36,625 bases of DNA, from NCBI GenBank assembly GCA_002085115.1, contig MZGQ01000012.1:1-36625 (forward strand). Reading direction: 5' to 3'. Of the stretch, positions 1-36,625 are shown one piece after another. The DNA is from Desulfococcus sp. 4484_241 (GTDB lineage: Bacteria; Desulfobacterota; Desulfobacteria; Desulfobacterales; Desulfosudaceae). The stretch's first letter is position 1. Every line of letters starts with the position of its first letter. The notes under the pieces were generated by a model. It was not told where the DNA came from, did no database searches, and saw nothing but the letters and a program-made list of their open reading frames with translations. Position numbers and translations under genes: made by a program.

Positions 1-1052
1 ACAGGAGATGCCAGGTATGAAAAATGATCGGCCACAAAAGAAAAACGCATTGGATACACGTTAAAGAAACCAAGCGCGGGAAAAATCATTGCCGCATACA
101 GAAACAGCAGGACCGGGCCGGAACGGTTGGTTCTCCTGCGGGCCATAAAAGCCGCAGCAGCAATAGCGACAACCAAAGCGAAAAAAACCCAGTCTGACAG
201 GCTGCGGATATCTATCTTCCATCGCGGGTAGAAAAATATGAACTCCAACGGCACCAAAGCCTTGTACAGGTAAAAAAGAAAAATGCGCGACGCAAGAAGC
301 AGATGTGCCGCAGGGCTCATGCTCCATATATGCCCGTTTGCCCCCACCCTGTTTACTTCAATCCATGCCGTATGCAATCCGAAAACAATTCCTATAAACA
401 GAAAAGGAATACATGCTGCAACGTCGCCCCGCGTGACCTTTCCGTTTTTCCAGTAAGCATATGCCAATGGCACAACTGCAAAACCTGCAGCCATGGACTT
501 GGAAAGCATTGCGCACAAAAAAAACAAAAGCGCACCCAGGTAACAGACAGGTCTTGCCTCTTTGTAGAAACGCAAAAGGCACAGACACGCCGCCAGCGAA
601 AAGAAAAGTGAAAGCAGGTTCTTGTGCTCTGTGATCCAGGCAACTGTCTCAACCTGCAACGGGTGAACGGCAAACATTGCAGCAGCGGCAAAGGCAATAC
701 GAGGCGCCACATTGCCAACCACCAGATAGAGAAGAATCGAGTTGGCTGCGTGCAAGCAGAGGCTAACGGCGTGATACCCTGCAGGATTGTTTCCCCATAG
801 CATATACTCAATACGAAACAGCGTAAAAACCAAGGGATAGTACTGGGGCATCCTGTGGCTGAACCAGATATCATCAAAACCGCCGGGGCCTGTTACAGCC
901 GGATTGTTATACACGTACTGGTCGTCATCCCAGATATAACCGTTTTGCAGCGAAGGAAAGTAAACAGCCGCGCACAAAACAAGTAGCAAAAAAATATGCC
1001 GCCATCTCTTTATCGTTCCCATGCCCATTCCCCATTCCCGCTCTACTGTCAT
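1..1052 (-). CDS. GT-C/TMTC-like polytopic membrane protein, N-terminal part (cut by window edge)
   Basis: About 350 residues are visible, reading open to the left edge. The protein starts with a hydrophobic helix, then a lumenal-type loop with YIWDDDQYVYNNP, later FAVHPLQVETVAW and LLFFLCAMLSKSMAAG, and near the edge FFNVYPMRFSFVADHFSYL. This order is typical of the GT-C-fold membrane proteins often annotated as TPR or O-GlcNAc-transferase-like (TMTC/DUF1736-like), which usually end in TPR repeats; that part would lie outside the window. The WDDD acidic motif in the first loop is the usual place for the GT-C catalytic Asp. A role in transferring sugar from a lipid carrier is inferred from the family. 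Start choice is uncertain: ATG at 1052 gives MTVEREWG, and ATGs at 1028 and 1022 are in frame. The frame is uninterrupted through two homopolymer runs that were checked. Confidence 0.75.
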   Translation of the reverse strand, partial: MTVEREWGMGMGTIKRWRHIFLLLVLCAAVYFPSLQNGYIWDDDQYVYNNPAVTGPGGFDDIWFSHRMPQYYPLVFTLFRIEYMLWGNNPAGYHAVSLCLHAANSILLYLVVGNVAPRIAFAAAAMFAVHPLQVETVAWITEHKNLLSLFFSLAACLCLLRFYKEARPVCYLGALLFFLCAMLSKSMAAGFAVVPLAYAYWKNGKVTRGDVAACIPFLFIGIVFGLHTAWIEVNRVGANGHIWSMSPAAHLLLASRIFLFYLYKALVPLEFIFFYPRWKIDIRSLSDWVFFALVVAIAAAAFMARRRTNRSGPVLLFLYAAMIFPALGFFNVYPMRFSFVADHFSYLASP

Positions 1053-1168
1053 GGGCCCAAGGGGCAACAGCATTTTTTTTAAAAATATATCTTTGCAACA
1101 GCCCGTGCGTCAAGACGGAGGGGCAAAAAAAACCGACATGGCATCATGAGCCTGCAAAAGGATTTTAA

Positions 1169-1199
1169 TTGTATCTGCAAAACAATCTGTTACTATACA
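1169..1199 (+). promoter_or_regulatory. Possible promoter ahead of the small ORF and copper ATPase remnant
   Basis: TTGTAT at 1169-1174 and TATACA at 1194-1199 resemble -35 and -10 boxes, but the spacer is 19 nt, longer than usual. TACTAT at 1191 gives a 16-nt spacer. The site lies 60 nt upstream of the ATG at 1262. Weak evidence. Confidence 0.3.
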
Positions 1200-1261
1200 A
1201 CTGTTTTCGTATGGCAACTTGTGTGAATGATAATTTTTCAACCAATGCGAAAGGGACAGTC

Positions 1262-1423
1262 ATGGAAGAGATTCTGATTTTTTTTGCTGTTATTGCTGTC
1301 TACATCCTGCTGCAAACCGTTATTTTGCCGAAAATGGGAATATCCACCTGAATGCGAGACGCCTGCCAGGTGGCAGACAAACAGGCTGAAACATCCGGTA
1401 CCGATAATAAGCATAAGAAGTAG
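1262..1423 (+). CDS. Candidate 53-aa membrane selenoprotein (TGA at 1349-1351 read as Sec)
   Basis: The ATG at 1262 has a fair Shine-Dalgarno (AAAGGGA). The first 29 codons encode one membrane helix (LIFFAVIAVYILLQTVIL) followed by PKMGIST, then TGA. In the same frame reading continues 23 codons (MRDACQV..., ending NKHKK) to TAG at 1421-1423, only 20 nt before the ATG of the decayed copper ATPase. If TGA is selenocysteine the product reads STU-M-RDAC: a Sec and a Cys on a short hydrophilic tail after one transmembrane anchor. A hairpin placed as in bacterial SECIS elements follows (1363-1376). Seen: the frame, spacing and hairpin. Inferred: Sec insertion and a redox or metal-handling role. 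I do not recognise the family. The alternative is a 29-aa peptide, or a gene with a nonsense mutation beside a pseudogene. Confidence 0.45.
1363..1376 (+). promoter_or_regulatory. Putative bacterial SECIS-like hairpin
   Basis: CTGCC (1363-1367), loop AGGT (1368-1371), GGCAG (1372-1376) form a perfect 5-bp stem. The loop begins 16 nt after the TGA at 1349-1351. In the known E. coli fdhF SECIS the apical loop AGGUCU starts 17 nt after UGA, so position and loop letters are close. This is a structural resemblance only. Confidence 0.4.
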
Positions 1424-1443
1424 CAGCCGTGGAGACTGCGACA

Positions 1444-2190
1444 ATGACAACACCAATGCAATTACCGGCATGAGCTGCGCCAACTGCGCGGCCAACATCG
1501 AGCGTCTGTTGAACAAAAAAAAACCGCCGGCATCTCCAAAGTGACTGTTAATTTTGCAGCAGAGCGCCAACATGGACGTGCTTGTGGCAATGGGCTCGTC
1601 GGTGGCCCATGGATATTCTACTGTTCTTCCATTCTTCCCCGAATTGGGGAACCACACCCACTTCGAGACTTCAGCCGTTATCATAGTAAAAAAGGGGTCT
1701 GAGCACCCTGTCGGCAAGACGATCGTTGAAAGTGCGTACACCATGAAGATTCAACCGCTAAGAGCTGATAATATCATGGCTGTAAGCGGCATGAGGGCAA
1801 TGGCCGGCGTAGAGGACAGAATGGTCAGGGCCGGCAAACCTTCCTGGTTCAAGGGACTTGGAATGGATATGGGCGTGCTCGAAAAGGAGCTTAAAAAGAC
1901 TGACCTCAAGCGGTAAAACAGTAGTGGCGTATTTTCCGACGACCAGCCGGCTGGTTTAATAGGTTTGGCCGACACAGGTATAGCGATCGGCACCGGCACC
2001 GGCGTCGCCATAAAGGCAGCAGCAGGCATAGCCCTTTCATCCGGCAACCTGGGCTGCTGGTGTCCTGTACCCCTTTGCCTCTCTGCCCACGATAATGCGC
2101 CAGCTTCATCCCATGCCGGCGGCACTGGCAATGTCGGCCGGCAGCATATCTGTGGTAGGCAACAGCCTGAGACTTTACCGTAAAAGGTAG
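1444..2190 (+). pseudogene. copA: Decayed copper-type P1B ATPase (copA-like) gene
   Basis: Fragments of a heavy-metal P-type ATPase appear in the right order but in different frames. They are an N-terminal HMA domain with ITGMSCANCAANIERLL; a slip at an A9 run (1515-1523) restoring TAGISKVTVNF; then the membrane segment NMDVLVAMGSSVAHGYS; then KGSEHPVGKTIVESA of the nucleotide-binding domain; GLADT joined directly to GIAIGTGTGVAIKAA; and the C-terminal end AAGVLYPF...SISVVGNSLRLYRKR with a stop at 2188-2190. Large parts are missing, including the CPC metal site, the DKTGT phosphorylation site and the GDGINDAP hinge. The intact gene would be about 2.2-2.5 kb; 0.75 kb remains. It cannot encode a working pump. 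The ATG at 1444 follows the small ORF by 20 nt, so both were probably one operon. Confidence 0.85.
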
Positions 2191-2223
2191 CCGCCTTTAG
2201 CGAATTTTGGCGGCCGGCACATA

Positions 2224-2252
2224 TTGACAACCCGTTATTGATTTAATATACA
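2224..2252 (+). promoter_or_regulatory. Promoter of tRNA-Leu
   Basis: TTGACA at 2224-2229 and TATACA at 2247-2252 are separated by 17 nt, with the mature tRNA starting 10 nt later. A sigma-70 type promoter fits well. Confidence 0.65.
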
Positions 2253-2262
2253 GGTTTCTTAC

Positions 2263-2349
2263 GCCGGAGTGGTGAAACTGGTAGACGCAGAGGACTCAAA
2301 ATCCTCCGAGCGCAAGCTCGTGTCGGTTCGATTCCGACCTCCGGCACCA
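2263..2349 (+). tRNA. tRNA-Leu (anticodon CAA)
   Basis: An 87-nt class II tRNA. The acceptor arm GCCGGAG pairs with CTCCGGC, followed by an encoded CCA. The anticodon stem GAGGA/TCCTC holds loop CTCAAAA, giving anticodon CAA (codon UUG). A long variable arm (GAGCGCAAGCTC) and the T-arm GGTTCGATTCC are present. No direct repeat of its 3' end was seen in the window, so there is no sign that it served as an integration site. Confidence 0.96.
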
Positions 2350-2360
2350 ATTTCAATGCT

Positions 2361-2386
2361 CAGGCGGCCGACGGCCTGCCTTTTTT
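2361..2386 (+). terminator. Intrinsic terminator after tRNA-Leu
   Basis: A GC-rich hairpin (CAGGC...GCCTG with an inner GGCC/GGCC) is followed by six T residues at 2381-2386, 12 nt after the tRNA CCA end. Confidence 0.7.
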
Positions 2387-2402
2387 ATTTTGCCCTGTTT
2401 TT

Positions 2403-3317
2403 ATGGCCATGATGGATGACGTTTTTTACCGGTTAAGTGATCGGCTGATTCTTGTTTCACCCCAGAGCGGTGGAAAATTCCCCTTCTGCAACGGATTCAT
2501 CTTCAAAGGTGATAACGAAACAATACTGGTTGACGCAGGGCTGGATGATGCCCTGATGCGTGATACAGCCAGACGGTTCAGGATCGACACCCTTGTTATT
2601 TCGCACTCCCATCCCGATCACATACACAACTGGCACATGCTCTCTGACAGAAGGCTCCTTGTCCCGGCACAGATGCCCGATGTTGTTATGCAAGACCTTG
2701 TAAGCCTCGGAGAGCGCTACACCGGGTCAAGAGAAAGAGGAAAACACTGGGCGGATACCATAGGCAGGATGCTGGATATACATCCGCTAAGGGAGCCGGA
2801 CGGCCGTTTCGGTGACGGGCATGTTTTCGATCTTGGTGGTGTGAGGGTGGAGGCTATCCATGCGCCCGGGCATCTTGATGATCATTACTGTTTTTTTGAT
2901 CTCGATTCCGGGGCACTGATAGTAACCGATATCGATTTTTCATCGTTCGGCCCATGGTATGGCAATCCGGAGTGCGACATCACGCTTTTCAAGCAGAGTA
3001 TCGGAAAAATGATGAGGCTTCCATACAGCCGGGTGTGTTCTTCCCACAGTCTCCCGCACGAAGGAGACGCAACGCATCTTTTCCAGAAATTTTTGGATGG
3101 GTTCAAACGGCATGAAAACAGAATCCTTGACTGTCTTGGCCAAGAAGGGAAAACCCTGGAGGAGATTGTTGCTGCCTCACCCTTTTACAGAAACAGGTTC
3201 CCGGACAAGGTGATTCAGAACGCATTTGAGGAACAGATGGCAGCCAAGAACCTGGCGGTTCTCATGGACGAGGGCAGGATCGCACGGCATGGAGACCGGT
3301 TTGTGCCTGTGAAATGA
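2403..3317 (+). CDS. Metallo-beta-lactamase-fold hydrolase
   Basis: 304 aa. The zinc-binding HxHxDH signature is intact as HSHPDH (residues 68-73). It is preceded by the typical strand ending VDAG and followed by HAPGH (H157) and VTDIDF (D176), so a two-metal site is expected. The C-terminal third (about 230-304) is helical and may be a winged-helix-like tail, as in several MBL hydrolases acting on thioesters or glutathione conjugates. The substrate cannot be read from the sequence. There is no clear ribosome site; ATGs at 2403, 2409 and 2412 are alternatives. The gene stands alone between the tRNA-Leu terminator and a convergent gene. Confidence 0.85.
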   Translation: MAMMDDVFYRLSDRLILVSPQSGGKFPFCNGFIFKGDNETILVDAGLDDALMRDTARRFRIDTLVISHSHPDHIHNWHMLSDRRLLVPAQMPDVVMQDLVSLGERYTGSRERGKHWADTIGRMLDIHPLREPDGRFGDGHVFDLGGVRVEAIHAPGHLDDHYCFFDLDSGALIVTDIDFSSFGPWYGNPECDITLFKQSIGKMMRLPYSRVCSSHSLPHEGDATHLFQKFLDGFKRHENRILDCLGQEGKTLEEIVAASPFYRNRFPDKVIQNAFEEQMAAKNLAVLMDEGRIARHGDRFVPVK

Positions 3318-3363
3318 TATCCCCGGCAGCGCCCGGTCTTCGTGGAAATGCTGCCTGCCCGGT

Positions 3364-3828
3364 CTATTTTTCAGCCACATCTCCTGAAGCGTCAAGAAGT
3401 TCGAATCCCGTGCCCGGGTCCATAACCCGCCTTGCAGGAGTTTCAAGCAGTTCGAAAATAACAACCTCCATTGTCTGCCAGGTCTTTACCCCTTTTCTTA
3501 TACACCCTGTCACGGTACAGGACTCTCTTCCGCACGCCATGTGGATATGAACGACCGGTTTACCGTTTTCATCCGGGAAAATAGTGCCGCCTGCCAGGAT
3601 TTCATGGACATTGTCCAAAAAATGCGCCATTGGAGCAACCGGCCTTTGTTCTCCGTCCTTGGGCCCCACAACAAGACCGCTTCCCCTGTCCGCAGCACCA
3701 ACAGCGATTACCGCCGCTGCTTTTATGCCTTCCTGCAACGCAAATGTTTCAAGTGCTTTATGAACAACCTCCCCATGCTCCAGCCTTGCCACAAAGACCC
3801 GGCCCTGTTTCGCCTGTGAGTATTGCAT
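3364..3828 (-). CDS. PPC/DUF296 domain protein (PD1-like)
   Basis: 154 aa, essentially one PPC (DUF296) domain. Features include an N-terminal strand GRVFVARLEHGEVV, a helix LETFALQEGI, and the conserved VVHIHMACG block followed by G-rich TGCIRKGVKTWQTMEVVIFEL. In this family the HIH residues can bind metal and the fold is a trimer. Bacterial stand-alone copies are usually annotated as DNA-binding, but their function is poorly known. The ATG at 3828 is preferred over a longer in-frame start because GGAGG lies 5 nt upstream of it. The gene converges on the MBL gene with a 46-nt gap. Confidence 0.8.
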   Translation of the reverse strand: MQYSQAKQGRVFVARLEHGEVVHKALETFALQEGIKAAAVIAVGAADRGSGLVVGPKDGEQRPVAPMAHFLDNVHEILAGGTIFPDENGKPVVHIHMACGRESCTVTGCIRKGVKTWQTMEVVIFELLETPARRVMDPGTGFELLDASGDVAEK

Positions 3829-4112
3829 TGGAACCTCCTGTAATTGTATGAAAATTATAAACCATTTACGTTTACGCCTCAAGACCATGATCATCCGGAT
3901 TAAATGCGGCCCAAGTTCGTGATTGATGGAAGTTTTACGGGGATCATTGTTGTCTACCCCCCCCCAAACGCCCTTTTTAATTGATAACTACTTGAATTTA
4001 TTGCCACCAATTCTAAAATCAAAAACAGGTTACCCTTATCAATTATGCTGTCAAAAAATAAGGGCAGGACAGAACACCACCCCTTTTAAATACTTGGCAA
4101 TCTGCATTTATT

Positions 4113-4296
4113 GTTCTTTTCTTTTGCTTGTCCAAAAGAAAAGAACCAAAAGAAAAAGACACCCGGCAGCTTGGCCTGCGGCTTCCCTCGCAAAATTGCG
4201 GCCCGGGCGTTGCCGGAAACTCGCTTCGCTCAAACAGTCCGGCAACTTTTCCCCCGCCCCCCCCGCCCCTGCAATTTTGCTTCGGCTGCGCTGCAT
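4113..4296. repeat. Structured intergenic repeat element (nested inverted repeats)
   Basis: The element opens with a perfect 14-bp inverted repeat, GTTCTTTTCTTTTG (4113-4126) against 4133-4146, with a 6-nt loop. A nested structure follows: GCAAAATTGC (4190-4199) pairs with GCAATTTTGC (4271-4280), and inside it GTTGCCGGA (4209-4217) pairs with TCCGGCAAC (4238-4246). GC-rich flanks (GCAGC...GCTGC) extend the outer stem loosely. From memory, similar TTCTTTTCTTTTG...CAAAAGAAAAGAACCAAAAG tracts recur between genes in many proteobacterial genomes and yield spurious ORF calls. Only one copy is in this window, so its repeat nature is inferred. No coding function. Confidence 0.55.
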
Positions 4297-4372
4297 GGGA
4301 TAAAAAAACCGCACTCGCACAACAATAAAAACCGACTGATGAAGGGTATGGGATAGGAAAATTGCCTCTGGT

Positions 4373-4440
4373 TCTTTGATAACTTCATATTGCCATGCTC
4401 TCTTTATCTTTGATAACTTCATATTGCCATGCTCTCTTTA
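4373..4440. repeat. Perfect 34-bp tandem duplication
   Basis: Bases 4373-4406 and 4407-4440 are identical, unit beginning TCTTTGATAACTTC and ending GCTCTCTTTA. There are two copies only, in non-coding DNA. Confidence 0.9.
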
Positions 4441-4444
4441 ACGC

Positions 4445-4467
4445 AAAGGCCAGAACAAATGGCCTTT
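4445..4467 (+). terminator. Terminator-like hairpin
   Basis: AAAGGCCA (4445-4452) pairs with TGGCCTTT (4460-4467) around a 7-nt loop, followed by TCGGATTTTT. No gene ends just upstream on the plus strand, so it may be a remnant or belong to an unseen transcript. Confidence 0.45.
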
Positions 4468-4816
4468 TCGGATTTTTCGCCATTAACGATATGGTGTCAA
4501 AAACCGAGTTTTTGGCCACTAATGTCCGGGGTCATTTCTAAAAACCGCCCGTTGATTCAGAGGAATATAATTGCGAAGACAACAAAAAAAACCACCACGA
4601 TCGAGGTTGCCCAAATGATAAAACAAATGATCCATTGTTTTTAGCTTCCGGCCAGGTTCTCTGCCCGTAGCATCACGTTTGTAAAACATTTGTAATATTC
4701 CCCTTCCCCATTGACTGCATCTCCCGGTTCCAATATTTTCGGGTACCTGCCGCTTACGGGACAAAATTGACTCGTGGCCTTGATTTTGAAGGCCGTAACC
4801 TATGAAAGGGGAATAT

Positions 4817-6931
4817 ATGATCATGGGAACAGAATCCACACAGGCACGGCCGGTGGCCGTAAAATCGCAAAAGCCAGGAATGCTTCTTGTTGGAATGCCG
4901 GGTGCCGACTCCAGCTTCTACGAAATGAACATAGCCCAGCTTCCGCAGGGACCCCGCTTACACGTCCTTGAACGTGTATTCGATTTTCTGGAAATGTCAC
5001 GCACCAACCGGCGCAGGATACGCATGGCTACCGGTCTTGAAAACGTGTTCAATCCGTCACGTAAAACACCCTACATGGGCATGCGCCTGATAGAATACAA
5101 CCTGCGCGACTTTCTGGATATATCGCTTGTCGAATACCCAAAAAGCAACCGGTGGATTGTAAAACACTTAAAAAGGAACCCCGGCATTTCGATTATTGGT
5201 ATTGCCATAGGCTGTGAAAACCGCGTGTACCAAGCTAAAAAACTGTGCGCCATGATCAGAAAAGCAAGGCCTGACATACGAATCATCCTTGGCAGCTACG
5301 GAGCATCAGCCGGCAAGATGATGGGGATTTTAACTCCCGAAGACGGTACCGTGTTGTGGGATTCTGAAGAGGAACGAAAAGAGAAAAAGGCTAAAGGTCT
5401 TGATTTTTATAAAGGCGAGGGGGTCCATGACATCAGGCTGTGGCTGCGTGACGTGGCCGGCATAGACGCGGGCGACCCTGACACTCCGCTGATATCGGAA
5501 GCAATCCCCGATTCAGGGAATGCGTCATCAAACCCGTTGAAACAGCGGCTAAAGGCAGGCCTCGGTTTCATTACCATGCCCAAGGATTCCCACAAGCTTG
5601 TAAGCGCAATCGGCTGCTCGAACAAATGCAGTTTCTGCAATACCAGCAAGATGTTCAACCGTGAAAAAACTTACCTGTACAAAGACGCCACAAAACTGTT
5701 TGTTCCCATGGAAAAGGTGTATGACAGGAACGCCGCCAGGCCGGATTATCCGCCGGAAGCGACATTCTTCCTGATGGACGAAAACTTCATGAAGGATGAG
5801 AAGGTAAGATCCGCATGCGGCATGATAAATTTTCTCGACACCGCCCGTGAGCTTTGCACCTGCATAGAACAATCCGGGAAAAACATCCATTTTGGAACCT
5901 TCTCGGACATAAGAAGCCTGGTGAACGTCAGGGAAAAGGATGGAGACTTCAGGTCACTGGTACGCGGGGGCCTTACCTCTATCTGGATCGGCATAGAATC
6001 CAGGGAGGACGTATTCGGCAAACGAGGCGGAGCAAGCCCCAAAACCGTAAAAAGCATCGTGGACGAGCTCCAGAGCCTTGGAGTAGTCGTAATAGGTTCC
6101 TTCATCCCGGGTCTGCACTATCACACCGAGGGACCCACCGAACTGATAGCGGATGAAGAAAAGGCAAGGGCAGTGATCATGGAGGAGAACGGACTGACAC
6201 CCGAAGAGGTGGACGCCCTGTTTCTGAAGCTGAAACAGAAAAGAAAGCAAAGCGGCAAATACGACCGGATCAACATATGGGAGGACTTCGAGTGGTGGAA
6301 AGAGCTTGGAACCGGCGCGCGCCAGGTTATGTCCCACAGCATAACCGGAATTGTCGGAAAACACACACACATGTTCAGGTTTTCCGATTATCAGTTCGGC
6401 CACAAGTTCATACCCGGCTACAACGAGTCGATGATCGACGGTAAACGACTCGAAGAGATCGACGAGATCATGCGGGAAGAGTTTTACAAGGAAAACGGTC
6501 CTGTGGCACTCTCATCACTGCTGGTTATGTGGCGCGGATTCATGAACCTGAAAGATTCAAACAACGATGCGGAACTCCGGGCCGCCACATTCAGCTACTG
6601 GATGGTCAAGCGAAACATCCAGAGAGTGGCCCTTGCGTCTTTCCTCTTTAACCGTCGGATTTTCACAAGCTGTTCTGACCGGTTCCTGGCGCGCCTCGCC
6701 GAAATGTTCCGCCAGGTCGGGCAATACCGGCCGCCGGACACCGCCATAAACCGGAAATACCAGCAGGTCTTTGACATGTACGACAGCATGAACAGCGAAA
6801 TTTCAAAAACTGTCGCGAATAAAATGACTGCATCCTTTATAAAACGTTATTCCAAAAACTTGCAGGAACAACCAACGCCAGACACTGCAAGGGAGCCGGA
6901 TACAGGTAAAATAAAGGCTTCAGCCGCATAA
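4817..6931 (+). CDS. Radical SAM protein with N-terminal B12-binding-like Rossmann domain
   Basis: 704 aa from the ATG at 4817, chosen because AAAGGGG lies 5 nt upstream; an in-frame ATG at 4802 overlaps that ribosome site. Residues about 20-190 look like the Rossmann part of cobalamin-binding radical SAM enzymes (GISIIGIAIGCE, then IRIILGSYGASAG), but the B12 motif DxHxxG is not visible. The radical SAM core follows with CSNKCSFC, that is Cys267, Cys271 and Cys274 in CxxxCxxC spacing for the 4Fe-4S cluster. Further core segments are FFLMDENFM, GLTSIWIGIES and VVVIGSFIPGLHYHTEG, fitting the strands of the partial TIM barrel. A long C-terminal region (about 470-704) has no recognised motif. 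The substrate is unknown and no neighbouring biosynthetic genes are present; it is apparently monocistronic. Confidence 0.85.
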   Translation: MIMGTESTQARPVAVKSQKPGMLLVGMPGADSSFYEMNIAQLPQGPRLHVLERVFDFLEMSRTNRRRIRMATGLENVFNPSRKTPYMGMRLIEYNLRDFLDISLVEYPKSNRWIVKHLKRNPGISIIGIAIGCENRVYQAKKLCAMIRKARPDIRIILGSYGASAGKMMGILTPEDGTVLWDSEEERKEKKAKGLDFYKGEGVHDIRLWLRDVAGIDAGDPDTPLISEAIPDSGNASSNPLKQRLKAGLGFITMPKDSHKLVSAIGCSNKCSFCNTSKMFNREKTYLYKDATKLFVPMEKVYDRNAARPDYPPEATFFLMDENFMKDEKVRSACGMINFLDTARELCTCIEQSGKNIHFGTFSDIRSLVNVREKDGDFRSLVRGGLTSIWIGIESREDVFGKRGGASPKTVKSIVDELQSLGVVVIGSFIPGLHYHTEGPTELIADEEKARAVIMEENGLTPEEVDALFLKLKQKRKQSGKYDRINIWEDFEWWKELGTGARQVMSHSITGIVGKHTHMFRFSDYQFGHKFIPGYNESMIDGKRLEEIDEIMREEFYKENGPVALSSLLVMWRGFMNLKDSNNDAELRAATFSYWMVKRNIQRVALASFLFNRRIFTSCSDRFLARLAEMFRQVGQYRPPDTAINRKYQQVFDMYDSMNSEISKTVANKMTASFIKRYSKNLQEQPTPDTAREPDTGKIKASAA

Positions 6932-7067
6932 CCCCGACATTTTGCAGGAATCTTTTTTTACCCTTTTTGCGGCTTTTGTGCGCTTGTTCTCCCGTTTGGG
7001 GAACATATTGGTGTGCATATCTGCCCCTTGCGTTGAGAGTGGTATAGGAAAATGATATAAAAAAGGC

Positions 7068-7805
7068 ATGAGACGTTTTTTCATACAGGAAAAAGCGGAC
7101 ATAGGCACGATATGCCATATCGAAGGGCCTGATGCCAAACACGTAAAAACCGTTCTTCGCATGAATCCCGGGGACGAGATATGGCTTTTCGACGGCATGG
7201 GTATGGAGTACAGGGGGATTATCAGGACAATACGGCCCGCCTGTGTTGATGTCGAAATAGTGTCTGCCACTGCCTGCCCTGACTCCGGGTCTGTCGAAAT
7301 CACAATAGCGCAGGCCATGCTGAAAGACAGGAAGATGGACACCCTTGTCCGCCAGCTGACGGAACTTGGGATAAAGCGGTGGCTGCCGGTCATCACTCAT
7401 CGCTCTGTCCCGAGGCCTGACAGCCGTCGAATAAAATCGAGGATGGAGCGCTGGCGAACAATCGCACAGGAATCATTAAAGCAATGCGGCAGGGGATTCT
7501 TTCCTGAGCTTCTTTTGCCGGTCCATTTCAGCGAAGCCCTTTCCATGAGCAATGACCACGACCTTTCCATAATTTTCACAAATAAAGAGGAAAGACCGCT
7601 TGGCCCACTGCCTGGAATAAACAAAGGGGAGAACGCCAAAGTCATGCTCATGCTGGGGCCCGAAGGCGGATTCACAGACCAGGAGATAGCTCTTGCGCTG
7701 GAAAAGGGCCTGACCGCCGCCGGGCTCGGCCCGCGTATCCTCAAGGCTGACACAGCCACCCTGGCGGCAACAGCCATAGTTCAGCACCTGCTTGGAGAGA
7801 TGTAA
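7068..7805 (+). CDS. rsmE: 16S rRNA (uracil1498-N3)-methyltransferase RsmE
   Basis: 245 aa, usual family length. It has an N-terminal PUA-like domain (MRRFFIQ, then HVKTVLRMNPGDEIWLFDG) and a C-terminal SPOUT knot with LGPEGGFTDQEI and GLGPRILKADTA, the SAM-binding signatures of RsmE. It methylates N3 of U1498 in the 30S decoding centre. AAAAAAGGC just before the ATG is a weak ribosome site. It is followed by tRNA-Phe from its own promoter, so it is probably a single-gene unit. Confidence 0.94.
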   Translation: MRRFFIQEKADIGTICHIEGPDAKHVKTVLRMNPGDEIWLFDGMGMEYRGIIRTIRPACVDVEIVSATACPDSGSVEITIAQAMLKDRKMDTLVRQLTELGIKRWLPVITHRSVPRPDSRRIKSRMERWRTIAQESLKQCGRGFFPELLLPVHFSEALSMSNDHDLSIIFTNKEERPLGPLPGINKGENAKVMLMLGPEGGFTDQEIALALEKGLTAAGLGPRILKADTATLAATAIVQHLLGEM

Positions 7806-7961
7806 CAGCGCAGCTTTAAAAAAGGCATGCACAAACCAACCTGGCATGTCTGGCACCCGGGATAGCCGGGAAAGGCTATTTATGGATGGTCACTAACCTG
7901 GCGTGTTTTATTGCAAATCAGTAAACATCAAAAATTTCATGGGCACCAGCTGTAAAATTCC

Positions 7962-7989
7962 TTGACAATCGCACAACGTTCCCTAAAAT
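7962..7989 (+). promoter_or_regulatory. Promoter of tRNA-Phe
   Basis: TTGACA (7962-7967), 16-nt spacer, TAAAAT (7984-7989), with the tRNA starting 14 nt downstream. A good sigma-70 match. Confidence 0.7.
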
Positions 7990-8002
7990 ACTTCTACTTC
8001 GG

Positions 8003-8078
8003 GCCGAGGTAGCTCAGACGGTAGAGCAGGGGACTGAAAATCCCTGTGTCGGTGGTTCGATTCCGCCCCTCGGCACCA
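8003..8078 (+). tRNA. tRNA-Phe (anticodon GAA)
   Basis: 76 nt with encoded CCA. Acceptor stem GCCGAGG/CCTCGGC; D-arm AGCTCAGACGGTAGAGC; anticodon stem GGGGA/TCCCT (closing pair G-T) with loop CTGAAAA, anticodon GAA; T-arm GGTTCGATTCC. Nearly identical to the usual bacterial tRNA-Phe. Confidence 0.97.
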
Positions 8079-8114
8079 TAAAGCATTAAACCATGGAGAC
8101 GAGGCACACCTTTC

Positions 8115-8138
8115 AGAAAGCCCGTTTCTAATTTTTTT
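8115..8138 (+). terminator. Possible weak terminator after tRNA-Phe
   Basis: AGAAA (8115-8119) pairs with TTTCT (8125-8129) and an eight-T run follows within a few bases. The stem is short and AT-rich, so confidence is low. Confidence 0.3.
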
Positions 8139-8370
8139 TCATTTTTCCTCGCAAGCCCCCTGTATTTGCTTTTCCTTCGCCTCTGTTCAACAAGGAATTA
8201 ACGCCAGGATTTGGAAGATCAAACGCATGGAAATAAATGGGACAATTTCACACTGGATACCAGGCTGAGGAACGAAATAACGGACAAAGTGATACGGGCG
8301 CATTCCGGGCCGACGGGGTCATCCGGTCAAAAAGTACCAGGATGAATAGTGATCGCGGCCAACATGCCAA

Positions 8371-8870
8371 TCACGGTACGGTCCATTCGCCCTCCATTGA
8401 TGCCACCCTGATCATCATCCTGCCGGGCATACGGTAATCGGAACTGCTGTCCGCCCAGTAACGAATAGTGAACATGCCCCGGACAGGGTCATAGGTCCTC
8501 CTGCTGTGAAAAACCGCATCCCTTGCCTTCAATGGCCACGGAAAATCGAATATGCAGTAAAAAGGCCTTCATAGGGGGAAAGATCTTCCAACAGCTTAAA
8601 AACCCGGCAATGGGGGAAGCATCTGCTTGCGGCATCCCTGTCCATCAAAAGGGCTATAACCTGCATGGGAGCACACTCGAATACAGATTCCGCCTTGAAT
8701 TCCTTGATTGGTCGGCCGGTTATGCTCCGCTCGTAAACGGTTATGCCGTTTTTTTCAACAACTTTTTCCCATCTGCTGTTTTCCACAGAGCAATTGGCCG
8801 TTGCAAACCGGGCTGCGAGCAGAATAAAACCTGCCACTGCCAAAAACAAAACAGATCTTTTTACTACCAA
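8371..8870 (-). pseudogene. START-domain lipid-binding protein, frameshifted and truncated
   Basis: The first 100 or so residues (from TTG at 8870) show a signal peptide-like segment VLFLAVAGFILLAA, then NCSVENSRWEKVVEKNGITVYERSITG and IKEFKAESVFECAP, typical of bacterial START/Bet v 1-like secreted proteins. The frame shifts at a T5 run (plus-strand 8559-8563). After the shift the family sequence resumes as FYCIFDFPWPLKARDAVF and YDPVRGMFTIRYWADSSS, reaching MEGEWTVP before TGA at 8371-8373. The family normally continues about 40-60 residues further, and nothing convincing was found downstream. It therefore carries one frameshift and a lost C-terminus. A sequencing error could explain the frameshift but not the missing end. 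Confidence 0.75.
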
Positions 8871-9082
8871 CCCCCCCCTTATTTAGAGAAAAAATGCAGT
8901 CTGCCTCAATACTACATGGGACATATTTTTGCCATAAAACCATTTTGTGTCCAATCAAAAACAAGCTGTTTGCTTGCCACCAGGCATCAATTGTCCTTTT
9001 TCCCTTTACATACGGCCTTTATAGGGTTATTACCATCAACGATATAAAAGATGCAACTCATTTATACGGTTTTAAGGGAAAA

Positions 9083-10132
9083 ATGACTGTCCTAACCAGC
9101 CTTTCAATGCTTGCCGTTGCTTTATACCTTCTGGCGTTGATAACGAACAGTTTCTTTGTCGAATGTCTTGACACATTTTCCAACAAGCTAAAACTGTCGC
9201 CGAGTGTCGCAGGCGCCACCCTCATGGCTGCCGGGTCCTCAATGCCTGAACTTGCGATTGCAATGGCCGCCCTGTTTACACATGGCGGCAGGCACAGCGA
9301 TGTTGGAATCGGAACAATAGTCGGCTCCGCGGTTTTCAACATCCTGGTTATAACCGGAGCATGTGCTGTAATAAAAACAGCATATATCACACTTGCGGCC
9401 ATTGTAAGAGATATCCTGTTTTACCTGGTGTCCATAGGCATAATGTTTTACACGTTTATAGACGGAAGAGTTGAACTTGCGGAATCGGCCGCCCTGCTTG
9501 CGGCCTACATCGTTTACATATTTGTACTGCGCGCTTTTCCGGGCGACAAACCAAAGCTGCAGGTCAAGGCAGACCCACCTGATGAGAAGCAGGGGACACT
9601 CTTTGTCCCGGCAAGGCTCAACCGAATCATGACACACATTATCGCTCCGATAATGGGAGATACCCGCAAGAACTATATTCGGGTCTTTCTCATCTCGATA
9701 GCTGCAATAATGTTCATCGGCAAGATACTTGTGGATAACGCGGTCATACTGGCCAATGCCATAGGCATTCCTCCTGTCATAATAGGTCTTACGATTCTTG
9801 CGGCCAGCACATCCGCGCCAGATCTTTTTTCATCCATGGCCGCGGTAAAGAGGGGGCAGGGAGACATGGCTGTTGCCAATGCTGTCGGCTCAAACATATT
9901 TGACATCCTGGTAGGCCTGGGGCTCCCCTGGCTGATATCTCTGCTTGTTACAAAAAAAACGGCCATCACTGTGAAATCAGAAAGCCTCATTGAATCTGTG
10001 CTAATTCTTGTAGGGACAGTAGTCCTGCTTTTCATCTTTCTTGCAAAAAACAGGAAGCTTGGCAGAAAAGCCGGAATCTTTCTGCTGCTAATCTACGCAG
10101 GATACATTGCCTGGATAATAGCCACACGGTAA
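9083..10132 (+). CDS. CaCA-family cation exchanger (Na+/Ca2+ or K+-dependent type)
   Basis: 349 aa, about ten hydrophobic helices in two halves. The two inverted alpha-repeats are clear: GATLMAAGSSMPELAIA with GTIVGSAVFNILVITG, and GLTILAASTSAPDLFSS with NAVGSNIFDILVGLGLPW. The first repeat keeps the acidic ion ligand (GSSMPEL); the second has Asp (TSAPDL), as in many bacterial and NCKX-like members. A central loop (about 155-185, GDKPKLQVKADPPDEKQG) joins the halves. The start at 9083 is taken from AAGGG just upstream; a 63-residue in-frame extension upstream has no family resemblance. Expected to sit in the inner membrane exporting Ca2+ in exchange for Na+; ion choice is inferred. Confidence 0.9.
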   Translation: MTVLTSLSMLAVALYLLALITNSFFVECLDTFSNKLKLSPSVAGATLMAAGSSMPELAIAMAALFTHGGRHSDVGIGTIVGSAVFNILVITGACAVIKTAYITLAAIVRDILFYLVSIGIMFYTFIDGRVELAESAALLAAYIVYIFVLRAFPGDKPKLQVKADPPDEKQGTLFVPARLNRIMTHIIAPIMGDTRKNYIRVFLISIAAIMFIGKILVDNAVILANAIGIPPVIIGLTILAASTSAPDLFSSMAAVKRGQGDMAVANAVGSNIFDILVGLGLPWLISLLVTKKTAITVKSESLIESVLILVGTVVLLFIFLAKNRKLGRKAGIFLLLIYAGYIAWIIATR

Positions 10133-10145
10133 GGTTAAAGAAGAA

Positions 10146-10181
10146 TGAGGGCCGGTGCAAGGGAGGATACACCGGCCCTCA
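10146..10181. terminator. Hairpin between convergent genes, terminator-like
   Basis: TGAGGGCCGGTG (10146-10157) pairs perfectly with CACCGGCCCTCA (10170-10181). It sits between the exchanger and the convergent crotonase. The plus strand lacks a T-run after it, but the minus strand continues into a T-rich stretch, so it may mainly serve the crotonase transcript. Confidence 0.55.
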
Positions 10182-10207
10182 ATATATCAAAAAAAGGGGG
10201 GGGATTA

Positions 10208-10978
10208 TTACTCACCTTTGAAAACAGGGTCGCGCTTTTCAAAAAACGCGGTAAACCCTTCTATGGCATCCTTGGAACCTGATACCAGCTTCGTTCCTTC
10301 CAGCTCTGCCTTTAATCCCTCGTCAAAGGTGAAATCAACACCGGTAGCCACAGCCTTCAGCACGCTGGCAACGGCAAGTGGCGGACGGTTGGTTAGTTTC
10401 CCGGCCATTGCCCTGGCCTCATCCATAAGCTTATCCGGCGGGCAGACCTTGCCAACCAGACCTGCCTCAAGCGCTTCATTTGCCGTCAACCTTTTGCTAA
10501 ACAGTATAAGTTCAAGCGCCTTTGTTCTTCCAAGAAGGGCTGTCATTCTCTGGGTTCCGCCCCAGCCTGGAATAATGCCCAGATTAAGCTCGGTAAGTCC
10601 TATCTTGGCTTTTGGCGCATCGGACATGAGCCTGAAATGGCAGGCAAGAGCCAGTTCGCATCCACCGCCAAAGGCAAAACCGTTTATGGCTGCAATTACG
10701 GGCTTGGTGTAACGGAAAATTTTTGTCCACACACGCTGTCCCTCTTCGCCTGCCTTGGCCGCGTTGCCGGCATCACTCACGTCAAATCCTGCAGAAAAAG
10801 CCTTCTCACCACTACCGGTCAGGATTATAACCCTGACATCCTTGCTCTCTGCAAGCTCGTCAAAAGCCTTTTCCATCTCCACAATGGTGGCATAATTAAC
10901 AGAGTTTACCGGGGGCCTGTTGATTGTAACTGTAGCCACGTAATTATCAACCTCAACTACCAGGTTTTCATAGGACAT
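10208..10978 (-). CDS. Enoyl-CoA hydratase/isomerase (crotonase) with both catalytic Glu
   Basis: 256 aa. Crotonase fold with the oxyanion-hole segments AFSAGFDVSD and NGFAFGGGCELALAC. The two acid/base glutamates of enoyl-CoA hydratase are present at E108 (GGGCELAL) and E130 (LTELNLGIIPGWGGTQR), so syn-hydration of 2-enoyl-CoA is likely. The ATG at 10978 is preferred because GGAGG precedes it by 8 nt; a 10-residue longer reading has no such site. The gene follows the acyl-CoA dehydrogenase on the same strand with a 92-nt gap, consistent with successive beta-oxidation steps. Confidence 0.9.
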   Translation of the reverse strand: MSYENLVVEVDNYVATVTINRPPVNSVNYATIVEMEKAFDELAESKDVRVIILTGSGEKAFSAGFDVSDAGNAAKAGEEGQRVWTKIFRYTKPVIAAINGFAFGGGCELALACHFRLMSDAPKAKIGLTELNLGIIPGWGGTQRMTALLGRTKALELILFSKRLTANEALEAGLVGKVCPPDKLMDEARAMAGKLTNRPPLAVASVLKAVATGVDFTFDEGLKAELEGTKLVSGSKDAIEGFTAFFEKRDPVFKGE

Positions 10979-11070
10979 CTTATCATCCTCCTTGTGAAAA
11001 GTTAGCAAACAGAATATGTCAGCACAAAAGATCCACCGTCATGCCTGAACATTATATACGGATTAAAAGC

Positions 11071-12876
11071 CTATCCGCCGAACGACTCCTCAGCGATCTC
11101 TACCGCGGCGCCGTTCGCAGCCAGTATCGAGTTAATCTTGCCAATGGTAAGAGGCAGGAACATGTTTACAAAAAACTCCAGCGACTTTATCTGCCCCCTG
11201 TAAAAAGCCTCATCCTTAGTTTTCCCGCCAAGCTTTGACGCCGCCACAACAGCCCGCCACAGCAACATCCACGCCATTACAACATCACCGGTGACCTCCA
11301 TGAGCGGGTATGCATAGGCAAATGCGAGTTCAACATTCTCCATAGCTGTTTTGCCGATGTGCTGACCTGCGGCTCCCAGCTTGTTGACAACCTGCTCCAC
11401 CTTTTCTGCCATTCCCGGCAGCCCTTCAACAGACTTGGCCTCGGCAACGGTCTTCATGATCTCGCCAAACAGGTCGGTTACCAGTTTTCCCCCCTTCATT
11501 GTCATCTTCCTGCCCATCAGATCCATCGCCTGGATGCCGTTGGTCCCCTCGTATATCATGGTAATGCGGCAGTCCCGAAGGTACTGTTCAACCGGGTACT
11601 CCCTTGTATAGCCGTATCCGCCGTAAACCTGGACCCCGTGGCTGCACACCTCAAAAGCCCTGTCGCTGCCATAGCCTTTTGCAATCGGTGTCAGAATATC
11701 AACAAGGCCGGCGTACTTCTCTCGTTCCTCCTCGGTTTCCGCAAGGGTTGCCATATCCTGGCAGTACCCGACATAGTAGTGCAGACTTCTCAAACCTTCG
11801 ACAAAAACCTTCATGGTCATCAGCTGCCGGCGCACATCAGGGTGGCGAATTATCGGCACGCTGGGAACTGTCGCGTCCTTGCCGGCCGTAAGAGGCCTTC
11901 CCTGGATACGCTCCCTGGCATAGTTAAGGGCTGACATGTATGAAGCCGTGGCGCAGCCAAAGGCCTGCATCCCAACCAGAAGACGCGCCTCGTTCATCAT
12001 GACAAACATGGCGCGCATTCCCTTGTTCTCCTCTCCCAGGAGGGTCCCGATGCAGTTTCCCTTGCCTCCGAGAGTCATGGAGCAGGTGGCACTTGCGTGT
12101 ATACCCATTTTTTCCTCTATCCCGGTACACACTACATCGTTAAACTCTCCAAGGCTTCCGTCCGGGTTGACGCGATACTTCGGAACGAGGAAAAGCGATA
12201 TTCCCTTTGTCCCGGGAGGCGCCCCCTCGATCCTGGCAAGTACGGGATGAATAATGTTCTCGGTAAGGTCATGTTCGCCACCGGAGATAAATATCTTTGA
12301 GCCGGATATCGAGTAGGTTCCATCCGGATTCTTCACGGCAGTGGTGGTAAGTGCCCCCACATCGGACCCTGCCTCAGGCTCGGTAAGGAGCATGGTACCC
12401 GACCACTCGCCGGAATAAAGTTTTTCCAGGTACAGATCTTTCTGCTCCTGTGTGCCGAAAACCTCAACCAGCCGGCCGGCGCCATGTGTAAGCCCCGCGT
12501 AAAGCATGAAAGGATAGTTGGCACCGAGGAAATAATCGTTAGCCGCCCGCGCCACGACCTGGGGCATACCCTGCCCTCCATACTCGGGATCTTCTGTCAT
12601 GGCGGTCCACTCACCCTCTCTTAAAAGCTCATATGCCCTGTGGAAAGATTCGGGCACCTTTACCTTTCCGCTCTCAAACTTTACGCCTATCTCATCCCCT
12701 TCGCTGTTGATCGGCATAAACTCCTTGATGGCCAAGTTCCGGGCCTCGGTTACAATCATGTCGATTGTCTTTTTGTTGAACTCAGCGAACTTGTCATGTT
12801 TGCTGAGATCCGCAGCCTTCAACTGTTCGTGAAGGACAAAATCAACATCCCTTCTGTCTGCTATTGCCTGTGCCAT
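11071..12876 (-). CDS. Acyl-CoA dehydrogenase, long (~600 aa) DmdC-like type
   Basis: 601 aa. Order of parts: an N-terminal extension typical of this subfamily (1-70), the ACAD N-terminal helical domain, the FAD-binding middle domain with MLLTEPEAGSDVGAL and SGSKIFISGGEHD, the C-terminal helical domain with QVYGGYGYTREYPVEQ and catalytic base E443 in IYEGTN, then an extra C-terminal domain (about 465-601). The subfamily includes 3-methylmercaptopropionyl-CoA dehydrogenase and many broad acyl-CoA dehydrogenases of Desulfobacterota; the substrate cannot be fixed here. A ribosome site AAGGAG is present. It is flanked by a TetR gene upstream and a crotonase downstream. It is closely related along its length to the enzyme at 25520-27337. 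Confidence 0.93.
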   Translation of the reverse strand: MAQAIADRRDVDFVLHEQLKAADLSKHDKFAEFNKKTIDMIVTEARNLAIKEFMPINSEGDEIGVKFESGKVKVPESFHRAYELLREGEWTAMTEDPEYGGQGMPQVVARAANDYFLGANYPFMLYAGLTHGAGRLVEVFGTQEQKDLYLEKLYSGEWSGTMLLTEPEAGSDVGALTTTAVKNPDGTYSISGSKIFISGGEHDLTENIIHPVLARIEGAPPGTKGISLFLVPKYRVNPDGSLGEFNDVVCTGIEEKMGIHASATCSMTLGGKGNCIGTLLGEENKGMRAMFVMMNEARLLVGMQAFGCATASYMSALNYARERIQGRPLTAGKDATVPSVPIIRHPDVRRQLMTMKVFVEGLRSLHYYVGYCQDMATLAETEEEREKYAGLVDILTPIAKGYGSDRAFEVCSHGVQVYGGYGYTREYPVEQYLRDCRITMIYEGTNGIQAMDLMGRKMTMKGGKLVTDLFGEIMKTVAEAKSVEGLPGMAEKVEQVVNKLGAAGQHIGKTAMENVELAFAYAYPLMEVTGDVVMAWMLLWRAVVAASKLGGKTKDEAFYRGQIKSLEFFVNMFLPLTIGKINSILAANGAAVEIAEESFGG

Positions 12877-12996
12877 AATGAATCACTCCTTACTGTATTG
12901 TTGAAATAGACATTTTCACCGCTTGGCATCAATACATCTTACCCGTATCGATTCATACACGATATAATCCCGTTTGACAATACATCCTTGCCCTTC

Positions 12997-13593
12997 TCAA
13001 ACACCGATACCGTTTATGAAAAAGTCAGCCAGAGCGTCAGCATGTTTTTCAAGGACATGCTTTTTGCTTGCATGAAGCCATGTATTTATAACCTCGTCAA
13101 CCGCTCCAAGTATAGCCCTCTTTACCAATCCTGTATCCAGGTCACTGCGGAAGGTTCCCTCTTTTTGCCCCAGCTCAAGGATTTCCCCCACAAGATCAAA
13201 ATACATTGTTGCAAGATCTTTTATATATACTTCAAAATACCTTATCTGCCGAGCCTCGGCCTGGAACACAACGGCCATGTTCCTGTCGTTCTGGAACTCC
13301 CTGAGATGCGCCCTGATAAGATTCCCGAGTTTGCCCCGCGCGTCATGCGCCTTGTCAACCTCTTTGCGGAAAGTGCCAAACACCTGCCTTGTCTTGTAGT
13401 TGAAAAAATGGAGTAAAATATCGTTTTTGTTCTTGAAATACAGATAGATCGTACCGTCAGCAACACCGGCTTTCCTGGCTATCCTTGATATGGTCGAGTT
13501 AAAGAACCCCTCCTCGGCAAAAACACTTATGGCCGCTTCAAGTATGCGGTGATATTTCTCAGGATTAACAGCCCTTTGTGCAGGATCTTTCAT
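12997..13593 (-). CDS. TetR-family regulator of fatty acid degradation (FadR-like)
   Basis: 198 aa. The N-terminal TetR helix-turn-helix is clear (ILEAAISVFAEEGFFNSTIS, then IARKAGVADGTIYLYFKNK). The C-terminal domain resembles the YsiA/FadR-type ligand domain that binds long-chain acyl-CoA (VFQAEARQIRYFEVYIKDL). It lies directly upstream of an acyl-CoA dehydrogenase on the same strand. A TGAATGAA-N2-TTCATTCA site ends 15 nt before its start codon, suggesting autorepression, and a matching site sits in front of the second acyl-CoA dehydrogenase at 27337. In this family acyl-CoA releases the repressor, which is the expected mechanism. Confidence 0.88.
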   Translation of the reverse strand: MKDPAQRAVNPEKYHRILEAAISVFAEEGFFNSTISRIARKAGVADGTIYLYFKNKNDILLHFFNYKTRQVFGTFRKEVDKAHDARGKLGNLIRAHLREFQNDRNMAVVFQAEARQIRYFEVYIKDLATMYFDLVGEILELGQKEGTFRSDLDTGLVKRAILGAVDEVINTWLHASKKHVLEKHADALADFFINGIGV

Positions 13594-13607
13594 ATTTGGC
13601 CTCTAAA

Positions 13608-13625
13608 TGAATGAACATTCATTCA
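13608..13625. promoter_or_regulatory. TetR operator (site 1)
   Basis: TGAATGAACATTCATTCA: 8-bp inverted arms around CA, just upstream of the TetR start codon and directly adjoining the predicted -10 box. The arms are identical to those of the site at 27387-27404. Confidence 0.75.
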
Positions 13626-13652
13626 CTACCACCACCCGTAAGTTTCTGTCAA
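13623..13652 (-). promoter_or_regulatory. Probable promoter of the TetR gene
   Basis: On the minus strand TTGACA (13652-13647) and TAGTGA (13628-13623) are separated by 18 nt. The -10 box overlaps the edge of the operator, a layout suited to repression. Confidence 0.45.
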
Positions 13653-13699
13653 GGACAGAATAGGAGAAAAAGATAAAATCTCTGGCAAGTTATCACGTT

Positions 13700-14713
13700 T
13701 CAGTCGCCGGGATGGGGACCGCTGCTCCGGTCAATCCGTTCGCCGATACCGAGAATCTCCTCCATGGCCCTGCTTTCGGCAAGCCTGGCCAAAAGCTGTG
13801 CATGATCCGCAAGGTGCTCTGTTTTTGAAAACTTCAACTCCAAAGAAAAGACAGAGCCCTCGAAATTTTCCGGCGGGGTCAGTCTTGCATGACTGCCAAG
13901 CCCGAGCTCTTTTTCAAGCATACTGTAACGCTCATGTGCAGACGAAATAACCGGGAAACGCCTGATTTTCAGCCAGGCCAACACCCGGGCGGTCTTAAGC
14001 CCCCTGTCAAACCCTTCATTCTCCAGTATCTCAACTATGCCCGGTTCCTTGCAAAGCAGACGGGATATCGAAATATTCTCCCTTGCCGCTATTTCCCTTG
14101 ACAGTGTCAATATTTCACGCTGCTTGTTTGCCCCCGGCCTTAATGCCTGAAATATTTCCGCTATGGCAACGGCATCATCTCTGGCCAGCCGGGCAAGCTC
14201 GACCCCTACCGTCAGCCCTATCCATCCACCGGCAATACCGTCCAGGGCCTTTTTGGGCAGGCCATATATACATTGGAGTTTTTTCATGACAGATGGATTT
14301 AACGGCAATCCAAGACGCGAAAGCATATCACAGACGGCTCCCGGATCTTTCAAAAGAGAGTAAAGTTTAGACACTGCGGTTGCCTGTTCCACCGGGTTGA
14401 GAACCCTGTTTGCAATGTTATCGGCTATAGCCAGCCTGAAACAGTCGATAATATCCGTATCCTCCGGGATGACACGGCATAGAACCCAATGGGCGCCAAG
14501 CTGTTTTACAGCGGTCAACCTGCGGAAACCGGCTACCACCTGGAGTTTACCACCATCCGTTCTCCGTAAAGCCGGAGGGGACAAAAGCCCCACCTCTGAT
14601 ATGGAAGTCTCAAGTGCTCCCATATCCTTGTCAACGTCAGTTGTGATGCGGAACTGATCATTGTCATCGATATCAGAAAAAGGCACAGTTGCAAAAGAAG
14701 AGCTAATCTGCAT
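13700..14713 (-). CDS. Orphan ParB/Srx-domain protein
   Basis: 337 aa. Residues about 8-100 form a ParB-like N-terminal domain: VPFSDIDDNDQFR, then LETSISEVGLLSPP and the box II-like VVAGFRRLTAVKQLG. In true ParB this pocket binds CTP, with GERR as the core; here it reads GFRR. The middle (about 105-200) is helical with an HTH-like region (NPVEQATAVSKLYSLL). No parA gene and no parS-like palindrome was seen nearby, so it is probably not the chromosomal partition protein; a regulatory or nucleoid role is possible. GGGAG lies 8 nt before the ATG. It sits between purC and the TetR gene on the same strand, with gaps of 180 and 106 nt. Confidence 0.78.
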   Translation of the reverse strand: MQISSSFATVPFSDIDDNDQFRITTDVDKDMGALETSISEVGLLSPPALRRTDGGKLQVVAGFRRLTAVKQLGAHWVLCRVIPEDTDIIDCFRLAIADNIANRVLNPVEQATAVSKLYSLLKDPGAVCDMLSRLGLPLNPSVMKKLQCIYGLPKKALDGIAGGWIGLTVGVELARLARDDAVAIAEIFQALRPGANKQREILTLSREIAARENISISRLLCKEPGIVEILENEGFDRGLKTARVLAWLKIRRFPVISSAHERYSMLEKELGLGSHARLTPPENFEGSVFSLELKFSKTEHLADHAQLLARLAESRAMEEILGIGERIDRSSGPHPGD

Positions 14714-14893
14714 GGCGATATCTCCCGGTTATATTGTGGTTCGGTTGGGAACGGCCAAAAGATACAAAAAAAGCGGTGCCACACCTGGGGGAAAACAGCC
14801 AATCCTGGATTTTCTTTGTTCAGGTTTTATTTTGGGATACAAGGCTGCCTGCAATCCTGCAAAGACCGGCCTTGGCATCATACACGCCCTTGG

Positions 14894-15775
14894 TTACCCC
14901 ACAAGAAGCCTTAAAGCCTCTGCATATTTCTTACGGGTGTTTTCTATGACCTCCACGGGCAGTGAAGGGGCGGGCGGGGTTTTATCCCAGTCAAGAGACA
15001 ACAGGTAATCCCTCAGATACTGTTTGTCAAAACTCTCCTGGGGACCTCCGGGAAGGTATTGCTCTTTGGGCCAGAACCGTGATGAGTCGGGGGTAAGCAC
15101 TTCGTCGATAAGTATCATCTCACCATCTATAATACCGAACTCGAACTTTGTGTCGGCGATAATTATCCCCTTGCCTTCCGCTATTTCGACTCCCCGCCTG
15201 TAAATCTCAAGGCTCAGCTCTCTTGCCTTCTCTGCTGTCTCTCTGCCTGTTATCGAAGCGGCTTCTTCAAAGGAGATGTTTATATCATGCTCTCCTGCTT
15301 CAGCCTTTGTGGCAGGGGTGAAAATAGGTTCAGGCAACCTGTCCGATTCCTGCAATCCCTCGGGAAGGGAGATGCCGCAAACGGTCCTGTCCTCCTTGTA
15401 CGATTTCCACCCGGAACCGGACAGATACCCTCTTACAACACACTCGATTTCAAGGGGCCGGGCTTTTTTAACCAGCATGCTTCTTTTTGACAGTATCTCT
15501 CTATACGGCCTGCACTCCGGAGGATAATCATCCACGTCTGCCGATAAAACATGGTTTTCGACAATATCCTTCATCTGTTCGAACCAAAAAAGAGAGATCC
15601 TGGTCAATATCTCCCCCTTGCCTGGAATCGGATCAGGCATAACCACGTCAAAAGCCGATATACGGTCAGTAGCGACTATCAGTAACTTATCGCCAAGATC
15701 ATAAACGTCGCGTACCTTGCCCCGTTTCAGCAGATTAAGCCCCTCAAATTGAGTCTGGTAAACCGTTTCCGGCAT
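14894..15775 (-). CDS. purC: SAICAR synthase (phosphoribosylaminoimidazole-succinocarboxamide synthase)
   Basis: 293 aa, the usual length of the longer bacterial form. It carries [13 protein letters not shown] (ATP site), [20 protein letters not shown], the substrate-binding [16 protein letters not shown], and ADTKFEFG near the metal site. It joins CAIR with aspartate using ATP in purine synthesis. It is the last clear member of a minus-strand run behind PilZ (48-nt gap). Other pur genes are absent, so it is probably carried along by local transcription. Confidence 0.96.
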
Positions 15776-15823
15776 TATCGTGCCCTTTCAACAAATTCGG
15801 TTGTTACTTACAGAGAAACAGAG

Positions 15824-16171
15824 TCACTGATACTTCTTTGAAAACGCTTCGACATACTGTTTTATTACGCTCCGGGCATGCTCATCCGGTTCGATAAACT
15901 CAATACCGGTCCGCATCCTGCCGTTATCACCCTTTTGGCTGTAGACTATTTTGCCTTTGACCTCGGTAACGACATCCTCAAATCCTATGGCAAGCGATAC
16001 AATGCAGTCCTGCTCAAGCGGAACATGTGTTTCAAGAAGAATCCCGCCTTCGCTGACATTGAGAGTCCTGCCCATCCCCTGAGAAACCATCTCGTTTTTG
16101 CTGTTTATGCATGAATAGGATAACAGGTTCAGGGACTCGATTCTGTCATACCTTCGCTTCTGTACTGTCAT
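15824..16171 (-). CDS. Single-domain PilZ protein (c-di-GMP receptor)
   Basis: 115 aa, one PilZ domain. Both c-di-GMP binding motifs are present: the arginine motif RRYDR (6-10) and NVSEGG (38-43, the D/NxSxxG motif). Binding of c-di-GMP is therefore expected. It lies 22 nt downstream of the DUF4388/cNMP gene and in the same direction as the MglA gene, suggesting an effector for a motility or polarity machine. The C-terminus ends in a short helix (SVIKQYVEAFSKK). Confidence 0.88.
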   Translation of the reverse strand: MTVQKRRYDRIESLNLLSYSCINSKNEMVSQGMGRTLNVSEGGILLETHVPLEQDCIVSLAIGFEDVVTEVKGKIVYSQKGDNGRMRTGIEFIEPDEHARSVIKQYVEAFSKKYQ

Positions 16172-16193
16172 AACTTTAACCTGCCATAATATA

Positions 16194-17372
16194 TTATTTT
16201 TTCATTCGTTTCTTGTGCAAGGCAGAAAGAACCGCTGTAGTGGCACCTATAAAAGTAGCGCAGTTATCCACCATGTTACGAAGTGTGCCTGACAGGCGAT
16301 CGTACTCCTCAGACACCCTGTCCGGGTCAAGTTCTTTGAGCTGAAGATCGCTTGTACCAAAAACAGCTGCTGAATGGGGTTCATGCCCGATATTCACAAA
16401 CGGAATTGTGCCGACGCAATCATACTTTTCAAGCTTGCACATAAGCAGATCCCCGCCGGCCATCTGTTTTACAATAAATGCATTCCCCCTCTTGATACTG
16501 AAAAGCTGGGTCCTTGTATCGCCCTCCCTTATAATTGGTGTCTTACCGTCAAACAGCTTCTCCCTGGGTAATTTGTGATTAAGCCGTAACATGGCCGCCT
16601 GATGAGTCACCTGTTTGAGCCTCTTGTCAAGGCTTAAAAGTATGTTCCTGAAATCGGAGGAAAGCGAAGCATATTCATGCGTAAGGCGCTGTCTGTCCAG
16701 AACACCGAGCTGAACCCTTTCAGCAGCGATGGCTGTAGCGCTCCGGACCTCGTCCTGCTGGGCAAAAGCGGCCATGCTCCCGATAAATGACCCGGGCCCG
16801 ACCTTCAGAATCGGGACAAGCTCATCACCGACTTCCTTGCATATATCCACGATACCTTCCAGGACCACCCACATCCATGTGCCATGCCTGCCCTGAGCTA
16901 CTATAGTCTGGCCTTCGTAAAAATCCTCCTCAGCCACGACATCCATGTAATCTATCATCGGGCCCTTTATAACCGGCACCTTCCTTTTTTTTGCCCCGGG
17001 ACCATTGGGAACCGTATCAAAACCGATCCCCGCCTTAATATCTATCTGGCCGTCATCGAGACGCTTGAGACCTTCAAGTATGATCTGCATACGACTCTTC
17101 TTTATGGTCCTTTTGACATTAAAGGATTCGGTGCTGAACTCAAACTCCCCTTCCTTCCAGCCAAAAAAGGAATAAAGCACTTCCAGGCCCCTGTCAGGGC
17201 CGTTGGAAGCATCGATGGGGTTGCCCTCATGAAAATATATAAGACCTGGAGAATCAACAAACCTGCTGATAAGACGTAACACTCCACTGCTGCCGGTTGA
17301 GCCTATCAGCTGAATAAGCTCTCCAAGGTTCAGGAACTCAAGGTCACCTGACAAAACAACCCGATCTTTCAT
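16194..17372 (-). CDS. DUF4388 plus tandem cyclic-nucleotide-binding-like domain protein
   Basis: 392 aa. The N-terminal ~110 residues match the DUF4388 (PatA-like) domain: LSGDLEFLNLGELIQLIG, then GLIYFHEGNPIDAS and FSTESFNV. A cNMP-binding-like fold follows at about 145-260 (EEDFYEGQTIVAQG, WVVLEGIVDICKE, GSFIGSMAAF). A second, more diverged copy lies at about 275-370 (GKTPIIREGDTRTQLFSIKRG). No DNA-binding domain is present, so it is more likely a signal-dependent scaffold than a CRP-type regulator. DUF4388 proteins commonly occur near MglA/MglB and two-component genes in Deltaproteobacteria. It lies 45 nt downstream of mglA. Confidence 0.8.
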   Translation of the reverse strand: MKDRVVLSGDLEFLNLGELIQLIGSTGSSGVLRLISRFVDSPGLIYFHEGNPIDASNGPDRGLEVLYSFFGWKEGEFEFSTESFNVKRTIKKSRMQIILEGLKRLDDGQIDIKAGIGFDTVPNGPGAKKRKVPVIKGPMIDYMDVVAEEDFYEGQTIVAQGRHGTWMWVVLEGIVDICKEVGDELVPILKVGPGSFIGSMAAFAQQDEVRSATAIAAERVQLGVLDRQRLTHEYASLSSDFRNILLSLDKRLKQVTHQAAMLRLNHKLPREKLFDGKTPIIREGDTRTQLFSIKRGNAFIVKQMAGGDLLMCKLEKYDCVGTIPFVNIGHEPHSAAVFGTSDLQLKELDPDRVSEEYDRLSGTLRNMVDNCATFIGATTAVLSALHKKRMKK

Positions 17373-17417
17373 AAAGCCACGCCGCTGCCTGATGTTTTTT
17401 TAATATCTGTGCCAAGA

Positions 17418-18032
17418 TCAGTTGGCCCATTTAAGCTGTTTCTGCAGGTACTGCAGAGTCAGGCGAAGACACGCCTGCAGGGTCTGCCCAACCCCCTTGC
17501 CGTTGATTGCGCTGGCCTCAAAAGAAGGCACCTTCAGCTGTCGGTTGAGATCTCTTTCCATCTGCTCTACAGGCATTATGGGTATGCCCTCGTCGGCCAG
17601 GTCACGCTTATTGTATTGCAATACGAGCGGAATCTTGAATATGCTGAGATTGTACTCCTTGAGGTTCTGCTGGAGATCTTTCAGGGAAAGCATATTTTTT
17701 TCACGCCTGACCTCCATTGAGTCCGCCACGAACACCACCCCGTCAACACCCTTCAAAACCAGCTTACGGGTGGAACTGTACTGAACCTGCCCGGGAACCG
17801 TGAAAAGCTGAACCCGCACGTCACAGCCCTTTATCTTTCCAAGATCCATGGGAAGAAAATCAAAAAACAGGGTACGATCGCCCTCGGTATCGATAGAGAC
17901 CATCTCACCTTTGACCTGTTTCTTGTATGCCTTGAAAATATACTCAAGATTGGTGGTCTTCCCGCCACGGCCAGGGCCGTAATAAACGATCTTGCACTCA
18001 ATCTCGCGCTTATTTATATTAAAAACAGCCAT
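17418..18032 (-). CDS. mglA: MglA-type small Ras-like GTPase
   Basis: 204 aa, typical MglA length. P-loop GPGRGGKT (19-26), switch region GDRTLFFDF, the MglA-specific TVPGQ (78-82) in place of the Ras DxxG, and the guanine-recognition NKRD (141-144). MglA-GTP marks the leading pole and drives gliding or type IV pilus polarity in Myxococcus. Its usual GAP MglB (roadblock domain) is not present in this window. The neighbours are a TPR protein upstream and DUF4388/cNMP and PilZ proteins downstream. Confidence 0.93.
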   Translation of the reverse strand: MAVFNINKREIECKIVYYGPGRGGKTTNLEYIFKAYKKQVKGEMVSIDTEGDRTLFFDFLPMDLGKIKGCDVRVQLFTVPGQVQYSSTRKLVLKGVDGVVFVADSMEVRREKNMLSLKDLQQNLKEYNLSIFKIPLVLQYNKRDLADEGIPIMPVEQMERDLNRQLKVPSFEASAINGKGVGQTLQACLRLTLQYLQKQLKWAN

Positions 18033-18154
18033 AATCGGTCTTCAATAAATATGTAGCCATCAACAATGTGTGAACATCTTTACATACCACACTCGTGACA
18101 GGTTGCAAACAGAAAATGGAATCGGCATCTTGGAAATAGATAGTATTAAAGTGA

Positions 18155-19039
18155 TTACAGGCTGTCAATCTTTATGTCCATGCTGTAATCACCCTCCTTG
18201 GGACCGGAGGCTATCCTGGTTTTGGAGGTTATAACACCAGAGCCGCGAAAGATGGCGATGGGAGAGTAGAAATGAACGTCCTCAAGTTTTGAACCCTCAT
18301 GCAGGTCCTTGATAAGGTCCTCGTCTTTCTTGTCTATGATAAGGCTTACAACATTGCCTGACTGAAAGCTTACATCAAGCTCTATCTGGTCACCATTGGG
18401 CAGGGTGATTGCAACAGCGCTTATGTCAAGAAACTCGTCCTCGTCCATCTCGGAGCTGCCGGTAAGGGCTTCAGAACGAGCGGCTCCCTTTTCGTCCCAC
18501 TTATTCTCAACAAGCCCGTCAAAAAAACTCTTTATCTTTGCCATCTCCTCATCGGTGAAGAGTTCCTCTGACCTCCACTCCGAAAGCTGGTCAAATGCAT
18601 CATCCGAAGATTTATAGGCAAGAAGGCAGCGTAAAATATTTTTAGCAGCCTGCACACGCTGGGACTCTACCCCGAGGAGTCTCCTGAACTCTGCTATAGC
18701 GTCGTTGAACTGGCCGAACTTTGCCAGAGCCACCGCACCTTCAAGCGCAGCCGCATCCTTGTCACCGCTACCTGTCTTGGAAAAAAGATTCTTGATAAGC
18801 CTGTTGACCTCCGGCGACATTTGGGGAGTTTCTTTCGCATTCTCCAGGCGCACCAGTGTGTTTTGGACCTTTTCTATTTTTTTTGATATGTTCGCAAGAA
18901 GCTTTTCGCGGTTCGGAAGTTGCTTGCTTTTCTGGATTATCCGTTTAACCCGTTCATAGCTTTCCTTGGCTTCATTGTACAACCCCTGCGAACGGTAAAG
19001 CTCTGCCTGTTTTAGCAACGACTTGATCTTTTCTCGCAT
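18155..19039 (-). CDS. TPR-like helical protein with uncharacterised C-terminal domain
   Basis: 294 aa, cytoplasmic by composition (no signal peptide or membrane helix). The N-terminus contains a TPR-like hairpin (AELYRSQGLYNEAKESYERV), then a charged probable coiled coil (about 35-75) and another TPR-like unit (ALAKFGQFNDAIAEFRRLL). The C-terminal ~80 residues are beta-rich (ISAVAITLPNGDQIELDVSF, then VHFYSPIAIFRGSGVI) and match nothing I recognise; a PilZ-like barrel is possible but the RxxxR and D/NxSxxG motifs are missing. It appears to head the mglA-DUF4388-PilZ array and is probably a partner or scaffold for MglA. Confidence 0.7.
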   Translation of the reverse strand: MREKIKSLLKQAELYRSQGLYNEAKESYERVKRIIQKSKQLPNREKLLANISKKIEKVQNTLVRLENAKETPQMSPEVNRLIKNLFSKTGSGDKDAAALEGAVALAKFGQFNDAIAEFRRLLGVESQRVQAAKNILRCLLAYKSSDDAFDQLSEWRSEELFTDEEMAKIKSFFDGLVENKWDEKGAARSEALTGSSEMDEDEFLDISAVAITLPNGDQIELDVSFQSGNVVSLIIDKKDEDLIKDLHEGSKLEDVHFYSPIAIFRGSGVITSKTRIASGPKEGDYSMDIKIDSL

Positions 19040-19410
19040 AATTCACACGACCCCGGGAACCTATGAGTCGATGGCCCGCGCACAAACAACCGCAAACAGA
19101 AACCCCTAAAACCTGTAACAGGCTGATTATGACTGACTCTTTAAAAGGCGCTTGCCACCACAAATCACATACATAAATACAAAAAGATTATCAAACGCAC
19201 CGGGTTTGTCAATAATATTATCAGCGCCAAAAACCGCAATAAACAAAAAAATGACTGTTTTGGCTGCCGGACAGTCGTGCACACCGGAGGAAAAGTCATC
19301 GATGCATACGCTTAACAGATAAGACAGATGGAAAATATAATGGGTATCCCTGAAATCTGTCCCGGGTAGGAAAACAGATGCAATTTTTCCAATAACAGCA
19401 CTTTTAACAA
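19040..19410. other. Intergenic region between rnhB and the MglA array
   Basis: 371 nt with no convincing gene. It holds the leader and a promoter candidate for the TPR gene (19185-19212). yraN, often found after rnhB in this operon type, is not here. Confidence 0.6.
19185..19212 (-). promoter_or_regulatory. Promoter candidate of the TPR-mglA array
   Basis: On the minus strand TTGACA (19212-19207), 16-nt spacer, TAATCT (19190-19185). It would leave a leader of roughly 140 nt before the TPR start codon. Confidence 0.5.
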
Positions 19411-19998
19411 TTACGGCCGAACGCGGAAGCTGGCCCGGTGTATCGGAGTATGGCCGTACTTCAATATCGCCTGCCTGTGCTCCTTGGTGGGATAGCCCTT
19501 GTGTTTTGAAAACCCGAACTCAGGGTAATCAACACTGTAGCGGAGCATAAGGTTATCCCTGCTGACCTTTGCCACTATGGATGCAGCGGCTATTGAAACA
19601 CTTTTGGAATCCCCCTTGACAATTGCTTTTTGACTTGCCGGGAAAGGGATGGTGCGGTTCCCGTCAATAAGAAGAAAATCCGGGCTTGGGGAAAGGTTTT
19701 CTGCAGCCATACGCATGGCAAGGAGGGACGCCTGGAGAATGTTTATGCGGTCGATCTCAACAGGATCAACGATGCCGATCCCTATGGTGACAGCATCCCT
19801 GTATATCTCCTCGTACAGGGCCGCACGCCTGGAAGCCGAGAGCTTCTTTGAATCATTTATAAGTGGATGCTCATAACCGTCAGGCAGCACAACAGCGCCA
19901 GCTACAACAGGCCCGGCAAGAGGGCCTCTCCCAGCCTCGTCTATGCCGGCGATTACAGAGAACCCCTCTTCCCTGGCATTTTTTTCATGCGTCCTCAT
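19411..19998 (-). CDS. rnhB: Ribonuclease HII
   Basis: 195 aa, standard length. Catalytic signature GIDEAGRGPLAGPVVAGAVVL with D20 and E21, then NDSKKLSASRR, LLIDGN and the C-terminal AAASIVAKVSRD and HKGYPTKEH. It cuts RNA in RNA-DNA hybrids and at single misincorporated ribonucleotides. The last gene of the rpsP-trmD-rplS operon (81-nt gap after rplS), as in many Deltaproteobacteria. GGAG lies before the ATG. Confidence 0.95.
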   Translation of the reverse strand: MRTHEKNAREEGFSVIAGIDEAGRGPLAGPVVAGAVVLPDGYEHPLINDSKKLSASRRAALYEEIYRDAVTIGIGIVDPVEIDRINILQASLLAMRMAAENLSPSPDFLLIDGNRTIPFPASQKAIVKGDSKSVSIAAASIVAKVSRDNLMLRYSVDYPEFGFSKHKGYPTKEHRQAILKYGHTPIHRASFRVRP

Positions 19999-20079
19999 GG
20001 GCCGACAACTCCAGCAGAGCGTTACCCGCCTGGCCAGACGATTTTGTACACAAGAATAATATAGAATCCGCGGCAGCTT

Positions 20080-20433
20080 TTACCTGTCGCGTTTTTCCGG
20101 AATCTTTGCCGCCTTGCCGGTAAGCTTTCGGAAATAGTAAATCCTGGACTGTCTTACAAGCCCTCTCTTTACGACCTCTATCTTATCGATAAAGGGTGAA
20201 TGAAGCGGGAACACGCGTTCCACTCCCACACCAAACGATGTCTTCCTGACAGTAAATGTGGCTGTTGTGGTTTTCGTGCCGTTATGCTTTCTCAAGACCA
20301 CGCCCTGGAATACCTGGATACGCTCCTTATCCCCCTCCTTTATCCTGACATGCACCTTTACCGTGTCACCGGGGCCGAACCGGGGAATATCCAGCCGTAC
20401 ATGCTCTTTTTCAAGTCTCCTGATAACTTCCAT
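20080..20433 (-). CDS. rplS: 50S ribosomal protein L19
   Basis: 117 aa. Family blocks [27 protein letters not shown] and [24 protein letters not shown] are present, C-terminal RLTGKAAKI-like ending as [17 protein letters not shown] precedes the ATG. It sits in the conserved operon downstream of trmD, here separated from it by the SPOUT methyltransferase gene. Confidence 0.97.
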
Positions 20434-20531
20434 CTGTCAAATCCTCCCAAAACTTTATTTTTCCGCTGCTTCCGGGCTATGGCGCAGCGTTTTGCCAAAC
20501 AAAAAAACATTAAAATAAAATTGAGCAACTC

Positions 20532-21107
20532 TTATACACCATCTCCAAGCAGCCTGTCCAGTATTATCGACACGGCCGATCTGACCGACAGGTGATTATA
20601 CCCCCCCCTTACGGCAAGAGGCTCGAGAATGTGATCCGCACTCTTCAAAAACTCAGGCGCAAGCCCCCAGGCGGTTCCGAAAACAAGCAAAACCGGCACA
20701 TCTTCAAGCTTGCTCCGGATAAACCCGATATTTACCGGGCTATCGTGGCGCCGGGCACTGGTAGCAACAACAAGGGGAGAAACTTTTTCCCGCACCCGAA
20801 TCCTGTCTGCTGCATCCTCAATGGTTTCACAAACCCTTACCAGCCTGAATGCCTCGGCTCTCCACGGGTTGTGTTTGGCCCCCACCCCGTCGGTCCAGTG
20901 AGAAACTATACTCTCGACGAGGCGTTTCTGGTCCGAAAGTGGGGTAACGACGTAATAGCCGGAGATACCGTAAGTTCTTCCCGCTCTTGCTATGTCGTGA
21001 ATATCAAGATTTGTTACCGCCGATGCAATCGTAACGCCCTGCCTGTTGACAACCGGGTAATGGGCCAGCGCCACATAGACTCTATGTGGAGGAAATGATG
21101 GCTTCAA
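20532..21107 (-). CDS. Predicted SPOUT-type RNA methyltransferase (PF09936-like)
   Basis: 191 aa. It begins VYVALAHYPVVNRQG and continues TNLDIHDIARAGRTYGISGYYVVTP, the hallmark of the small SAM-dependent RNA methyltransferase family encoded beside trmD in many deltaproteobacterial and clostridial genomes. The C-terminal knot reads VLLVFGTAWGLAPE and LRGG-like VRGGYNHLSVRSAVS. Its RNA target is unknown. It overlaps the end of trmD by 26 nt if the TTG at 21107 is the start; no good ATG is available before the conserved VYVAL, so the start is uncertain. A C8 run lies within the C-terminal coding part. Confidence 0.85.
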   Translation of the reverse strand: MKPSFPPHRVYVALAHYPVVNRQGVTIASAVTNLDIHDIARAGRTYGISGYYVVTPLSDQKRLVESIVSHWTDGVGAKHNPWRAEAFRLVRVCETIEDAADRIRVREKVSPLVVATSARRHDSPVNIGFIRSKLEDVPVLLVFGTAWGLAPEFLKSADHILEPLAVRGGYNHLSVRSAVSIILDRLLGDGV

Positions 21108-21837
21108 TTTTCCGGCACCACTGTCTTAAGATCTCCTTCTCCTGATTATTCAGCCCGGTTTTTTCAAGCAGATCCGGTCTCTTCAAAACCGTCCTGATCA
21201 ATGAATCTTCGAGCCGCCACCGCTCAATATCCGCGTGATTACCTGAAAGCAAGACGCCTGGGACCTCCTGCCCCTCAAACATCCTTGGCCTTGTATAATG
21301 GGCGTGCTCTACCCGTCCATCCCGGAACGACTCCTTTTCTGCCGAATCCTCACCGCCAAGCACTCCTGGAATCAGCCTGGTAACGGCATCGATAACTATC
21401 ATCGACGCCACCTCGCCCCCGGTAAGCACGTAATCACCGACCGAGATCTCGTCGTCTATGAAAGAGCTGCAAATACGCTCGTCAATGCCCTCGTAACGGC
21501 CGCATACCAGAACAAGATCCCACGCCTCATCCGCCATCGCCTCTGCCATATCTTGACAAAACGGCCTGCCCTGCGGTGTAAGCAGTACGGTCCGGGCGGA
21601 CGGATTTTCCGCGCGTTGAGCCCGTATGGCAGCAGCCAGGGGTTCCGGCTTCATGACCATTCCGCTGCCGCCTCCGTAAGGCCTGTCATCCACCTCCTTA
21701 TGACGCCCTTTTGAAAAACTCCTTATATCAACGGCCCGGCAGGATATCCTACCGCTTTCAACCGCTCTTCTGACGATCCCGTGCCGAAAAAAAACATCCA
21801 GCATCTCGGGAAAGATCGTCAAGACAACAAAATTCAT
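21082..21837 (-). CDS. trmD: tRNA (guanine37-N1)-methyltransferase
   Basis: 251 aa. TrmD signatures: VVLTIFPEMLD, DIRSFSKGRHKEVDDRPYGGGSGMV, LVCGRYEGIDER and VGDYVLTGGEVASMIVIDAV with RLIPGVLG. It makes m1G37, which prevents +1 frameshifting. The ATG at 21837 is preferred over a longer in-frame start because AAGGG lies 8 nt upstream. It lies 130 nt after rimM in the translation operon. Confidence 0.97.
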   Translation of the reverse strand: MNFVVLTIFPEMLDVFFRHGIVRRAVESGRISCRAVDIRSFSKGRHKEVDDRPYGGGSGMVMKPEPLAAAIRAQRAENPSARTVLLTPQGRPFCQDMAEAMADEAWDLVLVCGRYEGIDERICSSFIDDEISVGDYVLTGGEVASMIVIDAVTRLIPGVLGGEDSAEKESFRDGRVEHAHYTRPRMFEGQEVPGVLLSGNHADIERWRLEDSLIRTVLKRPDLLEKTGLNNQEKEILRQWCRKIEAIISST

Positions 21838-21967
21838 ATGGTTTCCCTTGCCACTTTCCATCCACGTATAGAAATCCCTTTAAAGGAACGGCAGCAAAAA
21901 AACATCCGACCCAATGTGCCTCTTTGGGGCAACCGTGACAGTTTTACCTGCCCTAATGGATGGAGAG

Positions 21968-22477
21968 CTAAAAAACTTCCGGCAGTTTGACCCACATCCT
22001 GCCCAGATCCAGGTCGATCTTTTCTATTACGGATCCTATCGCAGGAATCAGAATCTCTTTGCCGGTCTTCTCGTCAAACACCACGTAAACATCGTTTCCG
22101 GGAGTAGCTATGATTGAACGGACACTGCCTATGCGCGTTTCATGTTCAAAGACATCCAGCCCGATTATATCATCCCAGTAATAGGTGTCCGCTTCGAGCT
22201 CGGGCAGATCCGACCGCATGACAAAAATTTCGCACCCTGCAACCGCCTCGGCCTGGTCACGGGTGGTTATCTCTTCGAGAGCCAAAAGAAAATGGCGACC
22301 GTGGGGTTTGCACCAGGATATGGTGCAACTCCGCTCGTCGCCTTTTCCCTTCACAATGATGGTGTTACCCTGCCCGAAATCGGTTATATTCCCCGAATAG
22401 GAATATACCTTTACATTCCCCCGGATTCCGTGAGCACCAACTATCTTGCCGGCGGAAAGGTGTTCACGTCTTTCCAT
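21968..22477 (-). CDS. rimM: Ribosome maturation factor RimM
   Basis: 169 aa. N-terminal AGKIVGAHGIRGNVKVYS, middle EITTRDQAEAVAG, and C-terminal PRC-barrel with YYWDDIIGLDVF, VRSIIATPGNDVYVV and ILIPAIGSVI. It assists 30S head assembly by binding S19. The start has no strong ribosome site; it lies 11 nt after the KH gene, so translational coupling is likely. Confidence 0.95.
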   Translation of the reverse strand: MERREHLSAGKIVGAHGIRGNVKVYSYSGNITDFGQGNTIIVKGKGDERSCTISWCKPHGRHFLLALEEITTRDQAEAVAGCEIFVMRSDLPELEADTYYWDDIIGLDVFEHETRIGSVRSIIATPGNDVYVVFDEKTGKEILIPAIGSVIEKIDLDLGRMWVKLPEVF

Positions 22478-22488
22478 TGATATGCGCG

Positions 22489-22725
22489 CTACTCTATGAT
22501 TTCCAGCACGGTTCGTTTCTTCAGTTTTGCCGAAGCTGCACTCAAGATAGTGCGCATTGCACGGGCGGTGCGTCCCTGCTTGCCAATGATCTTGCCAAGG
22601 TCCTCCTTTGCGACCTTAAGCTCCAGGACCGACGTCTGGGTTCCGTCCACCTCGGTAACAACGGCCTGGTCAGGGTTGTCTACAAGTGCCTTTGCGATCT
22701 GCTCAATTAACTCTTTCATGGACAT
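22489..22725 (-). CDS. khpA: KH-domain RNA-binding protein KhpA
   Basis: 78 aa from the ATG at 22725, the normal size for Khp[19 protein letters not shown], then [19 protein letters not shown] with the KH GxxG loop (GKQG). An in-frame ATG at 22752 (MSTEEG) has an even better ribosome site (GGAGG) and would add 9 residues. It binds RNA and in other bacteria works with KhpB; its place between rpsP and rimM is the conserved one. Confidence 0.93.
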
Positions 22726-22877
22726 AGCCGCATCTCCTTCTTCCGTGCTCATTGTAAAACCTCCGCCCCCTAATTCATGTGGCTGCCCGACATCGGGAAG
22801 CCGGATTAACATAGTTTAACAATAACACTTTTGATGCAAAAACGCAAATTTTGAGACGGAAATCAAAAAAATACGGT

Positions 22878-23132
22878 TCAGGAAACGGCCACGCCCTCTT
22901 TCTGCAACAGGCTCTTTACCGTTGGAGTGACTTGAGCGCCCTGGCCCAGCCAGTGAATAACCCGTTCCTTTTCAACCACAACCTTGGCCGGGTCGGTCAG
23001 CGGATTGTACGTGCCAACCTTTTCAATAAACCTGCCGTCCCTTGCAAACCGTTCATCAGCCACAACGATGCGGTAAAAGGGCCTTTTCTTTCTGCCGGCT
23101 CTTGCCAATCTGATTTTTACTGCCATTTTCAA
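22878..23132 (-). CDS. rpsP: 30S ribosomal protein S16
   Basis: 84 aa. Starts [24 protein letters not shown], with [13 protein letters not shown] in the middle. AAAGGAGAGG lies 6 nt upstream of the ATG. It is 8 nt after ffh, which starts this operon. Confidence 0.97.
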
Positions 23133-23140
23133 CCTCTCCT

Positions 23141-24472
23141 TTAAAACGGCATCATGCCGCGGCCCAGGCCGCGCATTCCGCCCTTGTTAATTTTTTTCAC
23201 CATCTTCATAACCTGAGTATAATTTTTCAACAACCTGTTGACATCCTGTACCCTGGTCCCGCTTCCCTTTGCTATCCGCTTGCGCCTGCTTCCGTTGATT
23301 ATCCCGTGTTTTCTTCTCTCCTCCGGTGTCATGGAGTTTATTATGGCCTCTATCTTTACGAGCTCCTTCTCATCCACTTCCAGGTTTTTCAACTGTTTGA
23401 TCTTACCCATACCCGGAATCATCTTTAAAAGATCTCCGATCGAACCCATCTTGCGGAGCTGGATCATCTGATCACGAAAATCCTCAAGGGTAAACTGGTT
23501 TTTGCGAAGCCTCTTTTCCAGTTCCACAGCCTTCTTCTCATCAACAACGGCCTGCGCCTTTTCGATGAAAGAAAGCATGTCGCCCATGCCAAGAATGCTT
23601 GACGCAACACGGTCCGGATGGAACGGCTCAAGCGCGTTTGTCTTTTCTCCAACGCCCACGAACTTTATCGGCTTGCCGGTTACAGCCTTGATGGAAAGTG
23701 CAGCTCCTCCTCTTGCATCACCATCCATCTTGGAGAGTATCACACCACCGATATCCAGCCTGTCGTCAAACGCCTTGGCAATGTTGACCGCATCCTGACC
23801 GGTCATGGCGTCAGCCACCAGCAGAATGTCAGAGGGCGTAAGTGCGGTCTTTATCTCTACCAGCTCATCCATCAGCTCTTCATCAACGTGAAGGCGGCCG
23901 GCCGTGTCAAGCAGCAGTGTGTTACAGCCCTGTTTATGAGCCTCCACCCTGGCCTGCCGGCATATATCGACCGGTTTCATGCCGGTCTCGGACGGAAACA
24001 CCGGCACCTGGACCTGGCTGCCCAGCTTCTTTAGCTGTTCTATGGCCGCCGGTCTTGAAACATCCGCCGGAACAAGGTATGGCTTACGGCCGTTTTTTTT
24101 CAAAAACACCGCCAACTTGGCAGCGGTCGTCGTTTTCCCTGATCCCTGAAGCCCTACAAGCATTACAGATACAGGGGCCTGCCCCGAAAGATTAATCTCC
24201 CGGCGCGTCCCCCCCATTAAACGGGTCAGCTCTTCGTAAACTATCTTGACGACCTGCTGGCCTGGCGTAAGGCTTTCAAGCACTTCCGAGCCTACCGCCC
24301 GTTCCCTGATACCGGCTATAAACTCCTTTACGATACGGTAATGAACATCAGCCTCAAGAAGAATAAAACGGATCTCCTTTAGTCCCTCTTCGATGTTCTT
24401 TTCCGTAAGGGTGCCCTGGCCCTTCAGCTTCCTGAAAACAGAATTCAGTTTCTCGCTGAGATTTTCAAACAT
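23141..24472 (-). CDS. ffh: Signal recognition particle protein Ffh (SRP54)
   Basis: 443 aa. N domain ([18 protein letters not shown]), G domain with P-loop GLQGSGKTT (107-115), [12 protein letters not shown], and [15 protein letters not shown], then the methionine-rich M domain ([23 protein letters not shown]-terminal [12 protein letters not shown]) that binds 4.5S RNA and signal peptides. The start at MFENL follows the family; a 15-residue upstream extension in frame is ignored. There is no strong ribosome site; a 7-bp hairpin lies in the leader (24495-24519). Confidence 0.97.
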
Positions 24473-24783
24473 AATAAACACCAATAACTCTCGGGCATGG
24501 CAAAACCGCAAGGCCATGCGAAAAAAAAAGACCGGGCGTCAACGCCGAGACCCTGTCTTAAAAAAACACAAAAAAACAGTTCACCCTGTTTTGTCTCCCA
24601 TACTATGAATGGAGAAAACGGTGTTGGAGATCACAGGCGGGGCTGCAGCGTTTGAATCCATAAAACGACTCGCACCAAATCAACTGTTGACATACAACCT
24701 GCAACGGCCGATATTTACGCTCTGGCCGCCAACGTTCCGGCCAGACGGGATTTACAAGATAAAATATTCGGGAACATGAACAG
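24473..24783. other. Divergent intergenic region between ffh and the DUF2062 gene
   Basis: 311 nt. It holds the ffh leader with hairpin GCATGGC (24495-24501)/GCCATGC (24513-24519), an A9 run (24521-24529), a plus-strand promoter candidate at 24687-24715 and a hairpin TCTGGCCG/CGGCCAGA (24721-24745). No gene was seen. Confidence 0.55.
24687..24715 (+). promoter_or_regulatory. Promoter candidate of the DUF2062 gene
   Basis: TTGACA (24687-24692), 17-nt spacer, GATATT (24710-24715). The expected transcript start falls at the small hairpin 24721-24745. Confidence 0.5.
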
Positions 24784-25323
24784 ATGAAAAGGGAAAAGCT
24801 GCTGTCGTGGTGGCGTCAAAAAGAGAAACAGATAAAGCAGCGCCTTCGCGGCAGTTATATACACAAGATTATCGGCGACCGGTTATTTACCAAAAGAATC
24901 TGGGCTAAGGACAAGTCCGCACTGGCAGGCGGTCTTTCCCTTGGGCTGTTTGTGGCGTTTACCCCTACCATGCCCTTTCACATGATACTGTGTACCATAG
25001 GCTCCATCCTGCTTGGAGTCAACATGCCCATAGCGCTTATCGCATGTTGGGCCACCAATCCACTGACCGCTATCCCCATATATATGTCCGCCTATAAGCT
25101 CGGCCACTACCTGTTTATCCACTACGAAATAATAGGGCTGATTATGCCAATTTCCTCTTTGACTGGTCATACAGGGAAGTTAATCGAACAGAGCTTCTAC
25201 CTGTGGACAGGCTCGCTGATATTCTCCGCAATATCCGCCCTGATTGGAAACGTAGCCGTCAGGCTTACATGGAATATCCTGAAAATCAGGGACAGGCAGG
25301 ATGAAAAACCACTTGACCCATAG
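24784..25323 (+). CDS. DUF2062 membrane protein
   Basis: 179 aa. A basic N-terminal helix (KQIKQRLRGSYIHKII) is followed by the DUF2062 core: ALAGGLSLGLFVAFTPTMPFHMILC, then IALIACWATNPLTAIPIYMSAYKLG. There are about four membrane helices. The domain is widespread and its function is not established; it is sometimes fused to glycosyltransferases. The gene converges on an acyl-CoA dehydrogenase and shares the hairpin-rich gap with it. Confidence 0.85.
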   Translation: MKREKLLSWWRQKEKQIKQRLRGSYIHKIIGDRLFTKRIWAKDKSALAGGLSLGLFVAFTPTMPFHMILCTIGSILLGVNMPIALIACWATNPLTAIPIYMSAYKLGHYLFIHYEIIGLIMPISSLTGHTGKLIEQSFYLWTGSLIFSAISALIGNVAVRLTWNILKIRDRQDEKPLDP

Positions 25324-25386
25324 CATCAGCTTTACCCACCCCACGGCAGAACTTGAAAAATAAGGCGTACCGGCTTGCACTCCTCC

Positions 25387-25421
25387 GAAAAAAAGAGGGG
25401 CGCGCCCATGGCGTGCCCCTC
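25387..25421 (-). terminator. Strong intrinsic terminator of the acyl-CoA dehydrogenase gene
   Basis: On the minus strand a GC-rich stem (GAGGGGC 25395-25401 with GCCCCTC 25415-25421, plus inner pairs) is followed by seven U residues (complement of the A-run 25388-25394). Confidence 0.85.
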
Positions 25422-25435
25422 TCCAAGGGGGAGGT

Positions 25436-25462
25436 GTGGTTGTGTAGGGGGTACACAACCAC
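25436..25462. repeat. Perfect 11-bp inverted repeat
   Basis: GTGGTTGTGTA (25436-25446) pairs with TACACAACCAC (25452-25462) around a GGGGG loop. It lies between the terminator and the stop codon of the acyl-CoA dehydrogenase. There is no U-run, so it could be an RNA-stabilising 3' hairpin. Confidence 0.7.
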
Positions 25463-25519
25463 TATATGAACAGCTGGCGCTGATAAACAGAATCAAATGG
25501 CCGGCTTAGGCCAAAAATT

Positions 25520-27337
25520 TTACATAAAAGCCTCTTCCGGCATCTCCATTACGGCTGTAGTAAATGACTGCACGCTGTTCATCTTCCCCATTGCGGTGGG
25601 AAGCAGCGCATCCATGAAAAACTGGGCTGTTTTTATCTGGCCCTGGTAGAAGGCTTCATCCTTTTTCTTAACCTTACCGCCCTGAAGCGCCTTTGAGGCA
25701 ACCGTAGCCCTCCACAGGTGCATCCAACCCATGATAACATCCCCTGTCACCTCGAGGAATGGGGTCGCCGAACCAAACGCATCCAGGACCTTTTCAGACA
25801 TCGCTGTATTCCCGATTGCCATGGCCAGTTCTCCCAGCCTGTCTATAGCCTTGTCAACAGCCGTAGCCATATCTTTGAGGCCCTCTATCTGGCTGGCCTC
25901 CTGCACCGATTTCTTGACCTCTCCTACAAAATCCATGAAAGGCTGGCCGCCTTTCATGCCCAGCTTACGGGCAAGAAGATCCATCGCCTGCACTCCATTG
26001 GTGCCTTCGTATATGCTGGTGATCTTGCAGTCACGGACAAGCTGTTCCTGGGGATATTCCGAAATATAGCCATACCCGCCATACACCTGCATTCCCATAA
26101 CACACACTTCAAACCCCTTGTCCGTGCAGTACGCCTTAACAACAGGAATAAAAAACTCGATAAGGCCCTGCTGCTTTTCCTTTTCTGTTCCATCCTCCAA
26201 AACAGACACCCTGTCAAAACATCTGGCTACATAGTAAATGAACGCGCGCATACCCTCCACATAGGATTTCATAACCAGAAGCTGTCGACGCACGTCGGGA
26301 TGCTTGATGATGTTTACACTGGGAGCTTCAGCATCCATAAACTTGAGCAGTTCCCTGCCCTGTATGCGCTCCTTTGCGTAATTTGCGGCATTCGCATAAG
26401 AAGTTGCAGCGAGAGAAAACCCCTGCACACCAACCGCGAACCGCGCTTCATTCATCATGAGGAACATTGTCCTCATTCCCTTGTTCTCCTCTCCCAGGAG
26501 GGTGCCGATGCAGTTGCCCTTGCCGCCCAGGGTCAGGGAGCAGGTGGCATTGCCGTGAATACCCATTTTCTCTTCGATACCGGTACACACGACATCGTTG
26601 AATTCGCCAAGGCTGCCGTCCGGGTTAACCCTGTACTTCGGCACTATAAACAGCGATATCCCCTTCGTACCTGCCGGCGCCCCTTCTATGCGCGCAAGAA
26701 CCGGATGTATAATATTCTCAGCAAGGTCGTGTTCTCCGCTGGATATGAATATCTTGTTGCCGGTTATAGAAAAAGTCCCGTCAGGATTTCTCTTGGCTGT
26801 CGTCTGAAGGGCACCGACATCAGTTCCGGCTTCAGGCTCGGTAAGCAGCATGGTACCTGTCCACTGCCCGGAATACATCCTCTTGACGTAAAGCTTTTTC
26901 TGCTCCTCTGTTCCCACGGTCTCTATCATCTTTGCCGCACCGTGTGTCAGCCCCGGGTACATCATGAAGGCCATGTTGGCACCGGAGAAAAACTCTGCAG
27001 CAGCCAGATTAACGACAGCCGGCATACCCTGGCCGCCGAACTCGGGATCTTCTGCCGCCCCGATCCACTCGCCTTCACGATAAAGGTCAAAAATTCTCTT
27101 AAACGACTCGGGAGTCTTTACCTGCCCGTTTTCAAACACACATCCCTGTTTATCCCCCTCCTCGTTTGCCGGAAGAAGCTCTTTTAACGCAAGGTTCCTT
27201 GCCTCGGAAACAACCATGTCGATTGTTTTACGGTTGTAATCCGCATACTTTTCATACTTTGAAAGCTCCTCCACGTTAAGCATCTCGTGCAGAACAAAAT
27301 CGGCATCCCTTCGGTTTGCAAGTGTTCCCTGTCCCAT
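25520..27337 (-). CDS. Acyl-CoA dehydrogenase, long (~600 aa) DmdC-like type, second paralogue
   Basis: 605 aa from the ATG at 27337, chosen because AAGGAG lies 8 nt upstream; a 16-residue in-frame extension runs into the promoter region. Same architecture as the enzyme at 11071-12876: TEPEAGTDVGALQTT for FAD binding, YGGYGYISEYPQEQ, catalytic Glu in IYEGTNGVQ, and the extra C-terminal domain. The central part (ARIEGAP...GTKGISLF to GTLLGEENKGMR) is almost identical between the two, whereas residues around the acyl pocket and the C-terminus differ, suggesting different chain preference. It is apparently monocistronic, with its own terminator and a palindrome matching the TetR operator in its promoter region. 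Confidence 0.93.
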   Translation of the reverse strand: MGQGTLANRRDADFVLHEMLNVEELSKYEKYADYNRKTIDMVVSEARNLALKELLPANEEGDKQGCVFENGQVKTPESFKRIFDLYREGEWIGAAEDPEFGGQGMPAVVNLAAAEFFSGANMAFMMYPGLTHGAAKMIETVGTEEQKKLYVKRMYSGQWTGTMLLTEPEAGTDVGALQTTAKRNPDGTFSITGNKIFISSGEHDLAENIIHPVLARIEGAPAGTKGISLFIVPKYRVNPDGSLGEFNDVVCTGIEEKMGIHGNATCSLTLGGKGNCIGTLLGEENKGMRTMFLMMNEARFAVGVQGFSLAATSYANAANYAKERIQGRELLKFMDAEAPSVNIIKHPDVRRQLLVMKSYVEGMRAFIYYVARCFDRVSVLEDGTEKEKQQGLIEFFIPVVKAYCTDKGFEVCVMGMQVYGGYGYISEYPQEQLVRDCKITSIYEGTNGVQAMDLLARKLGMKGGQPFMDFVGEVKKSVQEASQIEGLKDMATAVDKAIDRLGELAMAIGNTAMSEKVLDAFGSATPFLEVTGDVIMGWMHLWRATVASKALQGGKVKKKDEAFYQGQIKTAQFFMDALLPTAMGKMNSVQSFTTAVMEMPEEAFM

Positions 27338-27386
27338 AACGATTCTCCTTAAAATTTTATTTATAACAATTAAATTATTTGCCAAC

Positions 27387-27404
27387 TGAATGAAGCTTCA
27401 TTCA
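27387..27404. promoter_or_regulatory. TetR operator (site 2)
   Basis: TGAATGAAGCTTCATTCA is a perfect 18-bp palindrome with the same arms as the site at 13608-13625. It ends 49 nt before the acyl-CoA dehydrogenase start codon and adjoins TTGGCA, a possible -35 box; TATAAA follows 14 nt later on the minus strand. Confidence 0.8.
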
Positions 27405-27581
27405 TTAACAGCCTTGCCCATGATTGTCAACCCGAAGAGCTTTTTTTATTCGGGTCTGCATTTTTCAGAAAGATTTTACCCTTTTACCTCCCAGCCAAAT
27501 CAATCATCATGCCATATGACAGGACATTCCAGGTTTCAACCTGCACATGCCTGGCCTAAATCAAACTCCTGTGCTATTATC

Positions 27582-28706
27582 ATGCAGCAAAAACGAAAAA
27601 GAGAAGAACCATTGCCTACAAAACCCAACCAAAAAGAAAAGTCAGGGACATACATACAAGTGTCCGCAGAACTGGAACCTACCATCTACATGCCAGTTGT
27701 GCAGTTCGGGGTGCGAATAGGACTGGGCATGCTTGCGGCAATATATTTCTTTGCCGTCCCGGTCCCTTTGTTTTTTTTAAGCAGGCCCCAGATATTTGCA
27801 ATTATCGGCTGTTATGTTGCTTTCCATATCGGCTGGTGGATGCATTACCGGCGTCATGGCATGGGCACCCTGGGGATAAGAATGGGAGCACTTGTGGATC
27901 TGCTCGCGGCATTTACAGCGGCAACAATGGATCCCTTTGATGTGCCGCCCACAGGTATGCTGATAATTATAGCAGCCATGGGTAACGGCATTCAACACGG
28001 TCTTCGCGTATTTTTCGAAAATATAGTTGCGATCCTGCTGTTTACGATTCCCGCTTTTGCAGTCCGGCAGGTTTTCATCCCGGAAGCCTTACCCTATCAG
28101 CTTACTTTCATACTTATATTTGCAACCGTATTATTATGCTACACCTACCTGCTCTTGAATGAAATCGAGCTGTTAAAGAAAAAATCGGAAAAACTTGCAA
28201 GACAGGACCCGCTGACAAAACTCTATAACCGCAACGCTTTCATGGAGGCTGCCGGCTACCTGCTTTTGCTCCACAAAAGGGAACGGATCCCGCTTGTCGT
28301 GATGTTCGCCGATCTTGACAATTTCAAAACGGTCAACGACACCATGGGACATGCCGTGGGAGACGAGGTGCTGAAAAGCTTTGCTTCCATTGCCTGTAAA
28401 CTGCTCAGAAGCTCTGATATTGTCGCACGTTACGGAGGGGACGAATTCGTGTTTATCCTGGCGAACACGACGGTGCAGGAAGCACGACAAGTCGCCGCCC
28501 GCCTGGAAGACGGGTTTGCAAAATGGGCTGCCGGGCGTGGCATCGCGGTCGGTGCAAGCTTCGGAATAACAGCCATTCCGGAAAGCAGCATAGACCTGGA
28601 GGGTTCTCTTAAAAAGGCTGACACTGCATTGTATGAAGCCAAAAGAAACAAAAACAAAAGCGGCTCCGGAATCGTCATAGCGCCAGGCAATCAGCCGCAG
28701 TCATAA
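27582..28706 (+). CDS. Membrane-bound diguanylate cyclase (GGDEF)
   Basis: 374 aa from the ATG at 27582; the start is uncertain because no clear ribosome site is visible (a TTG about 30 nt further on is possible). Residues about 37-195 hold roughly six hydrophobic helices (LGMLAAIYFFAVPVPLFFL, IFAIIGCYVAF, TFILIFATVLLCYTYLL), resembling MASE-type sensory membrane domains. The C-terminal GGDEF domain has DPLTKLYNRNAF, FADLDNFKTVND and the active site GGDEF (285-289). An RSSD inhibitory I-site (276-279) stands five residues before it. It therefore should make c-di-GMP with product inhibition. It appears to head a plus-strand run with nth 12 nt downstream. Confidence 0.9.
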   Translation: MQQKRKREEPLPTKPNQKEKSGTYIQVSAELEPTIYMPVVQFGVRIGLGMLAAIYFFAVPVPLFFLSRPQIFAIIGCYVAFHIGWWMHYRRHGMGTLGIRMGALVDLLAAFTAATMDPFDVPPTGMLIIIAAMGNGIQHGLRVFFENIVAILLFTIPAFAVRQVFIPEALPYQLTFILIFATVLLCYTYLLLNEIELLKKKSEKLARQDPLTKLYNRNAFMEAAGYLLLLHKRERIPLVVMFADLDNFKTVNDTMGHAVGDEVLKSFASIACKLLRSSDIVARYGGDEFVFILANTTVQEARQVAARLEDGFAKWAAGRGIAVGASFGITAIPESSIDLEGSLKKADTALYEAKRNKNKSGSGIVIAPGNQPQS

Positions 28707-28718
28707 ACTAAAAGTTAA

Positions 28719-29387
28719 ATGGTAATGAAAAGAAAAACGGTTGACATAGAGCGGTTTATAGCCGCCATGAAATCTGCCAGAAAAAAAAGCCAGGCGCCGG
28801 TTGTTACTCTCATAGCCAACCGTGGGGCCACTCCGTTCGAGATCCTTGTATCGACCATTCTCTCCCTTCGCACAAAAGACGAGGTGACGGGCAGGGCAGC
28901 ACAAAAACTCCTTGCCAGGGCAAACACGCCGGAACAGATAATGGAGCTTACGGAAAAACAGATTGAAAAACTTATATATCCCGTCGGGTTCTATCACACC
29001 AAGGCAAAACGCCTCAGGCAGATCTGCCGCATCCTCACAGAGCAGTATGGCGGCCAGGTGCCTGACGACCTGGAAGCCCTGCTCGAGCTTCCAGGGGTGG
29101 GGAGAAAAACCGCCAACCTCGTGCTTATCGAAGGCTTTGGGAAAGACGCAGTGTGCGTGGACACGCATGTACACAGAATCAGCAACAGGACAGGCATAGT
29201 TGACACCAAAACCCCTGAACAGACCGAATTCGCTCTGCGGAAAAAACTTCCAAAGAGCCACTGGAAACAGTATAATGAACTGCTGGTATCATTCGGGCAA
29301 ACGGTTTGCACCCCACTTTCTCCATTCTGCAGCCGGTGTCCGGTCGAAGCGGAATGTCCAAAGAACGGGGTTATCCGCTCCAGATAA
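28719..29387 (+). CDS. nth: Endonuclease III (DNA glycosylase/AP lyase)
   Basis: 222 aa, usual length. Helix-hairpin-helix LPGVGRKTANLVL with catalytic Lys130, catalytic Asp148 in VDTHVHRISNR, and the C-terminal 4Fe-4S motif Cys197-x6-Cys204-x2-Cys207-x5-Cys213. It removes oxidised pyrimidines and nicks the abasic site. A second in-frame ATG at 28725 is possible. The gaps to its neighbours are 12 and 16 nt, so co-transcription is likely. Confidence 0.95.
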   Translation: MVMKRKTVDIERFIAAMKSARKKSQAPVVTLIANRGATPFEILVSTILSLRTKDEVTGRAAQKLLARANTPEQIMELTEKQIEKLIYPVGFYHTKAKRLRQICRILTEQYGGQVPDDLEALLELPGVGRKTANLVLIEGFGKDAVCVDTHVHRISNRTGIVDTKTPEQTEFALRKKLPKSHWKQYNELLVSFGQTVCTPLSPFCSRCPVEAECPKNGVIRSR

Positions 29388-29403
29388 ACCAAGGTAACAA
29401 GCC

Positions 29404-30732
29404 ATGCAAAACCCTGAGCCTTTTGAACTCCTTATTGAAAAAATAGAAAACCGTACTGCGCGCCTTGGAATTATAGGCATGGGATACGTCGGTCTTCCCC
29501 TTGCCATAACCTTTGCCGAAAAAGGATTCCAGGTGACAGGTTTTGACATCGACCAAAAAAAATGCGACCACATAAAGTCAGGGAGAACATACATACGTCA
29601 CATACCGCTGGACCCGGTAAAACATCTCATAGAATCCGAAATGTTCAATGCAACAACGAAATTTGAACGGCTCAGCGATATGGACTGCATAATAATCTGT
29701 GTGCCGACCCCACTTACAGAAAAACGCGTGCCTGATCTCTCGGCCCTTTCAAACACGGCCGAAACCATAGCACGTTTCCTGCGCAGGGGCCATATGGTAG
29801 TCCTGGAAAGCACCAGTTATCCGGGGACTACCGAAGAGTTGCTTATGGAACGTTTCAAGGCAACGGGGATGGAACCGGGCGTGGATTTTTTCCTGGCGTT
29901 TTCACCGGAACGTGAAGATCCCGGCAACAAGCGGTTTTCAGTAACAAACATTCCAAAGATAGTTGGCGGCACCACTTTTGCCTGTCTCAAGGCTGCAAAC
30001 GCGCTGTACAGTTCCATAACAAAAACGGTGCCTGTCAAATCCACCCGTGTTGCCGAATTTGCAAAGATCCTTGAAAACACCTTCAGGTCTGTAAATATAG
30101 CCCTTGTAAACGAGCTCAAGATGCTGGCCCACAGAATGGGAATAGACATATTCGAGGTCATAGAAGCCGCAGCCACCAAACCGTTCGGATTCATCCCGTT
30201 CTATCCCGGTCCCGGTCTGGGCGGGCACTGCATACCCATAGACCCTTTCTACCTGACCTGGAAGGCCAGGGAGTATGGCGTGATAACGAAATTCATAGAA
30301 CTTGCCGGTGAAATCAACACCATGATGCCTGACTACGTGGTCGCAAGGATCATGGATGCTTTGAATCGGCACGGCAAGTGCTTAAACGGGAGTACAATCC
30401 TGGTGCTGGGTGTCGCCTACAAGAAAGATGTTGACGATGACAGGGAATCTCCGGCCTATCCCATAATGAAAAGCCTTGCCGGCCACGGAGCAAATATCAT
30501 GTACAATGACCCCTGGATTCCAAAGCTGCGGCCTACAAGGAAGTATGATTTTAAAATGGTATCGGTCCCGCTTGAGCAACAAACCATAGAAAATGCGGAT
30601 GCAGTGCTTATACTGACAGCACACAGCGACTATGACTTTGAATTTATAGTCAAACACGCCAAACTGGTTATAGATACCCGCAACGCTACAGCCGATATAA
30701 AAAGCGGGCACGGCAAAATAGTGCCCGCTTAG
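29404..30732 (+). CDS. Nucleotide-sugar dehydrogenase, UDP-GlcNAc 6-dehydrogenase (WbpA)-like
   Basis: 442 aa. N-terminal NAD fold GIIGMGYVGLPLA, then VPTPLTEKRVPDLS, SPEREDPGN, and the catalytic cysteine C276 in GPGLGGHCIPIDPFYL; K239 in NELK is the expected second catalytic residue. A C-terminal substrate domain follows (VLGVAYKKDVDDDRESPA). The wording AATKPFGFIPFYPGPGLGG is typical of WbpA/WbpO-type enzymes that oxidise UDP-GlcNAc or UDP-GalNAc to the uronic acid for O-antigen or exopolysaccharide. The exact sugar is inferred. No other polysaccharide genes adjoin. AAGG precedes the ATG. Confidence 0.9.
   Translation: MQNPEPFELLIEKIENRTARLGIIGMGYVGLPLAITFAEKGFQVTGFDIDQKKCDHIKSGRTYIRHIPLDPVKHLIESEMFNATTKFERLSDMDCIIICVPTPLTEKRVPDLSALSNTAETIARFLRRGHMVVLESTSYPGTTEELLMERFKATGMEPGVDFFLAFSPEREDPGNKRFSVTNIPKIVGGTTFACLKAANALYSSITKTVPVKSTRVAEFAKILENTFRSVNIALVNELKMLAHRMGIDIFEVIEAAATKPFGFIPFYPGPGLGGHCIPIDPFYLTWKAREYGVITKFIELAGEINTMMPDYVVARIMDALNRHGKCLNGSTILVLGVAYKKDVDDDRESPAYPIMKSLAGHGANIMYNDPWIPKLRPTRKYDFKMVSVPLEQQTIENADAVLILTAHSDYDFEFIVKHAKLVIDTRNATADIKSGHGKIVPA
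30702..30730 (+). repeat. 10-bp inverted repeat across the dehydrogenase stop codon
   Basis: AAGCGGGCAC (30702-30711) pairs with GTGCCCGCTT (30721-30730). The right arm reaches the first base of the TAG stop. There is no T-run, so it is more likely an RNA-processing or attenuating hairpin than a terminator. Confidence 0.6.
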
Positions 30733-30771
30733 CATGGGAAGGTATATCTGCAAAATAAAAGGAGCACAACG

Positions 30772-31443
30772 ATGGAACTCAAGGAAGCAGCCATAGCCAG
30801 AAGAAGTATAAGAAAATTCAAGCCTGACCCTGTGTCAAGGGAAACCCTCACCGAAATCATAGCTGTTGCAAACAGGGCGCCATCGGCCATGAACACCCAG
30901 CCATGGGAATTTTTCGTCATAGCCGGCGACGTGCTTGAATCGGTGAAAAAACAGAATATAGAAAATCTTCGCAATGGCATACCTCCAGCACCTGAGCAGA
31001 TCATATCCGGCTGGCCGCCTGACAGCCCATACCGTAAACGCCAGGTTGAACTTGGGAAACAGCTCTTCACACTGATGAATATACCAAGGGACGACATGGC
31101 CAAAAGGGTTGAATGGATGGAACGGGGATTCCGCTTCTTTGACGCGCCGGCCGCCATCGTGATCACCTATGACAAGATGCTGTCCGAACCCGGCCCCCTG
31201 CTTGACCTTGGAGCGGTTATGCAGATGATTTGCCTGGCAGCTGTGGAGCACGGTCTTGGAACCTGTATTGAAAGCCAGGGTGTACAATATCCCTCGGTCC
31301 TGAGGAAGTTTGCCAACATTCCAGAGTCCAAGAAGATGGTAATAGCCATAGCGATAGGCTACCCCGATCCCGATTTTCCGGCCAACAAGGTAAAAAGCAG
31401 CCGTGAACCGGTTGATACGGTAACGACATGGGTCGGTTTTTAG
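30772..31443 (+). CDS. Nitroreductase-family flavoprotein
   Basis: 223 aa. FMN-binding signatures RRSIRKFKPDPVSRE (N-terminus), RAPSAMNTQPWEFFVI, and the C-terminal GAVMQMICLAAVEHGLGTC with IAIGYPD. An inserted helical segment (about 70-110) distinguishes it from classical NfsB. It should reduce nitro-compounds or quinones with NAD(P)H, but the physiological substrate is unknown. AAAGGAG lies before the ATG. Spacing of 39 and 18 nt to its neighbours suggests one transcript. Confidence 0.88.
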   Translation: MELKEAAIARRSIRKFKPDPVSRETLTEIIAVANRAPSAMNTQPWEFFVIAGDVLESVKKQNIENLRNGIPPAPEQIISGWPPDSPYRKRQVELGKQLFTLMNIPRDDMAKRVEWMERGFRFFDAPAAIVITYDKMLSEPGPLLDLGAVMQMICLAAVEHGLGTCIESQGVQYPSVLRKFANIPESKKMVIAIAIGYPDPDFPANKVKSSREPVDTVTTWVGF

Positions 31444-31461
31444 TATTAGCAAGACGATAGT

Positions 31462-32226
31462 ATGTTAAAAACGATCCACAACGGACTTGCAATTTTCCGG
31501 TTTGCGAACCTGTCTCGGCAGCCAGGCCTTGACCATGCGGTATTCACGCGCAATGGCGGCTTTAGTTTGCCTCCCTTTGCTTCCCTTAACGTTGGTGAAA
31601 ACACGGGGGACAGACCGGAGGCGATCCGAAAAAACCGGCAGATGGTTGCAGGGTATTTCGAAGGCAGGCCACTTGTGTTTGTTAAACAGGTCCATGGGAA
31701 AAATCTGCTTGTCATGGACGGTACAGATACAGCTGCTTCAGGTGAAATAAAAGAAGCCGACGCAATGATAAGTGCGGTTCCAGGCCCGATGCTCTGTATA
31801 AAACTCGCCGACTGCCAGTCTGTAATGCTGTATGACCATATAAAAAGGGTTGCGGCAAACATCCATTCAGGATGGCGCGGCAGTGTCGCAAACATAATCG
31901 GGACTACTGTCCGAACCATGACCGATAAATTCGGCTGTCTCCCATCCAACATGCTTGCGGCGATCTCACCCTCGCTTGGGCCGTGTTGCGCTGAATTTAA
32001 AAATTACGAAAAGGAGCTGCCGGAAGCTTTCTGGAAATATAAAGATGGTAAAAACAGGTTCGATTTCTGGCAAATAAGCAAAAAACAGCTTACAGACGCA
32101 GGAGTGCCCGAAGCAAACATCGAGACTGCCGGAATTTGCACATCCTGTAACACGGATTTTTTCTTTTCATACAGGAAAGAAGGGATAACAGGACGATTTG
32201 TCACAGCCATCGGAATGGCAACATAA
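31462..32226 (+). CDS. pgeF: Peptidoglycan editing factor PgeF / YfiH-type multicopper-like oxidoreductase
   Basis: 254 aa. Metal and active-site blocks: VFVKQVHGKN, KLADCQSVMLYD, ANIHSGWRGSVAN, ISPSLGPCCAEF and the C-terminal TCTSC-like GICTSCNTDFFFSYR. In E. coli the family removes wrongly inserted amino acids in cell-wall precursors; other members act as purine nucleosidases, so the role here is not certain. There is no strong ribosome site before the ATG, and the 18-nt gap to the nitroreductase suggests coupling. Confidence 0.9.
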   Translation: MLKTIHNGLAIFRFANLSRQPGLDHAVFTRNGGFSLPPFASLNVGENTGDRPEAIRKNRQMVAGYFEGRPLVFVKQVHGKNLLVMDGTDTAASGEIKEADAMISAVPGPMLCIKLADCQSVMLYDHIKRVAANIHSGWRGSVANIIGTTVRTMTDKFGCLPSNMLAAISPSLGPCCAEFKNYEKELPEAFWKYKDGKNRFDFWQISKKQLTDAGVPEANIETAGICTSCNTDFFFSYRKEGITGRFVTAIGMAT

Positions 32227-32267
32227 GAGTAAACCTTTTTAATCAACCAATCGGGAGAAAAACCGGA

Positions 32268-33140
32268 ATGGAGAACAAAGTCATAATAACAGCTGCTCTT
32301 TCCGGGGCAGCCACCTTTAAAAACAACAACCCTGCCGTTCCCTACACCCCGGAAGAGTTCGCAGAGGAAGCGTACAAGGCCTACAACGCAGGGGCGTCAA
32401 TGGTTCATGTTCATGCTAAAACCGACGATGGATGGCCTACATGGGATATAGACAGGATCAGGCAGACACACGACGCCATAAAGGAGAGGGTCCCGGAAAT
32501 CATAGTAAACTTGAGTTCAGCCGTTGGCGCAGGCGCAACAGCCGAGCAGAGAATCGCCCAGATAATCGCCATAAAACCTGAAATGGCATCGCTTAACACC
32601 AATACCATGAACTTCAGCGTTCTCGACAGGAAAACCGGCAAGATTGTTATTGATTACGTGTTTGAAAACACTTTTACAATGCTTCAGGATTTTGGCAGGG
32701 CAATGGAGGAGAACAAGGTAAAACCGGAAATAGAGATATACGATATTGGCGGGCTTGACAACTTCATTGCAATTTCAAAACAGGGCTTTTTTACAGAGCC
32801 GCTTAACTTTAATTTCGTGTGGGGTGTCACAGGCGGCCAGATGTTCAGGCCGGATGCCTTTGTTGTACTCGTAAATGCGGTGCGTTCCACTGGCTGGAAA
32901 GCCAATTTCACCACCTGCGGGGTGGCCAGGGACGAGTTCCCTGCTATCATGCAATCTGCGATCATGGGTGGACACATGCGCGTAGGGCTGGAGGATAACA
33001 CCAGGCTGGGCAACGGCGAGCTTGCTAAAGGAAACTACGAGCTCGTAGAGCAGGCCGTTAAAATTGCCGGAATACTGGGCAAAGAGCCGGCGTCCCCTGA
33101 CGAGGCGCGGCGCATAATGGGAATAAGGCAAAACACCTAA
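32268..33140 (+). CDS. Beta-keto acid cleavage enzyme (BKACE, DUF849 family)
   Basis: 290 aa. TIM barrel of the 3-keto-5-aminohexanoate cleavage family. Features are an N-terminal VIITAALSGA, the zinc ligands H47 and H49 in MVHVHAK, NLSSAVGAG, ASLNTNTMNF and, near the end, MRVGLEDNTRL with the conserved Glu. These enzymes split a beta-keto acid with acetyl-CoA, giving acetoacetate and a new acyl-CoA. The side-chain specificity cannot be read from the sequence, and kdd/kal-type lysine fermentation genes are not adjacent. Last gene of the plus-strand run, 41 nt after pgeF, with GGGAG before the ATG. Confidence 0.92.
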   Translation: MENKVIITAALSGAATFKNNNPAVPYTPEEFAEEAYKAYNAGASMVHVHAKTDDGWPTWDIDRIRQTHDAIKERVPEIIVNLSSAVGAGATAEQRIAQIIAIKPEMASLNTNTMNFSVLDRKTGKIVIDYVFENTFTMLQDFGRAMEENKVKPEIEIYDIGGLDNFIAISKQGFFTEPLNFNFVWGVTGGQMFRPDAFVVLVNAVRSTGWKANFTTCGVARDEFPAIMQSAIMGGHMRVGLEDNTRLGNGELAKGNYELVEQAVKIAGILGKEPASPDEARRIMGIRQNT

Positions 33141-33517
33141 TCGAATAGCTAAAGGCTATCCCTAAAATTTTCATCCCCGGCACTAAAGCCCCAGTGGCCG
33201 TGTCTGCACCTGCCCATCATTCGAAGTGGGTGATCAGGGCATCATATCGAAAACGTTGGCTCCTGTGGCAAATCAACTGGTCAACTATCCGGGTTGAAAA
33301 GGCGGGATACGACATGCCATCCCTTTTCAATTTGCCTGTGCTACAGAAGAGAAAACCGGCTCATACGCACCTTTTTTTGTACGGCCATACAATTTATAAA
33401 CATAACCCATTTAAAATAATATATAAATTTTCGCAGTACATCCTTTGACAAGTTGCGCGTTATACGCTATATAAAAACGAAGATTTATTATTCCTTAGCC
33501 AAACAAGAGGTACATTA
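33141..33517. other. Intergenic region after BKACE
   Basis: 377 nt with no convincing gene. A short hairpin GGGAT/ATCCC followed by TTTT (around 33303-33331) may end the upstream run. The strong promoter of the HD-GYP gene occupies 33445-33473. Confidence 0.5.
33445..33473 (+). promoter_or_regulatory. Strong sigma-70 type promoter of the HD-GYP gene
   Basis: TTGACA (33445-33450), 17-nt spacer, TATATA (33468-33473); consensus -35, near-consensus -10. It lies 44 nt before the TTG start codon. Confidence 0.8.
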
Positions 33518-34945
33518 TTGGCAAAACCTGCGACATCGATCCTGATTGTTGATGACAGCGCGGCAACCCGCCGGCGTCTCATCAAGCTGCTGGAACCACT
33601 GAGCGCATCGTTCGAAGAGGCGGAAAACGGTCGGCAGGCCTGGGATATTCTCTGCTCCAGGCGTTTCGACGTTGTCCTTACAGACATAGATATGCCTGTA
33701 ATGAACGGGATAGACCTGTGCAGGTGCATGAAAAACAACGAGCATACGCAATCGATCCCTATCGTGGTTGTAAGTTCTCTTGATTCGGAAGATGATATAG
33801 AAAGGGGATTCGAAGCAGGGGCCAACTACTACATAGCCAAAAACGACGTATACACCGACCTTTTCAATGTCGTTGAAGAGCTCCTTTCCAGGACCAGGCG
33901 GAACAGCACTCAACTTATAATGGTTGTAGATGATTCAAAAACCATACGAAACATCGTTGAAAAAGGTTTAAGAGCCGCCGGGTTCCAGGTTGTGACAGCT
34001 GAAAACGGCCTGATGGCTCTTGAACTTCTGAAAGAATATACGCCTGACCTTATCCTGAGCGACATTGATATGCCGATGATGAACGGCCTGGAATTCTGCG
34101 AAACGATCCATTTGGACCCCAACCTTTCGGGAATTCCGCTGATCATTATGAGTGCCAAGAGCGACCGTGGCCACATGAACCTGATGCTGCAGCGCGGTGC
34201 AGCATCCTACATATGCAAACCGTTCAACATCGACGCCCTTGTCATACAGATTGAAGAGACACTTTCCAACCATTTTCTCCTGTTGCTAAAGGAAAAAGAA
34301 CGGCTTGAAACTGAGAGAAACCTCGTAATAGCAAGCATATCAAGCCTCATATCCGCTCTTGAGGCAAGAGATCCTTACACAAAAGGCCATTCAGAAGCTG
34401 TGGGCAAAATCGTATCGGGAATGGTCGCCCTTACCGGGGCAAGCAAGCAGGAGATACAGAAGGCTCGAATCGGGGGCAGGCTCCATGACATAGGCAAAAT
34501 AGGCGTACGCGACAGTGTTTTGCTTAAAACCGGACCGCTTACCGACATAGAGCTGACCCATATAATGGAACACCCCAGAAAGGGCACGGAAATCATAAAA
34601 AACATAACAAGTCTCCAGGATATAATACCAATGGTTCTTTATCACCACGAACGGATCGACGGGAACGGCTATCCCGAAGGACTCAAGGGCGACCAGATAC
34701 CGCTTCTGGCCAGGATGACGGCCGTGGCCGATACATACCATGCACTGATCAGCGACAGGCCGTACCGAGTAGCGACCAATTATGACAGAGCGCTCCAGAT
34801 TATATATGATGTGCGCGGGACTCAACTCTGCCCTGACTGCGTCGACCTTTTTGTAAAATGGTGCGAAAATAATCCGGACGATCCACTCATCGTCACTCCG
34901 GCCAAGCCTTCGCCCGATCTGGGAGAAGGGATACGGCTTATATGA
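33518..34945 (+). CDS. Two-receiver HD-GYP response regulator (c-di-GMP phosphodiesterase)
   Basis: 475 aa. REC1 (about 6-125) with phospho-acceptor Asp56 in LTDIDMP and REC2 (about 133-252) with Asp182 in LSDIDMP. A short coiled-coil linker (LLLLKEKERLETERNLVIA) leads to the HD-GYP domain: H291 in TKGHSE, HDIGKIGV (His323, Asp324), EHPRKG and the diagnostic HHERIDGNGYP (376-386). The active site looks complete, so c-di-GMP hydrolysis under control of two phosphorylation sites is expected. No histidine kinase gene is adjacent. The start is TTG with AGAGGT upstream. Confidence 0.92.
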   Translation: MAKPATSILIVDDSAATRRRLIKLLEPLSASFEEAENGRQAWDILCSRRFDVVLTDIDMPVMNGIDLCRCMKNNEHTQSIPIVVVSSLDSEDDIERGFEAGANYYIAKNDVYTDLFNVVEELLSRTRRNSTQLIMVVDDSKTIRNIVEKGLRAAGFQVVTAENGLMALELLKEYTPDLILSDIDMPMMNGLEFCETIHLDPNLSGIPLIIMSAKSDRGHMNLMLQRGAASYICKPFNIDALVIQIEETLSNHFLLLLKEKERLETERNLVIASISSLISALEARDPYTKGHSEAVGKIVSGMVALTGASKQEIQKARIGGRLHDIGKIGVRDSVLLKTGPLTDIELTHIMEHPRKGTEIIKNITSLQDIIPMVLYHHERIDGNGYPEGLKGDQIPLLARMTAVADTYHALISDRPYRVATNYDRALQIIYDVRGTQLCPDCVDLFVKWCENNPDDPLIVTPAKPSPDLGEGIRLI

Positions 34946-35015
34946 CCTGAACTGTTTTATTTGAAAGGTTTTTGCACCTGTCTGAGACAAAAACATAAGC
35001 AGCGCAAAAGCCATC

Positions 35016-35786
35016 TCACTTTCCGGTAAACAGGGGCCTGCGCTTTTCCAGAAAAGCGGTTATCCCTTCCCTGGCATCCTCCGTATCGGCAACATCCAAC
35101 AGTTTAAGCGCCAAAAAATCGACGGCATCCCCAAACCTCATCTCCTCTGCTGCGCAAAAAGCCTCCTTGCCGATTCTCATTGCCGCGGGACTCTTTTCAG
35201 CCAGCTTGTTTAGCAGGTCATCAACCTCTCTGTCCAGTTGCTCATCATCCACTACTCTTGTGACAAGCCCCATATCGAGCGCCTGCTCCGCTGTCAGCCG
35301 TTCACCAAGGAGGACCATCTCCATGGCTTTCTTTCGCGGTACATTGCGGAAAATAAGGGCTCCTATCATCATGGGGAAAAGGCCGACATTGACTTCTGGT
35401 GTGCCAAACATGGCGCTTTTTTTTGCTACAACGATGTCACAGGCGAGCATGAAACCGGTGCCGCCTGCAAGACAGTGGCCGTTTACCCGTGCTACGGTAG
35501 GTTTTGGAAATGTGTATATCCTTTTCAAAAGCTGAGCATAGCGCAAAACCGTTGCCTTACGGCCGGCCATATCTCCGCCTGACAGATCAGCCCCGGAGCA
35601 AAAAGCCCTGTCACCTGCGCCGGTTATGACGGCCACACGGACCGTATCGTCCTTAGCAACAGAATCAAGCGCTTCCCCAAAAAGCTCCACTACCTCCGGG
35701 CTTATGGAGTTTCTCTTGTCAGGCCTGTTTATGGTAAGCCAGGCCGTGTTCCCTCTCACCTCTATGGCAAGCTCTTTTTCTGTCAT
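35016..35786 (-). CDS. Enoyl-CoA hydratase/isomerase family protein lacking one catalytic Glu
   Basis: 256 aa. Crotonase fold with oxyanion-hole segments AFCSGADLSGGD and NGHCLAGGTGFMLACD. Compared with enoyl-CoA hydratase, the first catalytic Glu is replaced by Gly111, while the second is kept as E131 in GTPEVNVGLFPMM. One acidic residue is enough for several crotonase reactions (isomerase, hydratase variants, thioester hydrolysis or decarboxylation), so classical hydratase activity should not be assumed. AAGGGGG precedes the ATG. It stands alone on the minus strand, with HD-GYP converging on it. Confidence 0.88.
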   Translation of the reverse strand: MTEKELAIEVRGNTAWLTINRPDKRNSISPEVVELFGEALDSVAKDDTVRVAVITGAGDRAFCSGADLSGGDMAGRKATVLRYAQLLKRIYTFPKPTVARVNGHCLAGGTGFMLACDIVVAKKSAMFGTPEVNVGLFPMMIGALIFRNVPRKKAMEMVLLGERLTAEQALDMGLVTRVVDDEQLDREVDDLLNKLAEKSPAAMRIGKEAFCAAEEMRFGDAVDFLALKLLDVADTEDAREGITAFLEKRRPLFTGK

Positions 35787-36329
35787 ACCGGCCCCCTTTT
35801 AAATTCTCCGGATAACTGTATAAAGCTAAACACAATCCCGAAAGCCAAGCTATCATGAATACCAGCCTTTATCTTTTCTTGTGCAGTTAATCGAGTTTAC
35901 TGTCCAAAGCAGATAAAGCAACATTTTTTCTGCAAATTTCATTATGGGGTTTAATCAACCCTCCCCCGGTTACAAACAGACCTTGCCTGCTTTCCCCGAT
36001 CATCACTGATCTTCCATGAGGATCGCCCTGACCGTGTCAGAATCGATTTTTCGTTGGGGAACAAGGTTGCCCCACAGTTTCAAGTTTATTCTTCGTCTAA
36101 TATCGCAATAGCCCGAAACGAAATTACAGACAAAATAGTGCACGAACGCTATGAGGGTGTGGCATCCAAGACAACTTTACCAAAAACCAATTACGGATTT
36201 TAGAATCTTTCGCTCTTTGCCTCACACTGCCTGAAACAGACCGTTTTTTTCTTGATTTAACGGTGATCTACTGTAGTATTGTCCATCGTATTTTCAAATC
36301 GGACCTAAAGAAAAACCGGGGACCAGGAT
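35787..36329. other. Divergent intergenic region before the CoA-transferase
   Basis: 543 nt with no gene that I can support in any frame. It contains a promoter candidate for the CoA-transferase at 36252-36279. No TGAATGAA/TTCATTCA site was seen here. Confidence 0.5.
36252..36279 (+). promoter_or_regulatory. Promoter candidate of the CoA-transferase gene
   Basis: TTGATT (36252-36257), 16-nt spacer, TAGTAT (36274-36279), about 50 nt before the start codon. Confidence 0.4.
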
Positions 36330-36625
36330 ATGGATTACATGGAATGGCTGAAAAAGAACTGTGAAGGGAAGATCGTAAGCGCCGAAGAAGCAATATCACA
36401 CATAAAAAGCGGTGACCGTGTCTTTATCGGAACAGGGTGCGGTGAACCCCAGCACCTGATACGGGCAATGGTTCAGGAGCAGAGTCTGCAGGACATCCTC
36501 GTCTACCAGATGTTGTCTTCAACCTTTGCGGATTTCGTAAACGACGAGTCTTTTTTAAACCGCTTTTCGTTAAAACTCTTTTTCATAAGCCGACCAATGC
36601 GCAAGGCCGCCTTCGAGGGCAAGAT
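36330..36625 (+). CDS. Acetyl-CoA hydrolase/CoA-transferase family protein, N-terminal part (cut by window edge)
   Basis: 98 codons are visible. MDYMEWLKKNCEGKIVSAEEA, then IKSGDRVFIGTGCGEPQHLIRAM, is the typical start of the acetyl-CoA hydrolase / 4-hydroxybutyrate CoA-transferase family, with the glycine-rich nucleotide-binding turn GTGCGEP. The catalytic Glu lies beyond the window, so hydrolase and transferase cannot be told apart. Its presence beside crotonase and BKACE genes fits acyl-CoA metabolism. Confidence 0.85.
   Translation, partial: MDYMEWLKKNCEGKIVSAEEAISHIKSGDRVFIGTGCGEPQHLIRAMVQEQSLQDILVYQMLSSTFADFVNDESFLNRFSLKLFFISRPMRKAAFEGK

What the first reader, a model, noticed from the sequence alone, without database searches (positions are those of the whole stretch)
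1262..1423. Candidate new small membrane selenoprotein upstream of a copper ATPase remnant
A 29-codon ORF with one membrane helix ends in TGA, but the same frame continues 23 codons to a TAG placed 20 nt before the next start codon. A 5-bp hairpin with loop AGGT begins its loop 16 nt after the TGA, closely matching the geometry and loop letters of the E. coli fdhF SECIS. The result would be ...GISTU-M-RDAC..., with Sec and Cys on a short tail after a membrane anchor, in the operon position of a metal-transport partner. Selenoproteins are frequent in Desulfobacterota. I do not recognise the family.
Basis: partly seen in the sequence, partly recalled or inferred. Interest (0 to 1): 0.68.

Follow-up and report, generated by a model that had tools for sequence, protein, structure and literature searches.

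The report
New small membrane selenoprotein family
A tiny membrane protein (about 53 amino acids) that annotation would cut off at a false stop codon is almost certainly a real selenium-containing protein, belonging to a family present in over a hundred bacterial lineages that appears to have been overlooked because no relative with ordinary cysteine was found; its exact job is not yet known.

Summary
ORF 1262-1423 reads through a TGA (1349-1351), has a Shine-Dalgarno, one helix (residues 2-24) and a 5-bp AGGT hairpin 16 nt after the TGA. Relatives settle the interpretation. Homologues occur in 83/96 genomes of the order, about 170/395 of the phylum, and in named Acidobacteriota and Nitrospirota contigs. 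In 132 distinct members the same codon is always TGA, never TAA, TAG or a Cys codon, although only 9 of 32 long window ORFs end in TGA. The peptide after it is conserved (TU-M-x-x-[AS]-C, Cys at Sec+5 in 117/132). The hairpin shows compensatory change: the third base of the Cys codon and a base 7 nt downstream switch together (C-G or T-A). The genome has selA, Sec-containing selD and two tRNA-Sec genes; selB is missing from this 87%-complete assembly but present in its relatives. No Pfam, NCBIfam, PDB or published family (119 listed in a 2026 review) matches, and no Cys form was found, which may explain why it was missed. The copper link is weak: CopA is nearby in only 8 of 132 loci and is a decayed pseudogene here. 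Best functional guess: a membrane-anchored Sec/Cys redox protein with its tail in the cytoplasm (inferred).

The parts
1262..1423 (+). Small membrane selenoprotein gene, 53 aa with TGA read as Sec, stop TAG
   Evidence: Translation; homologues with TGA at the same codon in 83/96 order genomes and about 170/395 phylum genomes
1251..1256 (+). Shine-Dalgarno-like AAGGGA before the conserved ATG
   Evidence: Sequence; a purine-rich SD-like motif precedes 125/132 homologues
1265..1333 (+). Transmembrane helix (residues 2-24), ending in the conserved LPK
   Evidence: AlphaFold2 helix H2-24, pLDDT about 90; W/Y at Sec-16, Q/N at Sec-12, invariant P at Sec-7 and G at Sec-4
1349..1351 (+). TGA read as selenocysteine (residue 30)
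   Evidence: TGA in all 132 distinct members; no other codon found
1363..1376 (+). SECIS-like hairpin CTGCC-AGGT-GGCAG, loop 1368-1371, 16 nt after the TGA
   Evidence: Compensatory changes at two stem pairs among 66 relatives of this hairpin class, 97% of cells paired
1364..1366 (+). Cys35 codon (U-x4-C motif), also part of the hairpin stem
   Evidence: First Cys lies at Sec+5 in 117/132 members
1440..2190 (+). Decayed copper-transporting P-type ATPase (CopA) pseudogene; neighbour, not part of the system
   Evidence: tblastn of the CopA of relative G002: frameshift, in-frame stop, three internal deletions; NCBIfam fragments

Best explanation
This is a genuine selenoprotein gene of an undescribed family. 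Shown by comparison: the UGA at codon 30 is a sense codon, read with the help of a short hairpin directly behind it, giving a 45-60 aa protein with one transmembrane helix, a conserved W...[QN]...LP[KR]xG[IV]xTU motif, a Cys usually five residues after Sec, and a short charged tail. Inferred: the tail is in the cytoplasm (positive-inside rule), so Sec sits a few residues from the inner face of the membrane, and Sec and Cys act together as a selenol/selenenylsulfide redox pair. The last step, a membrane-anchored redox effector or sensor of anaerobes, is my preferred guess at about 45%; the selenoprotein claim itself is about 95%.
For: All 132 distinct members carry TGA (167 of 168 raw HMM hits, the exception a spurious 9-bit hit), from about 64 of 72 family-level lineages of the order and about 50 more in the phylum, although only 9 of 32 long window ORFs end in TGA. 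The peptide after TGA is conserved. Hairpin: the Cys codon third base versus a base 7 nt on pairs as C-G 37 or T-A 45, with T-G 6, C-A 0 (Fisher 7e-19, not corrected for relatedness); among 66 members of this hairpin class the pairs 15-28 and 18-25 (numbered from the T of TGA) are standard in 65/66 and 66/66 with both C-G and T-A types. The window itself (TGC/GCA) differs on both sides from its two family relatives (TGT/ACA). Folding energy is below the synonymous-recoding mean in 94% of members, and G is in the first two loop bases in 120/132. Own genome: selA, Sec-containing selD, two tRNA-Sec with anticodon TCA. Of 8 family-positive genomes without a selA hit, 7 have tRNA-Sec and the eighth hit is not a convincing member. 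Topology: 4.3 K/R versus 2.2 D/E after the helix, about neutral before it. Redox-type neighbours in some lineages: Hsp33, thioredoxin, DsbD-type membrane protein, ECF sigma factor with zinc-finger anti-sigma.
Against: No translation or 75Se data. selB is absent from the held 87%-complete assembly; it is present in both family relatives. The window hairpin alone is not unusually stable. No neighbour is conserved across the family, so the redox function is an inference. 15 of 132 members lack a Cys at exactly Sec+5, so a fixed Sec-Cys pair may not be essential.
Confidence: 0.85

Rival explanations
1. The TGA is an ordinary stop; the gene makes a 29-aa membrane peptide and the downstream sequence is conserved for another reason, for example as an RNA element.
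For: The helix alone is a plausible small protein, and the window hairpin alone is not statistically unusual.
Against: TAA and TAG never occur in 132 members; the amino acids after the TGA are conserved in frame with a Cys at Sec+5 in 117/132; genuine members sit in genomes with Sec machinery.
Confidence: 0.03
2. A real selenoprotein whose Sec and Cys bind a soft metal (Cu, Hg, Ni) at the membrane, acting as a chaperone or sensor for exporters such as CopA.
For: CopA lies next to the gene in all three genomes of the window's family (G000 decayed, G001, G002) and upstream in a few others; the 2026 review suggests metal-ligand roles for Sec in several other selenoproteins (PMC13188914).
Against: CopA is near only 8 of 132 loci and its position varies; in the window CopA is destroyed while the selenoprotein is intact.
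Confidence: 0.2
3. A small accessory subunit of a membrane enzyme complex encoded elsewhere, in which Sec is a cofactor ligand or an interprotein redox residue.
For: Near-invariant W/Y, Q/N, P and G in and after the helix suggest tight packing against a partner; no fixed operon partner; Tat-signal ferredoxin plus a 4-helix membrane protein are neighbours in 12-15 loci.
Against: No partner identified; the ferredoxin pair is confined to part of one order.
Confidence: 0.25
4. A redox switch for stress transcription: the membrane Sec/Cys tail oxidises or reduces the zinc-finger anti-sigma factor encoded downstream and so releases the ECF sigma factor.
For: ECF sigma immediately downstream in 17 loci, zf-HC2 anti-sigma in 12, Hsp33 in 4 loci, all on the same strand.
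Against: Absent from most loci; linkage may only reflect shared ancestry.
Confidence: 0.12

Closest known systems
Bacterial selenoproteins in general (119 families in PMC13188914, Table 1)
   Same: UGA read as Sec, hairpin right after the UGA with G in the first two loop bases and loop 16 nt or more downstream, Sec machinery in the genome
   Different: No listed family has this sequence or layout; most are thioredoxin-fold enzymes with UxxC or CxxU, and most have Cys forms, which this one lacks in everything searched
E. coli fdhF SECIS
   Same: From memory of the fdhF element: small apical loop with AGGU-like letters at a similar distance from UGA
   Different: Shorter stem; other members of the family use different, GC-rich hairpins
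Eukaryotic SELENOK / SELENOS (from general knowledge)
   Same: Layout: single-pass membrane protein with Sec on a short cytosolic C-terminal tail
   Different: No sequence relation tested or claimed; eukaryotic SECIS and membranes differ; likely convergent layout only
Hypothetical selenoprotein families DG, DW and DF (deep-Sep, PMC12013277)
   Same: Selenoproteins of unknown function reported from Desulfosarcina and Desulfosediminicola
   Different: Their NCBIfam models (NF049953, NF041197, NF049942) are named in the review; no NCBIfam model matched the 45 members scanned, and those families have Cys homologues

Membership tests
Selenoprotein (UGA decoded as Sec) | In-frame UGA at a conserved position with conserved coding sequence after it | tested here: met
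   132/132 members, tail conserved
Selenoprotein (UGA decoded as Sec) | bSECIS hairpin after the UGA, G in the first two loop bases, loop 16-37 nt from UGA | tested here: met
   Compensatory pairs; G in first two loop bases 120/132; most predicted loops 16-25 nt from the UGA; bSECISearch itself was not run
Selenoprotein (UGA decoded as Sec) | Sec machinery (selA, selB, selC, selD) in the genome | tested here: inconclusive
   selA, Sec-selD and two tRNA-Sec found; selB not in the 87%-complete assembly but present in family relatives G001 and G002
Selenoprotein (UGA decoded as Sec) | Selenium in the protein | not testable with these tools
   Needs 75Se labelling or mass spectrometry
Selenoprotein (UGA decoded as Sec) | Cys-containing homologues (usual, not obligatory, so its absence does not exclude membership) | tested here: not met
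   None among phylum genomes with or without Sec machinery, viral contigs or plasmids; most other phyla not searched in depth
Any Pfam, NCBIfam or PDB family | Profile match of the members | tested here: not met
   45 members: only scattered weak hits, best E 0.006, none consistent; PDB none
CopA-associated metal transport partner | Conserved linkage to CopA | tested here: not met
   8 of 132 loci; pseudogene in the window

The most novel reading that the evidence does not exclude
An ancient, obligately selenium-dependent family of tiny inner-membrane proteins of anaerobes in which Sec cannot be replaced by Cys, acting as a membrane-tethered selenol switch or electron relay that controls stress transcription or a membrane respiratory complex.
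Probability: 0.3. Interest if true: 0.88.

Novelty: new variant of a known kind. Interest (0 to 1): 0.75.

Why it matters
Selenoprotein searches rely largely on Cys homologues, and the deep-Sep authors say their method may fail on selenoproteins without them (PMC12013277). This family shows how large that blind spot may be: it is in nearly half of the sampled genomes of one phylum, yet absent from the lists and libraries consulted, and its genes would be cut to 29 aa or not called at all. A 45-60 aa single-helix protein with one apparently irreplaceable Sec is also among the simplest possible settings in which to ask what selenium does that sulfur cannot.

Tried and rejected
Ordinary stop codon: rejected (no TAA/TAG among 132 members). 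General recoding of TGA in this genome: rejected (9 of 32 ORFs of 200 or more residues in the window end in TGA). Metal-transport operon partner: weakened. Single-sequence folding as proof of the hairpin: failed for the window (z = 0.1), so not used as proof. Sliding the stem by -3 still pairs 87% of cells because of local repeats (CAG GTG G), but would leave a one-base loop; other slides give 28-41%. Cys homologues in viral contigs and plasmids: none. selB in the window genome: only EF-Tu-like and other GTPase hits. PDB search: nothing.

Full report
Observation. The sequence at 1262-1423 is as described: MEEILIFFAVIAVYILLQTVILPKMGISTUMRDACQVADKQAETSGTDNKHKK*, with TGA at 1349-1351 and TAG at 1421-1423, an SD-like AAGGGA at 1251-1256, and a hairpin CTGCC-AGGT-GGCAG at 1363-1376 whose loop begins 16 nt after the TGA. 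The following ATG at 1444 opens only nine codons and is out of frame with the CopA remnant, so that detail carries no weight.

Homologues. A protein search of 96 genomes (same order) found the family in 83 of them, and the matches carried the TGA. With a 23-sequence profile, 170 of 395 genomes drawn evenly from the phylum matched at E <= 0.01; two of the weakest of these matches (G167, G388) are probably chance. By my count of the labels this is about 64 of the 72 family-level groups in the order sample and about 50 further ones in the phylum. A pattern scan of named genome contigs gave Desulfococcaceae, Desulfobacterium, Desulforapulum autotrophicum and Desulfobacteraceae, and also Nitrospirota, Nitrospira and Acidobacteriota contigs; the Nitrospirota and Acidobacteriota ones lie in metagenome-assembled genomes.

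Recoding. Among fetched loci, 167 of 168 HMM hits have TGA at the Sec column; the exception is a 9-bit spurious hit. Reduced to 132 distinct sequences, P at Sec-7 and G at Sec-4 are invariant, T at Sec-1 is 127/132, W or Y at Sec-16 132/132, Q or N at Sec-12 131/132, and the first Cys is at Sec+5 in 117/132. The peptide after the TGA is conserved, and tails end at an in-frame stop after 13-38 residues (median 23). TGA ends only 9 of the 32 window ORFs of at least 200 residues that have a stop, so universal TGA in so many lineages is not a stop-codon preference.

SECIS. In the order, the hairpin core is TG[CT]-C-AGKT-G-[GA]CA. The third base of the Cys codon (synonymous) and the first base of the Ala/Thr codon seven bases later are linked: C-G 37, T-A 45, T-G 6, C-A 0 (Fisher 7e-19, inflated by relatedness). 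Among the 66 sequences of this class, pair 18-25 (numbered from the T of TGA) is T-A 43, C-G 22, T-G 1 and pair 15-28 is C-G 45, T-A 15, T-G 4, G-C 1, C-C 1. The window (TGC/GCA) differs by both sides of the pair from its two family relatives (TGT/ACA). More distant members carry other, often GC-rich hairpins in the same place. Against synonymous recodings the folding energy is lower than the mean in 94% of 132 members (mean z -1.46), and G is in the first two loop bases in 120/132. The review's bSECIS rule is G in the first two loop positions and 16-37 nt from UGA (PMC13188914). For the window alone the energy test is not significant.

Machinery. G000 has selA over the curated cut-off, selD with its own in-frame TGA (SGUAGK) and two tRNA-Sec genes with anticodon TCA. 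selB was not found in this 87%-complete assembly but is present in both family relatives. In the phylum sample selA is over its cut-off in 355 of 395 genomes. Comparing the printed lists, the family is in 162 of the 355 with selA and 8 of the 40 without; 7 of those 8 have tRNA-Sec, and the eighth hit (G388, L191) is not a convincing member. No convincing Cys form turned up in the genomes without selA, in viral contigs or in plasmids.

Structure and topology. AlphaFold2 predicts one helix (2-24, pLDDT about 90) and a low-confidence tail. Positive charge lies after the helix (4.3 K/R against 2.2 D/E), while the four N-terminal residues are about neutral; by the positive-inside rule the Sec tail faces the cytoplasm. 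That is an inference.

Neighbourhood. Among 132 loci there is no universal partner; the downstream gene is on the same strand in only about half (67 of 128). Recurrent same-strand neighbours within part of the order: an ECF sigma factor directly downstream (17 loci) and a zf-HC2 anti-sigma (12), a Tat-signal 4Fe-4S protein (15) with a four-helix membrane protein (12) upstream. MobB (12), FmdB-type zinc ribbon (8), CopA (8), thioredoxin (5), Hsp33 (4) and a DsbD-type membrane protein (4, opposite strand) also occur. The theme is redox rather than metal export, but no background rate was measured. In the window CopA is a pseudogene with a frameshift and large deletions, whereas it is intact next to the gene in G001 and G002; the selenoprotein gene has outlived it.

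Known or new. None of the 119 families in the 2026 review's table fits by name or motif. 45 diverse members gave no consistent match in NCBIfam release 20 or Pfam and none in the PDB. The literature library is open-access only, so a report in a closed paper cannot be excluded. The authors of deep-Sep state that selenoproteins without Cys homologues may not be identified by their method, which fits this family being overlooked.

Mechanism. Shown by comparative sequence: sense UGA with a SECIS-like hairpin. Inferred: inner-membrane anchor with Sec near the cytoplasmic face; Sec with the Cys five residues on as a selenol/selenenylsulfide pair. Guess: a redox effector or sensor (about 45%), ahead of an enzyme-complex subunit, a metal ligand and an ECF-linked switch. 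These overlap, so the rival confidences do not sum to one.

Noticed in passing
window 1440-2190: CopA pseudogene: collinear fragments with a frameshift, an in-frame stop and large internal deletions; CopA is intact at the same place in the two family relatives G001 and G002.
   Followed up: yes
L040 and L041 (G000 contigs C61 and C71): Two different tRNA-Sec genes (anticodon TCA) in the window's genome; G100 and G132 also have two.
   Followed up: partly
G000 whole genome: selB not found although selA, Sec-containing selD and tRNA-Sec are present; probably assembly incompleteness.
   Followed up: partly
G094:C62:29023-29382 and G040:C244:4657-5010: Tandem duplicates of the selenoprotein gene about 225 bp apart, both copies with TGA.
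   Followed up: no
upstream of the gene in 12 loci, e.g. L026: A conserved four-helix membrane protein (about 160 aa, ...FAQMPIFKRYYIADIPGLGWLA...) with no Pfam match, next to a Tat-signal 4Fe-4S protein.
   Followed up: partly
downstream in 9 loci, e.g. L081: Conserved 143-aa Cys-containing protein without a Pfam match directly behind the selenoprotein gene.
   Followed up: no
L183-L188: Divergent members with other Sec contexts (GIRGUGVGPSDRC, GLPSUGAPVDAGR, GIHLGUGANADSC), suggesting the family is wider than the profile used.
   Followed up: partly
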